From: Streptomonospora litoralis
GTDB taxonomy: Bacteria; Actinomycetota; Actinomycetes; Streptosporangiales; Streptosporangiaceae
DNA length: 64,000 nt
Direction of reading: 5' to 3'
Assembly (NCBI RefSeq): GCF_004323735.1
Contig: NZ_CP036455.1
Span: 1,173,101 to 1,237,100, forward strand
In this document: positions 1 to 64,000 of the stretch, one piece after another
How the letters are laid out: every line of letters begins with the position of its first letter
Position numbering within the stretch: the stretch's first letter is position 1
Position numbers and translations under genes: made by a program
Notes under the pieces: generated by a model
Databases searched by the model: none
Told to the model about the DNA's origin: nothing
Seen by the model: the letters and a program-made list of their open reading frames with translations, nothing else

Positions 1-2
1 TC

Positions 3-1388
3 TTCGCCCACTCCGCAGCCGGCCTCGACGGCCTCTCCGCGCACCTGCACTCCGCCGTACGCGCCCGCCCCGAGCACCCCCGCGATCCCCGCCCGATCGT
101 GCTGAACACCTGGGAAGCCGTCTACTTCGACCACGACCTGGACCGGCTGCGCGACCTGGCCGACCGGGCGGCCGCCGTGGGCGTGGAGCGCTTCGTGCTC
201 GACGACGGCTGGTTCCTCGGACGGCGCGACGACCGCGCCGGCCTGGGCGACTGGACGGTCGACCCCGACACCTGGCCCGAGGGCCTCGACCCGGTCATCG
301 ACCACGTGCACGCGCTGGGCATGGACTTCGGGCTGTGGGTGGAACCGGAGATGGCCAATGTGGACTCCGATCTCGTCCGCGCCGACCCCGGCCGCCTCCT
401 GCACCCCGAAGGCGGCCCCGGCCGCTCCTGGCGCCACCAGTACGTGCTGGACATCGCCCGCCCCGACACCTGGCGGCACATCCACGACCGCCTCGACGCG
501 CTGCTGCGGCGCTATCCGATCCGGTACCTGAAATGGGACCACAACCGCGACCTGTACGAGGCCGTGCACGCCCCCGCCGGCGACTCCGGCCCCGAAGCGG
601 GCCGCGTCCCCGGAGTCCACCGCCAGACCCGCGCCCTCTACGCGCTGCTCGACTCCCTGCGTGAGCGCCACCCCGGCGTCGAGTTCGAGTCCTGCGCCAG
701 TGGCGGCGCACGCATCGATCTGGGCATCCTGGCCCGCACCGAGCGGGTGTGGGCCTCCGACTGCAACGACCCGGTGGAGCGGCAGTCCATCCAGCGCTGG
801 ACCGGCCTGCTGCTGCCGCCGGAACTCGTCGGCGCGCATGCGGGTCCCCCGGTGGCGCACACCACCCACCGCCGCACGGAGACCGCCTTCCGGCTCGGCA
901 CCGCGCTGTTCGGGCACGCGGGCATCGAATGGGACCTCACCGCCTGCGACGAGCGCGACCTCGCCGCCCTGACGGCCTGGACAGCGCTCGTCCGGGAGTT
1001 CCGGACGCTGCTGCACACCGGGCGCACCGTGCGGGGCGAGGAGACCGACCCCGGTGCTCTGCTGCACGGTGTGGTCTCCCACTCCGGCGAACGCGCGCTG
1101 TTCTGCTACGCCCGGCTGGAGACGTCCCCGGCCGAGCAGCCCGGCCGCACCCCTCTGCCCGGCCTCGACGCGGACCGTCGCTACACGCTGCACCACCGCA
1201 CCGACCTCGGCGATCCCACCCGCGGATCGGCGTCCGCGCCCGCGTGGATGCACGCCGACACACCCGAGCCGGTTCTGACGGGCGCGGCGCTGCACCGCCT
1301 CGGGCTGCCGATGCCGCGGCTCTTCCCCGCGCAAGCGGTGCTGATCGAGGCGCTCGCCCAGAGGGAGAGCCCGGCCGGAGAGGAGTAG
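3..1388 (+). CDS. Alpha-galactosidase, GH36 family (5' end outside window)
   Basis: The frame is open from base 3, so the N-terminal beta-sandwich domain lies upstream of the window and only the catalytic barrel and C-terminal domain are visible. The peptide shows the GH36 core: an LNTWEAVYFD strand, a DDGWF motif, the nucleophile aspartate in KWDHNRD and the acid/base aspartate in SDCND followed by PVERQSIQRWT. GH36 enzymes release terminal alpha-1,6-linked galactose from oligosaccharides such as melibiose and raffinose. There is no signal peptide in the visible part, so location cannot be judged. The first GTG at 99 is internal to the family alignment and is not a real start. Family assignment is secure from both catalytic motifs; exact substrate is inference. 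Confidence 0.93.
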   Translation, partial: FAHSAAGLDGLSAHLHSAVRARPEHPRDPRPIVLNTWEAVYFDHDLDRLRDLADRAAAVGVERFVLDDGWFLGRRDDRAGLGDWTVDPDTWPEGLDPVIDHVHALGMDFGLWVEPEMANVDSDLVRADPGRLLHPEGGPGRSWRHQYVLDIARPDTWRHIHDRLDALLRRYPIRYLKWDHNRDLYEAVHAPAGDSGPEAGRVPGVHRQTRALYALLDSLRERHPGVEFESCASGGARIDLGILARTERVWASDCNDPVERQSIQRWTGLLLPPELVGAHAGPPVAHTTHRRTETAFRLGTALFGHAGIEWDLTACDERDLAALTAWTALVREFRTLLHTGRTVRGEETDPGALLHGVVSHSGERALFCYARLETSPAEQPGRTPLPGLDADRRYTLHHRTDLGDPTRGSASAPAWMHADTPEPVLTGAALHRLGLPMPRLFPAQAVLIEALAQRESPAGEE

Positions 1389-1474
1389 GCCCGGTGCGGC
1401 CGTCGGCCGCTCGGCGTGTCCGGCGGCGGTCCGGCGGCCGCCTCGCAGGAGGCCGCGCGCCGCCTGGCCTGGCC

Positions 1475-2566
1475 TCAGCCCGCCTTGGACAGCGGGTTCT
1501 TCAGCCCCGGCGACCAGGCCGCCGCGGTGGCCACCGCGCTGCCGGCAGCCTCGGCGATGTCGCCGGTGGTGGGCTCGGGGGGCTCCTTGTCGGCGGTGTA
1601 GCGCAGCTCCTCGATGTCACCGACGATCCGCACACCCGAGTCGCTCAGGTCGTCGATGTCGGCGCGGCTCCAGGTCTCCACCTCCGCGCGGAACCGCTCG
1701 GGGATGCCCAACCGGGGACCGCGCTGGGACCGCTCGGCGAAGTCGGCGATGAGCTTGGAGCGCAGCCGCCGGACATCGTCGCCCGGCCAGTCGGCCGCCG
1801 CAAGGTTGGCGTTGACCGTCCGGATCACGTCGGCCTCAGCGGCGGTGATCCCGCTGTGCACGGTGGTGGTGTCGTCCGGAGCCGGGACGGCCGAGGTGTC
1901 GCCGAGCTCTATGGCCTCCAGGAACCGGTGCCACAGCGCGTCGGCGGGCTTGCCCGGGTTGCTGATGACCGTCACCCGCTCGGGTCCGACGATCGACGCC
2001 CAGCGCCGGGCGAGCCCGCCCAGCGCGAACGCGCGCCACAGGTGCGTGGTGTAGTCCTCTTCCAGAGTGTCCCAGCCGCTCTCGCGCTGGCGCGCCAGCT
2101 GGCGCAGGTAGGAGTGGAAGCTGCTGGACTTGCCGTTGCGGATGTGCTGCTGCCACACCGACGGAAGCAGCTTGCCCAGCCCGCGCGCGGTGACGAAGAC
2201 GTCGGTCTCGGCGGCGCCCAGGGCCTCGATGGTCTTGCGCGCGGCCTCGGTTCGCACCACCGAGAGGGCTTCGGCGGAGACGATCGCCGTGCCGTCCCAC
2301 TCCCGCACCTGCTTCTGCAGGTACTCCCACCACGCCTTCTCCTTGGCCGCCCGATCCTCGGTCACCCACGAGTACTCGTCGCCCAGCAGCCCGTAGGTGG
2401 CGGTCTCGTGGTAGTTGACCCGTGTCGCGCCCGCCCGCCGCCGCTGGGGCACCGGGTACAGCGCTCCGATCGCGGCGAGCTCCTCTGTGCGGTCCTGCAT
2501 CATCTGCTGCAGATAGGTCGTTCCGGATTTCTGCACTCCGATGTGCAAGACAAGCCGCTCTGCCAC
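1475..2566 (-). CDS. Sulfotransferase-family protein
   Basis: The 363-residue protein opens with a P-loop-like phosphosulfate-binding segment, HIGVQKSGTTYLQ (about residues 8-20), typical of PAPS-dependent sulfotransferases. This is followed by a long helical region with no transmembrane segments. The family transfers sulfate from PAPS to sugars, lipids or small molecules; the acceptor cannot be read from sequence. The GTG start is preceded by a GGAG core about 7 nt upstream. The gene stands alone, convergent with the alpha-galactosidase, and no PAPS-synthesis genes are nearby. Bacterial actinomycete members are often annotated only as hypothetical proteins, so the family call is good and the biological role is open. 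Confidence 0.8.
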   Translation of the reverse strand: MAERLVLHIGVQKSGTTYLQQMMQDRTEELAAIGALYPVPQRRRAGATRVNYHETATYGLLGDEYSWVTEDRAAKEKAWWEYLQKQVREWDGTAIVSAEALSVVRTEAARKTIEALGAAETDVFVTARGLGKLLPSVWQQHIRNGKSSSFHSYLRQLARQRESGWDTLEEDYTTHLWRAFALGGLARRWASIVGPERVTVISNPGKPADALWHRFLEAIELGDTSAVPAPDDTTTVHSGITAAEADVIRTVNANLAAADWPGDDVRRLRSKLIADFAERSQRGPRLGIPERFRAEVETWSRADIDDLSDSGVRIVGDIEELRYTADKEPPEPTTGDIAEAAGSAVATAAAWSPGLKNPLSKAG

Positions 2567-2995
2567 CGATTACTCCACTTCGTAGGTATTGCGCGCAGAA
2601 GCTACCGGCGACAGGCGATCAGCGGGCGAACTCTGAGCGAACAGCGGTGTTCGATCAGGTGTGCCGGGGCGCGCTCGGCTGTTTTCGCGGACCCGGACGG
2701 CCGCACGGCCCTACGTCCGGTGTCAGGAACCGTATCGCGGAAACTGTCGTAGGCCACACCTACATTCGGGGTGCCCCCGCAGGAATCGGGGGTGAGGCGA
2801 GCGGACGCCAGACACGGAGGCCGGCCCGCGTGGGAACCGGGCCGGCCTCCACTCGCCGCCGGCCCTGCCGACCGGCGTCGGTGGCGCGGGCGGGGGTGCA
2901 GTGCGGCGTGGTCCCGCGGCCGCCGCGGATCATCGGCGGCGCGGGAGGACACCGGGTTGCTCTACGGGCGCGGTCGCGCCAGGGGTTGAGGGTGC
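2567..2995. other. Intergenic region with sulfotransferase promoter area and DUF2267 terminator
   Basis: No gene is supported here. It must hold the promoter of the leftward sulfotransferase gene and the 3' end of the leftward DUF2267 gene. A strong hairpin is annotated separately; no convincing -35/-10 pair was seen. Confidence 0.5.
2816..2850 (-). terminator. Hairpin downstream of DUF2267 gene
   Basis: A perfect 13-bp stem (GGAGGCCGGCCCG and its complement) encloses a 9-nt loop. It lies about 145 bp beyond the stop of the leftward DUF2267 gene. There is no clear T-run, so an intrinsic terminator is probable rather than certain. Confidence 0.55.
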
Positions 2996-3721
2996 TCAGC
3001 CGCCCGAGCCCACCTCGGCGACCGCCTGGTCGATCTGCTCCGCCAGCGCGACGTCGGCCGTGGTGACGGCGCCCACCGACGCGGTCCGCACGGTGAACCG
3101 GATCCCGTCGTCGGTGCGCCGGTGCTGGGCGGGATGCCCCGCCTCGTCGGTGATGCGGTCGATACGGGACAGCAGCGGCGGAATCCGATCGCCGGGGATC
3201 TGCACGGTGCGGGTCAGGCCGCCGGTGTCGCCCTCCCATTCCGGCAGGCGCGCGAGCGCTGCCTGAAGCGTCTGCTCGTCCAGGCGGCTGGGCTCACCGA
3301 GGCCGGTGTCCGCACGCCCCTGCGCGCCGACGGGATCGGCGATCCACCCGGCCAGCTCTTCGGGCAGTGCCGCCGTGAGGCCGTCCGAGAGCCCCGGCTC
3401 CGCCTTCGCGATCTCGGCCAGCACGACCCGGGCGAGGCTCAGCCCCTCCTCCGGCGGGCAGTCGAGCTCCCGGCCGACCTGCTGGGCGATACCGCTGGAA
3501 CCACCGGCGCGCTCGACACGCTCGATGTCGGGGTTGCTCGCCTGCGGCGGCTCGTTCCACAGGGTTTCGGGCAGGCTGTCGTGGAGTTGCCCGCGGGTCT
3601 GCGGGTCGAGCCGCCGCACGACCGAGGGGACGACCGCGCGGATCGCCCGCCGCGCGTGGTCGCTGTCACCCACCTCGCTGTGCGCCGCGACCCGTTCGAC
3701 GAGTTCCTGATGCGCGATCAT
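2996..3721 (-). CDS. DUF2267 protein with C-terminal pterin-dehydratase-like domain
   Basis: This 241-residue protein has two parts. Residues 1-135 are DUF2267-like, a helical domain with the recurrent pattern of paired helices ending in LPETLW or LPEELAGW. Residues about 150-238 resemble the 4a-hydroxytetrahydrobiopterin dehydratase (PCD/DCoH) fold, with the segments LPEW, a central AGHPAQH and a TTADVALAEQID helix. The usual catalytic THS histidine reads TAS, so the PCD-like part is probably not a working dehydratase. ATG at 3721 is chosen because GGAGGT sits 7 nt upstream; an upstream in-frame codon lacks this. A second DUF2267 gene lies divergently. Function is unknown; a structural or ligand-binding role is inference. 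Confidence 0.75.
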   Translation of the reverse strand: MIAHQELVERVAAHSEVGDSDHARRAIRAVVPSVVRRLDPQTRGQLHDSLPETLWNEPPQASNPDIERVERAGGSSGIAQQVGRELDCPPEEGLSLARVVLAEIAKAEPGLSDGLTAALPEELAGWIADPVGAQGRADTGLGEPSRLDEQTLQAALARLPEWEGDTGGLTRTVQIPGDRIPPLLSRIDRITDEAGHPAQHRRTDDGIRFTVRTASVGAVTTADVALAEQIDQAVAEVGSGG

Positions 3722-3992
3722 CGGACCACCTCCGCGAATCGGCTGCACGGCTGGTGAGGCAGACTAACCCGTCGTCCGGCCGTGAAACCGGAGCGTGTAT
3801 GGAGAATCCGCTGGTGGCGGCCGTGTGCGGGCCGATCGGCGACGTGTGCCGCGCGGTGCTTTGCGCGGCTGGCGAGCGCGCGTACACCGTGCATACCCGG
3901 CGGCTTTGGTGGTAGCGGGCCCTTCAGACGAGACCGTCCGGTGGCAAGTGCCACGCCGGTCGGTACCGCATCGCAACCGACTGGAGGGGGAC

Positions 3993-4394
3993 ATGCAGCA
4001 CGACGCGTTCATCGGCCAGGTGCAGGACCGCGCACGCCTGGACAGCCGCGGCGCCGCCGAGTCGTTCACCCGGGCGACGCTGGAGACCATCGCGGAGCGC
4101 ATCAACCCCGACCTGGCCGACGACCTCGCTGCCCAGCTCCCGCAGGAGATCGGGGAGAACGTGCGGCGGGTGACCGACCAATGGGACCCCACGGAACGGT
4201 TCGGGCAGGACGAATTCGTCCAGCGGGTGGCCTCCCGCGCCCACTCCGACCAGCCGCAGGCCGCATACGCCGCCCGGGTCGTCTTCGAGCTGCTCGACGA
4301 GGCCACGACCGGCAACGTGATGGGCAAGGTCCGCCAGGGTCTGCCCGACGACCTGCGCGAGTTCACGCTGGCCGGCAGCAGCGGCGACGCGTAG
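3993..4394 (+). CDS. DUF2267 domain protein
   Basis: A 133-residue acidic helical protein matching DUF2267 alone: two repeated helical units, each ending in a leucine-proline turn (AQLPQEIGENV near residue 48 and GLPDDLREF near residue 122). The ATG is preceded by CTGGAGGGGG, a strong ribosome binding site. It is divergent from the longer DUF2267/PCD-like gene and shares a 271-bp promoter region with it, so the pair may be co-regulated. No signal peptide or membrane segment is visible. DUF2267 proteins are common in actinobacteria and often occur near stress genes; the activity is unknown. Confidence 0.8.
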   Translation: MQHDAFIGQVQDRARLDSRGAAESFTRATLETIAERINPDLADDLAAQLPQEIGENVRRVTDQWDPTERFGQDEFVQRVASRAHSDQPQAAYAARVVFELLDEATTGNVMGKVRQGLPDDLREFTLAGSSGDA

Positions 4395-4475
4395 ACCGCT
4401 GCCGGGGTCTCGCCGGAGTACCCGAGGATTCGGCGAAGGCGGCCCGCAACCGCACGGGTCCTCGTCCGACGGCCG

Positions 4476-5024
4476 GTGGACGTCCTCGTCAACAACCTCG
4501 GGGTATTCGGTCCCGCCGAGGCGTTGCAGATCAGCGACGCGGAATGGCGGCGCTACTTCGAGGTCAACGTGCTGGCGGGCGTGCGGCTCACTCGCGCCTA
4601 CCTGCCCGGCATGACGGATCGCGGCTGGGGCCGGATCCAGTACATCGCCAGCGACTCGGCCATCGCCGTCCCCGCGGAGATGATCCACTACGGCATGTCC
4701 AAGACGGCGCTGCTCTCGGTGGCCCGCGGCTTCGCCAAGGAGGCCGCCGGGAGCGGGGTGACGGTCAACTCCGTCATCGCCGGACCGACCCACACCGGCG
4801 GTGTACGGGACTTCGTCTACGAACTGGTCGACCGGGACCTGCCGTGGGATGAGGCACAGCGGGCCTTCATGCGCGAGCACCGGCCGCAGTCGCTGCTGCA
4901 GCGGCTGATCGAACCGCACGAGATCGCGAACATGGTCGCTTACCTGAGTTCACCGCTGGCCTCGGCCACCACGGGCGCTGCGCTGCGGGTCGACGGCGGC
5001 TTCGTAGACTCCATCGTGCCTTGA
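4476..5024 (+). pseudogene. 5'-truncated short-chain dehydrogenase/reductase
   Basis: The readable frame begins at VDVLVNNLG, which is the NNAG strand normally found near residue 85 of a classical SDR. It continues through the catalytic Ser region, the YHYGMSK active site (Tyr-x-x-x-Lys), the IAGPTHT segment and the C-terminal RVDGGFVDSIVP. The N-terminal Rossmann segment with TGxxxGIG is absent, and the upstream 80 bp to the DUF2267 stop do not encode it in any frame. The product would lack the cofactor-binding half, so this is best read as a remnant rather than an active enzyme. GTG 4476 lacks a ribosome binding site. Confidence 0.75.
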
Positions 5025-5132
5025 GCGCAGCCAAGCGCGGCGGAAATCGGCCGGCGGCCCGCTCCGCCCGGCCGCGCGGCGAAACGCCCGCCGCGGCGTC
5101 TGCCCCGGCTCCCACGCAGAGAGGTTGAAGAC

Positions 5133-6089
5133 ATGACTGCGAGTAAGACGATGCGCGCTGTGTCCCAGGAGGTCCACGGCGGTCCCGAGGTCCTGCACGA
5201 AGTGGAGGCCTACGTCCCCGAGCCCGGGCCGTCGCAGGTGCTGGTGCGGGTGCACGCGGCCGGCGTCAACCCGACCGATTGGAAGCACCGCGCGGACCGG
5301 ATGTTCCTCGGCGACCCGCCCTACGTGCTGGGCTGGGACGTATCCGGGGTGGTCGAGGCCGTCGGCATCGGGGTCACCGTCCTCGAACCGGGCGACGAGG
5401 TCATGGGCATGCTGCCCTATCCGCACGGCGCCGGCTCCTTCGCCGAGTACGCGACCGGGCCCGCCCGGGCGTTCGCCCGCAAGCCGGAGCTGCTCACCCA
5501 CACCGAGGCCGGCGCGCTGCCGCTCGCCGCGCTGACCGCCTGGCAGGCGCTGGCGGACACCGCCGGTGTCGAGGCGGGGCAGCGGGTGCTCGTGCACGCG
5601 GCCGCGGGCGGTGTGGGCCACCTCGCGGTGCAGATCGCCAAGGCCCGCGGCGCGCACGTGCTGGGCACCGCCAGCGCCGGCAAGCACGGATTCCTCCGTG
5701 AGATCGGAGTGGACGAGCCGATCGACTACCGCGAGACCGATTTCGCCGAGGCGGCCCAAGGCGTCGACGTCGTGCTCGACACCGTCGGCGGCGAGTACGC
5801 CTTCCGCTCGCTGCGCACGCTGCGCGAGGGCGGCACACTGGTGACGATCCTGCCTATTCCGCCGGAGGGACTGCTGCAGGAGGCCACTCTGCTCGGGGTG
5901 CGCGCCAAGCCCCTGCTGGTCGAGGCCGACCACGCGGGCATGGCGGCCATCGCCGACCTGGCCGCCTCGGGCCGGCTCCGGCCGCACGTCAGCGAGGTCT
6001 TTCCGCTGTCGCGGATCGCCGACGCGCACCGGGCCGGTGAGACGGGCCGCACCACCGGCAAGCTCGTCGTCGACGTCGCGGCCGGCTGA
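5133..6089 (+). CDS. NADP-dependent medium-chain oxidoreductase (quinone oxidoreductase-like)
   Basis: The 318-residue protein has the zinc-independent MDR layout: an N-terminal GroES-like domain with GVNPTDWKHR and GWDVSGVVEAVG, then a Rossmann domain with the nucleotide-binding loop AAAGGVGHLAVQIAK (about residue 155). The zinc-ligand cysteines of alcohol dehydrogenases are absent, pointing to the quinone oxidoreductase/zeta-crystallin branch that reduces quinones or enones with NADPH. The ATG follows AGAGGT at a suitable distance. It stands next to an SDR remnant and is convergent with an acyl-CoA synthetase gene. Substrate cannot be specified. Confidence 0.88.
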   Translation: MTASKTMRAVSQEVHGGPEVLHEVEAYVPEPGPSQVLVRVHAAGVNPTDWKHRADRMFLGDPPYVLGWDVSGVVEAVGIGVTVLEPGDEVMGMLPYPHGAGSFAEYATGPARAFARKPELLTHTEAGALPLAALTAWQALADTAGVEAGQRVLVHAAAGGVGHLAVQIAKARGAHVLGTASAGKHGFLREIGVDEPIDYRETDFAEAAQGVDVVLDTVGGEYAFRSLRTLREGGTLVTILPIPPEGLLQEATLLGVRAKPLLVEADHAGMAAIADLAASGRLRPHVSEVFPLSRIADAHRAGETGRTTGKLVVDVAAG

Positions 6090-6121
6090 GGCACCGCGGC
6101 CGCCGGCGCGTCGCCGCGCCC

Positions 6122-7693
6122 CTACTGCCGCGATACCGCCGAGGCGCCCTTGCGCAGGACGTACTTCTGGATCTTGCCGGTTGCGGTCTTGGGCAGTTGC
6201 GCCACGAACTCCACCTGGGTGGGCGCTTTGAAGTGGGCGAGGTTGTCGCGTGCGAAGGTGATGAGTTCGTCGGCGGTGGCCGAGGAGCCCTCGCGCAGCA
6301 CCACCGAGGCCTTGGGCGTCTCGCCCCAGCGCTCGTGGGGCACGCCCACGATCGCGGCCTCCTGGACCGCCGGGTGGCGCAGCAGCACGCCTTCCACCTC
6401 GATGGAGGAGATGTTCTCCCCGCCGGAGATGATGACGTCCTTGATGCGGTCCTGGATCTCGACGAAACCGTCGGGGTGGGTGACTGCGGCGTCGCCGGTG
6501 CGGAACCAGCCGTCGCCCATGACCGCCTCGGTGGCCTCGGGGTCGTTGTAGTAGCCGGCCATCACCACGTTGCCGCGCACCGCGATCTCGCCGACCGTCT
6601 CGCCGTCCCAGGCGACCTCGCCGCCTTTGGCGTCGAGCACCTTCAGCTCCCCGGAGGTGATCAGTTCGACGCCTTGGCGTGCCTTCAGCGCGGCGTGCTC
6701 GGTCGAGCCGAGGTCGGCGTGCTCGGGCCAGGGCTCGCAGACGGTGATGAACGGCGTGGTCTCGGTGAGCCCGTAGACGTGGGTGACCCTCCAGCCGAAA
6801 GCGCCCTCCAGGCGCTCGATGGTGTCGGCGGCGGGTGAGGCGCCCGCCGTGACGACGTGCACGCCGGACGGCACGGCGCCGCGGACGTCCTCGGGGGTGT
6901 TGGCCAGCGTGATCAGCACGGTCGGCGCGGCGCACAGCCACGTCACCCGCTCGTCGCGGATCAGGTCGAACACCCGCCCCGCGTCGATCGCGCGCAGGCA
7001 GACGTGGGTCGCGGCGGCGGCGGTGACCGTCCAAACGTATGTCCACCCGTTCGCGTGGAACATCGGCAGCGTCCACAGGTAGCGCTCGCCGACGCCGATG
7101 CGCAGGTGCAGCAGCGTGCCGACGCTGTTCATGTAGGCGTTGCGGTGGGTGATCATCACGCCCTTGGGGCGGGCGGTGGTGCCGCTGGTGTAGTTGATCG
7201 TGAGCAGGTCGGTCTCGGCGATCTCGGGGGCGGTGAAGTCGGGGGAGGTGTCGGCCACCAGCGACTCGTAGTCCTCCCACCCCTCGGCGGGGCCTTCCAG
7301 CGCGACGAAGCGCTCCACCCCCGGCATCTGGGAGCGGACGCCGTCGAGCACGGCGAGCTGGTCGGAGTGGGCGCACAGCACCTTCGCGCCGGAGTGGTTG
7401 ACGATGTAGACGAAGTCGTCGGCGGAAAGCCGGTAGTTGACGGGGACCAGGACCGCGCCGAGCTGGGGTACGGCGTAGAAGGACTCCAGTTGGGCGTGGG
7501 TGTTGGGTGCGATGTAGGCGACGCGGTCGCCCTTGCCGACCCCCATCCGCTGCAGCGCGGCCGACCACCGGTCGCAGCGGTCGAAGAACTCCTCGTAGGT
7601 CAGCCGCAGGTCCTGGTCGACGACCGCCTCGCGGTGCGGATGCAGCCTGCGGGTGCGCCGAGCGAACTCCAACGGGGTGAGAGCGGTTTCCAT
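6122..7693 (-). CDS. Acyl-CoA synthetase (AMP-forming, FadD-like)
   Basis: A 523-residue ANL-superfamily enzyme that adenylates a carboxylic acid and transfers it to CoA. Visible motifs are the P-loop YTSGTTARPKG (about residues 168-178), the A5-type YGLTET segment, GWFRTGD, and the C-terminal PKTATGKIQKYVLRK with the A10 catalytic lysine. Length is typical of medium/long-chain acyl-CoA ligases. ATG 7693 is selected because AGGAGGG lies 8 nt upstream; a longer reading frame upstream has no family similarity. It is monocistronic and leftward, and its 3' end meets the MDR gene 32 bp away. Chain-length preference cannot be read from the sequence. Confidence 0.9.
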   Translation of the reverse strand: METALTPLEFARRTRRLHPHREAVVDQDLRLTYEEFFDRCDRWSAALQRMGVGKGDRVAYIAPNTHAQLESFYAVPQLGAVLVPVNYRLSADDFVYIVNHSGAKVLCAHSDQLAVLDGVRSQMPGVERFVALEGPAEGWEDYESLVADTSPDFTAPEIAETDLLTINYTSGTTARPKGVMITHRNAYMNSVGTLLHLRIGVGERYLWTLPMFHANGWTYVWTVTAAAATHVCLRAIDAGRVFDLIRDERVTWLCAAPTVLITLANTPEDVRGAVPSGVHVVTAGASPAADTIERLEGAFGWRVTHVYGLTETTPFITVCEPWPEHADLGSTEHAALKARQGVELITSGELKVLDAKGGEVAWDGETVGEIAVRGNVVMAGYYNDPEATEAVMGDGWFRTGDAAVTHPDGFVEIQDRIKDVIISGGENISSIEVEGVLLRHPAVQEAAIVGVPHERWGETPKASVVLREGSSATADELITFARDNLAHFKAPTQVEFVAQLPKTATGKIQKYVLRKGASAVSRQ

Positions 7694-7855
7694 GGCGCGT
7701 TCCCTCCTGTCAGCGGCGCCCGGCGGGCTGCCCCGGTACCGGGTGGCACGAAAATACGGCCCCTCGACGACTCGGGACAAGACCGCGCGCCACCGCGCCG
7801 ACTCCACCCGTGCGCGGGGCGCCCGGGGCGGCCGACGCGGCTGGTGACAGCGGAC

Positions 7856-8041
7856 TCAGGTGTGCGCCGCTGCGGCTTCGGTGAACGCGCCGAGCCCTGA
7901 GGCGCAGGCGGTCAGTGCGCGGTGCAGTGCGGCGGCGTCGTCGGGTCCGACGTCGCGGAGCATGTGCTCTTCGAGGGCGTCGGCCCCGCGGTCGCACGCC
8001 TCCAGCGCGTCCCGGCCGGCCTCGGCCACTACACGCGCGGC
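7856..8041 (-). pseudogene. MarR-family regulator, C-terminal remnant
   Basis: About 61 codons in one frame match the tail of MarR regulators: the end of the wing strand (ARVVAEAGRDAL) followed by the amphipathic dimerisation helices with LEEHMLRDVG and ALHRALTACASGL. The helix-turn-helix part expected upstream is missing. The frame continues upstream only into sequence that looks like promoter DNA (long Arg/Gly/Pro stretches without domain signal). The gene would have been divergent from the AMP-ligase remnant at 8143, a common arrangement for a MarR gene and its target. I infer that a deletion removed the 5' end. Confidence 0.65.
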
Positions 8042-8142
8042 TGAAGTCGGGCCTCGAAGCCCGGGGTGGAGCACGGCCCCGGCTCCACCCCCGCATCGGG
8101 CACCGAAGCAGGGGCGCATCCCCTTCTGGAACGGAGCGAACC

Positions 8143-9356
8143 GTGACCAGCCCCGCCCGAGGCACCACCGCCTCCGATCCCGCGCCGAAGCCGAGGCGCT
8201 GCACGGCGGCGGCCTGGTGGGCGGCGTCCTCACCGTCGGCGACGAGGACGCCGACGACGCCCTGCGCAAGGCCGCCGCCGCGGCCGCGACCGAGCCGATC
8301 GACCGTCCCGTGGCCCACGCCGACCCCTTCCTACTGCTCTACACGTCCGGATCCACCGGACGTGCCAAGGGCGTCGTCCTCACTCACGGCAACGTCATCT
8401 GGAACTGCGTGAACTGCCTGGTCGACATCGATCTCGCCGGTACCGACACCGCCCTGGCGAACGCCCCCATGTTCCACACGGCGGCGCTGAACATGCTGTG
8501 CCTGCCCGTCCTGCTCAAAGGCGGCCGACTGATCCTGGAGGAACAGTTCGACCCGGACCGCACCCTCGACCTCGTCGAGCGCGAGCGCGTGGCGGTCATG
8601 TTCGGCGTGCCCACCATGTACGAGCGCATCGCCGCCTCGCCCCGGTGGGAGGAGGCCGACCTGTCGGCGCTGCGGCTGCTGCTGTGCGGCGGAGCCCCCG
8701 TGCCCCCGCCGCTCATCGAGCGCTATATGCACCGCGGCCTCGCCTTCGTGCAGGGGTACGGGCTCACCGAGGCGGCGCCGGGCGCGCTGCTGCTGCCGGT
8801 CGCCGACTGCGAGCGCAAGGCCGGAAGCGCCGGTGTCGCGGCGTTCTTCACCGACGTCCGCACCGCAGAGGCCGGTCCGGGCCCCTCGGAGGTGCTGGTG
8901 GAGGGCCCGAACGTCACCCCGGGCTACTGGAACCGCCCCGACGAGACGGCGGCGGCGCTGCGTGACGGCTGGCTGCACACCGGCGACGCCGCCGAGGTCG
9001 ACGAAGACGGCTACTTCCGGATCGCGGACCGGATGAAGGACATGTACGTCTCGGGCGGCGAGAACGTCTACCCGGCGGAGGTCGAGGCCGCGCTCACCGG
9101 CCACCCCGGTGTGCGCGAGTGCGCGGTGGTCGGCGTGTACGACCCCGATTGGGGCGAGTCCGGTGCCGCCCTCGTCGTCCGCGAGGCGGGTGCGGACCCC
9201 GACGCGGACGGTCTGCGCGAATTCCTCGCCGGCCGCCTGGCCCGGTACAAGATCCCCGCGTCCATCGGCTTCACCGGCGCACTGCCGCGCAACGCGGTCG
9301 GCAAGTTGGATAAGCGGGAACTGCGTGCGCGCCTGTCCAGCCGCGACGACCCGTAA
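8143..9356 (+). pseudogene. Acyl-CoA synthetase lacking its N-terminal region
   Basis: From about 8217 the frame encodes an ANL enzyme: P-loop YTSGSTGRAKG, APMFHTAALN, GYGLTEAAPG, GWLHTGDAAEVDEDGYF and a terminal PRNAVGKLDKREL with the A10 lysine. Roughly the first 110 residues of the family are missing. A plausible original start, GTG 8143 with MTSPARGTTAS-like codons, lies in a different frame about 75 bp upstream, consistent with an internal deletion that also shifted frame. The product could start at GTG 8217, but it would lack part of the large domain. A functional short form is less likely than a pseudogene. Confidence 0.7.
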
Positions 9357-9756
9357 GGCGCGTCCCCGCTTACCACCGGGACACCCGTGCCAGGGGACCG
9401 GGAACTTCGAGGTCCGCCTACGTCCGATCCGACCGGGTTTCGGACAGCAGCAAACAGGGAGAAATCGGTGCCTGGGACACCGAGTGCAGCCGCGCGCCCC
9501 GCACGGTGCGGCGGTGGGCGCACGGGTCGGCCGGGCGGGCAGCGGCGCTTCGGCGCTGCGCGCGTAGCCGCAGGTGCGGGCGGGTGCGGCCGACGTCCGT
9601 TCCGGGCGCGACCGACGCGGATCGGCGCGCGACCCGTCAGCGAGGGTGGCGTTTCGGGTGGTTCGGGGTGCTTGTCCCCTTTGTGGTCTATATCCCGTGC
9701 GCCGTGCGGTCACCTGTGCCCGCCGGAGCCGGAGTCCGGCGGTGCGGGAGGACATG
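9357..9756. other. Gene-free stretch between AMP-ligase remnant and tRNA-Arg
   Basis: About 400 bp with no supported coding region in either direction. Open frames here are all by-products of high GC. I see no repeat or clear promoter; the tRNA terminator follows at its right end. Confidence 0.5.
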
Positions 9757-9791
9757 AAAAGACCAGCGGACGCAATGCGTTCTCGCTGGTC
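9757..9791 (-). terminator. Rho-independent terminator of tRNA-Arg
   Basis: Read on the minus strand, a hairpin with an 8-bp stem (GACCAGCG with CGCTGGTC, positions 9761-9791) is followed by TTTT at 9760-9757. It begins about 30 nt after the 3' end of the tRNA. Confidence 0.75.
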
Positions 9792-9821
9792 ACATGGTGA
9801 GAGCCGGTACTCCCGGCACGG

Positions 9822-9893
9822 TGCCCCCTGGAGGATTCGAACCTCCGCACACGGCTCCGGAGGCCGTTGCTCTATCCCCTGAGCTAAGGGGGC
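9822..9893 (-). tRNA. tRNA-Arg (anticodon CCG)
   Basis: The minus strand folds as a complete 72-nt cloverleaf. The acceptor stem pairs GCCCCCT with AGGGGGC, the D arm has GCTC/GAGC, and the anticodon stem is ACGGC/GCCGT around loop CTCCGGA. The variable loop has 4 nt, and the T arm is GGAGG-TTCGAAT-CCTCC. The anticodon CCG reads the Arg codon CGG, common in this GC-rich genome. CCA is not encoded. The gene is divergent from a response regulator and an ArgS-like gene. Confidence 0.97.
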
Positions 9894-9987
9894 GCTTCGT
9901 TGAATACAGACTAGCAGGGAACACGGAGTGCCTCGCGCAATGTACGCGGGCTTGGCCGATCGCCAGCGGGAGGCGGGGCGCGGGCGC

Positions 9988-9993
9988 TAGTCT
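9988..9993 (+). promoter_or_regulatory. -10 hexamer TAGTCT for leaderless response regulator
   Basis: TAGTCT ends 7 nt before GTG 10001, so transcription should start at or next to the start codon. No -35 box is clear. Confidence 0.5.
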
Positions 9994-10000
9994 CGCGGCC

Positions 10001-10399
10001 GTGGGTGATGCGCTGGCACGGGTACTGGTGGTCGACGACAACGAGGTGATCAGGCAGCTGATCGCCGTCAATCTGCAGCTCGAAGGCTTCGAGGTGCACA
10101 CCGCTGTCGACGGCGAGGACTGCCTCGCCCGGGTGGGCGAGATCCAGCCCGATGTGATCACGCTGGACATCATGATGCCCCGCCTCGACGGCTGGGTGAC
10201 CGCCTCGCGCCTTCGCGAGGACGCGGCCACGCGCGCCATGCGGGTGCTGCTCATCACCGCCCGCGCCCAGGAGGACGACGTGCGCCGCGGGCAGGAGATC
10301 GGCGTCGACGCCTACCTGACCAAGCCCTTCGACCCCACCGAGCTCATCCGGCTGGTCCGCGACCTGGCGTCGCGCAACCGCGCCGAGCAGGCCGGCTGA
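10001..10399 (+). CDS. Single-domain response regulator (CheY-like)
   Basis: The 132-residue protein is a lone receiver domain. It has the acidic pocket D12-D13 (VVDDNE), the phospho-acceptor D56 (TLDIMMPR), the conserved Thr in LLITAR and the switch lysine K108 in LTKPF. There is no output domain. GTG 10001 is chosen because it gives the exact receiver boundary, and a TAGTCT hexamer sits 7 nt upstream, suggesting a leaderless message. It is followed after 3 nt by the ArgS-like gene, so the two are probably co-transcribed. No histidine kinase gene is in the window, so partner and process are unknown. Confidence 0.88.
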   Translation: MGDALARVLVVDDNEVIRQLIAVNLQLEGFEVHTAVDGEDCLARVGEIQPDVITLDIMMPRLDGWVTASRLREDAATRAMRVLLITARAQEDDVRRGQEIGVDAYLTKPFDPTELIRLVRDLASRNRAEQAG

Positions 10400-10402
10400 T
10401 CC

Positions 10403-11833
10403 GTGGCCGCCCACGCCGCGGAGGCGGCCGGGGACTGGTGGCTTACGGAAGGCGCCACTCCGGCGCGGGTCGACGCCCTGCTGCGCGCCGCCCTGGCCGA
10501 GGCGGCCGAGTGCCCGCTCCAGCGCGTCCCCGCCGCCGAACCACGGCGTCCGCCGCCGCCCGCCACCGCCCACTACACGACGGCCCTGCCGCTGCGTATG
10601 GCAGGCGCCCTGGGGCGTCCCGCCTCGCAGTTGGCCGAAGCCGCGGTCGCACGGCTCCTCACGCGCCGCGGAGTCGCGGGTGCCCGGGTGGAGCGGGGCG
10701 GATTCATCGCCGTCGACGCGGCCCCACAGGCCCGTGCCGCGATGGTCGCGACGGCGGCGGCCGACGGAACCGGATTCCTGTGCGGCTATCTGCGCTACGC
10801 AGGCCGTCTCGGTGCGACCACGGCCGCGACCGGCGCCGCGGTCGGCGCCGAAAGCGCAGAGGAAGCCGCGATCGGGGCGCCCGGTCGTGCGCCCGGCAGC
10901 CGGCTGTCCGCGCTGGACGCGGCCGCGACCGTCGAGGAGGCCCGGCACCTGGCACGCGAGGACGCCCGCCGCCGGATGCGCGACGCCGCCGAGCCAGCGG
11001 AGCCCGCGGCCGACGCCCGAGAACCAGCCGCGGCCCCCGCGCGAACGGACGGCTCCGCCGACGGCGGGGCGGGCGGCGCCTCCGACCCCGGCCGTCCGCA
11101 CGCCGACTCCTCCGGCGCGTCCAGCGCGGCTGCCGCGCGCGGCGAACCCTGGCGCGACCCCTGGATGGACCGCGGCGGCGGCGAGACCCCCGCGGCCCGG
11201 CTGCTCGCGGCCGTCGGCGAGGCGAGCGCCCGCGTCGCGTTCTGCCGCTCGGCGAGCGAGCGGCCGCGCCCCGGCGAGGTGACCGGCCCCGGGCTGCCCG
11301 CCGTGCCGACCGCCGAATTCCCCGGCGCCTGGGCGCTCGGTATCGGCGCCAACCCGGCCTTCGCCGTCCGCTACGCCCACGCCCACGCCGCCTCCACCCT
11401 GCGCTGGGTGCGAGAGGCGCAGGGGGCCGCCGCCTGGGTGCCCGCCCATACCCCGCCCGCCCACTCCGCGCCCCGCAGCACCGGTGCCGGACCGGCCCCG
11501 GTGCCCGCCGCCGGCGCACCGCGTCCCCGCGCCGCCCTGCTCGCCCCGCCCGACGCCGCCGCGCTCGCCGGGACCCTGTTCGACGGGCCGCTGCTCCTGC
11601 ACGCGGCGGTGCGGCGTAGCGAACCCCATATGCTGGTGCGATACCTCGAAGGCGTCGCGGCTGCCTACCATGAATGGCGGGAGTCCGGCGGCTTCACGGC
11701 GGAGACCACCGGCGAACCCGGAGGCGGTGCGTCCGCGTCCGCCACCGACCGGCTGCTGCTGTGCGCCGCCGCGGCCGGCGTCCTCCACGCGGGACTCTCC
11801 CTGCTCGGCGTGTCCGCGCCCACAAGGCTGTGA
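10403..11833 (+). CDS. nrtL: ArgS-related DALR anticodon-binding protein (NrtL-like)
   Basis: The 476-residue product resembles the two ends of arginyl-tRNA synthetase. The N-terminal 130 residues look like the ArgS additional domain. The last 170 residues, from [24 protein letters not shown] to the C-terminus, match the DALR anticodon-binding domain. The Rossmann catalytic core with HIGH and KMSKS is missing; instead a 200-residue Ala/Pro/Glu-rich linker connects the parts. It cannot be a normal synthetase and may bind tRNA without charging it. Related proteins upstream of lysA in Streptomyces are called NrtL. The GTG follows the response regulator stop by 3 nt, and a tRNA-Arg gene lies 0.5 kb upstream. 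Confidence 0.78.
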
Positions 11834-11930
11834 GCACACCGACCGCACCACGGCCCCGACGGCCGAGCACCGCGCCCGCCCGTGCGCGGCGCCCGACACC
11901 CGACCACGCCGACACGTCGAGAGACACACC

Positions 11931-13331
11931 ATGAGCCGATACGCCCACCCCGCCGGTCCGCGCCACGCGGAGGTCCTGCCCGAGGAGAACCCGCCCCGTC
12001 CTCCGCAGGACCTGGTCCGGCTGGACCCGCGCGTCTGGCCCGCCACCGCGCGGCGCAGCCACGCCGACGGCGGCGAGCTGGCCGTCGGCGGCGTGGGCGT
12101 CACCCGCCTCGCGGCCGAGTACGGCACCCCGCTGTTCGTCCTCGACGAAGACGACTTCCGCGCCCGCGCCCGCGCCTACCGCGAAGCCTTCAGCGAGGCC
12201 GAGGCCGACGTCTACTACGCCGGCAAGGCGCTGCTCACCAAGGCCGTCGCACGCTGGGTGCACGAGGAAGGGCTCAAGCTCGACGTATGCAGCGGCGGCG
12301 AACTGACCGTCGCGCTGGCCGCGGGCATGCCGCCCGAGCGCATCGGCATGCACGGCAACAACAAGTCCGAGGACGAGCTCGCCCGCGCCGTCGAGGCCGG
12401 CGTCGGCCGCATCATCGTCGACTCCTTCGACGAGATCGAGCGCCTGGAGCGCATCGCCGCCGAGCGCGGCCGCGTCCCCAAGGTCCTCGTACGCGTCACC
12501 ACCGGTGTGGAGGCCCACACCCACGAGTTCGTCGCCACCGCACACGACGACCAGAAGTTCGGTCTGGCGCTGAGCACCGGCGCCGCCGCCGAGGCGGTGC
12601 GCCGCGTCCTGTCCTGCGAGCACGTCGAGCTGGTCGGGCTGCACTCCCACATCGGCTCGCAGATCTTCGACACCGCCGGGTTCGAGGTCGCCGCGCGCCG
12701 GGTCGCCGAGTTCCTCACCCGCATCCACCGCGAGAACGGCGTCGAGCTGGCCGAGCTGGACCTCGGCGGCGGGTTGGGCATCGCCTACGTCTCCGACGAC
12801 ACCCCGCTGGAGGCCGAGTCCATCGCCAAAAGCCTGCTGACGATCGTGCAGCGCGAGTGCGACGCCCACGGCCTGCCGATGCCGCGCATCGCCGTCGAGC
12901 CCGGCCGCGCCCTGTCCGGCCCCGCCGGTATCACCCTCTACGAGGTCGGCACCGTCAAGGACGTCGAGGGCATCCGCACCTACGTCAGCGTCGACGGCGG
13001 CATGAGCGACAACATCCGCACCGCACTCTACGGCGCCGAGTACACCTGCGCCCTGGTCTCGCGGGTCTCCACCGCCGAGCCGGTGCTGTCCCGCCTGGTG
13101 GGCAAGCACTGCGAAAGCGGCGACATCATCGTGCACGACCTGTATCTGCCCGCCGACGTGCGGCCGGGCGACCTGGTCGCCGTCGCGGCGACCGGCGCCT
13201 ACTGCTTCTCCATGGCCAGCAACTACAACCATCTGCCGCGCCCGGCCCTGGTCGCGGTGCGCGACGGTGTGCCGCGGACCCTGGTGCGCCGGGAGACCGA
13301 GGAGGATCTGCTGCGCTTGGACGTAGGCTGA
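11931..13331 (+). CDS. lysA: Diaminopimelate decarboxylase
   Basis: LysA decarboxylates meso-diaminopimelate to L-lysine, the last step of lysine synthesis, using PLP. The 466-residue protein has the alanine-racemase-type barrel with the PLP lysine K99 in [16 protein letters not shown], the glycine-rich phosphate loop GGGLG and the C-terminal CESGD segment with the active-site cysteine. The ATG at 11931 follows a short weak leader. It lies downstream of the ArgS-like gene and upstream of hom, so aspartate-family synthesis genes are grouped here. The N-terminal 50 residues are an actinobacterial extension. Confidence 0.96.
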
Positions 13332-13407
13332 CCGGGCGACGGTGCTCGGGGGCCGGCGCACGGCGAAATGGACGGCACGACGTGACAGAAGTGGGAGTCT
13401 CCCCCCT

Positions 13408-14706
13408 ATGGCGATGAAGGTGGCGCTGCTGGGATGCGGCGTTGTGGGTGCGGAAGTGATGCGGCTGGTCGACCGGCAGGCGTCCGAACTCGCCGCCCGC
13501 GTCGGCGCACCGCTGGAGATCGGCGGCATCGCGGTGCGGCGCCTCGGGCGCGACCGCGGCACCGGCGTTGACCCCGAACTCTTCACCACCGACGCCACGG
13601 AGCTGGTCACCCGGCCCGACATCGACCTCGTCGTCGAGGTCATCGGCGGTATCGAGCCCGCACGGTCGCTCATCCTGGAGGCGGTGAAGGCCGGCAAGTC
13701 CGTCGTCACCGCCAACAAGGCGCTGCTGGCCGAAGACGGCGCCACCCTGCTGGCGGCCGCCCGCGAGTCCGGGGTGGACGTCTACTACGAGGCCGCCGTC
13801 GCCGGCGCGATCCCGCTGCTGCGCCCGCTCCGCGACTCGCTCGCCGGCGACCGGGTGCACCGGGTACTCGGTATCGTCAACGGCACCACCAACTTCATCC
13901 TGGACCGGATGGACACCCAGGGCGCGGGATTCGCCGAGTCCCTGGAGGAGGCGCAGACCCTCGGCTACGCCGAAGCCGATCCGACGGCCGACGTCGAGGG
14001 CTTCGACGCCGCCGCCAAGGCCGCGATCCTGGCGCGGCTGGCCTTCCACACCCAGAACGTCACCGCTGCCGACGTCCACCGGGAGGGCATCACCGAGGTC
14101 TCTTCCGGCGACATCGCCAGTGCCAAGGCCATGGGCTGCGTCGTCAAGCTGCTGGCGATCTGCCAGCGCGCGGAGGACGGCGCGTCGGTCGGGGTGCGCG
14201 TCCATCCGGTGATGCTGCCGCGCGAGCACCCGCTGGCCGCGGTCACCGAGGCCTACAACGCGGTATTCGTCGAGGCCGAGTCCGCGGGACGGCTGATGTT
14301 CTACGGCCCCGGCGCCGGCGGTTCGCCCACGGCCAGCGCCGTTCTCGGCGACCTGGTCGCCGTCGCCCGCAACCGGTTGGCGCGGACCTCGGTGGGCGAG
14401 GGCACGCACGACACCGGCCTGCCGGTGCACGCCATGGGCAAGACGGTCACGCGCTATCACATCTCCCTGGACGTCGCCGACCGGCCGGGTGTGCTCGCCC
14501 GCGTCGCCGAGGTGTTCGCCCAGATGGGGGTGTCCATCAAGAACGTGCGCCAGGAGGGCTCCGGAGAGGACGCGCAGCTGGTACTGGTCAGCCACACCGC
14601 GCCCGACGCCGCTCTGTCCGAGACCGTCGAGCGGCTGCGCGGGCTGGACATGGTGCGGTCGGTGGCCAGCGTGATGCGTGTCGAGGCGTTCGCCGAGGAC
14701 GCCTGA
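13408..14706 (+). CDS. hom: Homoserine dehydrogenase
   Basis: This enzyme reduces aspartate semialdehyde to homoserine with NAD(P)H, the branch point to threonine and methionine. The 432-residue protein has an N-terminal Rossmann domain with GCGVVG (residues about 8-13), the catalytic region with NGTTNFIL and EADPTADVEG, and a C-terminal ACT domain (about residues 350-420, YHISLDVADRPGVLARV) that usually confers threonine feedback inhibition. ATG 13408 and ATG 13414 are both possible; the first is used. A GGGAG element is the only visible ribosome binding site. It is followed by thrC and thrB in the same direction. Confidence 0.96.
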   Translation: MAMKVALLGCGVVGAEVMRLVDRQASELAARVGAPLEIGGIAVRRLGRDRGTGVDPELFTTDATELVTRPDIDLVVEVIGGIEPARSLILEAVKAGKSVVTANKALLAEDGATLLAAARESGVDVYYEAAVAGAIPLLRPLRDSLAGDRVHRVLGIVNGTTNFILDRMDTQGAGFAESLEEAQTLGYAEADPTADVEGFDAAAKAAILARLAFHTQNVTAADVHREGITEVSSGDIASAKAMGCVVKLLAICQRAEDGASVGVRVHPVMLPREHPLAAVTEAYNAVFVEAESAGRLMFYGPGAGGSPTASAVLGDLVAVARNRLARTSVGEGTHDTGLPVHAMGKTVTRYHISLDVADRPGVLARVAEVFAQMGVSIKNVRQEGSGEDAQLVLVSHTAPDAALSETVERLRGLDMVRSVASVMRVEAFAEDA

Positions 14707-14965
14707 GGCCGCCTTCGAGGGCGCCGAGCGCGGACTGCGCGGCGGGCCCGCGCGAAGGCCCCGCCGCGGACCGTTCCGAGGGGTGAGACGAGCGCCGCCG
14801 AATGCACGGTGCGCCCCCGCCGGGCTCTAGACTCGAAAAAGGCAGATGACACGGCCGCGGTCGCCGGGCGGGATCGGCCCGCCGGGGCGGTCCGCGCGCC
14901 GGGGCGTGCCCTCATCCAGCGAACCTTTTAACGCATGTCCACCCATTTGGCGAAAGGGCCCTGTC

Positions 14966-16030
14966 GTGAGCATGGCACGGGCGTGGCGGGGAGTCGTCGA
15001 GGAGTACCGCGACCGTCTCCCCGTTGCAGCGAACACCTCGGTCGTCACCCTGAACGAGGGCGGCACCCCCCTGGTTCCCGCCACCCGAATCTCCGAGCTG
15101 ACCGGGTGCGAGGTGTTCCTCAAGGTCGAGGGCCTCAACCCCACTGGGTCCTTCAAGGATCGCGGCATGACCATGGCCATCACCAAGGCCGCCGAGGAGG
15201 GCGCCAAGGCCGTCATCTGCGCGTCCACCGGCAATACCAGCGCCAGCGCCGCCGCCTACGCCGTGCGCGCCGGCATGACGTGCGCGGTGCTGGTGCCCCA
15301 GGGCAAGATCGCGATGGGCAAGCTCGCCCAGGCGCTGGTGCACGGCGCGAAGCTGCTGCAGGTCGACGGCAACTTCGACGACTGCCTCGAACTCGCCCGC
15401 AAGCTGTCGGTGGACTACCCCGTCGCCCTGGTGAACTCGGTCAACCCCTATCGCCTGCAGGGGCAGAAGACCGCGGCGTTCGAGGTCGCCGACGCGCTGG
15501 GCGACGCCCCGGCGGTGCACTGCCTGCCGGTGGGCAACGCGGGCAATATCAGCGCCTACTGGATGGGCTACCGCGAGTACGCCGAGGCCGGTATCGCCTC
15601 CTCGGCTCCGCGCATGTTCGGCTTCCAGGCCAGCGGGTCGGCGCCGATCGTCTCGGGCGCTCCCGTCGAGCAGCCGCGCACCATCGCCACCGCGATCCGC
15701 ATCGGCAACCCGGCGTCGTGGGTCTACGCCGAGCAGGCCCGCGACGAGTCGGGCGGGCGGATCGAATCGGTCACCGACCGCAAGATCCTGGCCGCCTACC
15801 GGATGCTCGCCGCGGAGGAGGGTGTCTTCGTCGAACTGGCGTCGGCGGCGAGCGTCGCCGGGCTCATCCAGTCCGTCGAAGCCGGCCACATCGACCGCGG
15901 TACCCGCGTGGTGTGCACGGTGACCGGAAACGGGCTCAAAGACCCCGACTGGGCGCTGGCCGGCGCCTCCACCGCCACCACCGTGCCGGTCGACGCCCAC
16001 ACGGCGGCCTCGGCCCTCGGACTGGCCTGA
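14966..16030 (+). CDS. thrC: Threonine synthase
   Basis: ThrC converts O-phosphohomoserine to threonine with PLP. The 354-residue protein carries the PLP lysine in [10 protein letters not shown] (K64), the [12 protein letters not shown] phosphate-binding region and [15 protein letters not shown]. It is the short form found in actinobacteria. GTG 14966 has AAAGGG 7 nt upstream; the in-frame ATG 14972 is the alternative and lies rather far from that site. A 259-bp gap separates it from hom, so it may have its own promoter. A 14-bp hairpin overlapping its stop codon separates it from thrB. Confidence 0.96.
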
Positions 16031-16060
16031 GACGGCGGCCCCTTCCGGCCGCCGTCTCAG
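16027..16060 (+). terminator. Hairpin overlapping the thrC stop codon
   Basis: A perfect 14-bp stem (CTGAGACGGCGGCC and its complement) with a CCTTCC loop includes the thrC TGA stop. There is no T-run. It may attenuate read-through into thrB or stabilise thrC mRNA. Confidence 0.6.
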
Positions 16061-16136
16061 GGCCGCACACTCGCCCGTGCGCCCGGCGGACACGGCTGCA
16101 TCCGCACGATCCCCCGAACCACGAAAGAGCACCGGC

Positions 16137-17123
16137 ATGCCCCAGACGCGCCCCTCGGGGGTGCACGTGCGCACCCCCGCCACCAGCGCGAACCTCGGAC
16201 CCGGCTTCGACGCGCTCGGGCTGGCGCTGGGCCTCTACGACGAAGCCGACGTCCGGCTCACCGGCGACGACCGGCTGATCGTCGACGTCGGGGGCGAGAG
16301 CGCCCGCGAGGTTCCGCTCGACGCGTCGCACCTGGTGGTGCGGGCCATGCGGACCGTGTTCGAGGCGGCCGGGGAGAAGCTGCCGGGGCTGCATCTGCGC
16401 TGCACGAACCGCATCCCGCACGGTCGCGGCCTGGGCTCCTCGGCGTCGGCGATCGTCACCGGCGTAAGTGCGGCGACCGCGCTGCTGAGTGGCGAGGACC
16501 CTGCGCTGGGCCGCCTGGACCGGGACCGGGTTTTCCGGCTGGCGGCCGACATCGAGGGGCATCCGGACAACGTGGCGCCCTGCGTGTACGGGGGCTTCAC
16601 CATCGCCTGGCGCGGCGACGAGGGATGGGGCGCGACCGGCGTGGCGCCCTCGGCGCGGGTGCGCCCGATCGTGTGCGTCCCCGAGGAGCGGCTTTCCACC
16701 GAGCAGGCGCGCGGACTGCTGCCGGACGCGGTGCCGCACGGTGACGCGGCCTTCACGGCGGGCCGGGCGGCGCTGCTGGTCGCGGCCGTTTCCGGCCACC
16801 CCGAGTTGCTGCTGGAGGCCACCGAGGACCGCTTGCACGAGCGCTACCGTGAACCGGCGATGCCCGAGAGCCTGCGCATCGCCCGTGAGCTGCGCGAACA
16901 CGACGGCCTGGCGGCGGTCGTCTCGGGCGCCGGCCCGACCGTGCTGGTGCTGGCGGACGCGGGGGACGCGGCGGGCGGCCGAAGCCCCCGGAAAGCGGGG
17001 GATGCCGACCAAATCAGTGACGACCTGGTTGATTCGATTCGGCGGCGAACGGGTAAGCAGTGGCACATACGCCCCTTAGCCATCGATCCGGCAGGAGCGT
17101 GGATCGAAACTCCCCGTTCATAG
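16137..17123 (+). CDS. thrB: Homoserine kinase
   Basis: ThrB phosphorylates homoserine with ATP to give O-phosphohomoserine, the ThrC substrate. The 328-residue protein is a GHMP kinase: TPATSANLGPGFDALG near the N-terminus, the ATP-binding loop PHGRGLGSSASA (about residues 97-108), EGHPDNVAPCVYGG, and the C-terminal SGAGPTVLVL. ATG 16137 fits the family start; a modest GAAAGAG element precedes it. It is the last gene of the threonine cluster before the rho promoter region, the same arrangement as in mycobacteria. Confidence 0.95.
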   Translation: MPQTRPSGVHVRTPATSANLGPGFDALGLALGLYDEADVRLTGDDRLIVDVGGESAREVPLDASHLVVRAMRTVFEAAGEKLPGLHLRCTNRIPHGRGLGSSASAIVTGVSAATALLSGEDPALGRLDRDRVFRLAADIEGHPDNVAPCVYGGFTIAWRGDEGWGATGVAPSARVRPIVCVPEERLSTEQARGLLPDAVPHGDAAFTAGRAALLVAAVSGHPELLLEATEDRLHERYREPAMPESLRIARELREHDGLAAVVSGAGPTVLVLADAGDAAGGRSPRKAGDADQISDDLVDSIRRRTGKQWHIRPLAIDPAGAWIETPRS

Positions 17124-17134
17124 ACGTGTGTCAA

Positions 17135-17161
17135 GGAATAGCTGTGGGCTCCGGTGATGTT
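17135..17161 (+). promoter_or_regulatory. Sigma-R/SigH-like promoter upstream of rho
   Basis: GGAAT at 17135-17139 is separated by 19 nt from GTT at 17159-17161, matching the actinobacterial disulfide-stress sigma factor consensus GGAAT-N18/19-GTT. It lies just after thrB and about 390 bp before the rho start codon. Confidence 0.6.
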
Positions 17162-17166
17162 AGGCT
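17161..17166 (+). promoter_or_regulatory. Housekeeping -10 hexamer TAGGCT overlapping the sigma-R-like site
   Basis: TAGGCT is a good actinobacterial -10 element. No well-spaced -35 is seen. Overlap with the GGAAT/GTT pair suggests a dual promoter. Confidence 0.4.
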
Positions 17167-17167
17167 G

Positions 17168-17553
17168 GGTGAAGCACCAGATGCCCCCGATGCGGGGCAC
17201 GTGCCCATCCGCCACAGTGTTTTCCGCGCCCAAGGTGTACGTGGTCTTGGCCATGCGATCACTGCGCACGGTTACCACTGTGTTGAGTTCGCGGCGCTCC
17301 CGTGACTCCGTCCACCCTGACCTGGCCGATTCGCGCGATGCGAGCGGAAGAATGGTTCACGGGCGGCACTATCGGACTCATCGCCCTCACGCCCGGCTGT
17401 ACCCAGAGCCCGCCGCGATCGGGTAGGGGATCCACGGTTCCCGACACATCCGCGTGGGGCATGCCCGACCCGGCCCCCGCCGGTTCGCAACACCGGGCCG
17501 GCCGTTAGAGACACGATGACGGCCCCAGGCCCGCTCCTTGGGAAGGACCCTTA
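17168..17553 (+). other. Long rho 5' leader
   Basis: About 385 nt between the predicted promoter and the rho start hold no supported gene. Long leaders before rho are known from other bacteria, where Rho regulates its own transcription. Here the leader alternates C/T-rich and G-rich stretches but shows no single dominant hairpin. Confidence 0.4.
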
Positions 17554-19611
17554 GTGAGCGACACCACCGAACTCCACACGGACGCGGCGGTCAGCAAGCA
17601 GCAGGAGACGACCGCGTCCGATGCGGACGTCGGCGACGCCGCGACCTCGTCCAGAAAGAGCACGCCGTCCCGGTCCCGTAGCCGTTCCGGCGGCACCGGT
17701 CTGTCGGCGCTGAAGCTGACCGAACTGCAGCGGCTGGCGTCGAGTCTCGGTATCACGGGCACTGGGCGGATGCGCAAGAACGACATCATCGCCGCCATCG
17801 AGGCCAAGCAGGGCGGGCCCGTCTCCGCGCCGCAGTCGGAGGGCGGTGCCAAGCAGGAGGGCGGTGCCAAGCAGGCCGCGGACCGGTCGGCCAAGGAGAA
17901 GGAGACCGAGGCCAAGGAGACCGGGAAGACCGCGGAGCCTGAGCAGAACGCCTCCGGCGCTCCGGCGTCGGACACGGCCGAGTCGGGCGGACGCGACACG
18001 GAATCGGGACAGGGCGACCGCTCCGAGAAGCCGGCCCGCGCCCGGCGGTCGTCGCGCAAGCGGGGCGAGGACTCCGCAGACCAGAACCGGCCCTCGGACG
18101 GAAACGACCCCTCTACCCCCGCGAGCAGCGTGACGAAGACATCCAACTCCCAGAAGACCGACTCCCAGGACGGCCAGAGCGGCCAGTCGGGCCAGTCCTC
18201 CGGCCAGTCCGGCCAGTCCGGCCAGTCCGGGCAGGGCGGCGGCCGCGATCGCCAGCGCAACCGGCGCAACCGCGGCAACCGCGACGACTCCGGCGGCGAC
18301 AACAAGCCGCAGAACCAGGACGGCGGCCAGCAGCAGAGCGGCGGCAACCGCGGCGGAGGCGGCGGTGGAGGCGCTGACGACGACTTCGGCGGCGGACGCC
18401 GCCGCGGACGCCGGCGCGACCGCCGGGACCGCCGCCGCGACCGCCCGGACAGCGAGCCCGTCGTCAACGACGACGACGTGCTGCTGCCCGTCGCCGGCAT
18501 CCTCGACGTCCTGGACAACTACGCGTTCGTCCGCACCACCGGCTACCTGCCCGGCGCCAACGACGTCTACGTCTCGCTGGCGCAGGTGCGCAAGAACAGC
18601 CTGCGCAAGGGCGACGCGATCACCGGCGCCGTGCGCCAGCCGCGCGAGGGCGAGCGGCGCGAGAAGTTCAACGCGCTGGTCCGCCTCGACACCATCAACG
18701 GGATGACCCCGGAGCAGGCGCGCAGCCGCCCCGAGTTCACCAAGCTGGTGCCGCTCTACCCGCAGGACCGGCTGCGCCTGGAGACCGAGCCCGGCATCAT
18801 GACCACGCGGATCATCGATCTCGTGGCGCCCATCGGCAAGGGCCAGCGCGGGCTCATCGTCTCGCCGCCCAAGGCCGGCAAGACCATGGTGCTGCAGTCG
18901 ATCGCCAATGCGATCACCGAGAACAACCCGGAGACCCACCTGATGGTCGTGCTCGTCGACGAGCGGCCGGAAGAGGTCACCGACATGCAGCGCACGGTCA
19001 AGGGCGAGGTCATCCACTCGACCTTCGACCGGCCCGCCGAGGACCACACCACCGTGGCCGAGTTGGCCATCGACCGGGCCAAGCGCCTCGTCGAGATGGG
19101 CCTGGACGTCGTGGTGCTGCTCGACTCCATCACCCGGCTCGGGCGCGCCTACAACCTCGCCGCCCCGGCGAGCGGGCGCATCCTCTCCGGCGGTGTCGAC
19201 TCCACCGCGCTCTACCCGCCCAAGCGGTTCTTCGGCGCGGCCCGCAACATCGAGAACGGCGGCTCGCTGACCATCCTCGCCACCGCACTGGTCGAGACCG
19301 GATCGCGGATGGACGAGGTGATCTTCGAGGAGTTCAAGGGCACCGGCAACATGGAGCTGAAGCTCAACCGGTCCCTCTCCGACAAGCGGATCTTCCCCGC
19401 CGTGGACGTGGTGTCCTCCAGCACGCGCAAGGAGGAGATCCTGATGTCGGGCGAGGAGCTCAACATCATCTGGAAGCTCCGCCGCGTGCTGCACGCCCTC
19501 GACATCCAGCAGGCCCTGGAGCTGCTGCTGGAGCGGATGAAGGACACCAAGAGCAACACCGAGTTCCTGCTGCAGGTGCAGAAGACCACCGTGGGCGGGA
19601 ACAACGACTGA
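17554..19611 (+). CDS. rho: Transcription termination factor Rho
   Basis: Rho is the hexameric RNA helicase that ends transcription. The 685-residue protein has an N-terminal Rho-N helix (LSALKLTELQRLASSLGI, about residues 50-67). A 200-residue hydrophilic insertion rich in Gly, Gln, Ser and Arg follows, including a run of GQS repeats near residue 210 and an RGRRRDRRDRRRDR tract. Then come the RNA-binding OB fold (VAGILDVLDNYAFVR) and the ATPase core with Walker A SPPKAGKT (about 437-444) and the LLDSITRL Walker B. The large basic insertion is typical of actinobacterial Rho. GTG 17554 follows a GGGAAGGA element. rpmE, prfA and prmC lie downstream in conserved order. Confidence 0.97.
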   Translation: MSDTTELHTDAAVSKQQETTASDADVGDAATSSRKSTPSRSRSRSGGTGLSALKLTELQRLASSLGITGTGRMRKNDIIAAIEAKQGGPVSAPQSEGGAKQEGGAKQAADRSAKEKETEAKETGKTAEPEQNASGAPASDTAESGGRDTESGQGDRSEKPARARRSSRKRGEDSADQNRPSDGNDPSTPASSVTKTSNSQKTDSQDGQSGQSGQSSGQSGQSGQSGQGGGRDRQRNRRNRGNRDDSGGDNKPQNQDGGQQQSGGNRGGGGGGGADDDFGGGRRRGRRRDRRDRRRDRPDSEPVVNDDDVLLPVAGILDVLDNYAFVRTTGYLPGANDVYVSLAQVRKNSLRKGDAITGAVRQPREGERREKFNALVRLDTINGMTPEQARSRPEFTKLVPLYPQDRLRLETEPGIMTTRIIDLVAPIGKGQRGLIVSPPKAGKTMVLQSIANAITENNPETHLMVVLVDERPEEVTDMQRTVKGEVIHSTFDRPAEDHTTVAELAIDRAKRLVEMGLDVVVLLDSITRLGRAYNLAAPASGRILSGGVDSTALYPPKRFFGAARNIENGGSLTILATALVETGSRMDEVIFEEFKGTGNMELKLNRSLSDKRIFPAVDVVSSSTRKEEILMSGEELNIIWKLRRVLHALDIQQALELLLERMKDTKSNTEFLLQVQKTTVGGNND

Positions 19612-20073
19612 CGCCGCGCGGCGGCCCGGTCCCGGCGACCGCGGCCGCCGCGCCGTTCCCTCGTCGGCGCACCGTCCTGGTCGGCGACCGCGGCGGTGAG
19701 GGGAACGCCGCCGTGCTCCGTAGACAGCGCCGTCGCCCGCGCCGAGCGGGAGGCGGTGCTGCGCATTCCCGTGCCGCGGAACCGCTGCGCCGCCGCGGTA
19801 TCCGCTATGACGGGCCCCGCCCGCCGAGTGCTGCGTCCGCACCGCATCCGAGGGCATGGAGTGTGCGCGCGAACCGGACGGCCGATCGGTCCCCGGCGCG
19901 ATCCCGCCCCTGGGGCGGGGAATAGCCGCTGGTCGGTTCTTGTTCAGCCGTCTGGCAAACTGGTATTGACCGCCGCGGTACCGGTTCACGCTCTCAGAGG
20001 CAGCGACGCGGCGCGCGGCACAGCGCGCCTCGGCCGAGGGCGCCCGGCGACCGCCACTAGCGAGGAGAACCAC
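19612..20073. other. Intergenic region rho to rpmE
   Basis: 462 bp without a supported gene. It contains GC-rich sequence after the rho stop (no clean terminator found) and the rpmE promoter near its right end. Confidence 0.5.
19940..19969 (+). promoter_or_regulatory. Candidate rpmE promoter
   Basis: TTGTTC (19940-19945) and TATTGA (19964-19969) are separated by 18 bp, a reasonable sigma-70-type pair in a comparatively AT-rich patch about 105 bp upstream of rpmE. Confidence 0.45.
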
Positions 20074-20292
20074 GTGAAAGCCGACATCCACCCCGAGTAC
20101 GTCGTCACCCATGTGACCTGCACCTGCGGGAACACCTTCACCACCCGCAGCACCGCCGAGTCGGGCGAGATCCGGGCCGACATCTGCTCCGCCTGCCACC
20201 CGTTCTACACCGGCAAGCAGAAGATCCTGGACACCGGCGGCCGGGTCGCCCGCTTCGAGAAGCGCTTCGGCAAGCAGCGCGCCACCAAGTAG
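20074..20292 (+). CDS. rpmE: 50S ribosomal protein L31, zinc-binding type
   Basis: The 72-residue protein is L31, a late-assembling protein of the large ribosomal subunit at the intersubunit bridge. It is the C+ form with four zinc ligands: the pair in CTCGN near residues 16-18 and the pair in CSAC near 36-39. Zinc-containing L31 is normally used in zinc-replete cells and replaced by a cysteine-free paralogue under zinc limitation; no paralogue is in the window. GTG 20074 follows GCGAGGAGA. The basic C-terminus [10 protein letters not shown] is typical. Confidence 0.97.
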
Positions 20293-20530
20293 CTCCGCAG
20301 GCGGCGCCGGAGCGCGCGGTTCCGACACGTGCGGGCCGCGCGGCCGGCGCCGCCGTCTGTAGGCGGCCTTCTCCGCCCTGAGCGGCGCTTTCCGCGGACC
20401 GCGGCCACCGGGGCGGACCGCCAGGGCACAGCGCGCCGCCGCGAACGGCGCGCGTGCCGGACCGTGCGCAGGCAGTGCGCACCCCACACCGACGTCATCG
20501 GCGTCATCGACGGAAGCTGGATTCTCAAAC

Positions 20531-21598
20531 GTGAAGCTGGACGACCTTCTGGGCGAGTACTACGAGCTGGAGCAGCAGCTCGCGGACCCCGCCGTGCACG
20601 CCGACGCGGCGCAGGCGCGCGCCCTGGGCAAGCGGTACTCCCAGCTCACGCCGATCATCACCGCCTACCGCGAGCTGATGCAGGTCGAGTCCGACATCGA
20701 GACGGCCAAGGAACTGGCCGCCGAGGACCCCGCCTTCGCCGAAGAGGCCAGGCAGCTCGACGGCAGCCGCGAAGAGCTGACCGAGCGGCTGCACTACCTG
20801 CTCATCCCGCGCGACCCCTCCGACGAGAAGAACATCATCATGGAGGTCAAGGCCGGTGAGGGCGGCGAGGAGTCCGCGCTGTTCGCCGGGGACTTGGTGC
20901 GGATGTACCTGCGCTACGCGGAACGGCAGGGCTGGAAGACCGAGGTCATCAACTCCACCGAGTCCGACCTGGGTGGCTACAAGGACATCACCATCGCCTT
21001 CAAGAACAAGGGCACGCCGGAGGCCGGCCAGGGCGTTTGGCCCCAGCTCAAGTTCGAGGGCGGGGTGCACCGCGTGCAGCGCGTTCCGGTCACCGAGTCC
21101 CAGGGCCGCATCCACACCTCCGCGGCCGGCGTCCTCGTCGTGCCCGAAGCCGAGGAGGTCGAGGTCGAGATCCACGACAACGATCTGCGTATCGACGTCT
21201 TCCGTTCTTCGGGGCCGGGCGGGCAGAGTGTCAACACCACCGACTCCGCTGTGCGCATCACCCACCAGCCCAGCGGAATCGTGGTCTCCTGCCAGAACGA
21301 AAAGAGCCAGCTGCAGAACAAGGAGCAGGCGATGCGCATCCTGCGCGCACGGCTCTACGCGGAGGCCCAGGCCAGCATCGACGCGGAGGCGCAGGCCGAA
21401 CGCAAGAGCCAGGTGCGCACGGTCGACCGCTCCGAGCGCGTCCGGACCTACAATTTCCCGGAGAACCGCATCTCCGATCACCGTGTCGGCTACAAGGCCT
21501 ACAACCTCGACCAGGTCCTCGACGGCGACCTGGGCAACGTCCTCCAGGCGCTCATCGACGCCGACACTAAGGAAAGGCTGGAGCAGGCCGAGTCATGA
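20531..21598 (+). CDS. prfA: Peptide chain release factor 1
   Basis: RF1 recognises UAA and UAG stop codons and triggers peptidyl-tRNA hydrolysis. The 355-residue protein has the N-terminal helical domain, the anticodon-like [14 protein letters not shown] segment with the RF1-type PVT tripeptide, and the universal GGQ in [11 protein letters not shown] near residue 230, the glutamine methylated by PrmC. GTG 20531 is the family start. Its stop overlaps the prmC start by 4 nt (ATGA), so substrate and modifying enzyme are translationally coupled. Confidence 0.97.
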
Positions 21599-22452
21599 AC
21601 TTCCTGCTCGACGAGGTCGCCCGGGCCACGCTGCGGCTGGCCGACGCGGGCGTCCCCTCGCCCCGCACCGACGCCGAGGAGCTCGCGGCGTTCGTGCACG
21701 GCGTTCGTCGAGGTGAGTTGCACGAGGTCGCCGACTCCGACTTCGACGCGCTCTACTGGGAATGCGTCGCCCGCCGCGCCGCGCGCGAGCCGCTCCAGCA
21801 CATCACCGGCCGGGCCTACTTCCGCTATCTGGAGCTGAGCGTGGGGCCCGGCGTCTTCGTGCCGCGGCCCGAGACCGAGAACGTGGTCGGCTGGGCGATC
21901 GACACCTTGCGTGCCATGGACGTAGCCGACCCCCTGGTGGCCGACCTGGGCGCCGGGTCGGGCGCCATCGCCATCTCCATCGCCCAGGAGGTGCCGCGTT
22001 CGCGGGTGCACGCCGTCGAGTTCGATCCCGGGGCCCTCGCCTGGGCCAAGCGCAACATCGACGCCAGCGCCCACGCCGACCGCATCACCGTGCACCAGGC
22101 CGACATGCGCTCGGCCCTGGCCGAGCTGGAAGGCCGGCTGGACCTGGTCATCTCCAACCCTCCCTACGTGCCCACCGCCGACTCCGCGCTGATCCCGCCG
22201 GAGGTCCGCAACCACGACCCCGGGCCCGCCCTGTGGGCGGGCGCCGACGGGCTCGACGCCGTCCGCGAGCTGGAGGCGGTGGGACGCCGCCTGCTGCGTC
22301 CGGGCGGGGCGATGGCCATCGAGCACGGAGACGGCCAGGGCATCGACATCCCCCGGCTCTTCCCCGAGGGGCAGGGGTGGCGCGACGTCCGCAACCGCAA
22401 GGACCTGGCGCACCGCGACCGGTTCGTCGTCATGCGCAGGGCCGAGGATTGA
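21595..22452 (+). CDS. prmC: Release factor glutamine methyltransferase
   Basis: PrmC (HemK) uses S-adenosylmethionine to methylate the glutamine of the GGQ motif in release factors. The 285-residue protein has an N-terminal helical domain that binds the release factor, the SAM-binding DLGAGSG (residues 117-123) and the substrate glutamine-binding NPPY (188-191). The ATG overlaps the prfA stop, which also fixes the start. It is part of the rho-rpmE-prfA-prmC-sua5 order shared with mycobacteria. Confidence 0.97.
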
Positions 22453-22613
22453 GGCCGAGGGCCGCGCCGGTCCGCTCGCGCGCGACGCCGCAGCGGCGGG
22501 GAGATGCGGCGGCGGACACGCGCATCCGCACATCGCGACCAGACGATCCGACCAGAGGGCCCGCGCGGGCCTGCGCGCCCTGCGGGCGCCGACGAGAGAT
22601 GGGGTGACCTCAG

Positions 22614-23531
22614 GTGAGCCGCAGTTACGACTGCGCTGACGTGCAGGGGCGCAGCGACGGCATCGCCGACGCGGCGTCGACCGTGCGCCGGGGCGAGCTG
22701 GTGGTGCTGCCCACCGACACCGTCTACGGTATCGGCGCCGACGCGTTCAGCCCGGGTGCCGTCTCGGCGCTGCTCGACGCCAAGGGCCGCGGCCGCGACA
22801 TGCCGCCGCCGGTCCTCGTGGGGTCGATGCGCGCCGCACAGGCCCTCATCGAGGACCTGGGCAACTACGGCCAGGACCTGATCGAGGAGTTCTGGCCGGG
22901 GCCGCTGACCATCGTGTGTGCGGCCGCTCCGAGCCTGTCCTGGGACCTCGGCGACACCAAGGGGACGGTCGCGGTGCGCATGCCGATGGATCCGGTCGCC
23001 CTGGAGTTGCTGAAGGAGGTCGGCCCGATGGCGGTCAGCAGCGCGAACCTTTCGGGGCACCCGGCGGCCACGACGGCCGACGAGGCGCAGAAGCAGCTGG
23101 AGGACAGCGTCGCGGTCTACCTCGACGGCGGGCCCCGCGACGACGACACGCCCTCCACCATCGTGGATCTCACCTACGCCGTGCCGCGCGTGCTGCGCGA
23201 CGGCGCCGTCTCGGTGCAGCGTCTGCGCGCGGTCTGCGGCACGGTCATCGGCGTGCCCAAGCGCCGCTCAGCGGCCGTGGAGGACAGCGGCGAGGAACAG
23301 CAGGACGAGGCCGCCCCCGCCGCGAGTCCGGGAGAAGCCGAAGTAGGGGAGGCGGCTGAGGGCCGCGGGGGCGCGGCTGAGCGTCCGGACAGCCCGTCGG
23401 GAGCCGCATCCGCGCCAACCGGTGAGACCGCCGCCGAGACCGCCGCCGAGTCGGCGGCGTCGACCAAGGAGGCCGACTCCGGGCCAGCGGACAACCCGAC
23501 CGACGAATCCGGCCGGGGAACCTCCTCCTGA
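22614..23531 (+). CDS. L-threonylcarbamoyladenylate synthase (Sua5/YrdC family)
   Basis: This family makes threonylcarbamoyl-AMP from threonine, bicarbonate and ATP for the t6A modification at position 37 of ANN-decoding tRNAs. Residues 1-215 form the YrdC domain, with LPTDTVYGIGADAF, KGRGRDMPPPVLVG and the SSANLSGHPA loop. The last 90 residues (from about 216) are a low-complexity Ala/Glu/Gly/Pro-rich tail without the Sua5 domain; it is unusual and likely disordered. GTG 22614 fits the family start though the ribosome binding site is weak. A small hairpin (CCGCCTTCGGCGG) follows the stop. Confidence 0.93.
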   Translation: MSRSYDCADVQGRSDGIADAASTVRRGELVVLPTDTVYGIGADAFSPGAVSALLDAKGRGRDMPPPVLVGSMRAAQALIEDLGNYGQDLIEEFWPGPLTIVCAAAPSLSWDLGDTKGTVAVRMPMDPVALELLKEVGPMAVSSANLSGHPAATTADEAQKQLEDSVAVYLDGGPRDDDTPSTIVDLTYAVPRVLRDGAVSVQRLRAVCGTVIGVPKRRSAAVEDSGEEQQDEAAPAASPGEAEVGEAAEGRGGAAERPDSPSGAASAPTGETAAETAAESAASTKEADSGPADNPTDESGRGTSS

Positions 23532-23540
23532 CACAGCCTT

Positions 23541-23679
23541 CCGCCTTCGGCGGCGGTTCTGGTCTGTTGTGGGGTCTTGTCGGTCTGCTGGGTGGCGGGT
23601 GGTCTTGACTGAAAGGCGGCGGCGAGGGCGGCGGTGGGCTGGGCCTGTGGTCGTCGGGTCGGGTGCTCGCCGGTGGTCC
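23541..23679 (-). repeat. Inverted diverged copy of the 142-bp repeat unit
   Basis: The reverse complement of this stretch aligns with the tandem unit at 24662 across most of its length. It shares for example GGCGAGCACCCGACCCGA, AGGCCCAGCCC and GACCACCCGCCACCC, with roughly three quarters identity by eye. It lies directly after sua5, opposite in orientation to the array. Confidence 0.75.
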
Positions 23680-24030
23680 ATCCGGCGGGGCAGCGACGGC
23701 AGGGGCGGCGCCGGGCCTGCGGTGGTCGAGCCGGTGGTCACCGGCCCCGGCCGCGGTGGTCTGAGCCGGGAGCGCCGCGCGGTTGTCGGCGCGGGCTCGA
23801 CGCGGAGCTCTCGGCGGCCGCCATGGGGGCGGATTGGGAGCACGAGACGCACGTATGTGCGCCGGTATCCGCCTCGGTGTCGCCCCGAGGTGCCACCCTC
23901 GCACCGTGATTCCGTGATACGAAACAACACGGGGTGTTTGTCCGCCAATGCCCGAGTTCTCGGTGGGCTCGCAGCCGCGCTGCGGGGGCGGTGGCGCACG
24001 AGGCGCACTGAATGGCGCGAAAGCAGCCCT

Positions 24031-24115
24031 GAGGTCAACTTTTCGTGCGTCTCGTGGCTACGGCGCCCGCCGAGGCCGCCCGCAAAACGGGCATAGGTTC
24101 CCAAAAGTCCACCTC
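24031..24115. repeat. Short segment with 13-bp imperfect inverted ends
   Basis: GAGGTCAACTTTT at 24031-24043 and AAAAGTCCACCTC at 24103-24115 pair at 11 of 13 positions and flank about 59 bp. It could be a miniature inverted-repeat element or chance; no second copy was noticed in the window. Confidence 0.3.
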
Positions 24116-24321
24116 CTCGGGTAGCGGGGCAGTCGGCGGCCGCGCCTGGGCGCAACGAGCAACGTGTTGTCGCTCCCCGGCCCCCGATCCGGCGCACCAC
24201 CGGGCCGCGCGGGCGCCCGCGACCGCGCCCCGCCGCGCGGCCTCCGGCCGGTGCCGGCCCGATCGCAACATGGCGACACCCAGCCGGCCCACCGGCGCCG
24301 GTAGGTCCCCTATGCCGGTCC

Positions 24322-24411
24322 ATCCGGCGATGACCGCGAACTTATGGCCGCGGAATACGCTTACCTGCGACCATAAGTTCACGATAGACGGGCCAAGCCG
24401 CGCCGAGTCTG
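24322..24411 (+). repeat. 90-bp dispersed repeat, copy 1
   Basis: This block is 83/90 identical to 52759-52848. It contains an 11-12-bp hairpin stem (GAACTTATGGCC with GACCATAAGTTC) around a 19-nt loop that itself carries a GCG/CGC mini-stem. A conserved tail, CGATAGACGGGCCAAGCCGC, leads into GCCGAGTCTG. Its AT-containing core contrasts with the surrounding GC-rich DNA. The right end runs into a 56-bp palindrome. Confidence 0.9.
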
Positions 24412-24459
24412 TCTCCAGGGCTGGATTCGGCGCCGAATCCAGCCCTGGAGACAGACTCG
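24404..24459. repeat. Perfect 56-bp palindrome
   Basis: Positions 24404-24431 are the exact reverse complement of 24432-24459, centred on GGCGCC within ATTCGGCGCCGAAT. The first 8 bp are the end of the 90-bp repeat, so the palindrome is a mirror duplication of the element's right end plus 20 bp beyond it. No spacer and no T-run are present. Confidence 0.95.
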
Positions 24460-24661
24460 ATGGCACCGGTGCCGCCCAACGCAGGGTTTTAACCAGGCAG
24501 CGGCCGCGGGTTCAGGGGGTGAGTGCAACACCGGCTCCGCACGGAGGTGTTGTGATGAATACCCACCCCCGGGGGGCGGCCCCCGCCGGCCGCCGCAACC
24601 GGCGGGCACCGGTACCGATGTCCGCGGGCCTGGCCCCGCTGCCGCCGTCGCCGCCTCGTCG

Positions 24662-25235
24662 GCCGCCGTCACCGGCGAGCACCCGACCCGATGGGCACCG
24701 GCCCAGCCCTTCGCCGTCCTCGGCGCCGCTTTTCCGTGCAGACCACCCGCCACCCGGCAGGCCGACAAGGCCGCCCAGCGGACCCGAGCCGCCGCCCCCG
24801 CTGGCCGCCGTCACCGGCGAGCACCCGACCCGATGGGCACCGGCCCAGCCCTTCGCCGTCCTCGGCGCCGCTTTTCCGTGCAGACCACCCGCCACCCGGC
24901 AGGCCGACAAGGCCGCCCAGCGGACCTGAGCCGCCGCCCCCGCTGGCCGCCGTCACCGGCGAGCACCCGACCCGATGGGCGCAGGCCCAGCCCTTCGCCG
25001 TCCTCGGCGCCGCTTTTCCGTGCAGACCACCCGCCACCCGGCAGGCCGACAAGGCCGCCCAGCGGACCCGAGCCGCCCCGCCGGCCGCCGTCACCGGCGG
25101 GCACCCGACCCGATGGGCGCAGGCCCAGCCCTCCACCGTCCTCGCCGCCGCCTTTCCCAACGACCGCCCGACACCCGGCAGACCAGCAAGGCCACAGCAA
25201 GGCCGCCCAGCAGACCCGAGCCGCCCCTTCGTCGG
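24662..25235 (+). repeat. Tandem array of 142-bp units (three good copies and one degenerate)
   Basis: Units begin at 24662, 24804, 24946 and 25084, giving periods of 142, 142 and 138 bp. The first three are almost identical, with differences such as CACCGG versus CGCAGG after GATGGG. The fourth is diverged and slightly longer. Because 142 is not a multiple of three, the frame shifts each unit, which argues against a repetitive protein. Confidence 0.93.
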
Positions 25236-26023
25236 GCGCGCCCGCCCGTGCGCAGGTCGGGCGCCGTTCACCCGGTGAAGGCGCGGCGATCGCGTCCTGC
25301 CTCAGCCGCCCCCGGCTTTCGACCCATGGCCGTCCGCGGCGCTAAAAATGCGCAAAGACTGGCGGCGCCGCAATCGGCGTCGGCTACGGAACGCGTTCGA
25401 GCCGGGATGCGCCGGCCCGGGTGCAGCGGGGACGGCGTCCGGCTTTGCAGACCGGGCTCCTCGCGAGTACGCCAAAGCGCGAAACAGTTCGGCGGTGGCG
25501 GCCCGGCCCGGGGTCCGCGGTCGGCCGGGAGCCCGGATATCCCGGCCCTGCGCAGGGTCTGTGTCGACCGTATGCCGTCGTGCGGCCGCTTCGGCGAGAT
25601 GCCCCAGAAGGCGGAGTGGTGTGCGGCGCCGGGTGTCGCGGTCGGCTCCCGGCCCCTTTCCGGCTGCCGCGCCTGCCGCCGCCGATGTCCCGACTCTTCA
25701 GTGGCACGTCGCACATTTTTCACTCTGCGTGGCCGCACGGTCCTGCCGCGCTGCATCGGCGGGTAGTGCTAGGTTCGACTGCACCGCGGTCTTCGAAAGC
25801 GGCAGCCGTGCCCGACATCGCTCGTACCGCGGTCGCGATCGGCCGTCCGCGCTTGGTGCGCGCAGCGGTTGGTGGCAGACCGCCGTTCAGCCGATAGCCG
25901 GCTCGCGGTCCAGCCGATCCGGCGACCGCCGAAGCAGAAGCCGTCAGCCCAGCGCCGAACCGCCGACCGCCCCCGTCGGCTCCCCGCCGTCGGCGCGCAA
26001 CCGAGGAAGGCATCTGACACGCC

Positions 26024-27211
26024 GTGCGTGAGTATGCGCTCACCTTCGTCATCGCCGTGGCGGTCACCTACCTGCTGACCCCCTTCGTGCGGCGAGCGGC
26101 GATCGCCACGGGTGCCGTGCCTCCGGTTCGCGATCGCGACGTGCACTCCGAACCGATCCCGCGCATGGGCGGGATCGCCATCTACGGCGGCTTCGCCGCG
26201 GCGCTGCTGATCTCCTACCGGCTGCCGCACCTGCAGGACGTCTTCGTCTACAACACCTGGCGGGGCCTGCTCCTGGCGGGCGGGCTGATCATCGTCATCG
26301 GCATCATCGACGACCGGTGGGGCATGGGTCCCATCCCCAAGCTCGCCGGCCAGACCGCCGCGGCGGGCATCCTGGTGTGGTCGGGCGTGCAGATGCTGTG
26401 GCTGCCGCTGCCGGGTACCCAGTTGTCGCTGGGGCCGTGGCTGGGCGCACTGGTGTCGGTGTTGATGATCGTGGTGACCATCAACGCGGTGAACTTCGCC
26501 GACGGCCTCGACGGCCTCGCCGCGGGGATCGTGGCCATCTCCGCGTTCGCGTTCTTCGCCTACTACTACGTGGCGGCCGTCGACCAGGGGTTCGAGCGGC
26601 AGTCCTATCCGGCGATGATCGCGATCATCCTGGCCGGGGTGTGCATCGGGTTCCTGCTGCACAACTTCAACCCCGCCCGTGTCTTCATGGGCGATACCGG
26701 ATCGATGCTGATCGGACTCATGCTGACGTCCATCACCATCACGGTGACCGGCCAGTTCTACCCCGACGGCCGCACCAGCGTGCACGGCATCGCCCTGTTC
26801 TTGCCGGTGTTCCTGCCGCTGCTGGTCATCGCACTGCCGCTGGCCGATCTGGTGCTCGCGGTGGTGCGCCGCACCATGGCCGGCAAGTCGCCCTTCGCCC
26901 CCGACAAGAAGCACCTGCACCACCGGCTGCTGGAGCTGGGACACTCCCACGCCCGCGCGGTGCTGCTGATGTATTTGTGGGCGGCCATCATCGCCTTCGC
27001 CGCGGTTTCGCTGTCGGTCTTCGACACCCCGTTCGTGGTGCTGACCGTCACCATGCTGGTGGCGGCCTGCGCAGTGGGCCTTATCACCCTTCCGCGGCTG
27101 CGCCGCCGCAGCGCAGCCCGCGCCCGCGCCTCCGCCGCCCGCGCTAAGGCCGGTGACCGCGAGCCGAACTCCCCGCCTTCCGCAGCCTCGTCGTCGGGCT
27201 CCGCGGAGTAG
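26024..27211 (+). CDS. wecA: Decaprenyl/undecaprenyl-phosphate GlcNAc-1-phosphate transferase (WecA/MraY family)
   Basis: This integral membrane enzyme transfers GlcNAc-1-phosphate from UDP-GlcNAc to a polyprenyl phosphate, starting cell-wall glycan linker assembly. The 395-residue protein has about ten to eleven membrane helices, the family loops DVHSEPIPRMGG, GIIDDRWGMGPIPKLAGQ, NAVNFADGLDGLAAG and RVFMGDTGSM, and the cytoplasmic HLHHRLLELGHSHARAV segment. The C-terminal 40 residues are polar and Ala/Arg-rich. The position between sua5 and the atp genes is as in mycobacteria, where the homologue is wecA/rfe. GTG 26024 is the best start, although AGGAAGG lies 13 nt upstream. Confidence 0.92.
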   Translation: MREYALTFVIAVAVTYLLTPFVRRAAIATGAVPPVRDRDVHSEPIPRMGGIAIYGGFAAALLISYRLPHLQDVFVYNTWRGLLLAGGLIIVIGIIDDRWGMGPIPKLAGQTAAAGILVWSGVQMLWLPLPGTQLSLGPWLGALVSVLMIVVTINAVNFADGLDGLAAGIVAISAFAFFAYYYVAAVDQGFERQSYPAMIAIILAGVCIGFLLHNFNPARVFMGDTGSMLIGLMLTSITITVTGQFYPDGRTSVHGIALFLPVFLPLLVIALPLADLVLAVVRRTMAGKSPFAPDKKHLHHRLLELGHSHARAVLLMYLWAAIIAFAAVSLSVFDTPFVVLTVTMLVAACAVGLITLPRLRRRSAARARASAARAKAGDREPNSPPSAASSSGSAE

Positions 27212-27570
27212 GCGATGGCGAAGGAGACGGTCATCACACGCACCGCCGGTTCCGAGTCCGGGTGGAACACATCGCGCCCAGCGATCCGCCCGCGACCGGT
27301 CCCCGCCGTGCGGTCGCGGCACCGGAGCAACCGACTGAGGACGCCTGAACCGGGAGGTCGAATCCAGCCGAACGGCACATGACCCGCGGTCGAACCACCG
27401 CGGTGACAAAGGCGACAACCTGCGGCGACAGCCGGTGTTCCGGAACGGTGTCCCGGACGGAGCCGCCGCGGCTGAGGTGGTCCTTACGGCCACCCCCGCT
27501 CGGGTGCCCGAATCCTTGTGATAGCTTTCACGAGCAAGCACCCCACAGCACAGCCACCGGAGTCACTTTC
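27212..27570. other. Intergenic region wecA to atpI-like gene
   Basis: 359 bp with no supported gene. It holds the regulatory region of the ATP synthase operon, including a CRP-like palindrome listed separately. Confidence 0.5.
27517..27532 (+). promoter_or_regulatory. CRP/GlxR-like binding site upstream of the ATP synthase operon
   Basis: TGTGATAGCTTTCACG matches the CRP/GlxR consensus TGTGA-N6-TCACA at nine of ten defined positions. It lies 39 bp before the atpI-like start codon. TAGCTT inside it could also be a -10 hexamer. Confidence 0.55.
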
Positions 27571-28032
27571 ATGCAGGAACACGACGCCCGGATCTTCCGC
27601 GGCGCCGCGATTCCAACGGCCGCCGTCGGCGCGGCGGCCGCAGTCGCATCCTCAGTCATGGCGGGTGTGCCGGGGCTCGTCGGCGCTGCTCTGGCAGCGC
27701 TGCTGGTCCTCGCGTTCTTCGCCGTCTCCGCGTTCGTCATCGCCTGGGCGGGACCGCGGTATCCCCATTTGCTGCTGCCCATCGCCTTTCTCGTCTACAC
27801 CACGAAGGTCGGTGTCCTGGCGGTCGCGCTGGTGCTCTTCGGCGGCACCACGGCCTTTCATCACAACTCGTTCGCGCTGACCGCACTGGCCTGCGTGATC
27901 GCCTGGCTCACGGGCCAGGCCGTCGCGGGCAAGCGAGTGCGGCGCCTGACGGTCGAGCCGGTCTCCGAGGGCGACGACGACTCCGGTACGGCGGACTCCG
28001 CGGCGGGTGCCGGAGTCGGGAGCGACCGGTGA
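27571..28032 (+). CDS. AtpI-like membrane protein (ATP synthase protein I position)
   Basis: The 153-residue protein has four predicted membrane helices (about residues 15-32, 36-60, 65-90 and 94-115) and a polar acidic tail. In actinobacteria a small poorly conserved membrane protein sits here before atpB, the counterpart of AtpI, which helps c-ring assembly or magnesium handling in other bacteria. Assignment rests mainly on position and topology because sequence conservation is low. ATG 27571 gives a clean membrane-protein N-terminus; the ribosome binding site is poor. A 418-bp gap separates it from atpB. Confidence 0.7.
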   Translation: MQEHDARIFRGAAIPTAAVGAAAAVASSVMAGVPGLVGAALAALLVLAFFAVSAFVIAWAGPRYPHLLLPIAFLVYTTKVGVLAVALVLFGGTTAFHHNSFALTALACVIAWLTGQAVAGKRVRRLTVEPVSEGDDDSGTADSAAGAGVGSDR

Positions 28033-28450
28033 ATCCGGCGAAAACGCCCTTCAAGGGTGATGTGCGAACAAGATTCACCTACTGCTATCTTCCGGAGCGA
28101 GACGAAGGAGCGCGCGGGCGCCGGCGATCCCCCCGAAACGCCGCGCACCGACAGCGCGAAGTTCTTCTCCTCCGTGCTGGGAGGCGTGGCCCTGCGGGGC
28201 GGCGCGGGGCGGTCGGCGGACCGGTTGCGGCAACCGGCCGCTGTGTTCCCGCCGATCCGCGCGCCTCTCGGATCGGTCGGCGCGATCTCTCGGATCGGCG
28301 TCCGTCATCTCGGGTTCTGAGTGTCCAGTCCGGTAGCCGTCCTCTCCATGCGAGGGGCGCGGTACCGCCCAATACATCGAGGATTGAGTTGCGTCACGAC
28401 GAATGGGTTCGCCGTGAGGGAACCCCCGGCCGTGTAGCGAGCGAGGAGCG
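28033..28450. other. Leader region upstream of atpB
   Basis: 418 bp without a supported gene. A TATCTT hexamer at 28086 has no good -35. GGTGA and TCACC flank it at 28056 and 28075. A frame from 28029 to 28454 stays open but is Arg/Gly-rich and matches nothing, so it is not annotated. Confidence 0.4.
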
Positions 28451-29652
<1,202 letters not shown>

Positions 29653-29684
29653 TAACGGCCAGCGAAGCGGAGGAGATGCCGGCC

Positions 29685-30224
29685 ATGAACCTGGCAGCCG
29701 AGCAGGAAAGCCTCCTGCAGATCCACTGGGACGAGTTCACCTTCGGCGCGATCGCTTTCGGCCTGTTCGCCCTGGTCGTCTATCGCATGTGGCCGCGGCT
29801 GACGTCCGCCCTCGACGAGCGGGCCAACCAGATCGAGGGTGGCATCGAACGCGCCCGGAAGGCGGAGGCCGAGGCGGAGGAGATCCGCCAGCAGTACCGC
29901 GAGAAGCTCGACGAGGCGCACCGCGAGTACGCCCGCGAGCTGGAGAAGGCCAAGGAGCAGCGGGCCTCGATCATCGCCGAGGCGCGCGAGGAGGCCCAGG
30001 CCGAGGCGCAGCGGGTCCTCGACGCCGCGCACGCCCAGATCGACGCCGACCGCCAGCACGCATTCGCGCAGCTGCGCAACGAGATCGGCACCCTTTCCAC
30101 CGATCTCGCCGAGCGCATCGTCGGTGAGACGCTCAGCGAAAGCGCCGCCCAGAACCGCGTCATCGACCGGTTCCTGGAGGAGCTGGAGCAGGGCGAGAAC
30201 GCCTCCCAGGCCGAGGTGCGCTGA
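29685..30224 (+). CDS. atpF: ATP synthase F0 subunit b
   Basis: Subunit b is the membrane-anchored peripheral stalk. The 179-residue protein has one N-terminal membrane helix (about residues 18-38) followed by a long charged coiled coil from RLTSALDERANQIEGG onward. ATG 29685 is preferred because GGAGGAG ends 9 nt upstream; ATG 29676 sits directly against that element. Its TGA shares one base with the atpH start, so the two stalk subunits are translationally coupled. Confidence 0.95.
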   Translation: MNLAAEQESLLQIHWDEFTFGAIAFGLFALVVYRMWPRLTSALDERANQIEGGIERARKAEAEAEEIRQQYREKLDEAHREYARELEKAKEQRASIIAEAREEAQAEAQRVLDAAHAQIDADRQHAFAQLRNEIGTLSTDLAERIVGETLSESAAQNRVIDRFLEELEQGENASQAEVR

Positions 30225-31033
30225 TGCGGGGCATCAGCCGCGCCTCCCTGGAGGCGGTCACCGAACGGCTCGGCACCGTGCTGGAGTCGGCCGACACCGC
30301 CGCACTGGGCCGCGAGCTCTTCGAGGTCGTCGCGCTGCTGGAGCAGGAGCACACCCTGCGCCGGTGGCTGGCCGACCCGGCCAACTCCGCCGAGGCCAAG
30401 TCCGGACTCGTCGGCGAGCTGCTGGAGTCCAGGGTGTCGCCCTCCACCCTCATGGTGGTCGGCGACGTCGTCCAGGCCCGGTGGTCGAGGCAGCGCGACC
30501 TGGTCGACGCGATCGAACGGGCGGCCGTCTTCTCGACGATCGCCCGGGCCGAGAGCGAGCAGCGGCTCGGCGAGCTGGAGGACGAGCTCTTCCGGTTCAG
30601 CCGGGTCCTCGCGGGCGAGTCCGAGCTGCGCGCGGCGCTGACCGACGAGTCCGTCTCCGCCGAGCGCCGCAGCGGCATCGTCGAGGCACTGCTGGCGGGC
30701 AAGGCCGACCCGGCCACGACCACCCTGGTCACCCAGCTCGTCACGCATCCGCGGGGACGTAGGCTGGAAGACGGCCTGGAGTACTACGGGCAGCTGGTCG
30801 CCGAGCGTGCCCAGCGCTACGTCGCGCTGGTGCGCACGGCGGTCGCGCTGAGCGAGAACCAGCAGGAGCGCCTGCGCACCAGTCTCGCCCGGGCCTACGG
30901 GCGGCCGATCCACCTGAACATCGAAGTCGACCCCTCGGTGGTGGGCGGTATGTCCATCCGGGTGGGCGACGAGGTCATCGACGGCACCATCGCCGGGCGC
31001 CTCAACGAGGTCCGGCGCCGTCTGGCCGGCTGA
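30224..31033 (+). CDS. atpH: ATP synthase F1 subunit delta
   Basis: Delta joins the peripheral stalk to the top of the alpha3beta3 head. The 269-residue protein has the OSCP/delta fold with N-terminal helices and the conserved C-terminal region from [19 protein letters not shown] to [21 protein letters not shown]. It is longer than the 180-residue Escherichia coli protein, as usual in many actinobacteria. The start codon overlaps the atpF stop by one base. Confidence 0.95.
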
Positions 31034-31110
31034 GGCGACGATCCACCCCCAAGCAGAACGCACCGGCGCCGGGGACATCGGCGCCATACGAGAGCAAGGA
31101 CATACGTGAG

Positions 31111-32754
31111 ATGGCGGAGCTGACGATCCGGCCGGAGGAGATCCGGAACGCGCTGCAGCGCTTCGTCCAGTCGTACGAGCCCGACGCCGCCGCGCGCGAA
31201 GAGATCGGCACCGTCACCTACACCGGTGACGGGATCGCGCGCATCGGCGGCCTTCCCTCGGCGATGGCGAACGAGCTGCTGCAATTCGAAGACGGCACGC
31301 TGGGCCTGGCCCAGAACCTGGAGATCGGCGAGATCGGCGCGGTCGTCCTGGGCGAGTTCTCCCAGATCGAGGAGGGCCAGTCGGTGCGCCGGACCGGCCA
31401 GGTGCTCTCGGTGCCGGTGGGTGACAACTACCTCGGCCGGGTCGTGGACCCGCTGGGCAATCCGATCGACGGCCAGGGCGAGATCGAGACCACCGAGCGC
31501 CGCGACCTGGAAGTGCAGGCCCCCTCGGTCATGCAGCGCCAGCCGGTGGGCGAGCCGATGCAGACCGGTATCAAGGCCATCGACTCGATGACCCCCATCG
31601 GCCGCGGCCAGCGCCAGCTGATCATCGGCGACCGGCAGACCGGCAAGACCGCGATCGGCATCGACGCGATCATCAACCAGAAGAGCAACTGGGAATCCGG
31701 CGACCCCTCCAAGCAGGTCCGCTGCATCTACGTGGCCGTGGGCCAGAAGGGCACGACCATCGCCAGCGTGAAGGGCGCGCTGGAGGAGGCCGGTGCGATG
31801 GACTACACCACCATCGTGGCCGCCCCCGCGTCGGACGCCGCCGGCTTCAAGTACCTCGCCCCCTACACCGGCTCGGCCATCGGCCAGCACTGGATGTACG
31901 ACGGCAAGCACGTGCTGGTGGTCTTCGACGACCTGACCAAGCAGGCCGAGGCCTACCGAGCGGTGTCGCTGCTGCTGCGCCGCCCGCCGGGCCGCGAGGC
32001 CTACCCCGGTGACGTCTTCTACCTGCACTCGCGCCTGCTGGAGCGCTGCGCCAAGCTCTCCGACGAGATGGGCGCGGGGTCGATGACCGGCCTGCCGATC
32101 ATCGAGACCAAGGCGAGCGACGTCTCCGCCTACATCCCGACCAACGTCATCTCGATCACCGACGGCCAGGTGTTCCTGGAGACCGACCTGTTCAACCAGG
32201 GCCAGCGCCCGGCGATCAACGTCGGTATCTCCGTCTCCCGTGTGGGCGGTTCCGCCCAGACCAAGGCGATGAAGAACGTCACCGGTTCGCTGCGGCTGGG
32301 CCTGGCCCAGTACCGCGAGCTGCAGGCGTTCGCGGCCTTCGGCTCGGACCTGGACGCGGTCTCCAAGGCGCAGCTGGAGCGCGGTGAGCGGCTGATGGAG
32401 CTGCTCAAGCAGGGCCAGTACGCGCCGTTCCCCATGGAGAAGGAGGTCGTCTCCATCTGGGCGGGCACCACCGGCCAGATCGACGACGTGCCCACCGAGG
32501 ACGTCAGCCGCTTCGAGGCGGACTTCCTGGACTACATCTCCCGCGAGCACTCCAAGGTCCTGGACAACATCCGCGAGAGCGGGAAGTTCGAGGAGGAGAC
32601 CGAGCAGGCCCTCAAGGACGCCATCGCGGAGTTCAAGCTGACCTTCCAGACCTCGGCCGGCACCGTGCTGGGCTCCGAGGAGGAGACGGAGGCGCTTGCG
32701 GAGAGTGAAGTCGGCCAGGACACCATCAAGGTCGCAAAGAGCACCGGGAAGTAG
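31111..32754 (+). CDS. atpA: ATP synthase F1 subunit alpha
   Basis: Alpha forms the non-catalytic nucleotide sites of the F1 head. The 547-residue protein has the N-terminal beta-barrel, the P-loop GDRQTGKT (residues 173-180), the family signature [15 protein letters not shown] and a helical C-terminal domain with an acidic tail longer than in E. coli. ATG 31111 follows an AAGGACATACGTGAG leader. The gene is 77 bp after atpH and 3 bp before atpG. Confidence 0.98.
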
Positions 32755-32757
32755 CCC

Positions 32758-35125
<2,368 letters not shown>

Positions 35126-35131
35126 ACGTTG

Positions 35132-35173
35132 CGCGGGTGGCGGCGGACCGCCGGCGGTCCGCCGCCACCCGCG
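35132..35173. repeat. Perfect 42-bp palindrome between atpD and atpC
   Basis: The left half (35132-35152) is the exact reverse complement of the right half (35153-35173). In RNA it forms a roughly 19-bp GC stem. No T-run follows, so it may act as a processing or stability element, or a partial terminator that lowers atpC expression. Confidence 0.93.
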
Positions 35174-35204
35174 AATCCGCCCACTAGCAGAGGAGTTTGT
35201 GGCA

Positions 35205-35612
35205 GTGTCGAATAAGCTTTTCGTCGAGATCGTCTCGCCGGAGCAGGAGCTCTGGGCCGGCGAGGGCGACATGGTCATCGCCAAGACCACCGAGGGCGAG
35301 ATCGGTGTGCAGCCGGGGCACACCCCGGTGCTGGCGCTGCTGGCGCCCGGCGCTGTGGTCCGGGTGCTCGGCGGTCGCGAGAAGGGCGAGGTCCGCGCCG
35401 CGGTCCACGGCGGTTTCATGGTCGTGACGCTGGGGGACCGGGTGTCGATCCTCGCCGAGATCGCCGAACTGGCCGAAGATGTCGACATCGACCGGGCCAA
35501 GGCGGCGCTGCGCGGCGCTCAGTCCGAGGGGGTCTCCATCGAGGACGAGGAGGCCCAGGCACGGGCCGCGCGGGCGCGCAGCCGCCTGCTGGCCGCCGGG
35601 GAAACCGTATGA
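35205..35612 (+). CDS. atpC: ATP synthase F1 subunit epsilon
   Basis: Epsilon binds the rotor and can inhibit ATP hydrolysis. The 135-residue protein has the N-terminal beta-sandwich (FVEIVSPEQELW, GEIGVQPGHTPVLALL) and a C-terminal helical hairpin that is fairly complete (AEDVDIDRAKAALRGAQ onward). GTG 35205 is preferred because AGGAG ends 9 nt upstream; GTG 35199 is 3 nt from it. It is separated from atpD by 79 bp containing a 42-bp palindrome. Confidence 0.95.
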   Translation: MSNKLFVEIVSPEQELWAGEGDMVIAKTTEGEIGVQPGHTPVLALLAPGAVVRVLGGREKGEVRAAVHGGFMVVTLGDRVSILAEIAELAEDVDIDRAKAALRGAQSEGVSIEDEEAQARAARARSRLLAAGETV

Positions 35613-35650
35613 GCGGCGCGGGCGGGCGCTGAGCAAGGAGAGTTGCGCCG

Positions 35651-36136
35651 GTGCAGGAGCTGATCTTCGGCCAGCCGTGGTTCAGGGCCATGGAATGGCT
35701 GTTCATCACGCTCCTCATCGTGTCGGTCGCCGCTCTCATCGCCGTCACCGTGCGCCGCTACGTGCTGGAGCGGGGCGGCGGCGCAGTCGAATGCTATCTG
35801 CGAGCGGGCGCCGACTCCCGGCAGGCCCCCTGGCGCATGGGGCTCGGCCGGTACGGCAGCGAGGATCTGCGCTGGTACCGGGTCTTCTCACTGTGGCCGC
35901 GGCCGGCAGCCGAGCTGTCGCGCCGCGGCCTCGTCGTGTTGAACCGCCGCGAACCCACACCCGGTGATCTGCGGGAACTGACCCTGGATCTGGTGGTGGT
36001 CGAGGTGGGCTGGACGGCGGCCGACGGCTCCGCCCCCGAGGAGCCGGTCTACGAACTCGCCATGACCGACAGCGCCCTCACGGGGTTCCTGTCGTGGCTG
36101 GAGTCGATGCCGCCCGGCACGCACTGGCAGTCCTGA
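35651..36136 (+). CDS. DUF2550 membrane protein
   Basis: A 161-residue protein with one N-terminal membrane helix (about residues 15-34) and a cytoplasmic or external beta-rich domain with CYLRAGADS, GRYGSEDLRWYRVFSLW and FLSWLESMPPG. This is the DUF2550 family, which follows atpC throughout actinobacteria; the function is unknown. GTG 35651 has AAGGAGA upstream. The 38-bp gap to atpC suggests co-transcription with the ATP synthase operon. Confidence 0.88.
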   Translation: MQELIFGQPWFRAMEWLFITLLIVSVAALIAVTVRRYVLERGGGAVECYLRAGADSRQAPWRMGLGRYGSEDLRWYRVFSLWPRPAAELSRRGLVVLNRREPTPGDLRELTLDLVVVEVGWTAADGSAPEEPVYELAMTDSALTGFLSWLESMPPGTHWQS

Positions 36137-36191
36137 GCGCCGAGCGCTTCGGCGCCCCGCGCGGCACGGGACAGGACGGGGTCCGTGCGCC

Positions 36192-36197
36192 TAGGCT
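36192..36197 (+). promoter_or_regulatory. -10 hexamer TAGGCT, leaderless start
   Basis: TAGGCT ends 6 nt before ATG 36204, placing the transcription start at the start codon. Confidence 0.6.
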
Positions 36198-36203
36198 GTC
36201 CGC

Positions 36204-36503
36204 ATGATCGTGGCATTCTCGGTGAGTCCGATGGGATCGGGTGACGACTCCGTCGCCCCGGCGGTGGCCCGCGCGGTGCGGGTGGTGCGCGAAAGCGGTC
36301 TGCCCAACCGCACCGACGCGATGTTCACCAGCGTCGAGGGAGAGTGGGACGAGGTGATGGACGTGGTCAAACGCGCCGTCGCCGCCGCGGGGGAGGGCGC
36401 CCCGCGCGTCAGCCTCACTCTCAAGGCCGACGTCCGCGAGGGCGTGCACGACGGCCTCGACAGCAAGGTGGAGGCCGTCGAGCGCGAACTCGGCGGCGCC
36501 TGA
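36204..36503 (+). CDS. MTH1187-family thiamine-binding protein
   Basis: A 99-residue protein of the MTH1187/YkoF-like family, a ferredoxin-like fold shown in other members to bind thiamine or related pyrimidines. The N-terminal strand MIVAFSVSPMG, the central LPNRTDAMFTSVEGEWDEVM and the RVSLTLKADVR strand are typical. There is no signal peptide. ATG 36204 has a TAGGCT hexamer 6 nt upstream, consistent with a leaderless transcript. It converges with the adenosyltransferase gene across a hairpin terminator. Ligand identity is from family knowledge. Confidence 0.82.
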   Translation: MIVAFSVSPMGSGDDSVAPAVARAVRVVRESGLPNRTDAMFTSVEGEWDEVMDVVKRAVAAAGEGAPRVSLTLKADVREGVHDGLDSKVEAVERELGGA

Positions 36504-36567
36504 GCGGCCGGCGCGGTCGGCGCCGCGGGTCCGGTTCAACGCGCACACGGGCCGGCCCGACTCAAGT

Positions 36568-36590
36568 CGCGCGGGCGCCGTGCCCGCGCG
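36568..36590. terminator. Bidirectional hairpin between convergent genes
   Basis: A perfect 9-bp stem, CGCGCGGGC and its complement, surrounds a 5-nt loop in the 93-bp gap between the thiamine-binding gene and the convergent adenosyltransferase gene. Confidence 0.6.
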
Positions 36591-36596
36591 GCCGCC

Positions 36597-37208
36597 TCAC
36601 CGTTGGCCCCCGGGCCGCCACAGCACCTCCGAGCCGTCTCGGCCCAGCACCCGGCAGAGGATGAACAGCAGGTCCGAGAGGCGGTTGAGGTAGCGCGCGG
36701 GCAGCGGGCTCACCGTGTCGCCGTGCTCCTCGCGCGCCGCCCACGCGTTGCGTTCGGCGCGGCGGACGACGACCCGCGCCTGGTGCATCAGGGCGACGGC
36801 CGGCGAGCCGCCCGGCAGCAGGAAGCTGCGCAGCGTGGGCAGGTCGGCGTTGAAGTGGTCGCACTCCTGTTCAAGGCGCTCGATGTAGTCCGGCTCCACG
36901 CGCAGCGGCGGGTACTCGGGCTCCTCGCCGGAAGGAGCGACGGGGCAGGACAGGTCGGCGCCGAGGTCGAACAGCTCGTTCTGCACCCGCGCGAGCCGGG
37001 TGCGGATATCGTCTGTGACGGTGTCGCCGCCGAGCGCGAGCGCCGTGCCGATGGCGGCGTTGGCCTCCTCGACGTCGGCGTACGCGACCAGGCGGGCGTC
37101 GGTCTTCGCGGTGCGGCTCATGTCGCCGAGGGCGGTGGTGCCGTCGTCGCCGACGCGGGTGTAGATCCGGGAGAGTACGACAGGGTTGTCCGAGTCCTGT
37201 TTGGTCAT
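36597..37208 (-). CDS. pduO: ATP:cob(I)alamin adenosyltransferase (PduO type)
   Basis: This enzyme attaches adenosyl from ATP to cob(I)alamin, making adenosylcobalamin, the cofactor of the acyl-CoA mutase encoded at 54.7 kb. The 203-residue protein has the N-terminal ATP-binding RIYTRVGDDGTTALGD, the RRAERNAW motif and YLNRLSDLLFILCR. ATG 37208 is preceded by TAGAGT 6 nt upstream on the minus strand, again indicating a leaderless message. The gene stands alone and converges with the thiamine-binding gene. Confidence 0.95.
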   Translation of the reverse strand: MTKQDSDNPVVLSRIYTRVGDDGTTALGDMSRTAKTDARLVAYADVEEANAAIGTALALGGDTVTDDIRTRLARVQNELFDLGADLSCPVAPSGEEPEYPPLRVEPDYIERLEQECDHFNADLPTLRSFLLPGGSPAVALMHQARVVVRRAERNAWAAREEHGDTVSPLPARYLNRLSDLLFILCRVLGRDGSEVLWRPGGQR

Positions 37209-37214
37209 GGGGCC

Positions 37215-37220
37215 ACTCTA
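37215..37220 (-). promoter_or_regulatory. -10 hexamer TAGAGT for pduO
   Basis: On the minus strand TAGAGT is followed by GGCCCC and the ATG, the 6-nt spacing of a leaderless start. Confidence 0.55.
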
Positions 37221-37284
37221 GGAGCCGAGTGGGCGGCTGCAGCGGATGTGCGGGTTTCGGGCGGGCCCGCCTCGGCCACGAGAA

Positions 37285-37324
37285 CGCCCGTGGGCGGGGA
37301 GACGGTTCCCCTCGCCCACGGGCG
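37285..37324 (-). terminator. Terminator hairpin of the M28 peptidase gene
   Basis: A perfect 12-bp stem CGCCCGTGGGCG pairs with CGCCCACGGGCG around a loop that has additional GGGA/TCCC pairing. It lies 20 bp beyond the stop of the leftward peptidase gene. Confidence 0.7.
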
Positions 37325-37344
37325 CCGATGTTTCGTTCCAGCGG

Positions 37345-38868
37345 TTACTTCAGCCAGAGGTCGCCCACACGGGCGGGGGCGAACTCCTGGGCCCGGAAGG
37401 TCCGCGGCGCGACTCCGTTCACCGGCAGGGTGCTGTCGGCGTAGGTCTCCACGGAGTAGGCGACTCCATCGGACAGTTCGTCGATCGACCGCCAGTTGAT
37501 GTTGTCGATGTCGTCCTGCGCCGTGTGGTAATTCGGGTCGAAGTCGATGCCGGCGGTGCCGCCGTAGTACTCGACCTGCTGTTCGGTCTTGGTGCCGTCA
37601 CCGCCGCTGAACAGGCCGCCGGAGGCGATCCCTTCGGCCATGAAGGCGCTGTAGTCGGAGCGGCCGCTGAACTCGGTCGGCTCGGTGACCAGGTTCTTCT
37701 TCTCGTAGTAGTCCTCGAACATCTTCTGGATCGCGCCCGAGCCCGAGGGCGGCGGCAGCGACCCCTCAAGCTCGCCGCGGCCGTCGTAGATGAAGCGGCC
37801 GTAGTTGGGCGAGCCGAGCATGTCGAAGTTGAGGTAGAGGGCGATGCGGTCGAGCTGTCGCTGCTTCAGCTGCTCGACGTACTTCGTGGAGCCGATCAGG
37901 CCCTGCTCCTCGGTGCCCCAGAAGGCGAACCGCACCCGGTTGTTCGGCTTGCCGAGCTTGGCGAGCTGCTGGGCGGTCTCCAGGATGGTGGCCACGCCGC
38001 TGGCGTTGTCGTTCATCCCGGGGCCCTCGGGCACGCTGTCCAGGTGCGCGCCCACCATGACGACGTTGTCCTTGGCGCCGCCGCGGGTCTGGGCGATGAT
38101 GTTGTAGGAGGTGCGGGTCGTCACCGAGGAGTCGACCTTCAGGTGCACCTCAAGCGCGTCGCCTGCTGCCACGAGCGCGTCGCCGGTCTCGGTCGTGGCC
38201 CCCACCGAGGGGATGGCGGACTCTTCGCCGACCGTGCCGTTGAGAGGGCCCTCGACGTTGTTGACGATGACGATCCCGCCGGCGCCGGCCTCCGCGGCGT
38301 TGGCCGTCTTGGCCTGGAACGTGCAGCTGCCGCGCTTGACGATCGCGACGGCGCCGTCGGGGAAGCCGGAGAAGTCGTCGGCGGTGCAGCCGCTGTCGGT
38401 GCTGTCGTAGTCGACGGGCACACCCGCCGCTGTGACGTCGCCGGCACCGGAGTAGTTCATCGTGATGAAGTCGTCGCCGGGGGAGAACTCCCGCTGCTCG
38501 GGGGCGACCTGGGTGAGCACCGGCTCGGAGTGCTCCTGCCACATCTCGTAGTCGTAGGTGTCGCGCTTGGGCCGGTAGCCGGCGCGCTTGAGCTGGTCGA
38601 CGACGTAGTCGGCGGCGACGTCGTAGCCGGGGGTGTTGGTGGCCCGGTTGCCGCCGTTGTACTCGGCGATCGTGCTCAGGTTCTCGACGTGCTCGCGAAT
38701 GCCGTCGGTGGTGACCAGAGTCGGCAGCACGGCCGCGTCGGCGTGTGCGGTGCCGGGGGCGAGTCCCAGACCGAGCACCAGGGTGGCCGAGGCGCCCGCG
38801 CAGGCGAGGCGCCTGGCGGCCGGCGGCAGGTGCCGACGGGGGGCGGGGGATCGTTGACTTGTGGGCAC
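37345..38868 (-). CDS. Secreted M28-family aminopeptidase with PA domain
   Basis: The 507-residue protein begins with a twin-basic N-region and a hydrophobic stretch ending in GTAHADA, a Sec signal peptide of about 43 residues. A PA domain (about residues 130-230, with VPVDYDSTDSGCTADDF) is inserted in the peptidase. The M28 zinc ligands and catalytic residues are visible: GAHLDSV, GMNDNASG, FWGTEEQGL, NFDMLG and YHTAQDDID. The family releases N-terminal amino acids, often Leu-type, outside the cell. GTG 38868 has AGGAGG 6 nt upstream. Monocistronic, with a strong terminator. Confidence 0.94.
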   Translation of the reverse strand: MPTSQRSPAPRRHLPPAARRLACAGASATLVLGLGLAPGTAHADAAVLPTLVTTDGIREHVENLSTIAEYNGGNRATNTPGYDVAADYVVDQLKRAGYRPKRDTYDYEMWQEHSEPVLTQVAPEQREFSPGDDFITMNYSGAGDVTAAGVPVDYDSTDSGCTADDFSGFPDGAVAIVKRGSCTFQAKTANAAEAGAGGIVIVNNVEGPLNGTVGEESAIPSVGATTETGDALVAAGDALEVHLKVDSSVTTRTSYNIIAQTRGGAKDNVVMVGAHLDSVPEGPGMNDNASGVATILETAQQLAKLGKPNNRVRFAFWGTEEQGLIGSTKYVEQLKQRQLDRIALYLNFDMLGSPNYGRFIYDGRGELEGSLPPPSGSGAIQKMFEDYYEKKNLVTEPTEFSGRSDYSAFMAEGIASGGLFSGGDGTKTEQQVEYYGGTAGIDFDPNYHTAQDDIDNINWRSIDELSDGVAYSVETYADSTLPVNGVAPRTFRAQEFAPARVGDLWLK

Positions 38869-39105
38869 TGGCGTCCTCCTGCTGCGGACACCCGTCTACT
38901 CGGGGTGATGAGACGGGCGCGATTCGTGCGAGGTATCGGGCAGCCTGTCACCACTGCGTATCGCTGAGCAAGGTGGTACACCCCGCGTTGCCACATTCAG
39001 CCATAAATCTTCCGATGTGTCGGCGATATGTGGTGTCATAGTCGGTTCCGCGGTGCCCCGCCGCCGGTTCCGGCGGCCGCCTGTCCAGGGCTCCGCCCGC
39101 ACCTC

Positions 39106-39783
39106 TCAGAACAGGCGCGGCGTGTCCGGCTCGATACCGCGCAGCGCGTCGTAGTCGAGTGTGACGCAGCCGATTCCGCGGTCGCCGGCCAGGACGCGCG
39201 CCTGCGGCTTGATCTCCTGAGCGGCGAAGACGCCCTTGACGGGGCTGATCGAGGGGTCGCGGTTGAGCAGTTCCAGGTAGCGGGTGAGCTGCTCGACGCC
39301 GTCGATGTCGCCGCGGCGCTTGAGCTCGACGGCGACCGTGCCGCCGTCGCCGTCGCGGCAGAGGATGTCGACCGGTCCGATGGCGGTGGGGTACTCGCGG
39401 CGGATCAGGGTGTAGCCGTCGCCGAGCGTGGTGATGTGCTCGGCGAGCAGTTCCTGCAGGTGGGCTTCGACGCCGTCCTTCTGCAACCCGGGATCGGCCC
39501 CCAGAGTGTGGGTGCTGTCGTGCTGGATCTCCTCGATGCGCAGCACGAGCTTCTCGCCGGATTTTCCGTGGGTGACCGTCCACACCTCGGTGCCGTCGTC
39601 CGCGGCCGACTCCTTCACCGAGCACGGCGGGTTCATCCAGTTGAGCGGTTTGAACGCGCGGTCGTCGGCGTGCACCGAGACCGAGCCGTCGGCCTTGAAC
39701 AGCAGCAGCCGGGGTGCCATGGGCAGGTGGGCGGTGAGGCGTCCGACGTAGTCGACGCTGCAGCGGGCGATCACGAGTCTCAC
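39106..39783 (-). CDS. nucS: Mismatch-specific endonuclease NucS
   Basis: NucS performs non-canonical mismatch repair in actinobacteria that lack MutS/MutL, cutting both strands at G-T, T-T and G-G mismatches. The 225-residue protein has the N-terminal half ([32 protein letters not shown]) and the C-terminal nuclease core with GPVDILCRD and the VAVELKRRG motif providing the catalytic Asp and Glu-x-Lys. GTG 39783 is the family start. A TAGGAT hexamer lies 8 nt upstream on the minus strand. Confidence 0.95.
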
Positions 39784-39791
39784 GCTGCACG

Positions 39792-39797
39792 ATCCTA
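39792..39797 (-). promoter_or_regulatory. -10 hexamer TAGGAT for nucS
   Basis: Minus-strand TAGGAT ends 8 nt before the GTG start. Confidence 0.5.
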
Positions 39798-39913
39798 GCC
39801 GTGTGTGACGAGGGCCGCGGTCATGCCGCTCGCCGTGCGCCGTCCGGGCCTGCTCGGGCTGATCGCGCACGGCTGCACGCGGATTTCCCCGAACCGGTGG
39901 CGCGAAACGAGAA

Positions 39914-39928
39914 TGAAAACTATTTTCA
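39914..39928. promoter_or_regulatory. Zur/Fur-like operator
   Basis: TGAAAACTATTTTCA is a near-perfect palindrome (TGAAAA and TTTTCA arms) differing at two central positions from the actinobacterial Zur consensus TGAAAATGATTTTCA. One A/T pair extends it on each side. It stands out in GC-rich DNA, but no zinc-related gene flanks it. Confidence 0.5.
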
Positions 39929-40098
39929 TATGACGCCGGGGGTAGCCAGATGTGGCCCCTCGGTGCCGTGACGGTACGCGCACGGAGAACTAACGTCGCA
40001 GACCGGTGCGCGGGGTCCCCGGCGGCAAGCCGGGTGCGGGCCCCGCGTGGGCCGCGCGCTCAGCGTGCCGGTCGGTCGCCAACAAGAGAGGGACGTCC

Positions 40099-40485
40099 AT
40101 GTCGCTGACGGTTTCGCCGGAACTCCTGCACAAGGCCGAGCAGGGCCCCGTCGACAACGCCGACTTCATCGCCTGCATCCGCGAATCGCTGCCCTACGCC
40201 TGGAGCGTCGTCAGCGGCCTGGCCGAGCGGGCCGCCGCCGGCGACGCCGACTTCGAGGCCAACGAGGTGCCGCCGCCCGGCGAGGCCGAGCGGGGCCAGC
40301 TCCTGCGCCTGCTCGCCAGCGACGCCATGCGCGCCGCCGTGGAGGACCACTTCGGCATGCGCCTGGCCTTCCAGAACTGCCACCGGGTCGCGCTGTTCAA
40401 GCCGGGCGCCGATGCCGCCCGCGCCGAGTTCGCCTCGCCGCGCGCCCAGCTGCTCAACCAGTCGCCGGAGCTCGTCGACTGCTGA
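40099..40485 (+). CDS. SCO5389-family protein
   Basis: A 128-residue soluble protein with the pattern MSLTVSPELLHKAEQG, CIRESLPYAWSVV and FQNCHRVALFKP. It resembles the small conserved Streptomyces protein SCO5389, which also lies next to nucS. No known domain or active site is recognisable, and the activity is unknown. ATG 40099 follows AGAGAGGG with good spacing. It is monocistronic with a two-tier hairpin terminator. The upstream region contains a Zur/Fur-like box about 170 bp away. Confidence 0.78.
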   Translation: MSLTVSPELLHKAEQGPVDNADFIACIRESLPYAWSVVSGLAERAAAGDADFEANEVPPPGEAERGQLLRLLASDAMRAAVEDHFGMRLAFQNCHRVALFKPGADAARAEFASPRAQLLNQSPELVDC

Positions 40486-40522
40486 ACCGTCCGGGCGCCC
40501 CGGGGCACCCGCGGTGCCGGTC

Positions 40523-40558
40523 CCTCGGGGCCGTGCACCCCGGGTGCGTGCCCCGAGG
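40523..40558 (+). terminator. Two-tier hairpin after the SCO5389-like gene
   Basis: An outer 9-bp stem (CCTCGGGGC/GCCCCGAGG) surrounds an inner GCACCC/GGGTGC stem. No T-run. Confidence 0.6.
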
Positions 40559-40645
40559 CCTTCGCAGAGCGCCACGGCCCACCGCCGGCCGGGCGGGGGT
40601 GCACTCGTCGCGGCGTCCGTGCTCCGGCGCCCGCGCGCGAGCGCG

Positions 40646-40651
40646 TAGGGT
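40646..40651 (+). promoter_or_regulatory. -10 hexamer TAGGGT, leaderless start
   Basis: TAGGGT ends 6 nt before ATG 40658. Confidence 0.55.
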
Positions 40652-40657
40652 GGGCGC

Positions 40658-41848
40658 ATGCAGGAATTCGACAAGGTCGGCGTGGTCGGGCTGGGCGCCA
40701 TGGGCGCCGGTATCGCCGAGGTGTTCGCCCGGGCCGGGTTCCAGGTGACGGGTGTGGAGATCGACGGCGACGCCCTGGAACGCGGCCGCGGCCACGTGCG
40801 CGCCTCGCTGTCCAAGGCCGTCGAACGCGGCAAGCTCAGCGCGGAGGAGCAGGGCAGCATCCTCGACCGGATCTTCTTCACGACCGATCGCGAGGACCTG
40901 CGCGACGCCGACTTCGCCATCGAGGCCGTGCCGGAGCGGATGGACCTCAAGCGCGACGTCTTCGCCGACCTCGACCGCATCTGCCCGCCCGGCACCATTC
41001 TGGCGACCAACACGTCCTCGCTGTCGGTCACCGAGATCGCAGCGCTCACCGGACGCCCGGACAAGGTCGTGGGCCTGCACTTCTTCAACCCGGCCCCGGT
41101 GATGAAGCTGACCGAGGTCGTCAGTACCATCACCTCCTCCCAGGCGACCGCCGACATCGCCACCGAGGTCGCCAAGCGCATCGGCAAGACCCCCGTGGCG
41201 GTGACGGATCGTGCCGGGTTCGTCGCCAACGCCCTGCTGGTGCCCTTCATCAACGACGCCGTCTCGGTCTACGAGCGCCGGATCGCCTCCCGCGAGGAGA
41301 TCGACACCGCGGTCACCAAGGACGCCGGTCTGCCGATGGGGCCGCTGACCCTGGCCGACCTCGTCGGCGTCGACGTGTGCCTCGCGGTGCTGGACGTGCT
41401 CTGGGACGAGTTCCGAGAGCCCCGCTACGCCGCCGCCCCGCTGCTGCGCCGCATGGTCGCCGCCGGGCGCCTGGGCCGCAAGAGCGGACGCGGGTTCTAC
41501 GACCACACCGGCGTGAGCGAGCCGGCCGAAGAGGTCCCCACCGGTGCCGTCGCCGAGGCGCTGCGCGGCGGCCACTTCGACTTCGACCTCGCGGGGATGC
41601 TGCTGGCTCCGCACGTCAACGACGCGCTGCGGATGGTCGGCGACGGCTACGCCGCGGCGCAGGACGTCGACACCGCCATGCGCTTCGGCTGCGGCTATCC
41701 CAAGGGACCGATCGAGCTGTTCGAGGAGCGGGGGACCGACTGGTTCGGCGGGCTGATCGACGCGCTGCTGCCGACCGGGCTGAGCAGCCTGACCCCCGCG
41801 CCGGTCGTCTGGGCCGCGGAACTCGTCGGGCGCGAGTCGCTGCGCTGA
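40658..41848 (+). CDS. 3-hydroxyacyl-CoA (3-hydroxybutyryl-CoA) dehydrogenase
   Basis: The enzyme interconverts 3-hydroxyacyl-CoA and 3-oxoacyl-CoA with NAD(P). The 396-residue protein has the N-terminal Rossmann GLGAMGAGIAEVFARAG (about residues 11-27), IEAVPERMDLK, NTSSLSVTEIA, the catalytic-dyad region GLHFFNPAPVMKLTEVV, and a first C-terminal 3HCDH domain with KSGRGFYDH. A second, shorter C-terminal 3HCDH-like repeat ends the protein (FDLAGMLLAPHVNDALRMV). The ATG has a TAGGGT hexamer 6 nt upstream. The thiolase at 45.8 kb is the natural partner. Confidence 0.94.
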   Translation: MQEFDKVGVVGLGAMGAGIAEVFARAGFQVTGVEIDGDALERGRGHVRASLSKAVERGKLSAEEQGSILDRIFFTTDREDLRDADFAIEAVPERMDLKRDVFADLDRICPPGTILATNTSSLSVTEIAALTGRPDKVVGLHFFNPAPVMKLTEVVSTITSSQATADIATEVAKRIGKTPVAVTDRAGFVANALLVPFINDAVSVYERRIASREEIDTAVTKDAGLPMGPLTLADLVGVDVCLAVLDVLWDEFREPRYAAAPLLRRMVAAGRLGRKSGRGFYDHTGVSEPAEEVPTGAVAEALRGGHFDFDLAGMLLAPHVNDALRMVGDGYAAAQDVDTAMRFGCGYPKGPIELFEERGTDWFGGLIDALLPTGLSSLTPAPVVWAAELVGRESLR

Positions 41849-41948
41849 TGCGTCCCGACCGCCGGGCCGCCGCGCCGGCGGCCGCGCCCACGTGGGCCGC
41901 CGCGCCCGCTCGTGCGGGCCGCTGTGGGGTGTTCCGGGCGACTGCCCC

Positions 41949-41954
41949 TACCCT
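41949..41954 (+). promoter_or_regulatory. -10 hexamer TACCCT, leaderless start
   Basis: TACCCT ends 6 nt before GTG 41961. Confidence 0.55.
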
Positions 41955-41960
41955 GGAACC

Positions 41961-42275
41961 GTGAGTCCGCGCCGCAACACACCCCGCCGCCGGGGGGCCA
42001 GCCGCCCGCCCGGCGACGACGACGCCGTTTTCCGGCGCGTCACCGGAGCCGAGCGGCGCGAGACCGGCCCGGACGGCGAATGGGCCGTGCGGCGAATCAC
42101 CGGGGCCGCCGCCACCAAGACCTACCGCTGCCCCGGCTGCCAGCAGGAGATCCCCCCGGCCATGCCGCACGTGGTGGCCTGGCGCCCCTTCGGCGACGGC
42201 GAGGACCGCCGCCACTGGCACTCCTCCTGCTGGGAGCGGCGTGCCGACCGCGGCGTCCGCTTTCCGCGCCGCTGA
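41961..42275 (+). CDS. Small basic protein with CxxC/HxxC zinc-ribbon-like core
   Basis: A 104-residue protein with an Arg-rich N-terminus (SPRRNTPRRRGASR) and a core YRCPGCQQEIPPAMPHVVAW followed by HWHSSC. The CxxC and HxxC pairs resemble a treble-clef or zinc ribbon, and the shape recalls HNH-like or RNA-binding small proteins. Similar Streptomyces proteins carry the annotation ATP/GTP-binding protein, which this sequence does not support: no P-loop is present. The GTG is placed by the TACCCT hexamer 6 nt upstream and the end of coding character. It precedes an alpha/beta hydrolase by 75 bp. Confidence 0.72.
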   Translation: MSPRRNTPRRRGASRPPGDDDAVFRRVTGAERRETGPDGEWAVRRITGAAATKTYRCPGCQQEIPPAMPHVVAWRPFGDGEDRRHWHSSCWERRADRGVRFPRR

Positions 42276-42350
42276 GCGCGGCCGGCCCCCACCGCGGTAC
42301 GGCTGCCGTGCCGCGCCGCGCCCACCACCGCCACTGTCGAACGAGGACCG

Positions 42351-43088
42351 ATGCAGATCCGCGCCACCACGGTGCTGCCCGCCGAGCGCCGCCCGATCAC
42401 CCTGCACACCGCCGACGGCCTGGAGCTCGTCGGCGAGCTGGCCCTGCCGCAGGACCGCGCGCCCGAGGCCGCACTCGTCTGCCTGCACCCCCTGCCCACG
42501 GCCGAAGGCATGATGGACAGCCACGTGCTGCGCAAGGCCGCCTACCGGCTGCCGACGCTGGCCGGGGTGGCGGTGCTGCGCTTCAACACCCGCGGAACCG
42601 AGTCCCGGCACGGCAAGAGCCAGGGGGAGTTCGGCGAGGGCGAGGCGGAACGCCACGACGTGGCCGCCGCCATCGAGTACGCCGAGTTCGAGGAGCTGCC
42701 GCGGCCCTGGCTGCTGGGCTGGTCCTTCGGCACCGAGCTGGCGCTGAAGTGGGGCTGCGACCCCGAGGTGGAGGGCGCACTCCTGCTGTCGCCGCCGCTG
42801 CACCGGGCTACGGACGCCGACCTGGACGTGTGGGGCGACTCGGGCAAGCCGCTGGTCGCGCTGGTGCCGGAGTTCGACGACTACCTGCGGCCCGACGAGG
42901 CGCGCCAGCGTTTCGCGCGCGTGGGACAGGCCGAGGTGATCGGTGTGGAGGGCGCCAAGCACCTGTGGGTAGGCGAGCCCTACGTGCGCACCGTGCTGAA
43001 CACGGTCGTGGAGCGCGTCGCACCCGGCGCGGCTCCGCTGCCCCGGGAGTGGGACGGCCCCTACGAGCGCGACACCTTCACCGGCTGA
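42351..43088 (+). CDS. Alpha/beta hydrolase
   Basis: The 245-residue protein has the alpha/beta hydrolase fold typical of the CocE/NonD or YfhR-like branch. It shows a LCLHPLPTAEG oxyanion region, the FNTRGT strand, the nucleophile serine in LGWSFGTELA, an aspartate near EFDDYLRPDE and the histidine in GAKHLWVGEP. There is no signal peptide. The substrate is unknown, probably a small ester or thioester. ATG 42351 follows AACGAGGACCG. It shares direction with the small zinc-ribbon gene and ends before a bidirectional terminator. Confidence 0.85.
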   Translation: MQIRATTVLPAERRPITLHTADGLELVGELALPQDRAPEAALVCLHPLPTAEGMMDSHVLRKAAYRLPTLAGVAVLRFNTRGTESRHGKSQGEFGEGEAERHDVAAAIEYAEFEELPRPWLLGWSFGTELALKWGCDPEVEGALLLSPPLHRATDADLDVWGDSGKPLVALVPEFDDYLRPDEARQRFARVGQAEVIGVEGAKHLWVGEPYVRTVLNTVVERVAPGAAPLPREWDGPYERDTFTG

Positions 43089-43207
43089 CGCGAAAGGCCC
43101 GCTCGCCGGCGTTTCGACTCTCTCAACCGAGGGGGCGGCGGCGACCCGTCGGGCACTGCGCGACCCCGGAGCGGGGCGCACGGCGGCTTGCGGGCTGCGC
43201 GCGCGAA

Positions 43208-43249
43208 AAGGCCCCGGCCGCCCGGAGAGATCCGGGCCGCCGGGGCCTT
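43208..43249 (-). terminator. Terminator of the FilP-like gene (bidirectional stem)
   Basis: A 19-bp stem with one mismatch (AAGGCCCCGG... with ...CCGGGGCCTT, loop GAGA) is followed on the minus strand by TTTT at 43209-43206. The convergent hydrolase gene could use the same stem. Confidence 0.8.
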
Positions 43250-43343
43250 GCACTGTGTCGGTGTCAGTGCCTGTGTGCGTGGCAGTGGTAGTGACAGTGT
43301 TGGTGTCTTCGCGCCACGGCGGCGCGGCCGACCGGGTGGCCGA

Positions 43344-44690
43344 CTACTCCTGCCACCAGTCCTCGTCGTCCTCGGCAGCGGCGGACTTGCGGCCCGAGGC
43401 GGCGCCCACGGGCTGCTTTGCGTCCTCGCCGCCGGAGCGCTGCCGACCCTGCTGGTCGCCGTCGTGGGACTCGATGGCCGCAGGCTGCTCGGGGGCGGGC
43501 ACCTGGGCGGGGGCGGGTGCCGCGGGTGCCGCGGCGGCGTCGCCGCCACCGCCGCCGCCGAGGAGCTGGCGGAGCTGGTCCAGGTGCGACTGGATGCTGT
43601 CGCGCTGGCGGCTCTTCTCGTCGACCTCCTGCTGGGCGACGGCCATGATGCGGTCGGACTCGGACTTGGCGTCGCCGACCATGTGGTCGGCCTTGGACTT
43701 GGCCTCGCCGGTGATCTGCTCGGCGTTCTTCTTGGCGTTGGTGACGAGCTGCTTGGCGTGCTGCTCGGCGTCGCGGCGGGTCTGCTCGGCCTGCGAGCTG
43801 GCCTTGGTGGCCCGCTGCTCGGCACTGGCGGCGCGCTCCTCGGCCTCCGAGACCAGTTTCTGCGTGGCGGCCTGGGCGGCGGCCAGGCGCTCGGCGTCCT
43901 GGCGCTCGGCCTCCTCGCGGCGGCCGGCGAGCTGGATCTCGAACTCGGCCTCCTCCTGCGCCCGCTTGGCCTCACTCTCCTCCAGAGTGCGCTGGGCCTG
44001 GGCACGCATCTCGTCGGCCTGGCGCTTGGCGGTCTGCAGGGTCTCGTCGCGCTCGCGCTTGGCGGAGGCGCGCGCCTGGGCGCACTCGCGCTCGGTGGTG
44101 GTGCGCAGCTTGGCGATCTCGCCCTCGAACGTGGCCCGCTTCTCGGCGATCTCGTGGTCCACGGCAGAGCGCTTCTTCTGCACCTCGCGCTCAGTCGTGG
44201 AGGTGAGCTCGTCGGCCTCGCGCTGGGCCGTCGTGCGGATCTCCTCGGCCTCGTTCTCAGCGGACGAGCGCTGCTCGTCGGCCTCGCGCTGAGCGGTGGT
44301 GCGCAGGTCGTTGGCCTCGTTCTCGGCGGCCGAACGCATCTCGGCGGCCTCGATCTTGGCTTCGGACTTGATGTCGTTGGCCTCGGCGCGGGCGCCCTGC
44401 ACGAGTTCGGTGGCCTGCTCCTCGGCGAGGCGGAGCAGCTGCTCGATACGCGCGCCCAGGCCGGAATAGGTGGGGCGCTCCTGCTCCTCCAGTTGGCGCT
44501 TGGCCTCGGCGAGGTCGTTCCGGCTCTGCTCGGACTCTTCCTTGGACTGCTGGAGCTCGGACTTCAGCTGGTCGACGTAGTTCAGCACCTGCGTCCGGTC
44601 GTAACCGCGCAGAACCACGTCGAACTCGGTGGCCTGGTTGCCTTCCTCGAAGAAATTGGTGAGCTGGGCTTCAATATCGGACGACGACAT
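43344..44690 (-). CDS. FilP/Scy-like coiled-coil cytoskeletal protein with DivIVA-like start
   Basis: The 448-residue protein begins with a short DivIVA-like segment, FDVVLRGYDRTQVLNYVDQL (about residues 23-42). It continues as an almost unbroken charged coiled coil to residue 390, then a Gly/Ala/Pro-rich and acidic tail. Residues about 120-270 follow an 11-residue (hendecad) repeat, for example AENEANDLRTT then AQREADEQRSS. This is the design of Streptomyces FilP and Scy, which form filaments that organise polar growth. ATG 44690 matches the DivIVA-type start; an upstream extension has no similarity. A 43-kb neighbourhood with nucS, 3HCDH and thiolase matches the S. coelicolor filP area. Confidence 0.82.
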   Translation of the reverse strand: MSSSDIEAQLTNFFEEGNQATEFDVVLRGYDRTQVLNYVDQLKSELQQSKEESEQSRNDLAEAKRQLEEQERPTYSGLGARIEQLLRLAEEQATELVQGARAEANDIKSEAKIEAAEMRSAAENEANDLRTTAQREADEQRSSAENEAEEIRTTAQREADELTSTTEREVQKKRSAVDHEIAEKRATFEGEIAKLRTTTERECAQARASAKRERDETLQTAKRQADEMRAQAQRTLEESEAKRAQEEAEFEIQLAGRREEAERQDAERLAAAQAATQKLVSEAEERAASAEQRATKASSQAEQTRRDAEQHAKQLVTNAKKNAEQITGEAKSKADHMVGDAKSESDRIMAVAQQEVDEKSRQRDSIQSHLDQLRQLLGGGGGGDAAAAPAAPAPAQVPAPEQPAAIESHDGDQQGRQRSGGEDAKQPVGAASGRKSAAAEDDEDWWQE

Positions 44691-45216
44691 GTGGCGGAAT
44701 CCTGAACGAGTGACGAGACGGCTACTTACGGGTGTGCGTGCCGAGTCGAGGCGTGTGCGGACCGGCATCGGCGGGTGCGGCCGCTCCTCTCGCCACGATC
44801 CAGCGGGGGTACTCCCAGGGGAGGGTACTCCGCGAACTGTGCGTTCGTGGGCGGGTTCGCTCCATCGGTACGGAATGCGGAGCAGAGGAGGCTTGCCGAC
44901 GATCTGGACGCTATACGCAGCGTGCCCGACTCGGGGGGGCCGTGACGGGCAGGGGACGGGTCGTACCGGAAGTCCCGGTAGCTAGCAGACTTTATCAAGC
45001 TCAACGCCGCGCGGAGGAGGGTTTGCGGCACACGGATCCGAGCCGTGGGCCCAAAAGGGGCCGGACGTGCGACGATGCCGAAATGACGGTTTCGTCGCGG
45101 TGCGCTTTCGCGCACGCTCCGGCGCCGAGCGCGCCGCGGCGGCGACAACCGGGCGGCACGCAGCGGTGCGAGGCAAGCATAACGGGCACCGCCGACGGGC
45201 TGGGACGGGTCTAGGT
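44691..45216. other. Intergenic region upstream of the FilP-like gene
   Basis: 526 bp without a supported gene. On the minus strand an AT-rich patch, GCTTGATAAAGTCTGCTAGC around 44985-45004, is the only promoter-like sequence (TAGCTA as a weak -10), implying a leader of about 300 nt for the FilP-like gene. Confidence 0.4.
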
Positions 45217-45696
45217 CTAGTCCCGCCGGGGCGCCTGGTCCGGGCGATCCGCGGCCGTCGCGGCGTCCCCGCCGTCGTCCGCCGCCTGCACCAGTTCGGT
45301 CAGCACCCCGCCGCAGTCCTTGGGGTGCAGGAACGTGATCGCCGAGCCCATCGAACCCGGCCGCGCGGATTCGTCGAGCACCCGCACTCCCCGGCCGCCG
45401 ATCCGTTCGGCCGCCCCGGCGACGTCCGCGGTGCCGAAGGCGATGTGGTGGACCCCCTCGCCGTGCCTGGCCAGGAAACGGGCGACCGGGGAGTCCTCGC
45501 GGAGGGGCTCCAGCAGCTGCAGATAGGTCGCGTGGCCGTCGTCGGTGCCGTTGACCCGGAGCATGGCCTCGCGCACCCCCTGCTCCTCGTTGACCTCCTC
45601 GTGGGCGATCTCGAACCCGTGGACCCGGCGGTAGAAGTCGGCCGTCGCGTCGAGGTCGGTGCAGGCGATGCCGACGTGGTCGATGCGGGTGAGCAA
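45217..45696 (-). CDS. mce: Methylmalonyl-CoA epimerase
   Basis: The enzyme racemises (2S)- and (2R)-methylmalonyl-CoA for the propionyl-CoA pathway. The 159-residue protein has the vicinal-oxygen-chelate fold with metal ligands in TRIDHVGIA (His), EGVHHIAF (His) and GVLTELVQ (Glu), and the DADFYRR-like helix. TTG 45696 is chosen as start because GGAGGT lies 6 nt upstream and it gives the canonical [12 protein letters not shown]-terminus; a longer frame has no family match. The C-terminus has about 20 extra polar residues. It is divergent from the thiolase gene across 84 bp. Confidence 0.94.
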
Positions 45697-45780
45697 GATC
45701 CCACCTCCCAGAAAGCCTCCGAATTGCGTGTATGTATCGTGGCAGACAAGCTGTGGCACGAACGCAACGGAGGCACCTCA

Positions 45781-46974
45781 ATGCCCGGATCCGTCATCGT
45801 CAGCGGAGCGCGGACCCCCATCGGCCGTCTGCTCGGCTCGCTTTCCGGCTTCTCGGCGGTGGATCTGGGCGCCTTTGCGATAGAGGCCGCGCTGCAGCGC
45901 GCCGGGATCGGCGGCGACCAGGTCGGATACGTCGTCATGGGGCAGGTCCTCCAGGCCGGGCAGGGGCAGATCCCCTCGCGCCAGGCCGCCGTCAAGGCGG
46001 GGGTTCCGATGAGCGTCCCCTCCCTGACCGTCAACAAGGTGTGCCTGTCCGGTTTGAACGCGGTCGCGCTCGCCGACCAGCTCATCGCCTGCGGCGAGTT
46101 CGACGTGGTCGTGGCCGGCGGCATGGAGTCCATGACCAACGCCCCGCACCTGCTGCCCAAGGCGCGCCAGGGCTACAAGTACGGCTCCGTCGAGGTGCTC
46201 GACGCCACCGCCCACGACGGCCTCACCGACGCCTTCGACGGCGACTCCATGGGCGCCTCCACCGAGCGCCACAACGCCCGCCTGGGCATCGGCCGCAGCG
46301 AGCAGGACGCCTTCTCCGCCCGCTCCCACCAGCGTGCCGCGGCCGCGACTAAGGACGGGCGCTTCGAGGCCGAGATCGCCCCGGTCCGGGTTCCGCAGCG
46401 CAAGGGCGAGGACCGCCTGGTGACCGAGGACGAGGGCGTGCGCGCCGACACCACCGCCGAGAGCCTGGGCCGGCTGCGGCCCGCTTTCGACCCCGACGGC
46501 ACCATCACCGCCGGTTCGTCCTCGCAGATCTCCGACGGCGGGTGCGTGCTCGTCGTCATGAGTCGCGCCAAGGCCGAGGAGCTGGGCTGCGAGATCCTCG
46601 CCGAGGTCGGCACCCACGGCAACGTCGCCGGCCCGGACAACGCGCTGCAGTCCCAGCCCTCCAACGCCATCCGCCACGCCCTGGGCAAGGCCGGGGCCGA
46701 GGTCGCCGACCTGGACCTGATCGAGATCAACGAGGCCTTCGCCAGCGTGGCGCTGCAGTCGATGCGCGACCTGGGCATCCCCGAGGAGTCGGAGAAGGTC
46801 AACCCCGACGGCGGGGCCATCGCGCTGGGCCACCCCATCGGCGTCTCCGGCGCCCGACTGGCGCTGCACCTCGTGTACGAGCTGCGCCGCCGGGGCGGCG
46901 GCCTGGGTGCCGCGGCCCTGTGCGGGGGCGGCGGCCAGGGCGACGCGCTGCTGTTCCGGGTCCCGGCGGCCTGA
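45781..46974 (+). CDS. Acetyl-CoA C-acetyltransferase (thiolase)
   Basis: A biosynthetic-type thiolase that condenses or cleaves acetoacetyl-CoA. The 397-residue protein has the nucleophile C88 in NKVCLSG, the active-site H351 in [11 protein letters not shown] and C381 in ALCGGGGQG. The [12 protein letters not shown] region is also conserved. ATG 45781 has GGAGG 8-10 nt upstream. It shares a short divergent promoter region with methylmalonyl-CoA epimerase, the same pairing as in Streptomyces. It fits with the 3-hydroxyacyl-CoA dehydrogenase at 40.7 kb. Confidence 0.95.
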
Positions 46975-47042
46975 CTCCGCGGGCGTCCGCGGACCTCCGC
47001 CCGACCAGGGAGCCGACCAGTGAAGGGAGCCGGGACGCCGGT

Positions 47043-47747
47043 ATGCGCGAGCCACTGGCGATAGCGGTCGCCCAGCCCGTCTGCGAGTCCTATGCGGTCG
47101 CGGCGAACGCGTCCGTGCACGCGGAGGTGGTCCGCGCCGCCGACGCGCGCGTGGTGGTGTTCCCGGAGCTGTCGCTGACCGGATACGAGCTGGACGCGCC
47201 CGCGATCGCGCCGGACGACGCCCGGCTGGCGCCGATCGTGCAGTCGTGCGCGCAGGCGGGCGCGATCGCGCTGGTGGGCGCGCCGGTGGCCGGTGAGGGC
47301 GGCGCCGAGCACATCGCGATGCTGGCCGTCGACGGCGACCGCGCCCGCCACGCCTACAGCAAGATGCACCCGGGCGGTGCCGAGCCGGAGCGGTTCGCAC
47401 CCGGCCCCGAACCGGTCGTGCTCGACGTCGACGGCCGCCGCTTCGGCCTGGCGATCTGCAAGGACCTCGGCGTGGCCGACCACGTGGCGGCCACGGTCGC
47501 GCTGGGCGTCGACGCCCTTCTGGCCGCCACGCTCGACCACGCCGGCGACGCGACGGCCCAAGAGGAGCGCGCCGTCCGCGTGGCCGCCGAGTACGGCGTC
47601 TACGTCGCGATGAGCAGTTTCGCCGGTGGCACCGGCGGCGGATACACCCGCGCCATGGGCCGCTCGGCGGTGTGGCGCCCCGGCGGCGCCCTCGCGGCCC
47701 GCGCGGGAGCCGACACCGGTGCCATCGTGCGCACGGTGCTGCCCTGA
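47043..47747 (+). CDS. Carbon-nitrogen hydrolase (nitrilase superfamily)
   Basis: The 234-residue protein has the complete Glu-Lys-Cys triad of the nitrilase/omega-amidase fold: E42 in VFPELSLTGY, K107 in YSKMHP and C139 in LAICKDLG. The family hydrolyses amides or nitriles; the substrate here is unknown. No signal peptide. ATG 47043 has only a weak upstream GGGAGC element. It is 68 bp downstream of the thiolase and may be co-transcribed with it. A 13-bp stem terminator follows. Confidence 0.88.
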   Translation: MREPLAIAVAQPVCESYAVAANASVHAEVVRAADARVVVFPELSLTGYELDAPAIAPDDARLAPIVQSCAQAGAIALVGAPVAGEGGAEHIAMLAVDGDRARHAYSKMHPGGAEPERFAPGPEPVVLDVDGRRFGLAICKDLGVADHVAATVALGVDALLAATLDHAGDATAQEERAVRVAAEYGVYVAMSSFAGGTGGGYTRAMGRSAVWRPGGALAARAGADTGAIVRTVLP

Positions 47748-47779
47748 GACCGGGCCTCGGCGAGCCTCCGACCGGCCGC

Positions 47780-47815
47780 GGACGGTTCCGGGCCAAACCC
47801 GTCCCGGAACCGTCC
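47780..47815 (+). terminator. Hairpin after the C-N hydrolase gene
   Basis: A perfect 13-bp stem, GGACGGTTCCGGG and its complement, with a 10-nt loop, begins 33 bp after the stop codon. No T-run. Confidence 0.65.
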
Positions 47816-47870
47816 GGAACCGGCCGACCGCCGCACACTCCCGAGGGTTCCGCGGGCAGCAGGTTACGGC

Positions 47871-47876
47871 TAAGTT
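47871..47876 (+). promoter_or_regulatory. -10 hexamer TAAGTT, leaderless start
   Basis: TAAGTT ends 6 nt before ATG 47883. Confidence 0.5.
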
Positions 47877-47882
47877 CCCGGC

Positions 47883-48480
47883 ATGGCAGATCCCACCACT
47901 GACAGCGGTTCCCCGATCCCAAACCGGCCTGCGCCCCAGCCGCCGGGCACGAACTTCTCCGCAACGCTGCGGCAGGCCAAGCAGCCCGTCGTCGAAGCGG
48001 GTGTCGCCGACGAGCGCCGGACGCTGGAGGCGTTCCTCGACTACCAGCGCTGGGATCATGGCGGGCAAGGTCCGCGGTGTCACCGAGGAGCAGGCGCGGC
48101 GGAGGCTGGTCTCCTCGGAGACCACACTGGCCGGGCTACTGCGGCACCTGGCCGTCGTCGAATGCAAGTGGTTCCGTCTCGTCGTGGCCGGAGGCGACGC
48201 CGAAGAACTCCACCTGCCCGGCCGCGGCGAGTCCTGGGTGGTGCCCGAGGACGCCACGCTCGCCTCCCTGACGGCAGACTACGAGCGCGGATGCGCCGAC
48301 TCGCGTGCGATCGCCGCCCGGTACTCCCTCGACGACGTCTTCGACTCAGGCGAGGACATCACCGTTTCGCTGCGCTGGATCCTGGTCCACATGATCGAGG
48401 AGACCGCCCGCCACGCCGGGCACGCCGACATTCTGCGCGAGCAGACCGACGGCAGCACCGGCGACGGCGAGAGCGGCTGA
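47883..48480 (+). pseudogene. DinB/DUF664-family protein with a frameshift
   Basis: The N-terminal part (MADPTTDSG... to ERRTLEAFLDYQRW) is in one frame from ATG 47883. The rest of a DinB/DUF664 protein continues in the next frame: GKVRGVTEEQARRRLV, LAGLLRHLAVVECKWF and the ETARHAGHADILRE histidine helix. The switch falls near 48054 at the GGG of CTGGGATC; removing one G would restore a single 199-residue frame. The metal-binding histidines typical of DinB four-helix bundles are present, so the gene was recently functional or the shift is a sequencing error. An extra stretch, NFSATLRQAKQPVV, lies in the N-terminus. Confidence 0.78.
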
Positions 48481-48531
48481 AGCCGGGGGCGGCTCGGGTC
48501 GGCTGTGCAGACCGGTGTTCCTGAACACGGC

Positions 48532-48948
48532 TTAGCCCGTCCCGTGGGCCGTGCGCCTGGCCTCGTACCAGGTCTCGCCGACGGGCTCGCCCGCCATGTT
48601 CCAGCTCCACGACACGGTCGGCGTGATCCGCATGTAGACGCCCGGACCGGTCATGCCCTCGCGCTCGATCGGCGCTTCGGCCTGGCCGTAGACGCGGATG
48701 CCGCGCGCTATGAAAGGCTCGAAGGACACCATGTCGTCGACCACCAGGGCGACCTTGGGGTTCCCGGCGGCGATGTTGCGGAACTTGCGGGTGCGGGTGA
48801 CCGTGGAGCCGCCGCCCACCCAGAAGCGGGCGCCGTCGAACTCCACCGCGACCGGCACGGCGTCGGGCTGTCCGTCGGGTGCGACCGTGGCCAGGCGGCC
48901 CATGGGGTGCGAACGCAGGTAGGCGGTCTCTTCGTCGGTGAATGTCAT
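48532..48948 (-). CDS. PPOX-class F420-dependent oxidoreductase
   Basis: The 138-residue protein has the split-barrel flavin/deazaflavin fold: MGRLATVAPDGQPDAVPVAV at the N-terminus, FWVGGGSTVTRTRKFRN, and the VALVVDD strand. Such small split-barrel proteins in actinobacteria reduce substrates with F420H2, though some bind FMN or heme; the cofactor is inferred from family membership. ATG 48948 follows GGAGAACC at 7-8 nt. It converges with the frameshifted DinB gene and is divergent from meaB. Confidence 0.85.
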   Translation of the reverse strand: MTFTDEETAYLRSHPMGRLATVAPDGQPDAVPVAVEFDGARFWVGGGSTVTRTRKFRNIAAGNPKVALVVDDMVSFEPFIARGIRVYGQAEAPIEREGMTGPGVYMRITPTVSWSWNMAGEPVGETWYEARRTAHGTG

Positions 48949-49178
48949 GCTCGGTTCTCCTTCGCGGTGTGTTCGCGCTGCGCCGGCGGCCGCGGCGTCC
49001 GGGCCGACCCTTCGTCATACACGAACCGGGCACGGCTGTATCGACGGCGCGCGGTGCGATCGCCCCGAGCGGCCGATCGGCGCTCGTCCGGCACGACTCC
49101 GGGGGCGGGGTGCGGCCGTGATCGCGGGTTGGGATACTCGGATGTCCGAACGGTGGCGGTGAGCTTGGAGGGAGCCCG

Positions 49179-50123
49179 ATGGAGGTCGGCGACCTGGTGC
49201 GGCGGGTGCTGAAGGGGGACCGCAGAGCGGTCGCGCGGGCCATCTCGCGGGTGGAGGACGCCGCGCCGGAGTTGCGGCGGATCGTCTCGGGCCTCGCGTC
49301 GCGCACCGGGCACGCGCGCATCGTCGGGTTGACCGGCGCTCCCGGCGTAGGCAAGTCCACCTCGACCAGCGCGCTGGTCAAGGCGCTGCGCGCGCGTGGG
49401 GAAAGCGTCGCCGTGCTCGCGGTCGACCCGTCGTCGCCCTTCACCGGCGGCGCCCTGCTGGGCGACCGGGTCCGCATGCAGGAGCACTCCACGGACTCCG
49501 GCGTCTACATCCGTTCCATGGCCACACGAGGCCACCTCGGCGGCCTGTCGTGGGCGGCCCCGCACGCGCTGCGCATCCTGGACGCCGCCGGCTTCTCCGT
49601 GGTGCTGGTCGAGACGGTCGGGGTCGGCCAGGCGGAGGTGGACATCGCGGCGCACGCCGACACCACCGTCGTGCTGTCGGCGCCGGGCATGGGCGACGGC
49701 GTGCAGGCCGGCAAGGCCGGCGTGCTGGAGGTCGCCGACATCCTCGCCGTGAACAAGGCCGACCGCGAGGGCGCCCGCGCCACAGTGCGCGACCTGCGGC
49801 AGATGGTCGCCCAGGTCGACCGCGAGCCCGGCGAGTGGAAACCGCCGGTGGTGAGCATGGCCGCGGCCGACGGCGAGGGCGTGGACGACCTGCTCGCCCG
49901 CCTCGACGAGCACGCCGAGCACCTGCGCGCCTCCGGCGGGCTCCAGGCGCGCCGCCGCGACCGCGCCCGCCGGGAGATCGAGGGCATTGCCCTGGAGGAG
50001 CTCACCCGGCGGTTGGCCGACGTCCGCGGGCACGCCGCGCTGGACAAGCTCGCCGACGAGGTGGCCGCGGGAGCGGACCCCTACACCGCCGCCGACACCG
50101 TGCTGGCGGCGCTCGACGGCTGA
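49179..50123 (+). CDS. meaB: Methylmalonyl-CoA mutase-associated GTPase MeaB
   Basis: MeaB (also called ArgK) is a G3E-type GTPase that gates loading and protection of adenosylcobalamin in acyl-CoA mutases. The 314-residue protein has Walker A GAPGVGKST (about residues 53-61), DPSSPFTGGALLGDR, the ETVGVGQAE Walker B region and the NKAD guanine-specificity motif. ATG 49179 follows TTGGAGGGAGC. In this window it lies 5.5 kb upstream of its likely client, the IcmA large subunit, rather than adjacent. Confidence 0.95.
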   Translation: MEVGDLVRRVLKGDRRAVARAISRVEDAAPELRRIVSGLASRTGHARIVGLTGAPGVGKSTSTSALVKALRARGESVAVLAVDPSSPFTGGALLGDRVRMQEHSTDSGVYIRSMATRGHLGGLSWAAPHALRILDAAGFSVVLVETVGVGQAEVDIAAHADTTVVLSAPGMGDGVQAGKAGVLEVADILAVNKADREGARATVRDLRQMVAQVDREPGEWKPPVVSMAAADGEGVDDLLARLDEHAEHLRASGGLQARRRDRARREIEGIALEELTRRLADVRGHAALDKLADEVAAGADPYTAADTVLAALDG

Positions 50124-50150
50124 CCCGTCGGGGAGGGCCCGGGCGCCAGG

Positions 50151-50202
50151 CGCGAGAAGGGGCCGATCGGAGCCGCGCGGCTCCGATCGGCCCCTTCTCG
50201 CG
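50151..50202. terminator. Perfect 52-bp palindrome between convergent meaB and chitinase genes
   Basis: Positions 50151-50176 are the exact reverse complement of 50177-50202. The AAGG and CCTT segments near each end give some T-richness on both strands. Location between two stop codons supports a bidirectional terminator. Confidence 0.85.
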
Positions 50203-50210
50203 AGGAGCGG

Positions 50211-51881
50211 TCAGCCGCGGCCGTTCAGCTCACCGTCCAGCGCCCGGAACAGGCTGCCGCGGGAGTCGTCGCCGTCCAGCGACCAGGCCATGGCACCGGA
50301 GAGCCCGGCCTCGCGTGCCCAGGACGCCTTCTGCGCGATGGCCGTCGGGTCGTCGAAGTTCCAGAACTCGGTGCCGTCGTAGAGCCAAGCCGTGCCGGCG
50401 TGCTCGTCCCGGTGGAGGGTGAAGCCCTCCGTGTCCGCATAGTGCTTGAGGACCTTGTAGTCGTTGAAGCCGGGTTCCCACTTGCCGTCGGCGGCGCCGC
50501 CGGCCTCGCTCCACAGGCCGTCGCCCCGTGGGCCGGGCTGCACACCACTCCATCCCCGGCCGTAGAACGGGACGCCCATGACCAGGTCCTCCGGCTGGGC
50601 GCCGCGGTCCAGGTACGCCTGGACGACGGTCTCGTAGCTGCGCGGGGACTCGGCGGGGGAGTCCTCTGGTACGCGGACGTTGGACTGGTGGCCGGTGGTC
50701 GGGCTCCAGGCCCCCGTGAAGTCGTAGCCCTGCACGTTCATGAAGTCGAACTCGTCGGCGAGCTTGTCGACCTCGTATCCGGCGTCGATGGCGCCGGTGT
50801 TGGCCGGGACGAAGGCCGTCAGGTCGAAGTTGCGGCCCTTCTCACGCTCCAGCGCGTCGAGCTGGTCGCGGAACTCCCGGACCAGCGCCGTGTAGTTCTC
50901 CTTGTCCTCGGGACGGATCACGTTGCCGGGCTCACCGGGGGTGGCGGGCCACTCCCAGTCGAGGTCGATGCCGTCGAACACGCCGGCGGCCGCGCCCTTG
51001 CCGCCCGCGCCGTTGAGTTCGGGCAGGTTGCCGCGCAGGAACATGTCGATGCAGGACTCCACCGCGGCCTCCCGGTTCTTGGGCAGCGCCGCGTCCGAGA
51101 AGTGGTCCGACCAAGCCCAGCCGCCGATGGCGATGCTCACGCGCAGGCCGGGGAAGCGCTCCTTGAGTTCCCGGAGCTGGTTGAAGTTGCCGCGCAGCTC
51201 CTGGCCGGGCTCGTCGGCGACCCCGTCGACCGACTCCGCCGCGGTGTGGACCCGGCCGTAGTCCGCGTGGGCGTCGCCCCGGCCCTCCTCGTCGGACATG
51301 AAGCAGCGGCCGTCTTCGTCCAGATTGGCGAACGCGTAATTGAGGTGGGTGAGGCGCCCGGCCTGCCCGCTTTCCACCAGGTCTTTGACCAGGTAGCCGC
51401 GGTCGGCCGCGCCCCACTGGGTGAAGTAGCCGACCTGGCGGTACTCGTCGCCGCTGCACGGGGCGCCGTCGACGGTGCACGAGGTGAAGTCCGTGTCACG
51501 GCCGGAGCGGGTGCCGTTGTAGCCGAAGGTGTAGCTCTCCCCGGCGGGGATGGCGGCGCCCCAGTGCGGCGGGGTCACGGTGTAGCCGTCCGCGCTCTCG
51601 GTGAGGTCGGCGTTCCACATCTGGTGGACCTGCGCGCCTTCGGGCAGGGAGAACTGCACGGTCCAGTCGCGCAGCGGGGCGTCGGTGCCGTTGGCGACGG
51701 TGATCCGGGACTGGTATCCGCCCGGCCAGCGGGCGTTCTCCACATGTTCGACGGTGACCTGCCCGGACACGGTGTCGGCCGCGGCCGTCGTCGCCTGGAG
51801 GACCGAGATGAGCGGGACCGCGAGGACGATCGCGGCCGCTGCGGACAGCCGCGCGGGTGTTCGGAGGCGGGGGGTAGGCAT
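50211..51881 (-). CDS. Secreted chitinase, GH18 with N-terminal CBM2-like domain
   Basis: The 556-residue protein starts with a signal peptide of about 34 residues ending near TTAAADT. It is followed by a CBM2-type carbohydrate-binding domain (about residues 36-130, with ENARWPGGYQSRITVAN and NADLTESADGYTVTP). The GH18 barrel begins near VGYFTQWG and carries the catalytic DxxDxDxE as DGIDLDWEWP, then QGYDFTGAW and AMAWSLDGDD near the end. It would hydrolyse chitin outside the cell. ATG 51881 is used; the upstream in-frame extension would add a non-secretory segment. A promoter and an imperfect operator lie just upstream. Confidence 0.95.
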   Translation of the reverse strand: MPTPRLRTPARLSAAAAIVLAVPLISVLQATTAAADTVSGQVTVEHVENARWPGGYQSRITVANGTDAPLRDWTVQFSLPEGAQVHQMWNADLTESADGYTVTPPHWGAAIPAGESYTFGYNGTRSGRDTDFTSCTVDGAPCSGDEYRQVGYFTQWGAADRGYLVKDLVESGQAGRLTHLNYAFANLDEDGRCFMSDEEGRGDAHADYGRVHTAAESVDGVADEPGQELRGNFNQLRELKERFPGLRVSIAIGGWAWSDHFSDAALPKNREAAVESCIDMFLRGNLPELNGAGGKGAAAGVFDGIDLDWEWPATPGEPGNVIRPEDKENYTALVREFRDQLDALEREKGRNFDLTAFVPANTGAIDAGYEVDKLADEFDFMNVQGYDFTGAWSPTTGHQSNVRVPEDSPAESPRSYETVVQAYLDRGAQPEDLVMGVPFYGRGWSGVQPGPRGDGLWSEAGGAADGKWEPGFNDYKVLKHYADTEGFTLHRDEHAGTAWLYDGTEFWNFDDPTAIAQKASWAREAGLSGAMAWSLDGDDSRGSLFRALDGELNGRG

Positions 51882-51919
51882 GGTGCACTCGCTTCCGTCC
51901 TGGGGGGAATTTTTAGGAA

Positions 51920-51947
51920 ACTTTACTGTTTGGTTCTCTCCGGTCAA
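51920..51947 (-). promoter_or_regulatory. Chitinase promoter with imperfect operator
   Basis: On the minus strand TTGACC (51947-51942) and TAAAGT (51925-51920) are separated by 16 bp. The -10 lies in the imperfect palindrome AGTAAAGTTTCCTAAA, a candidate regulator site. Confidence 0.55.
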
Positions 51948-52100
51948 GAGGCGCGGTGCGGATGATCACGAAACTCAGATCGAAGGCGCGCCGGCGGGTG
52001 CGCAGGAGAGCCGGGGGCGGCCTGTGCCTAGGCGCCGGTGGAGGCGGTTTCGCCTGAGAACGGGGCCTTCCCCGTCGAATGCCGCATGGGGCCGGGTCGG

Positions 52101-52106
52101 TACAGT
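52101..52106 (+). promoter_or_regulatory. -10 hexamer TACAGT, leaderless start
   Basis: TACAGT ends 6 nt before GTG 52113. Confidence 0.55.
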
Positions 52107-52112
52107 GTCGGC

Positions 52113-52682
52113 GTGGGCAACCCGCTGAATCTTCCGTTCGACCCCATCGGACGCGCGCACGACAACTGGACGCGCCGCTGGGGCGCCAACCCGTCGATGG
52201 CCGCCGTCACCTCGATCATGCGCGCCCAGCAGATCCTCATCGGCCAGCTCGACGCCGCGCTGAAGCCCTACGAGCTGACCTTCGCGCGCTACGAGGCGCT
52301 GGTTCTGCTCACGTTCAGCTCGACGGGCGAACTGCCCCTCGGCAAGATCGGCGAGCGGCTGATGGTGCACCCCACCAGCGTCACCAACACCATCGACCGC
52401 CTGGAGCGCCAGGGCTTCGTGTACCGCAAGCCCAACCCCAGCGACGGCCGCGGCACCCTCGCCGAGATCACCGACAGCGGCCGCGAGGTCGTCGAACAGG
52501 CCACCCGCGACCTGGTCGCCATGGACTTCGGCCTGGACTGCTACTCCGACGAGGAGGCGTGGCGGATCCACGAGATCTTCGCCAAGCTGCGCGTTGAGTT
52601 CGGCGACTTCCCCGCCGCCGAGCTGCCCGGCGAGGAGGCCGCCGCAGAGCGGCCGAGCACTGGGGAAACCGGCGCCCGTTAG
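52113..52682 (+). CDS. MarR-family transcriptional regulator
   Basis: The 189-residue protein is a full MarR regulator with a conserved actinobacterial N-terminus (VGNPLNLPFDPIGRAHDNW). It has a winged helix with LGKIGERLMVHPTSVTNTIDRLERQGFVYRK, the wing NPSDGRGTLAEITDSG and C-terminal dimerisation helices. GTG 52113 is placed by the TACAGT hexamer 6 nt upstream and by the family N-terminus. It is divergent from the chitinase gene across 231 bp, so it could regulate it, but this is only positional inference. Confidence 0.88.
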   Translation: MGNPLNLPFDPIGRAHDNWTRRWGANPSMAAVTSIMRAQQILIGQLDAALKPYELTFARYEALVLLTFSSTGELPLGKIGERLMVHPTSVTNTIDRLERQGFVYRKPNPSDGRGTLAEITDSGREVVEQATRDLVAMDFGLDCYSDEEAWRIHEIFAKLRVEFGDFPAAELPGEEAAAERPSTGETGAR

Positions 52683-52758
52683 TCCGTGTTCAAGAACGCC
52701 GGGCTGCTGTGCGGCCTTGTTGGGGCCGCCGCCCGGTTGTCGGCCCACGAATCGGCCT

Positions 52759-52848
52759 ATCCGGCGATGATCGTGCACTTATGGCCGCGGAATGCGCTTT
52801 CCTGTGGCCATAAGTTCACGATAGACGGGCCAAGCCGCGCCGAGTCTG
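52759..52848 (+). repeat. 90-bp dispersed repeat, copy 2
   Basis: 83/90 identical to 24322-24411 with no gaps. The hairpin GCACTTATGGCC/GGCCATAAGTTC is retained: one stem position mismatched in copy 1 is paired here and another pair is lost. It is followed at once by a stretch matching the start of the 142-bp unit. Confidence 0.9.
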
Positions 52849-52881
52849 CCGCCGTCACCGGCGAGCACCCGGCCCGGTGGC
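52849..52881 (+). repeat. Partial 142-bp-type unit joined to the 90-bp repeat
   Basis: From 52850 the sequence GCCGCCGTCACCGGCGAGCA and the following CCCGGCCCGGTGG match the first 33 bp of the 142-bp unit at 24662 with two substitutions. The rest then diverges. Confidence 0.75.
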
Positions 52882-52936
52882 CGCTGAGCCCCATCCTTCA
52901 GACCGCCGCCCGGCCGCGCGGCCGCGCCTTGCGCTC

Positions 52937-54232
52937 CTACTCCTCGAAGGCGGGGGAGCCCAGCTCCGCCAGGGCGGACTCCGCCCGGCCGATCAGCATC
53001 GGGTGCTCGGGGTTGCGTGAGTCGTATCTCGCGCGCACGTCGTGCAGCACGGCGCGGTAGGCGTCGGCGGCCTCGTCCTTCCGCTCGGCCTCGCGCAGTC
53101 CGCCGGCCAGCGCCAAGCGGGCTTCGAGGGCGGGGCGCGAGAAGCGGCCGTGGGCTTCCTCCTCGGTGCCCACCGCCTCCTGCAGCAGCGAAAGCGCGGT
53201 TTCGGGGCGGCCTGCCAGCCGGTGGGCCAGGGCCAGGCGGTCGCGCACGTGGGAGGTCGTCGGCCAACCGGCACCGCGGTCCGCGGCCTCGGTGGCCACC
53301 TTCTGAAGCGCCGCGACGGCCTCCTCGGCCCGCCCCGCCAAGGCGAGCGCCGCGCCGCGGTTGACGGCGGTGGCGAAGGTCTCCTCGTGGCCGGGTTCGT
53401 GCACGCGGTGCCGGTCCGCCAGCAGCGCGTCGTAGAGCTCGACGGCCGTTTCCGCCTCCTCGCGGCCGCCGCGCTCGATGTAGGCGCCGGCGAGCTGCTC
53501 GCGGGCCCCGAGGGCGTCGTCGGTGTCGGGGCCCTGCAGGCGCTCGAACTCCGCCGCGAGGCGGCGCCAGTAGTCGGCCTCCTCCTCTACCGGGCGCCGC
53601 GTCGCACGCAGCCGGTGTCCGAACTGGAACAGCAGGTCGTGCGAGAGTTCGACCAGGATGTCGCCGGCGGTTTCGGACAGCGCGGCGGTGTTGGCCAGCA
53701 TCACGGGGTCGAGGCCGGGATGCTCGGGCGCCGTCGGGTTCAAGTCCAGGCGGTAACTCCAGTACCCGTCCAGCGCGTCCGCGGCGGTACCGGCGGCGAA
53801 GGTGAGCGCGTCTCCCGCGAGGGCGGCCAGGGCGGCCCGGCGCGCCGCCTCGGGAACCCGCACGGTAGACGACGGATCGCCGACCAGGTGCCCGTGCTGC
53901 ACCAGCTGGGCGAATGCCCGCTGCACGGTGCGTGCGTCCGAGCCCTTCGGCCGCAGAGCCGCCAGTATCCGCCGAGCCACGGGCCGCGGCTGACCGGGGG
54001 CCTCACGCAGGTACGGCGCGACGTCGAGCACGCCCAGGCCGGTGAGCACCTCGGCCGGGAACCCCTCCGGATCGAGCAGCGAAGCCACCTCCAACAGCGC
54101 CCGCGCCCGCCGGGGGAGCCGGGACAGGTCCACGGGCGCGTGAGAGTCCGGGGCGGGGGAGGGAGTGTGATCCGTCACAGGCGTCTCGTTTCCGGGTTCG
54201 GGGTCGGCTGAAGGCGGCGAGTCGGCAGTCAC
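52937..54232 (-). CDS. TPR protein resembling the C-terminal part of STAND regulators
   Basis: The 431-residue product has an N-terminal polar stretch, then RARALLEVASLLDPEGFPAEVL, which resembles the helical region that follows the NB-ARC ATPase in AfsR/STAND proteins. From about residue 210 come repeated TPR-like helical pairs (REQLAGAYIERGGREEAETAVELYDALL, RDRLALAHRLAGRPETALSLLQEAV). No P-loop NTPase domain is present. GTG 54232 overlaps the stop of an upstream TPR remnant by GTGA, so the two were once translated together; other in-frame starts lie further upstream without similarity. Function unknown. Confidence 0.7.
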   Translation of the reverse strand: MTADSPPSADPEPGNETPVTDHTPSPAPDSHAPVDLSRLPRRARALLEVASLLDPEGFPAEVLTGLGVLDVAPYLREAPGQPRPVARRILAALRPKGSDARTVQRAFAQLVQHGHLVGDPSSTVRVPEAARRAALAALAGDALTFAAGTAADALDGYWSYRLDLNPTAPEHPGLDPVMLANTAALSETAGDILVELSHDLLFQFGHRLRATRRPVEEEADYWRRLAAEFERLQGPDTDDALGAREQLAGAYIERGGREEAETAVELYDALLADRHRVHEPGHEETFATAVNRGAALALAGRAEEAVAALQKVATEAADRGAGWPTTSHVRDRLALAHRLAGRPETALSLLQEAVGTEEEAHGRFSRPALEARLALAGGLREAERKDEAADAYRAVLHDVRARYDSRNPEHPMLIGRAESALAELGSPAFEE

Positions 54233-54480
54233 TCCGTGGTGGCCACCGGGTCGTCCGGCCCGTCGAGTGCCGCCTCGGCCATAAGGATCAGCGCCCCCCG
54301 ACTGCGGTCGTAGAAACTCAGCCACGAGCGGCAGTCCGCGATGATCGCGCGGAGGGCTTCGGCGGCCGCATCCGTGCGCCCCGCCTCTTGGAGGCCGTGG
54401 GCGAGGACCAGGCGCGCACCGAGCAGGTCGGCTTCTTCCCCGCCCGTTTCCGTGTGGCGGCGGGGGACTCGTCGGTCAAG
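54229..54480 (-). pseudogene. 5'-truncated TPR-like gene fragment
   Basis: Eighty-three codons read as coding sequence on the minus strand: HTETGGEEADLLGARLVLAH, then LQEAGRTDAAAEALRAII and a helical tail to PVATTE. No start codon exists in frame upstream; beyond 54480 the frame becomes Pro/Ser-rich and the TPR signal disappears. The stop overlaps the GTG start of the next TPR gene. It was too broken for a simple open-reading-frame search and looks like the 3' end of a lost upstream gene, perhaps the NTPase/TPR half of the same protein. Confidence 0.65.
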
Positions 54481-54720
54481 GCGGTCCTCGCTCAGTGGTG
54501 GGGGAATGCGAGTCGGGCCGGGGCCGGGCGCTGTGGGAGCGGTCCCACGCCGGGGCCGGGCATCATGCTGCAGCGCGGCCGCGGCCGGGTCAACGCCTGC
54601 GGCGCGGGCGACGCCGAGCCGATACCGGTCCGCTGCCCGGGCGAGAATCTTGCGAGGGGGAACGGGCAGACCGGTGCACCGCGGCTGCGCGTACCCCTAT
54701 GCACGTTTACTTGGTCGTCC

Positions 54721-54726
54721 TACTAT
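54721..54726 (+). promoter_or_regulatory. -10 hexamer TACTAT, leaderless start
   Basis: TACTAT ends 6 nt before ATG 54733; the surrounding 20 bp are unusually AT-rich. Confidence 0.6.
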
Positions 54727-54732
54727 TGATGC

Positions 54733-56463
54733 ATGGCCAAGGCTGAAGACATCTCCGCGGGCCGCGCCCGCTGGCAGGCGCGCTACGACGCCGCGCGCGC
54801 ACCCGATTCCGGCGGGCGGTGCACCACCGCGCCCGAGGGGCGGACCACCATCTCCGGGGAACCGGTCGAGCCCGTCTACGGGCCGCCGGAGGGCGTGGAG
54901 GTCCCCGGCTTCGAGCGGATCGGGTGGCCCGGGGAGTTCCCGTTCACCCGCGGGCTCTACTCCACCGGCTACCGCGGCCGCGCCTGGACCATCCGCCAGT
55001 TCGCCGGATTCGGCAACGCCCGCCAGACCAACGAGCGCTACCGGATGATCCTGGAGTCCGGCGGCGGCGGGCTGTCGGTGGCCTTCGACATGCCCACGCT
55101 CATGGGTTACGACTCCGACCACTCCTTCGCGCTGGGCGAGGTGGGCCACTGCGGCGTGGCCGTCGACTCCGCGGCCGACATGGACATCCTCTTCGACGGC
55201 ATCCCGCTGTCGGAGACCACCACGTCCATGACCGTCAGCGGCCCGGCCATCCCCGTCTTCTGCATGTACCTGGTCGCCGCCGAGCGCCAGGGCGTCGACA
55301 CCTCCGTGCTCAACGGCACTTTGCAGACCGACATCTTCAAGGAGTACATCGCCCAGAAGGAGTGGCTCTACCCGCCCGAGCCGCACCTGCGCCTCATCGG
55401 CGACCTGATGGAGTACTGCGGGGAGAACATCCCGGCGTTCAAGCCGCTGTCGGTCTCCGGCTACCACATCCGCGAAGCCGGGGCCACGGCCGCCCAGGAG
55501 TTGGCGTTCACCCTCGCCGACGGCTTCGGCTACGTCGAACTGGGCCTCTCCCGCGGACTGGAGGTGAACCGGCTGGCGCGCGGCCTGTCGTTCTTCTTCG
55601 ACGCCCACATCGACTTCTTCGAGGAGGTCGCCAAGTTCCGCGCCGCGCGCCGCATCTGGGCGCGCTGGATGCGCGACCGCTTCGGCGCCACCGACGAGCG
55701 CGCCCAGTGGATGCGGTTCCACACCCAGACCGCCGGAGTCTCGCTGACCGCCCAGCAGCCCTACAACAACGTGGTCCGCACCGCCACGGAGGCGCTGTCC
55801 GCCGTGCTCGGCGGCACGAACTCGCTGCACACCAACGCCCTGGACGAGACCCTCGCGCTGCCCACCGAGCGCTCCGCCGAGATCGCGCTGCGCACGCAGC
55901 AGGTCCTCCGGGAGGAGACCGGCGTGGCCAACGTCGCCGACCCGCTCGGCGGCTCTTACTACGTCGAGGCGCTCACCGACCGCTTGGAGGAGGAGGCCGA
56001 GCGCGTCTTCGAGCGCATCGAGCTGATGGGCGGCGGCGCCGACGCCGAGCACGCCATCGGCCCCATCACCTCGGGCATCCTCGCCGGCATCGACAACGGC
56101 TGGTTCACCTCCGAGATCGCCGAGTCGGCGTTCGCCTACCAGCAGGCTCTGGAGAAGGACGAGAAGCGCATCGTCGGGGTCAACTGCCACACCTCCTCGG
56201 TCACCGGCGAGGTCGAGACCCTGCGCATCAGCCACGAGATCGAGCGCGAGCAGAACCGGGAGCTGGCCGAACGCCGCAAGCGGCGCGACCAGGCCGCGGT
56301 CGACACCGCACTGGCCGACCTGCTCACCGCCGTGCGCGACCCCGCCCGGCCCAACCTCATCCCGGTCATCCTGCAGGCCGCCCGCGCCGAGGCGACGCTC
56401 GGCGAGATCTGCGGAACCATGGGCGAGGAGTTCGGCACCTACACCGAGGACCCGCACCTGTAG
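54733..56463 (+). CDS. icmA: Isobutyryl-CoA mutase large subunit (IcmA-like)
   Basis: This adenosylcobalamin-dependent mutase subunit rearranges isobutyryl-CoA and n-butyryl-CoA. The 576-residue protein is only the TIM-barrel/substrate part; the C-terminal B12-binding domain (DxHxxG) is absent, so it needs a separate small subunit not in the window. Specificity residues point away from methylmalonyl-CoA mutase: F90 in [10 protein letters not shown] (Tyr in MCM) and Q208 in YIAQKEW (Arg in MCM) match isobutyryl-CoA mutase. The ATG has TACTAT 6 nt upstream. MeaB and the cobalamin adenosyltransferase in the window are functional partners. Confidence 0.9.
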
Positions 56464-56562
56464 CGCGCCCGCCGCCGGTGGCCGGGCCCGCCCGGCCGCC
56501 GATGGCGGAACGCCTGTGCGCAACCTTCACCGTCCCCTCCGGTGATGGGGCAGGATGGGGGT

Positions 56563-57507
56563 ATGCAGCCTTCGGACTACTCCATGCAGAGCGCGGTCGA
56601 CCTCGGAGCTCGCAAAGCGGCCTTGGATCGCGAGGCCAAGCGGCAGGCCGAGGAGTCGTCCGGTAACGCCAATCCCTACGCCATCGACATCACCGAGGAG
56701 AACTTCCAGCAGGAGGTTCTCGAACGCTCGATGAACGTGCCCGTCGTCCTGGCGGTGCTCCAGGCGCGTTCCGAGCAGTCCGGCCAGGTCGAGAAGGCCC
56801 TGGACCGACTGGCCGTCGAGGCCGGCGGCCAATGGGCCGTCGCCAAGGTCGACGTGCAGGCCAGCCCGCAGATCGCCCAGGCGATGCGGGTGCAGTCGGT
56901 GCCCACCGTCGCGATGGTCATCGGCGGCCAGGTCGTGCCCGGTCCGGGCGGACCCGCCACCTACGATCAGCTGCGCGAGTGGCTCGTCCAGGTCTTCGAC
57001 GGTCTGCGCCAGCAGGGCATCCTGCCCGAGGAGTACACCGGCCTGGGTGAACCGCAGGAGCCCGCCGAAGAGGAGCAGGAGGGCGGCCAACCGCAGAGCG
57101 CCGCCGACGCCGAGGCGCAGGAGGCGCTGGAACGCGGCGACTTCGATGCGGCCGAAGCGGTCTACTCCAGGGCGGTCGAGGCCGATCCGAACGACGAGGA
57201 GGCCAAGCTCAAGCTCGCCCACATCCGCCTGGTCGGCCGCGTCCGCATGCTCGACGCCAACGAGCGCCGCCAGACCGCCGCCGAGAACCCCCAGGACGTC
57301 CAGGCCCAGATCGACGTCGCCGACATCGACATGTACGGCGGCAAGATCGAGGACGCCTTCGACCGCCTCATCTCCACGGTGCGGCGGACCGCCGAGGACG
57401 ACCGCGACCGCGCCCGCCAGCACCTCCTCTCGCTGTTCGAGGTGCTGCCCCCGGGAGACCCGCGCGTGGCCAAGGCCCGCCGCTCGCTGACCTCCGCGCT
57501 GTTCTGA
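56563..57507 (+). CDS. YbbN/CnoX-like thioredoxin-fold TPR co-chaperone
   Basis: The 314-residue protein has a thioredoxin-like domain (about residues 45-150, ITEENFQQEVLERSMNVPVV, VDVQASPQIAQAMRVQSVPTV) and a C-terminal TPR domain (ALERGDFDAAEAVYSRAVEADPNDEEAKLKLA). The normal CxxC is missing: the active-site loop reads ARSEQS, so it has no thiol redox activity. That matches YbbN-type chaperone/holdase proteins that work with GroEL/DnaK. ATG 56563 is near a GGGGG element. An acidic linker (PAEEEQEGGQPQ) joins the domains. Confidence 0.85.
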   Translation: MQPSDYSMQSAVDLGARKAALDREAKRQAEESSGNANPYAIDITEENFQQEVLERSMNVPVVLAVLQARSEQSGQVEKALDRLAVEAGGQWAVAKVDVQASPQIAQAMRVQSVPTVAMVIGGQVVPGPGGPATYDQLREWLVQVFDGLRQQGILPEEYTGLGEPQEPAEEEQEGGQPQSAADAEAQEALERGDFDAAEAVYSRAVEADPNDEEAKLKLAHIRLVGRVRMLDANERRQTAAENPQDVQAQIDVADIDMYGGKIEDAFDRLISTVRRTAEDDRDRARQHLLSLFEVLPPGDPRVAKARRSLTSALF

Positions 57508-57739
57508 GGCAATCGAGCGGGTGCCGCTGAGCTGTGCCGCCCCCGGCATCGGCCGGTCCGCCGGTCCGCCCGGTGCCGGGGGCGCGCCAGGTGCGCCGCG
57601 CCCCCGCGCCTGCCCGGCAGGTGCGGACGCGCGGCAGTAGGATCGGCGCCGTAGGTGGGCGGGCGCTGCGCGCCGGGTACCACCGGGGCACGGGTGGTCG
57701 GCCGCGGCCGGCGCCAGGCCGATCCGAACGGTGGATGCG

Positions 57740-58465
57740 ATGGCGTACGTGGTGACGATATCGGCGGCCTTCGGGGCCGGCGGCAGCGTGGTCGGACCCG
57801 CGCTGGCCGATCGCCTGGGCGTCGCCTTCGTCGACCGGGCCATCCCGGCCGCCGTCGCCCGCGACCTCGGCTGTTCGCTGCAGGACGTGCTCGAACACGA
57901 CGACCGCGCGCCGACCGGCATCCAGCGCCTGCTCGCCGGCGCCGCGCGACTGCCCGCCGTGACCCCCGGCAGTATCGACATGAGCTACGTGCACGCCGCC
58001 GAGGGCAGCGGCCGACTCCTGTTCGACCAGGAGTTCGTGGACCGCACGGAGCAGGTGATCCACGAGGTTGCCGAGTCCGGCGGCGTGATCCTGGGTCGCG
58101 CGGGCGCGTGCGTGCTCGCCGACCATCCCGCCGCGCTGCACGTCCGCCTCGACGGGCCGCCGGAGCGCAGGCTCACCCGGGCCGCCGAACTGCGCGAGGA
58201 GTTCGCCGGTCCCGAACCCGACCGGGGCACGGCCGGCTCGGACGAGTCCGCGGCCGGCGGCGGCGCGGAGTCGTGGAATCCGCCCACGATGCGCGACCTG
58301 CGCGACAACGACCGCGCGCGCTCCGCCTACGTACGCCGGTTCTACCGGGTCGACCCGGCCTCGCCAGCGCTGTACCACGCGGTCCTCGACTCCACCGCCT
58401 TCGAGCTGGAGACCTGCGCCGACATCGTCGAACGCCTGGCCCGGGAGCGCGCGCCGCAGGCATGA
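57740..58465 (+). CDS. Cytidylate kinase-like family protein
   Basis: A 241-residue protein of the cytidylate-kinase-like (AAA/P-loop kinase) family found in actinobacteria. It starts with VVTISAAFGAGGSVVGPALADRLG, a P-loop-like glycine-rich nucleotide site, and includes FVDRAIPAAVARDLG, ILGRAGACVLAD and RARSAYVRRFYRVDPASPALYH. A low-complexity insert (DRGTAGSDESAAGGGAE) interrupts the middle. The P-loop lacks the canonical GxxxxGKS, so kinase activity is uncertain. ATG 57740 is used; GTG 57731 is an alternative. Its role is unknown. Confidence 0.78.
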   Translation: MAYVVTISAAFGAGGSVVGPALADRLGVAFVDRAIPAAVARDLGCSLQDVLEHDDRAPTGIQRLLAGAARLPAVTPGSIDMSYVHAAEGSGRLLFDQEFVDRTEQVIHEVAESGGVILGRAGACVLADHPAALHVRLDGPPERRLTRAAELREEFAGPEPDRGTAGSDESAAGGGAESWNPPTMRDLRDNDRARSAYVRRFYRVDPASPALYHAVLDSTAFELETCADIVERLARERAPQA

Positions 58466-58790
58466 GCGGCCGCGCGAGCCGGCGGCTCGACCGGACCGGT
58501 CGCCCCGCCCCTTTGCTCCTGCGCGTGGGATACCGCATACGGTTCACGTGTCCGTTTTCTTACCTGCGGAGGGCACGGAGGACCGGAGGTGATGGCACTA
58601 TGAGAGGTGCGCCCACCGTGCCTTCACGCGGCCGGCCCGCGGCCCCCGCCGCCATGCGGCAGCAGCGCCCGACCGCGGCACGGCGCCGGGCGTGATCGCG
58701 CCCGGCCCGGCCTCCGCCGTCCCTCCCCCGCCGGCGCGGCAGGCCTGCGCCCAGTCCCCACGGCAGATCCGTGATTCCAAGGAGCATTAC
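58466..58790. other. Intergenic region upstream of the malic enzyme gene
   Basis: 325 bp without a confident gene. A 31-codon frame from ATG 58600 to 58695 follows an AGGTG element but is Arg/Pro-rich and unconvincing. The malic enzyme promoter is probably here; no clear hexamer pair was identified. Confidence 0.4.
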
Positions 58791-60254
58791 GTGGCCACCC
58801 TTCCCAGCGTCTCCTACTCCATTACGATTCGTCTGGAGCTCGACGGACACGGCAGCGCGGTGGGCAGCCTCACCAACGCCGTCGAGCACGTGGGTGGCGT
58901 CATCACGGCCCTCGACGTCGCCTCGGCGGGCCACGAGCGCATCCGCATCGACGTCACCTGCGCCGCGCGCGACACCGACCACGCCCAGGCCATCGTCGAC
59001 GCCCTCGGCGGCATCGAGGGCGTCACGGTCCACAAGGTCTCCGACCGCACCTTCCTGCTGCACCTCGGCGGCAAGATCGAGATGAAGTCGAAGGTGCCGC
59101 TGCGCAACCGCGACGAACTCTCCATGGCCTACACCCCCGGAGTGGCGCGGGTTTCGCAGGCCATCGCCGCCAACCCCGACGACGCCCGCCGCCTCACCAT
59201 CAAGCGCAACAGCGTGGCCGTGGTCACCGACGGCTCGGCGGTGCTGGGCCTGGGCAACATCGGCCCGCAGGCGGCCATGCCGGTCATGGAGGGCAAAGCG
59301 GCGCTGTTCAAACGCTTCGCCGACATCGACGCCTGGCCCATCGCCCTGGACACCCAGGACGTCGACGAGATCGTGCGCACCGTCCAGGTGCTCGCCCCCG
59401 GGTTCGGCGGCATCAACCTGGAGGACATCTCCGCCCCGCGCTGCTTCGAAGTCGAGGAGCGGCTGCGCGAACTGCTGGACATCCCGGTCTTCCACGACGA
59501 CCAGCACGGCACCGCGATCGTCGTGCTCGCCGCGCTGCGCAACGCCCTGCGCGTGGTGCGCAAGGACCTCGGCGAGGTCCGCATCGCGATGTCGGGCGCC
59601 GGCGCCGCGGGCACCGCCATCCTGAAACTGCTGATGCACGCCGGCGCCAAGCACATCGTGGTCTGCGACGTGCACGGCGCGGTGCACACCGGCCGCGGCG
59701 ACCTCGACCCCAACCTCGCCTGGATCGCCGAGAACACCAACCCCGAGGGCTACGACGGCGATCTGCGCGGTGCGGTGAGCGGCGCCGACGTGTTCGTCGG
59801 GGTCTCGGCGCCCAACGTGCTCGACGGTGCCGACATCGCCGAGATGAGCGACGACTCCATCATCTTCGCGCTGGCCAACCCCGACCCCGAGGTCGACCCC
59901 GAGGTGGCCCACCTGCACGCTTCTGTGGTGGCCACCGGGCGCAGCGACTACCCCAACCAGATCAACAACGTGCTGGTCTTCCCGGGAGTGTTCCGCGGCC
60001 TGCTGGACGCGCAGAGCGACCACGTCGACGCCGACATGATGGTGGCCGCGGCCAAGGCGCTCGCCGACGTCGTCACCGACGACGAGTTGGGTCCGCACTA
60101 CATCATCCCCAGTGTTTTCCAGCCCGACCTCGCCCAGCAGGTGGCCGCCTCGGTGCGCGACGCCGCACTGCGAGAGCAGGCGCAGCGCGCCGAGCGGGCG
60201 GGCGGCGGCTCCCAGGCCGCCCGCAAGGGCGGCGCGTCCGCGCCGGCGCAGTAG
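58791..60254 (+). CDS. NAD(P)-dependent malic enzyme with N-terminal ACT domain
   Basis: The enzyme oxidatively decarboxylates malate to pyruvate. The 487-residue protein has an N-terminal ACT-like regulatory domain (about residues 5-80, SYSITIRLELDGHGSAVGSLTNAV), the malic enzyme core with SMAYTPGVARVSQAI, VVTDGSAVLGLGNIGPQAAMPVMEGKA, INLEDISAPRCFEVE and FHDDQHGTAIV, and a Rossmann domain with GAGAAGTAIL. The last 40 residues are Ala/Gly-rich. GTG 58791 follows AAGGAG at 6 nt. Cofactor choice (NAD versus NADP) is not certain. It links the acyl-CoA genes to central carbon metabolism. Confidence 0.95.
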   Translation: MATLPSVSYSITIRLELDGHGSAVGSLTNAVEHVGGVITALDVASAGHERIRIDVTCAARDTDHAQAIVDALGGIEGVTVHKVSDRTFLLHLGGKIEMKSKVPLRNRDELSMAYTPGVARVSQAIAANPDDARRLTIKRNSVAVVTDGSAVLGLGNIGPQAAMPVMEGKAALFKRFADIDAWPIALDTQDVDEIVRTVQVLAPGFGGINLEDISAPRCFEVEERLRELLDIPVFHDDQHGTAIVVLAALRNALRVVRKDLGEVRIAMSGAGAAGTAILKLLMHAGAKHIVVCDVHGAVHTGRGDLDPNLAWIAENTNPEGYDGDLRGAVSGADVFVGVSAPNVLDGADIAEMSDDSIIFALANPDPEVDPEVAHLHASVVATGRSDYPNQINNVLVFPGVFRGLLDAQSDHVDADMMVAAAKALADVVTDDELGPHYIIPSVFQPDLAQQVAASVRDAALREQAQRAERAGGGSQAARKGGASAPAQ

Positions 60255-60342
60255 GCGCGCACCCGAGCACCCGCCGCCCGGCGCCGGGCCTCGACGGTCG
60301 GTCGCACTGGATTCCGGGCGGCGATGCGGGTACACGTGGAGC

Positions 60343-60930
60343 ATGGAAGAGCCGACTCTGACCGGAAGCCTCCTGGTGGCGACACCCCTGCTGGAGGACC
60401 CCAACTTCCGGCGGGCGGTCGTTTTCGTCGTCGACGACGAGCCCGACGAGGGCACGCTCGGCGTGATCGTCAACCGCCCCCTGGAACTGGCCGTCGGCGA
60501 AGTGCTGGTGGACTGGAGCGGGTTCGCCACCGAACCGGCTGTGATGTTCTCCGGAGGGCCTGTGGGCACCGGCGCCGGGCTGGCGCTGGGCATGCCCGGG
60601 GGCGGCGACTCGCCGCTGGGTTGGCGGCCGCTGGAAGGCGCCCCGCACGAGGGGTCGCGCGTCGACGGCCTGGGCGTCGTCGACCTCGACACCCCGCCGG
60701 AGATCCTCGGCGAGGCGCTCGGCCGGTTCCGCGTCTTCGCCGGGTACGCGGGTTGGGGTGCGGGCCAGCTCGCCGGCGAGATCGACGAGGGAGCCTGGTA
60801 CGTGGTCCCCGCCGTCGCCGAAGACGTGTTCTCCCCCGACCCCGGTTCCCTGTGGCCGCGCGTGCTGCGCCGCCAGGGCGGCGATCTCGCCTTGGTATCG
60901 ACCTATCCCGACGACCCGACACGGAACTGA
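60343..60930 (+). CDS. YqgE/AlgH family protein (UPF0301)
   Basis: The 195-residue protein matches the AlgH/YqgE family: TGSLLVATPLLEDPNFRRAVVFVV at the N-terminus, LGVIVNRPLELAVGEVL, the FSGGPVG turn and FAGYAGWGAGQLAGEI, with WYVVPA near the C-terminus. No enzymatic activity is established for the family, though it is widely conserved. ATG 60343 is the family start; only a close GTGGAG precedes it. It lies immediately upstream of the DUF3039 gene (54 bp). Confidence 0.93.
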   Translation: MEEPTLTGSLLVATPLLEDPNFRRAVVFVVDDEPDEGTLGVIVNRPLELAVGEVLVDWSGFATEPAVMFSGGPVGTGAGLALGMPGGGDSPLGWRPLEGAPHEGSRVDGLGVVDLDTPPEILGEALGRFRVFAGYAGWGAGQLAGEIDEGAWYVVPAVAEDVFSPDPGSLWPRVLRRQGGDLALVSTYPDDPTRN

Positions 60931-60984
60931 GCGCCGGTGCCGCCGGATACCGTGGAATGAGCATGGAGGAGGTGTGAGGGCCCG

Positions 60985-61227
60985 ATGGCAATGGACGTTG
61001 TCAACAAGGTGGTTCCGGAGAGCGAGACCCGGCCGGATGTTTCGCACGATGACGGCGACCGCGAGCGCTTCGCGCATTACGTACAGAAGGACAAGATCAC
61101 CCAGAGCGCCGTCACGGGCGACCCGGTGATCGCGCTGTGCGGCAAGGTGTGGGTGCCCAACCGCGACCCCAAGCGGTTCCCGGTCTGCCCGGAGTGCAAG
61201 GAGATCTACGAGGAGATGATGAAGTGA
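60985..61227 (+). CDS. DUF3039 protein
   Basis: An 80-residue acidic protein of the DUF3039 family, conserved in actinobacteria near yqgE and an SF2 helicase. It has a likely metal-binding cysteine set, ALCGK plus FPVCPECKE near the C-terminus, and the segment FAHYVQKDKITQSAVTG. Function is unknown. ATG 60985 follows ATGGAGGAGGTG about 20 nt upstream, with GAGGG closer. It may be co-transcribed with yqgE. Confidence 0.85.
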   Translation: MAMDVVNKVVPESETRPDVSHDDGDRERFAHYVQKDKITQSAVTGDPVIALCGKVWVPNRDPKRFPVCPECKEIYEEMMK

Positions 61228-61595
61228 CCCCCTCCTCGGGTGCCACCGGGGGCCGATCGGTCGCTGACCACGGGTGACGCAGCGGGGGTGCGGCGGATCG
61301 GCGCGCCGCGCCCCGGTTCGCGCGCGGCCATCACCGGTGCGCGGCCGTTTCCGGCCGCCGCTGCGGTCGGTGCGGATTCCGTGGGCCTGCTGTGCGCGGG
61401 CTTTGCGCGCGGTAGGCTCCACGATGGACCAATCGCAGCATTCGGCCCGACCGGGATGAACGCGTCCGCGTATGCCGAATGCGACTTTCGAGGTCATCCG
61501 ACTCAAACCCCCGCACCGCCGCCTCCGGGCAGCGCGGCACACGCCCCTGCGCCGTGCGCGGCCGGTCGGCGGGGCGGCAACCGACGGTAGGTCAC
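61228..61595. other. Intergenic region DUF3039 to sortase
   Basis: 368 bp. A TAGGCT hexamer at 61413-61418 lies 5 nt before an 11-codon frame (MDQSQHSARPG, 61424-61459) whose stop overlaps another ATG at 61456 that runs to 61590. These could be leader peptides or chance. No stronger gene was seen. Confidence 0.35.
61413..61418 (+). promoter_or_regulatory. Candidate -10 hexamer TAGGCT upstream of sortase
   Basis: A good actinobacterial -10 hexamer without a clear -35; it would start transcription about 170 nt before the sortase ATG. Confidence 0.35.
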
Positions 61596-62405
61596 ATGGT
61601 CTCCACTCGTGAACGGCAATCGCGCCCCGCCGGCCGCCGGAGCCACGCCCGGGGGCGCCGCAGGAAGCCTCCCCAGCGTCGGCACACCGGCGGCGACATC
61701 GTCCGCGGGACCGTGCGGGTCTTCGGCGAGCTGCTGTTCACCGCCGGGGTGCTGATGCTGTTCTTCGCCGTCTACGAGGTCTACGGCAAGCAGATGCAGA
61801 CCGACCAGGAGCAGCAGCAGCTCGCCCAGGGCCTGGAAGAGCAGTGGTCGCAGCAGGCCGAGGCCCAGGAGAGCGGGCCCGACTCCGGCGCGATGCCCGG
61901 CTCGGCCGACAGCCGGCTCTACATCCCCGAGCTCGGCCTGAAGTGGGTCGTCGTCAACGGCGTCTCCCAGGAGGACATCCGCTACAGCCCCGGGCATTAC
62001 GGCGACGACGACGTCTCCGGCGGCGACGCGGCCGAACCCGGCGAGAAGGGCAACTACGCGGTGGCGGGGCACCGCACCCCCGGCATCTTCTGGGACCTGG
62101 ACCAGGTGGAGACCGGCGACGAGCTCGTCCTGGAGGACGCGCAGAACTTCTACACCTACCGGATCGTCGAGGAGCGCACCGTCACCCCCGACCACGTCGA
62201 GGTCGTCGACCCCGACCCGTTCAACCCGGAGAACAACGACGACCCCCGGCGCGCCCTGCTGACGATCACCACCTGCGCACCCAAGCTGAACAACACCCAC
62301 CGGCTGATCGTCCACGCCGAGCTGACCGACACCCGCTCCAAGGACCAGGGCATGCCCGACAACATCGCCGACATGGCTCCGCAGGACCAGGGCCAGGGGG
62401 AGTGA
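61596..62405 (+). CDS. Class E sortase
   Basis: Sortases cleave cell-wall sorting signals (class E typically LAXTG) and attach surface proteins to peptidoglycan. The 269-residue protein has a basic cytoplasmic N-terminus, one membrane helix (about residues 43-66, VRVFGELLFTAGVLMLFFAV), and the catalytic triad H159 (AVAGHRTPG), C227 (TITTCAPK) and R236 (HRLIVHAEL). The C-terminus has an acidic tail. ATG 61596 gives the shortest well-formed N-terminus. A small membrane protein follows 7 bp later, as in related genomes. Confidence 0.94.
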   Translation: MVSTRERQSRPAGRRSHARGRRRKPPQRRHTGGDIVRGTVRVFGELLFTAGVLMLFFAVYEVYGKQMQTDQEQQQLAQGLEEQWSQQAEAQESGPDSGAMPGSADSRLYIPELGLKWVVVNGVSQEDIRYSPGHYGDDDVSGGDAAEPGEKGNYAVAGHRTPGIFWDLDQVETGDELVLEDAQNFYTYRIVEERTVTPDHVEVVDPDPFNPENNDDPRRALLTITTCAPKLNNTHRLIVHAELTDTRSKDQGMPDNIADMAPQDQGQGE

Positions 62406-62412
62406 TCCGCTG

Positions 62413-62580
62413 ATGTACGGCCTGATCTGGCGCGTGCTGCCCGGCCCCTGGCCGGTCAAGCTGCTGCTGGCGCTGGCTCTGGTGGCGGGCGTCGCCGCCG
62501 GGCTGTGGTACTACGTGTTCCCGGCGATCGACCCGCTCATGCCCTTCAACGACGGTGCCGTCGAGGTGCAGGGCGGCTGA
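62413..62580 (+). CDS. Small membrane protein adjacent to class E sortase
   Basis: A 55-residue protein with one long hydrophobic helix (about residues 13-36, WPVKLLLALALVAGVAAGLW) followed by YYVFPAIDPLMPFNDGAVEV. Small proteins of this type occur directly after class E sortase genes in many actinobacteria and have no known activity. ATG 62413 lies 7 bp after the sortase stop, so the two are co-transcribed and possibly translationally coupled. It is too short for a standard long-frame search but has a clear membrane-protein composition. Confidence 0.8.
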   Translation: MYGLIWRVLPGPWPVKLLLALALVAGVAAGLWYYVFPAIDPLMPFNDGAVEVQGG

Positions 62581-62679
62581 GGCGGAGCGGGGCGCAGAGG
62601 GCGCACCAGCGCCCGGGCGCCACCGCGAGAGTGACGAACGCACCCGCCGGCGCGCCGCATGCGCCCCGGCGCAGCGGGA

Positions 62680-62685
62680 TACCCT
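62680..62685 (+). promoter_or_regulatory. -10 hexamer TACCCT before uORF and helicase
   Basis: TACCCT ends 7 nt before GTG 62693, predicting a transcript that begins at or near that codon. Confidence 0.5.
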
Positions 62686-62692
62686 CATCCCC

Positions 62693-62719
62693 GTGAGCAA
62701 CTGGGGAATCGCAGCATGA
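62693..62719 (+). CDS. Candidate eight-codon upstream peptide coupled to the helicase
   Basis: GTG-AGC-AAC-TGG-GGA-ATC-GCA-GCA-TGA encodes VSNWGIAA. The start lies 7 nt after a TACCCT -10 hexamer, so it could be translated leaderlessly, and its TGA overlaps the helicase ATG (ATGA). It may serve as a coupling or attenuator peptide, or be chance within a normal 5' leader. Confidence 0.35.
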   Translation: MSNWGIAA

Positions 62720-64000
62720 CGCTTGTTGACGCCAACACCGAGGATCGGCTGAGCGGTCTGCGGCAGTGGCAGCGCGAGGCGTTCGAGGAGTACTTCCGCC
62801 GGGAGCCGCGGGACTTCCTCGCGGTCGCCACGCCCGGCGCCGGCAAGACCACGTTCGCGCTGACCCTCGCCGCCGAGCTGCTGGCCCGCCACACCATCCG
62901 CTCCCTGACCATCGTGTGCCCGACCGAGCACCTGAAGAAGCAGTGGGCCGAGGCCGCGGCGGCGTTCGACATCCCCGTCGACCCCGACTTCAAGAACGGC
63001 CAGGGCGCCCTCGGCAAGCAGTACACCGGTGCCGCCGTCACCTACGCGCAGATCGCCGCGCACCCCATGCTGCACCGCAACCGCACCGAGTCCCGCCGCA
63101 CCCTGGTGATCTTCGACGAGGTCCACCACGCCGGCGACGCCCTGTCCTGGGGCGAGGCCGTCCGCGAGGCGTTCGAACCGGCGGCGCGGCGGTTGTCGCT
63201 GACGGGCACGCCCTTCCGGTCCGACGTCAACCCGATCCCCTTCGTCGAGTACGTCCAGGACCACAACGGCGTGCGGCGCTGCGCCTGGGACTACAGCTAC
63301 GGCTACGCCCCCGCGCTGGCCGACGGGGTCGTACGCCCCGTGATGTTCATGGCCTACTCCGGCGAGATGCGCTGGCGCACCAAGGCCGGCGACGAACTGG
63401 CGGCGCGGCTGGGCGAACCGCTCACCCAAGACGCGCTGGCCCAGGCGTGGCGCGCGGCCCTCGACCCCAAGGGCGACTGGATCAAGAAGGTGCTCGCCGC
63501 CGCCGACCGCCGGCTCACCGAGGTCCGCAACAGCCATCCCGACGCAGGCGGCCTGGTCGTGGCCAGCGACCACGAGAACGCCCGCGCCTACGCGCGCATC
63601 CTGCGACAGATCACCGGCCGCGGCGCCACCGTCGTGCTCTCCGACGACCCCACGGCCAGCAAGAAGATCAAGCAGTTCGCCGAGTCCGACGACCGGTGGA
63701 TGGTCGCGGTGCGCATGGTCTCGGAGGGCGTAGACGTGCCGCGGCTGATGGTGGGCGTCTACGCCACCTCCACCAGTACCGCGCTGTTCTTCGCCCAGGT
63801 GGTCGGCCGCTTCGTGCGGGTGCGCCGGCGCGGCGAACTGGCCTCGGTGTTCCTGCCTTCGGTTCCCACCCTGCTGGAGTACGCCGGGGAGATGGAGCGC
63901 GAGCGCGACCACGCGCTGGACCGCCCTCTCCGCGAGGGCGACTTCGACCCCGAGCAGGAGATGGTCGACGAGGCGCGCAAGAAGCGCGATACGCCCGACG
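62716..64000 (+). CDS. DEAD/DEAH-box (SF2) helicase, 3' end outside window
   Basis: The frame stays open from ATG 62716 to the window edge (428 codons). Visible SF2 motifs are Q-like LRQWQREAFEEYF, Walker A VATPGAGKTT (K44), DEVHHAGD (D134), SLTGTPFRSD, and in the second RecA domain VASDHENARAYARILRQITG, VRMVSEGVDVPR and QVVGRFVRVRRRGE. The arrangement resembles the type III restriction/UvrB-like helicase group conserved next to DUF3039 in actinobacteria. GGGGAA lies 8 nt upstream of the ATG. Its substrate is unknown. Confidence 0.92.
   Translation, partial: MTLVDANTEDRLSGLRQWQREAFEEYFRREPRDFLAVATPGAGKTTFALTLAAELLARHTIRSLTIVCPTEHLKKQWAEAAAAFDIPVDPDFKNGQGALGKQYTGAAVTYAQIAAHPMLHRNRTESRRTLVIFDEVHHAGDALSWGEAVREAFEPAARRLSLTGTPFRSDVNPIPFVEYVQDHNGVRRCAWDYSYGYAPALADGVVRPVMFMAYSGEMRWRTKAGDELAARLGEPLTQDALAQAWRAALDPKGDWIKKVLAAADRRLTEVRNSHPDAGGLVVASDHENARAYARILRQITGRGATVVLSDDPTASKKIKQFAESDDRWMVAVRMVSEGVDVPRLMVGVYATSTSTALFFAQVVGRFVRVRRRGELASVFLPSVPTLLEYAGEMERERDHALDRPLREGDFDPEQEMVDEARKKRDTPD

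Follow-up and report, generated by a model that had tools for sequence, protein, structure and literature searches.

The tandem array of 142-bp units located between the sua5 and tagO-like genes of Streptomonospora litoralis probably forms the right arm of a foldback-like transposable element, one of many copies of a non-autonomous family that an IS5-type transposase would move in trans. The window analysed is a stretch of 64,000 bp of the chromosome (NZ_CP036455.1, positions 1,173,101 to 1,237,100). Mobility of the element is suggested by comparative evidence, namely a dispersed family with a strict order of arms, termini kept by some of its copies, placement between genes, borders at stop codons and absence from the corresponding sites in congeners. 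A complete copy would consist of an IS5-type terminal inverted repeat (TIR), a number (n) of minus units, a loop that often bears a strong hairpin, a number (n) of plus units and a second TIR.

The copy between sua5 and tagO and its genome-wide family

The array was placed by TRF at 24661-25193 (period 142, 3.8 copies, 94% matches, score 898), while an ungapped comparison gave units starting at 24654, 24796 and 24938 (100, 97 and 95%) and a diverged fourth at 25076 (66%). The three near-identical units and diverged fourth unit of the original prediction are real. The inverted relative, which had been put near 23541-23679, was also found, at 23549-23675, where it is 83% complementary to the array units over 127 nt in the ungapped comparison. 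In a profile search the minus unit lies at 23555-23676, a plus half-unit at 24593-24657 and the plus units at 24666-24791, 24808-24933, 24950-25075 and 25088-25223. The element begins about 20 bp after the sua5 stop. The features are as follows:

22614..23531, + strand: sua5/tsaC gene, upstream neighbour (TIGR00057, L-threonylcarbamoyladenylate synthase, E 5e-55)
23549..25225, no strand: whole element copy, two inverted arms and core (outer limits approximate)
23549..23676, - strand: left arm, a single full unit, reversed (83% complementarity to right-arm units; profile match)
23677..24592, + strand: core (loop), 916 bp, without reading-frame signal (matches in 30/30 other cores compared)
24338..24380, + strand: hairpin GAACTTATGG...CCATAAGTTC inside the core (retention, DNA fold z = -3.06, alignment)
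24404..24459, + strand: perfect palindrome of 56 bp in the core (fold z = -11.07)
24593..24657, + strand: right arm, half unit (profile positions 2-65)
24666..25075, + strand: right arm, three near-identical units, period 142 (TRF, ungapped comparison, profile)
25088..25223, + strand: right arm, outermost unit, diverged (ungapped comparison, profile)
26024..27211, + strand: WecA/TagO-like glycosylphosphotransferase gene, downstream neighbour (TIGR02380, E 1.5e-40, below the model's cut-off)
52683..52850, + strand: second window copy, internally deleted (TIR at the TAG stop of a predicted gene, unit end, core hairpin)

No genes are predicted inside the copy next to sua5 by the codon model made for this analysis, and a TIR was found at neither of its ends in a search allowing up to two mismatches. 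The suggestion of a decayed element thus came close to the mark for this copy. Copies would decay through the loss of ends and through deletions in the loop, and the window copy would have lost both of its ends. The original prediction had discounted a repeat protein from the period of the array, and this holds: the unit is 142 bp, the copy has no predicted gene, and gap lengths in the alignment of cores show no excess of multiples of three (162/833). A CRISPR array was likewise rejected, the 142-bp units being contiguous and having no unique spacers.

A search for further copies had been proposed, and the unit has many matches across the genome. At least 88 were obtained at E <= 0.001 (40 of 640 first-look candidates being scored), which is far above chance. 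An iterated profile search on the window and 35 regions outside it, taken for their unit matches, identified 150 units in these 36 sources. In 31 of them the order is minus units, a core of 295-916 bp and plus units, while in the remaining five one arm was not found. The shared cores and the constant order indicate that the array and the inverted copy, which had been treated as separate relatives, form one element together with the intervening DNA, and are its two arms.

The abundance of the family was estimated from a systematic sample that was blind to the repeat, consisting of 60 blocks of 20 kb, one every 95 kb (1.2 Mb). This sample holds 46 whole or broken clusters with 120 units, making up 2.7% of its bases, and extrapolation to the 5.72-Mb chromosome gives about 220 clusters. 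Both arms are present in 22 of the 46, with the minus-then-plus order in 22/22, and this proportion corresponds to roughly 100 two-armed copies genome-wide. An enriched set of 1.49 Mb, in which repeat-selected and TIR-selected regions were added to the systematic blocks, contains 93 clusters. Both orientations are held by 58 of these, and minus units, core and plus units follow one another in 58/58. The two-armed clusters (n=58) have a median length of 1128 bp (range 357-1951 bp) and two to nine units; an outlier of 2158 bp represents two copies merged around a gene. Exact unit counts may be off, as the published assembly was made from nanopore and Illumina reads and, in the portion of its report that was available, the repetitive regions are stated to have been corrected manually (PMC8448680).

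Comparison of 205 full units from 67 copies gave a mean identity of 83.6% for pairs within one arm of a copy, 78.6% across the two arms of a copy and 78.1-78.9% for units of different copies. Of the 205 units, 53 have their nearest neighbour in the copy to which they belong (50 of these in the same arm), whereas shuffling the labels gave 3.1 such units on average and never more than 10. Units thus tend to resemble most those of their own array, suggesting that arrays are homogenised or expanded locally. Arms may grow, shrink and become homogenised by unequal recombination or replication slippage, either of which could have given rise to the three near-identical 142-bp units of the window; with identities of 95-100%, these look like a recent local expansion.

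Termini, insertion sites and relatives in other genomes

Comparison of the outer flanks exposed a TIR on some copies, with the consensus (C)TAAGCCGTGTTTAAGAA. A search of the S. litoralis genome with GCCGTGTTTAAGAA (<=1 mismatch) gave 44 matches (24 forward, 20 reverse), and its reversed control gave 0 forward and 0 reverse. In the enriched set the TIR (<=2 mismatches) was found at one end at least in 35 of the 93 clusters, a figure inflated by 20 loci having been chosen by their TIR, and at both ends in 15. It is detectable in only 6 of the 46 clusters of the systematic sample, suggesting that the ends of most copies have been truncated or have diverged, or that these copies lacked a TIR of this kind from the start.

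A source for these termini is indicated by related genomes. Among 40 relatives and the own genome, AGCCGTGTTTAAGAA (<=1 mismatch) was found, besides S. litoralis itself, only in genomes G004 (13 matches) and G035 (five). All five matches in G035 bound a 1031-bp element, and in L082, the one copy whose ORFs were listed, a 302-aa ORF codes for an IS5-family transposase (NF033580, E 8e-73; PF13340, PF01609). The congener G005 has six relatives of this transposase (82-87% identity), each inside an element of 1031-1032 bp with ends GCCCTGTTTAAGAAG (one end having a single base different) and flanks of CTAG or TTAG. Across the five G035 and six G005 insertion sequences the ends read G(C/T)C(G/C)TGTTTAAGAA and the flanks are nearly always CTAG/TTAG, the exception in G035 being one that reads CTAA on the outside. 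The TIR ends of the copies in S. litoralis match the ends of these complete IS5-family insertion sequences. The G035 transposase has no match in the own genome at E <= 1e-20 and the IS5_3 transposase model (NF033580) none at E <= 0.001, the latter being positive in 8 of 14 control genomes. With no IS5_3-type transposase detected there, the family is probably stranded in this genome at present.

Insertion targets of IS5 are of the YTAR/TA type. Among 51 TIR ends, which include at least one stray motif match, TAA or TAG directly precedes 35 (CTAA in 23 of these), and 14 coincide exactly with the stop codon of a predicted gene (11 TAA, 2 TAG, 1 TGA). Four of the five copies checked have TA on either side, which fits a TA target duplication; the arrangement C-TA-A...T-TA-G can also be taken for a portion of the inverted repeat. 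An IS5-family transposase supplied in trans may recognise the ends and insert the element at TA, mostly within NTAR. In a GC-rich genome NTAR sites would often be stop codons, and the first base of the element (A or G) would re-make the stop. The stop-codon borders of the TIR ends fit such a mechanism of insertion at TA within a stop codon that is then rebuilt.

The 26024..27211 gene served as anchor on the tagO side for identification of the orthologous interval in congeners. No unit or core match is present in the sua5-tagO interval of any of the five (5/5), nor at seven loci with both genes in other genomes (L142-L147, L173). The gap between the two genes is about 490 bp in G001 and about 640 bp in G005, against about 2.5 kb in S. 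litoralis. When the flanks of another copy (L034) were joined, they aligned over their full length with G005 (73% identity) and as two blocks 225 bp apart with G001; in G002, G003 and G004 a clear match covers the left flank only and is uninformative. For copy L080 no empty site was found, the congeners having 1.7-4.2 kb between the flanks.

With regard to other features of this interval, it measures about 3 kb in both G002 (L231) and G003 (L230), with open frames in G002 that include one of 506 aa. In G004 it contains an unrelated tandem array with a period of roughly 320 bp (L229, 2759-4043), the copies of which match each other also in inverted orientation. Upstream of tagO in the window, the stretch 25334-25397 around GGCGCTAARAAWGCGCAAAGACTGGC has matches of 76-80% in each of the five congeners, as an island separate from the conserved DNA closer to tagO.

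In other genomes, arms homologous to these enclose different loops. A search of 250 genomes of the family at E <= 1e-7 gave arm matches in at least 7, including S. litoralis itself, from 4 of 68 genera; this is a lower bound with three candidates scored per genome. In G004, of the same genus, nine loci from the match list have both arms, with half-units of about 72 bp. The core of these is common within G004 (82-90% in most of the pairs listed, 76% with L235). BLAST matches between it and the own-genome cores are short, none of the 12 listed out of 56 being over 40 bp, and the own core profile has weak matches of 53 and 102 bp at two loci. G012 belongs to another genus; its arms follow the same order around other loops, which have matches of <=40 bp to the own-genome cores. 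At one of its loci (L244) the 32 bp outside both arms form an inverted repeat of identical sequence, which starts TCCGGCCCACAACACCGAAAGTCC and may represent another kind of terminal repeat for this genus. In a further genus (G096 and G042), 77 arm matches form 51 clusters, of which 21 are two-armed and 19 of those 21 have a single unit per arm; the arms end at a conserved ...CCCAGC(A/G)GAC. In G044, from a fourth genus, the G096 arm is matched weakly four times, and one locus (L327) is two-armed. The core profile has no match at five loci of G096, G042 and G044. Arms would thus be kept between lineages, with loops and outer ends being exchanged.

These relatives also bear on the nature of the true ends. 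It is possible, if less probable than movement by an IS5-type transposase, that the arms themselves are the ends, that another enzyme moves the element and that the IS5-like TIR was added in the lineage of S. litoralis. The arms of G096 and G042 would be consistent with this, keeping the same order in 21/21 two-armed clusters with no IS5-like TIR within the 60 bp beyond their ends, as would the 40 of 46 systematic-sample clusters with no detectable TIR. No such TIR is seen outside the arms of copies from G004, G012, G042 and G096 in the flanks listed. TIR and arms mostly occur apart in G004, where only one (L093) of 12 TIR loci read has arms nearby, with the motif lying between them. However, the TIR of S. 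litoralis sits at the outer edge of the arms, often at stop codons, and matches the termini of complete IS5-family elements from two relatives, which argues for the IS5-type route. The link to IS5 is accordingly one that copies with kept ends support in S. litoralis, and it is unsupported in the other genomes.

Four of the TIR loci in G004 (L096, L102, L104 and L108) look like small armless elements of about 154-483 bp with GCCGTGTTTAAGAA at one end and GTCCTGTTTAAGAA at the other, the latter with one change in two of the four; these ends resemble those of the G035 insertion sequence.

Gene context, core and hairpin

Gene calls were made with the codon model mentioned above, as opposed to a published gene finder, and gave 1194 genes (75% coding). 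Overlap with predicted genes is below 1% in 88 of the 93 clusters of the enriched set. The five exceptions are a pair of copies enclosing a gene, two clusters with 2-3% overlap, one with a stray match to the motif within a gene, and a fragment at a block edge. Just one of the 93 contains a predicted gene, which two neighbouring copies appear to flank. The gene pairs around 56 two-armed clusters are convergent in 24 cases, co-directional in 28 and divergent in 4, compared with 205, 689 and 196 of all 1090 adjacent pairs, corresponding to an excess of convergent pairs (binomial p 3e-5) and a deficit of divergent ones (p 0.02). Operon-internal pairs are part of the baseline, which makes the ratio of convergent to divergent pairs the fairer comparison.

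The core of the window copy matches all 30 other cores compared, at about 75-91% over the main blocks, with 14 of these in plus and 16 in minus orientation relative to it. Its palindrome (24404..24459) has matches of 89-98% in eight other cores and of 100% at two further places. As a hidden gene the core was rejected, having, over 21 cores of at least 700 bp, long open stretches in all six frames with no clear preference, and an origin from a plasmid or phage was rejected also, the one match found being to a Variovorax plasmid over 22% of the query and phages giving none.

None of the 73 core-bearing copies in the enriched set lacks core positions 661-680, not even the 27 copies retaining fewer than 400 core positions. 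The segment folds as a hairpin, with a z-score of -3.06 in the window copy under DNA parameters; for the second window copy z is only -0.84, over a shorter stretch. Among some 60 scorable copies, two sequence subfamilies of the segment can be told apart, with about 40 and about 20 members, which have the outer stem in common. Across the alignment (~60 scorable of 72 aligned) compensatory cells number 55, where shuffles give 23.6 on average and 34 at most, and paired cells exceed the shuffles likewise. As the compensatory changes largely separate the two subfamilies, they represent few events and the covariation is weak. Its retention hints that the hairpin is more than passive cargo.

Strong hairpins are common in the loops, although not universal, and their sequence varies between genera. 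In S. litoralis the longest stem beats all 15 shuffles in 19 of 31 cores; for comparison, stems of >=15 bp occur also in 33 of 230 intergenic regions free of the element. Elsewhere the longest loop stem, reaching up to 33 bp, beats all 40 dinucleotide shuffles in 13 of 17 loops (eight from G004, six from G012, two from G096 and one from G042, L235 of G004 being excluded). Two matches to the hairpin-B motif (<=3 mismatches) at L239 and L241 of G004/G012 lie outside the loop spans and were left out. Near-perfect hairpins with stems of 31-33 bp are present in the loops of L328 and L331 (G096) and L329 (G042); these have the motif GTTGATCTCGG in common and differ in stem sequence apart from it.

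A further possibility is a host function, in which the element would be a domesticated structure under selection, serving as a terminator or insulator between convergent genes or as a nucleoid or recombination site. This appears unlikely. The 24 convergent against 4 divergent flanks, the presence of the hairpin segment even where most of the core is gone, and the surplus of paired and compensatory cells over shuffles would all suit it. However, insertion into stop codons would give the same convergent bias, the compensatory changes mostly split two subfamilies, loops differ between genomes, and the presence of the element is patchy, being absent from the interval of five congeners and found in at least 7 of 250 genomes of the family.

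A non-coding RNA, as put forward in the original prediction, or an RNA family repeated over the genome is less probable still. Under DNA parameters, good single-strand folds are obtained for parts of the core, but no Rfam family matches the window copy at gathering score (a relaxed scan gave one match, E 0.45, below gathering), loops vary between genomes and the number of units varies between arms. An assembly artefact is scarcely credible: lengths of arrays could be wrong in a nanopore assembly with repeats reported, in the accessible part of the source, as manually corrected (PMC8448680), but dispersed copies in strict order, with homologues in other genomes following the same order, speak against it.

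Comparison with known mobile elements

Miniature inverted-repeat transposable elements (MITEs) are under about 600 bp in size. The median of 1128 bp for the 58 two-armed clusters lies above this. The family agrees with a MITE in two respects: the end-keeping copies have TIRs matching autonomous insertion sequences (the G035 and G005 elements), and no transposase gene lies inside, the gene in 1/93 clusters apparently lying between two copies. As for mobilisation by IS5, targets of the YTAR/TA type are seen (35/51 TIR ends after TAA or TAG), and a cognate transposase was not found in the same genome in the NF033580 and G035 protein searches.

The nearest bacterial precedents, going by the available part of their description, are BrickBuilt and MITE464/PgRS of Porphyromonas gingivalis, which are MITEs with IS5 ends and internal tandem repeats (PMC4596501). 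Like the present family, BrickBuilt is bacterial, non-coding and intergenic, with IS5-family TIRs and tandem repeats of variable number, and according to the same partial account most copies are without one or both ends (both in 4/19) (PMC4596501). It differs in having one direct array of 23-nt units between a leader and a tail, where the Streptomonospora element has units of ~140 bp (or half-units of ~70 bp) in two inverted arrays around a loop, and in its abundance, given there as 19 copies and 0.44% of the genome compared with ~220 clusters and 2.7% of the sampled DNA here (PMC4596501).

In layout, the closest counterparts are eukaryotic foldback (FB) elements and the FB-like Tm1 and Galileo. 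As far as the consulted portions of the reports describe them, these have inverted arms of variable length, composed of tandem subrepeats, around variable interiors, and a Galileo copy in D. willistoni has ~140-bp tandem repeats in its arms (PMC3169594, PMC4168063). Long inverted arms of tandem subrepeats around a loop are found both here and in the relatives, those of G096 and G042 mostly having one unit per arm. In the same sources Tm1 is eukaryotic and Mutator-like with a 9-bp target duplication, and Galileo is eukaryotic and P-like with target duplications of 7-8 bp (PMC3169594, PMC4168063). By contrast, the Streptomonospora element is bacterial, the ends seen match an IS5-family element as opposed to the Mutator or P superfamilies, and the target looks like TA; only the layout is shared.

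It may tentatively be proposed that the family is a bacterial counterpart of the foldback elements, a modular superfamily extending over at least three and probably four genera, in which arms are inherited while loops, unit number and termini are swapped and where the loop hairpin, as a cruciform or single-strand substrate, works in amplification or loop exchange. If the reading as a foldback-like element with IS5-type ends is right, the foldback layout of flies, plants and nematodes would have arisen in bacteria too, convergently. The family occupies a sizeable share of the intergenic DNA of this genome and would suggest how a transposon does no harm to its host when it inserts into a stop codon and restores it, while minisatellite growth inside a bacterial mobile element could be followed across strains. 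The words 'tandem' and 'foldback' do not occur in the main text of a 2024 review of prokaryotic MITEs, and among the open-licence papers listed the titles and abstract openings gave no such repeats in Streptomonospora or Nocardiopsis and no bacterial foldback elements.

Repetitive extragenic palindromes (REPs) are 20-40 bp in length and associated with RAYT transposases. REPs and BIMEs, going by partial accounts, resemble the Streptomonospora family in their numerous extragenic copies, alternating orientation and palindromic nature; the latter differs in its ~140-bp units, common core and IS-type ends in some copies. The RUP element of Streptococcus pneumoniae, in so far as the available sections of its report describe it, is also non-autonomous (108 copies), with TIRs like those of a resident IS and a TA target, but is 107 bp long with IS630-type ends, and arrays are not mentioned in those sections (PMC2229807).
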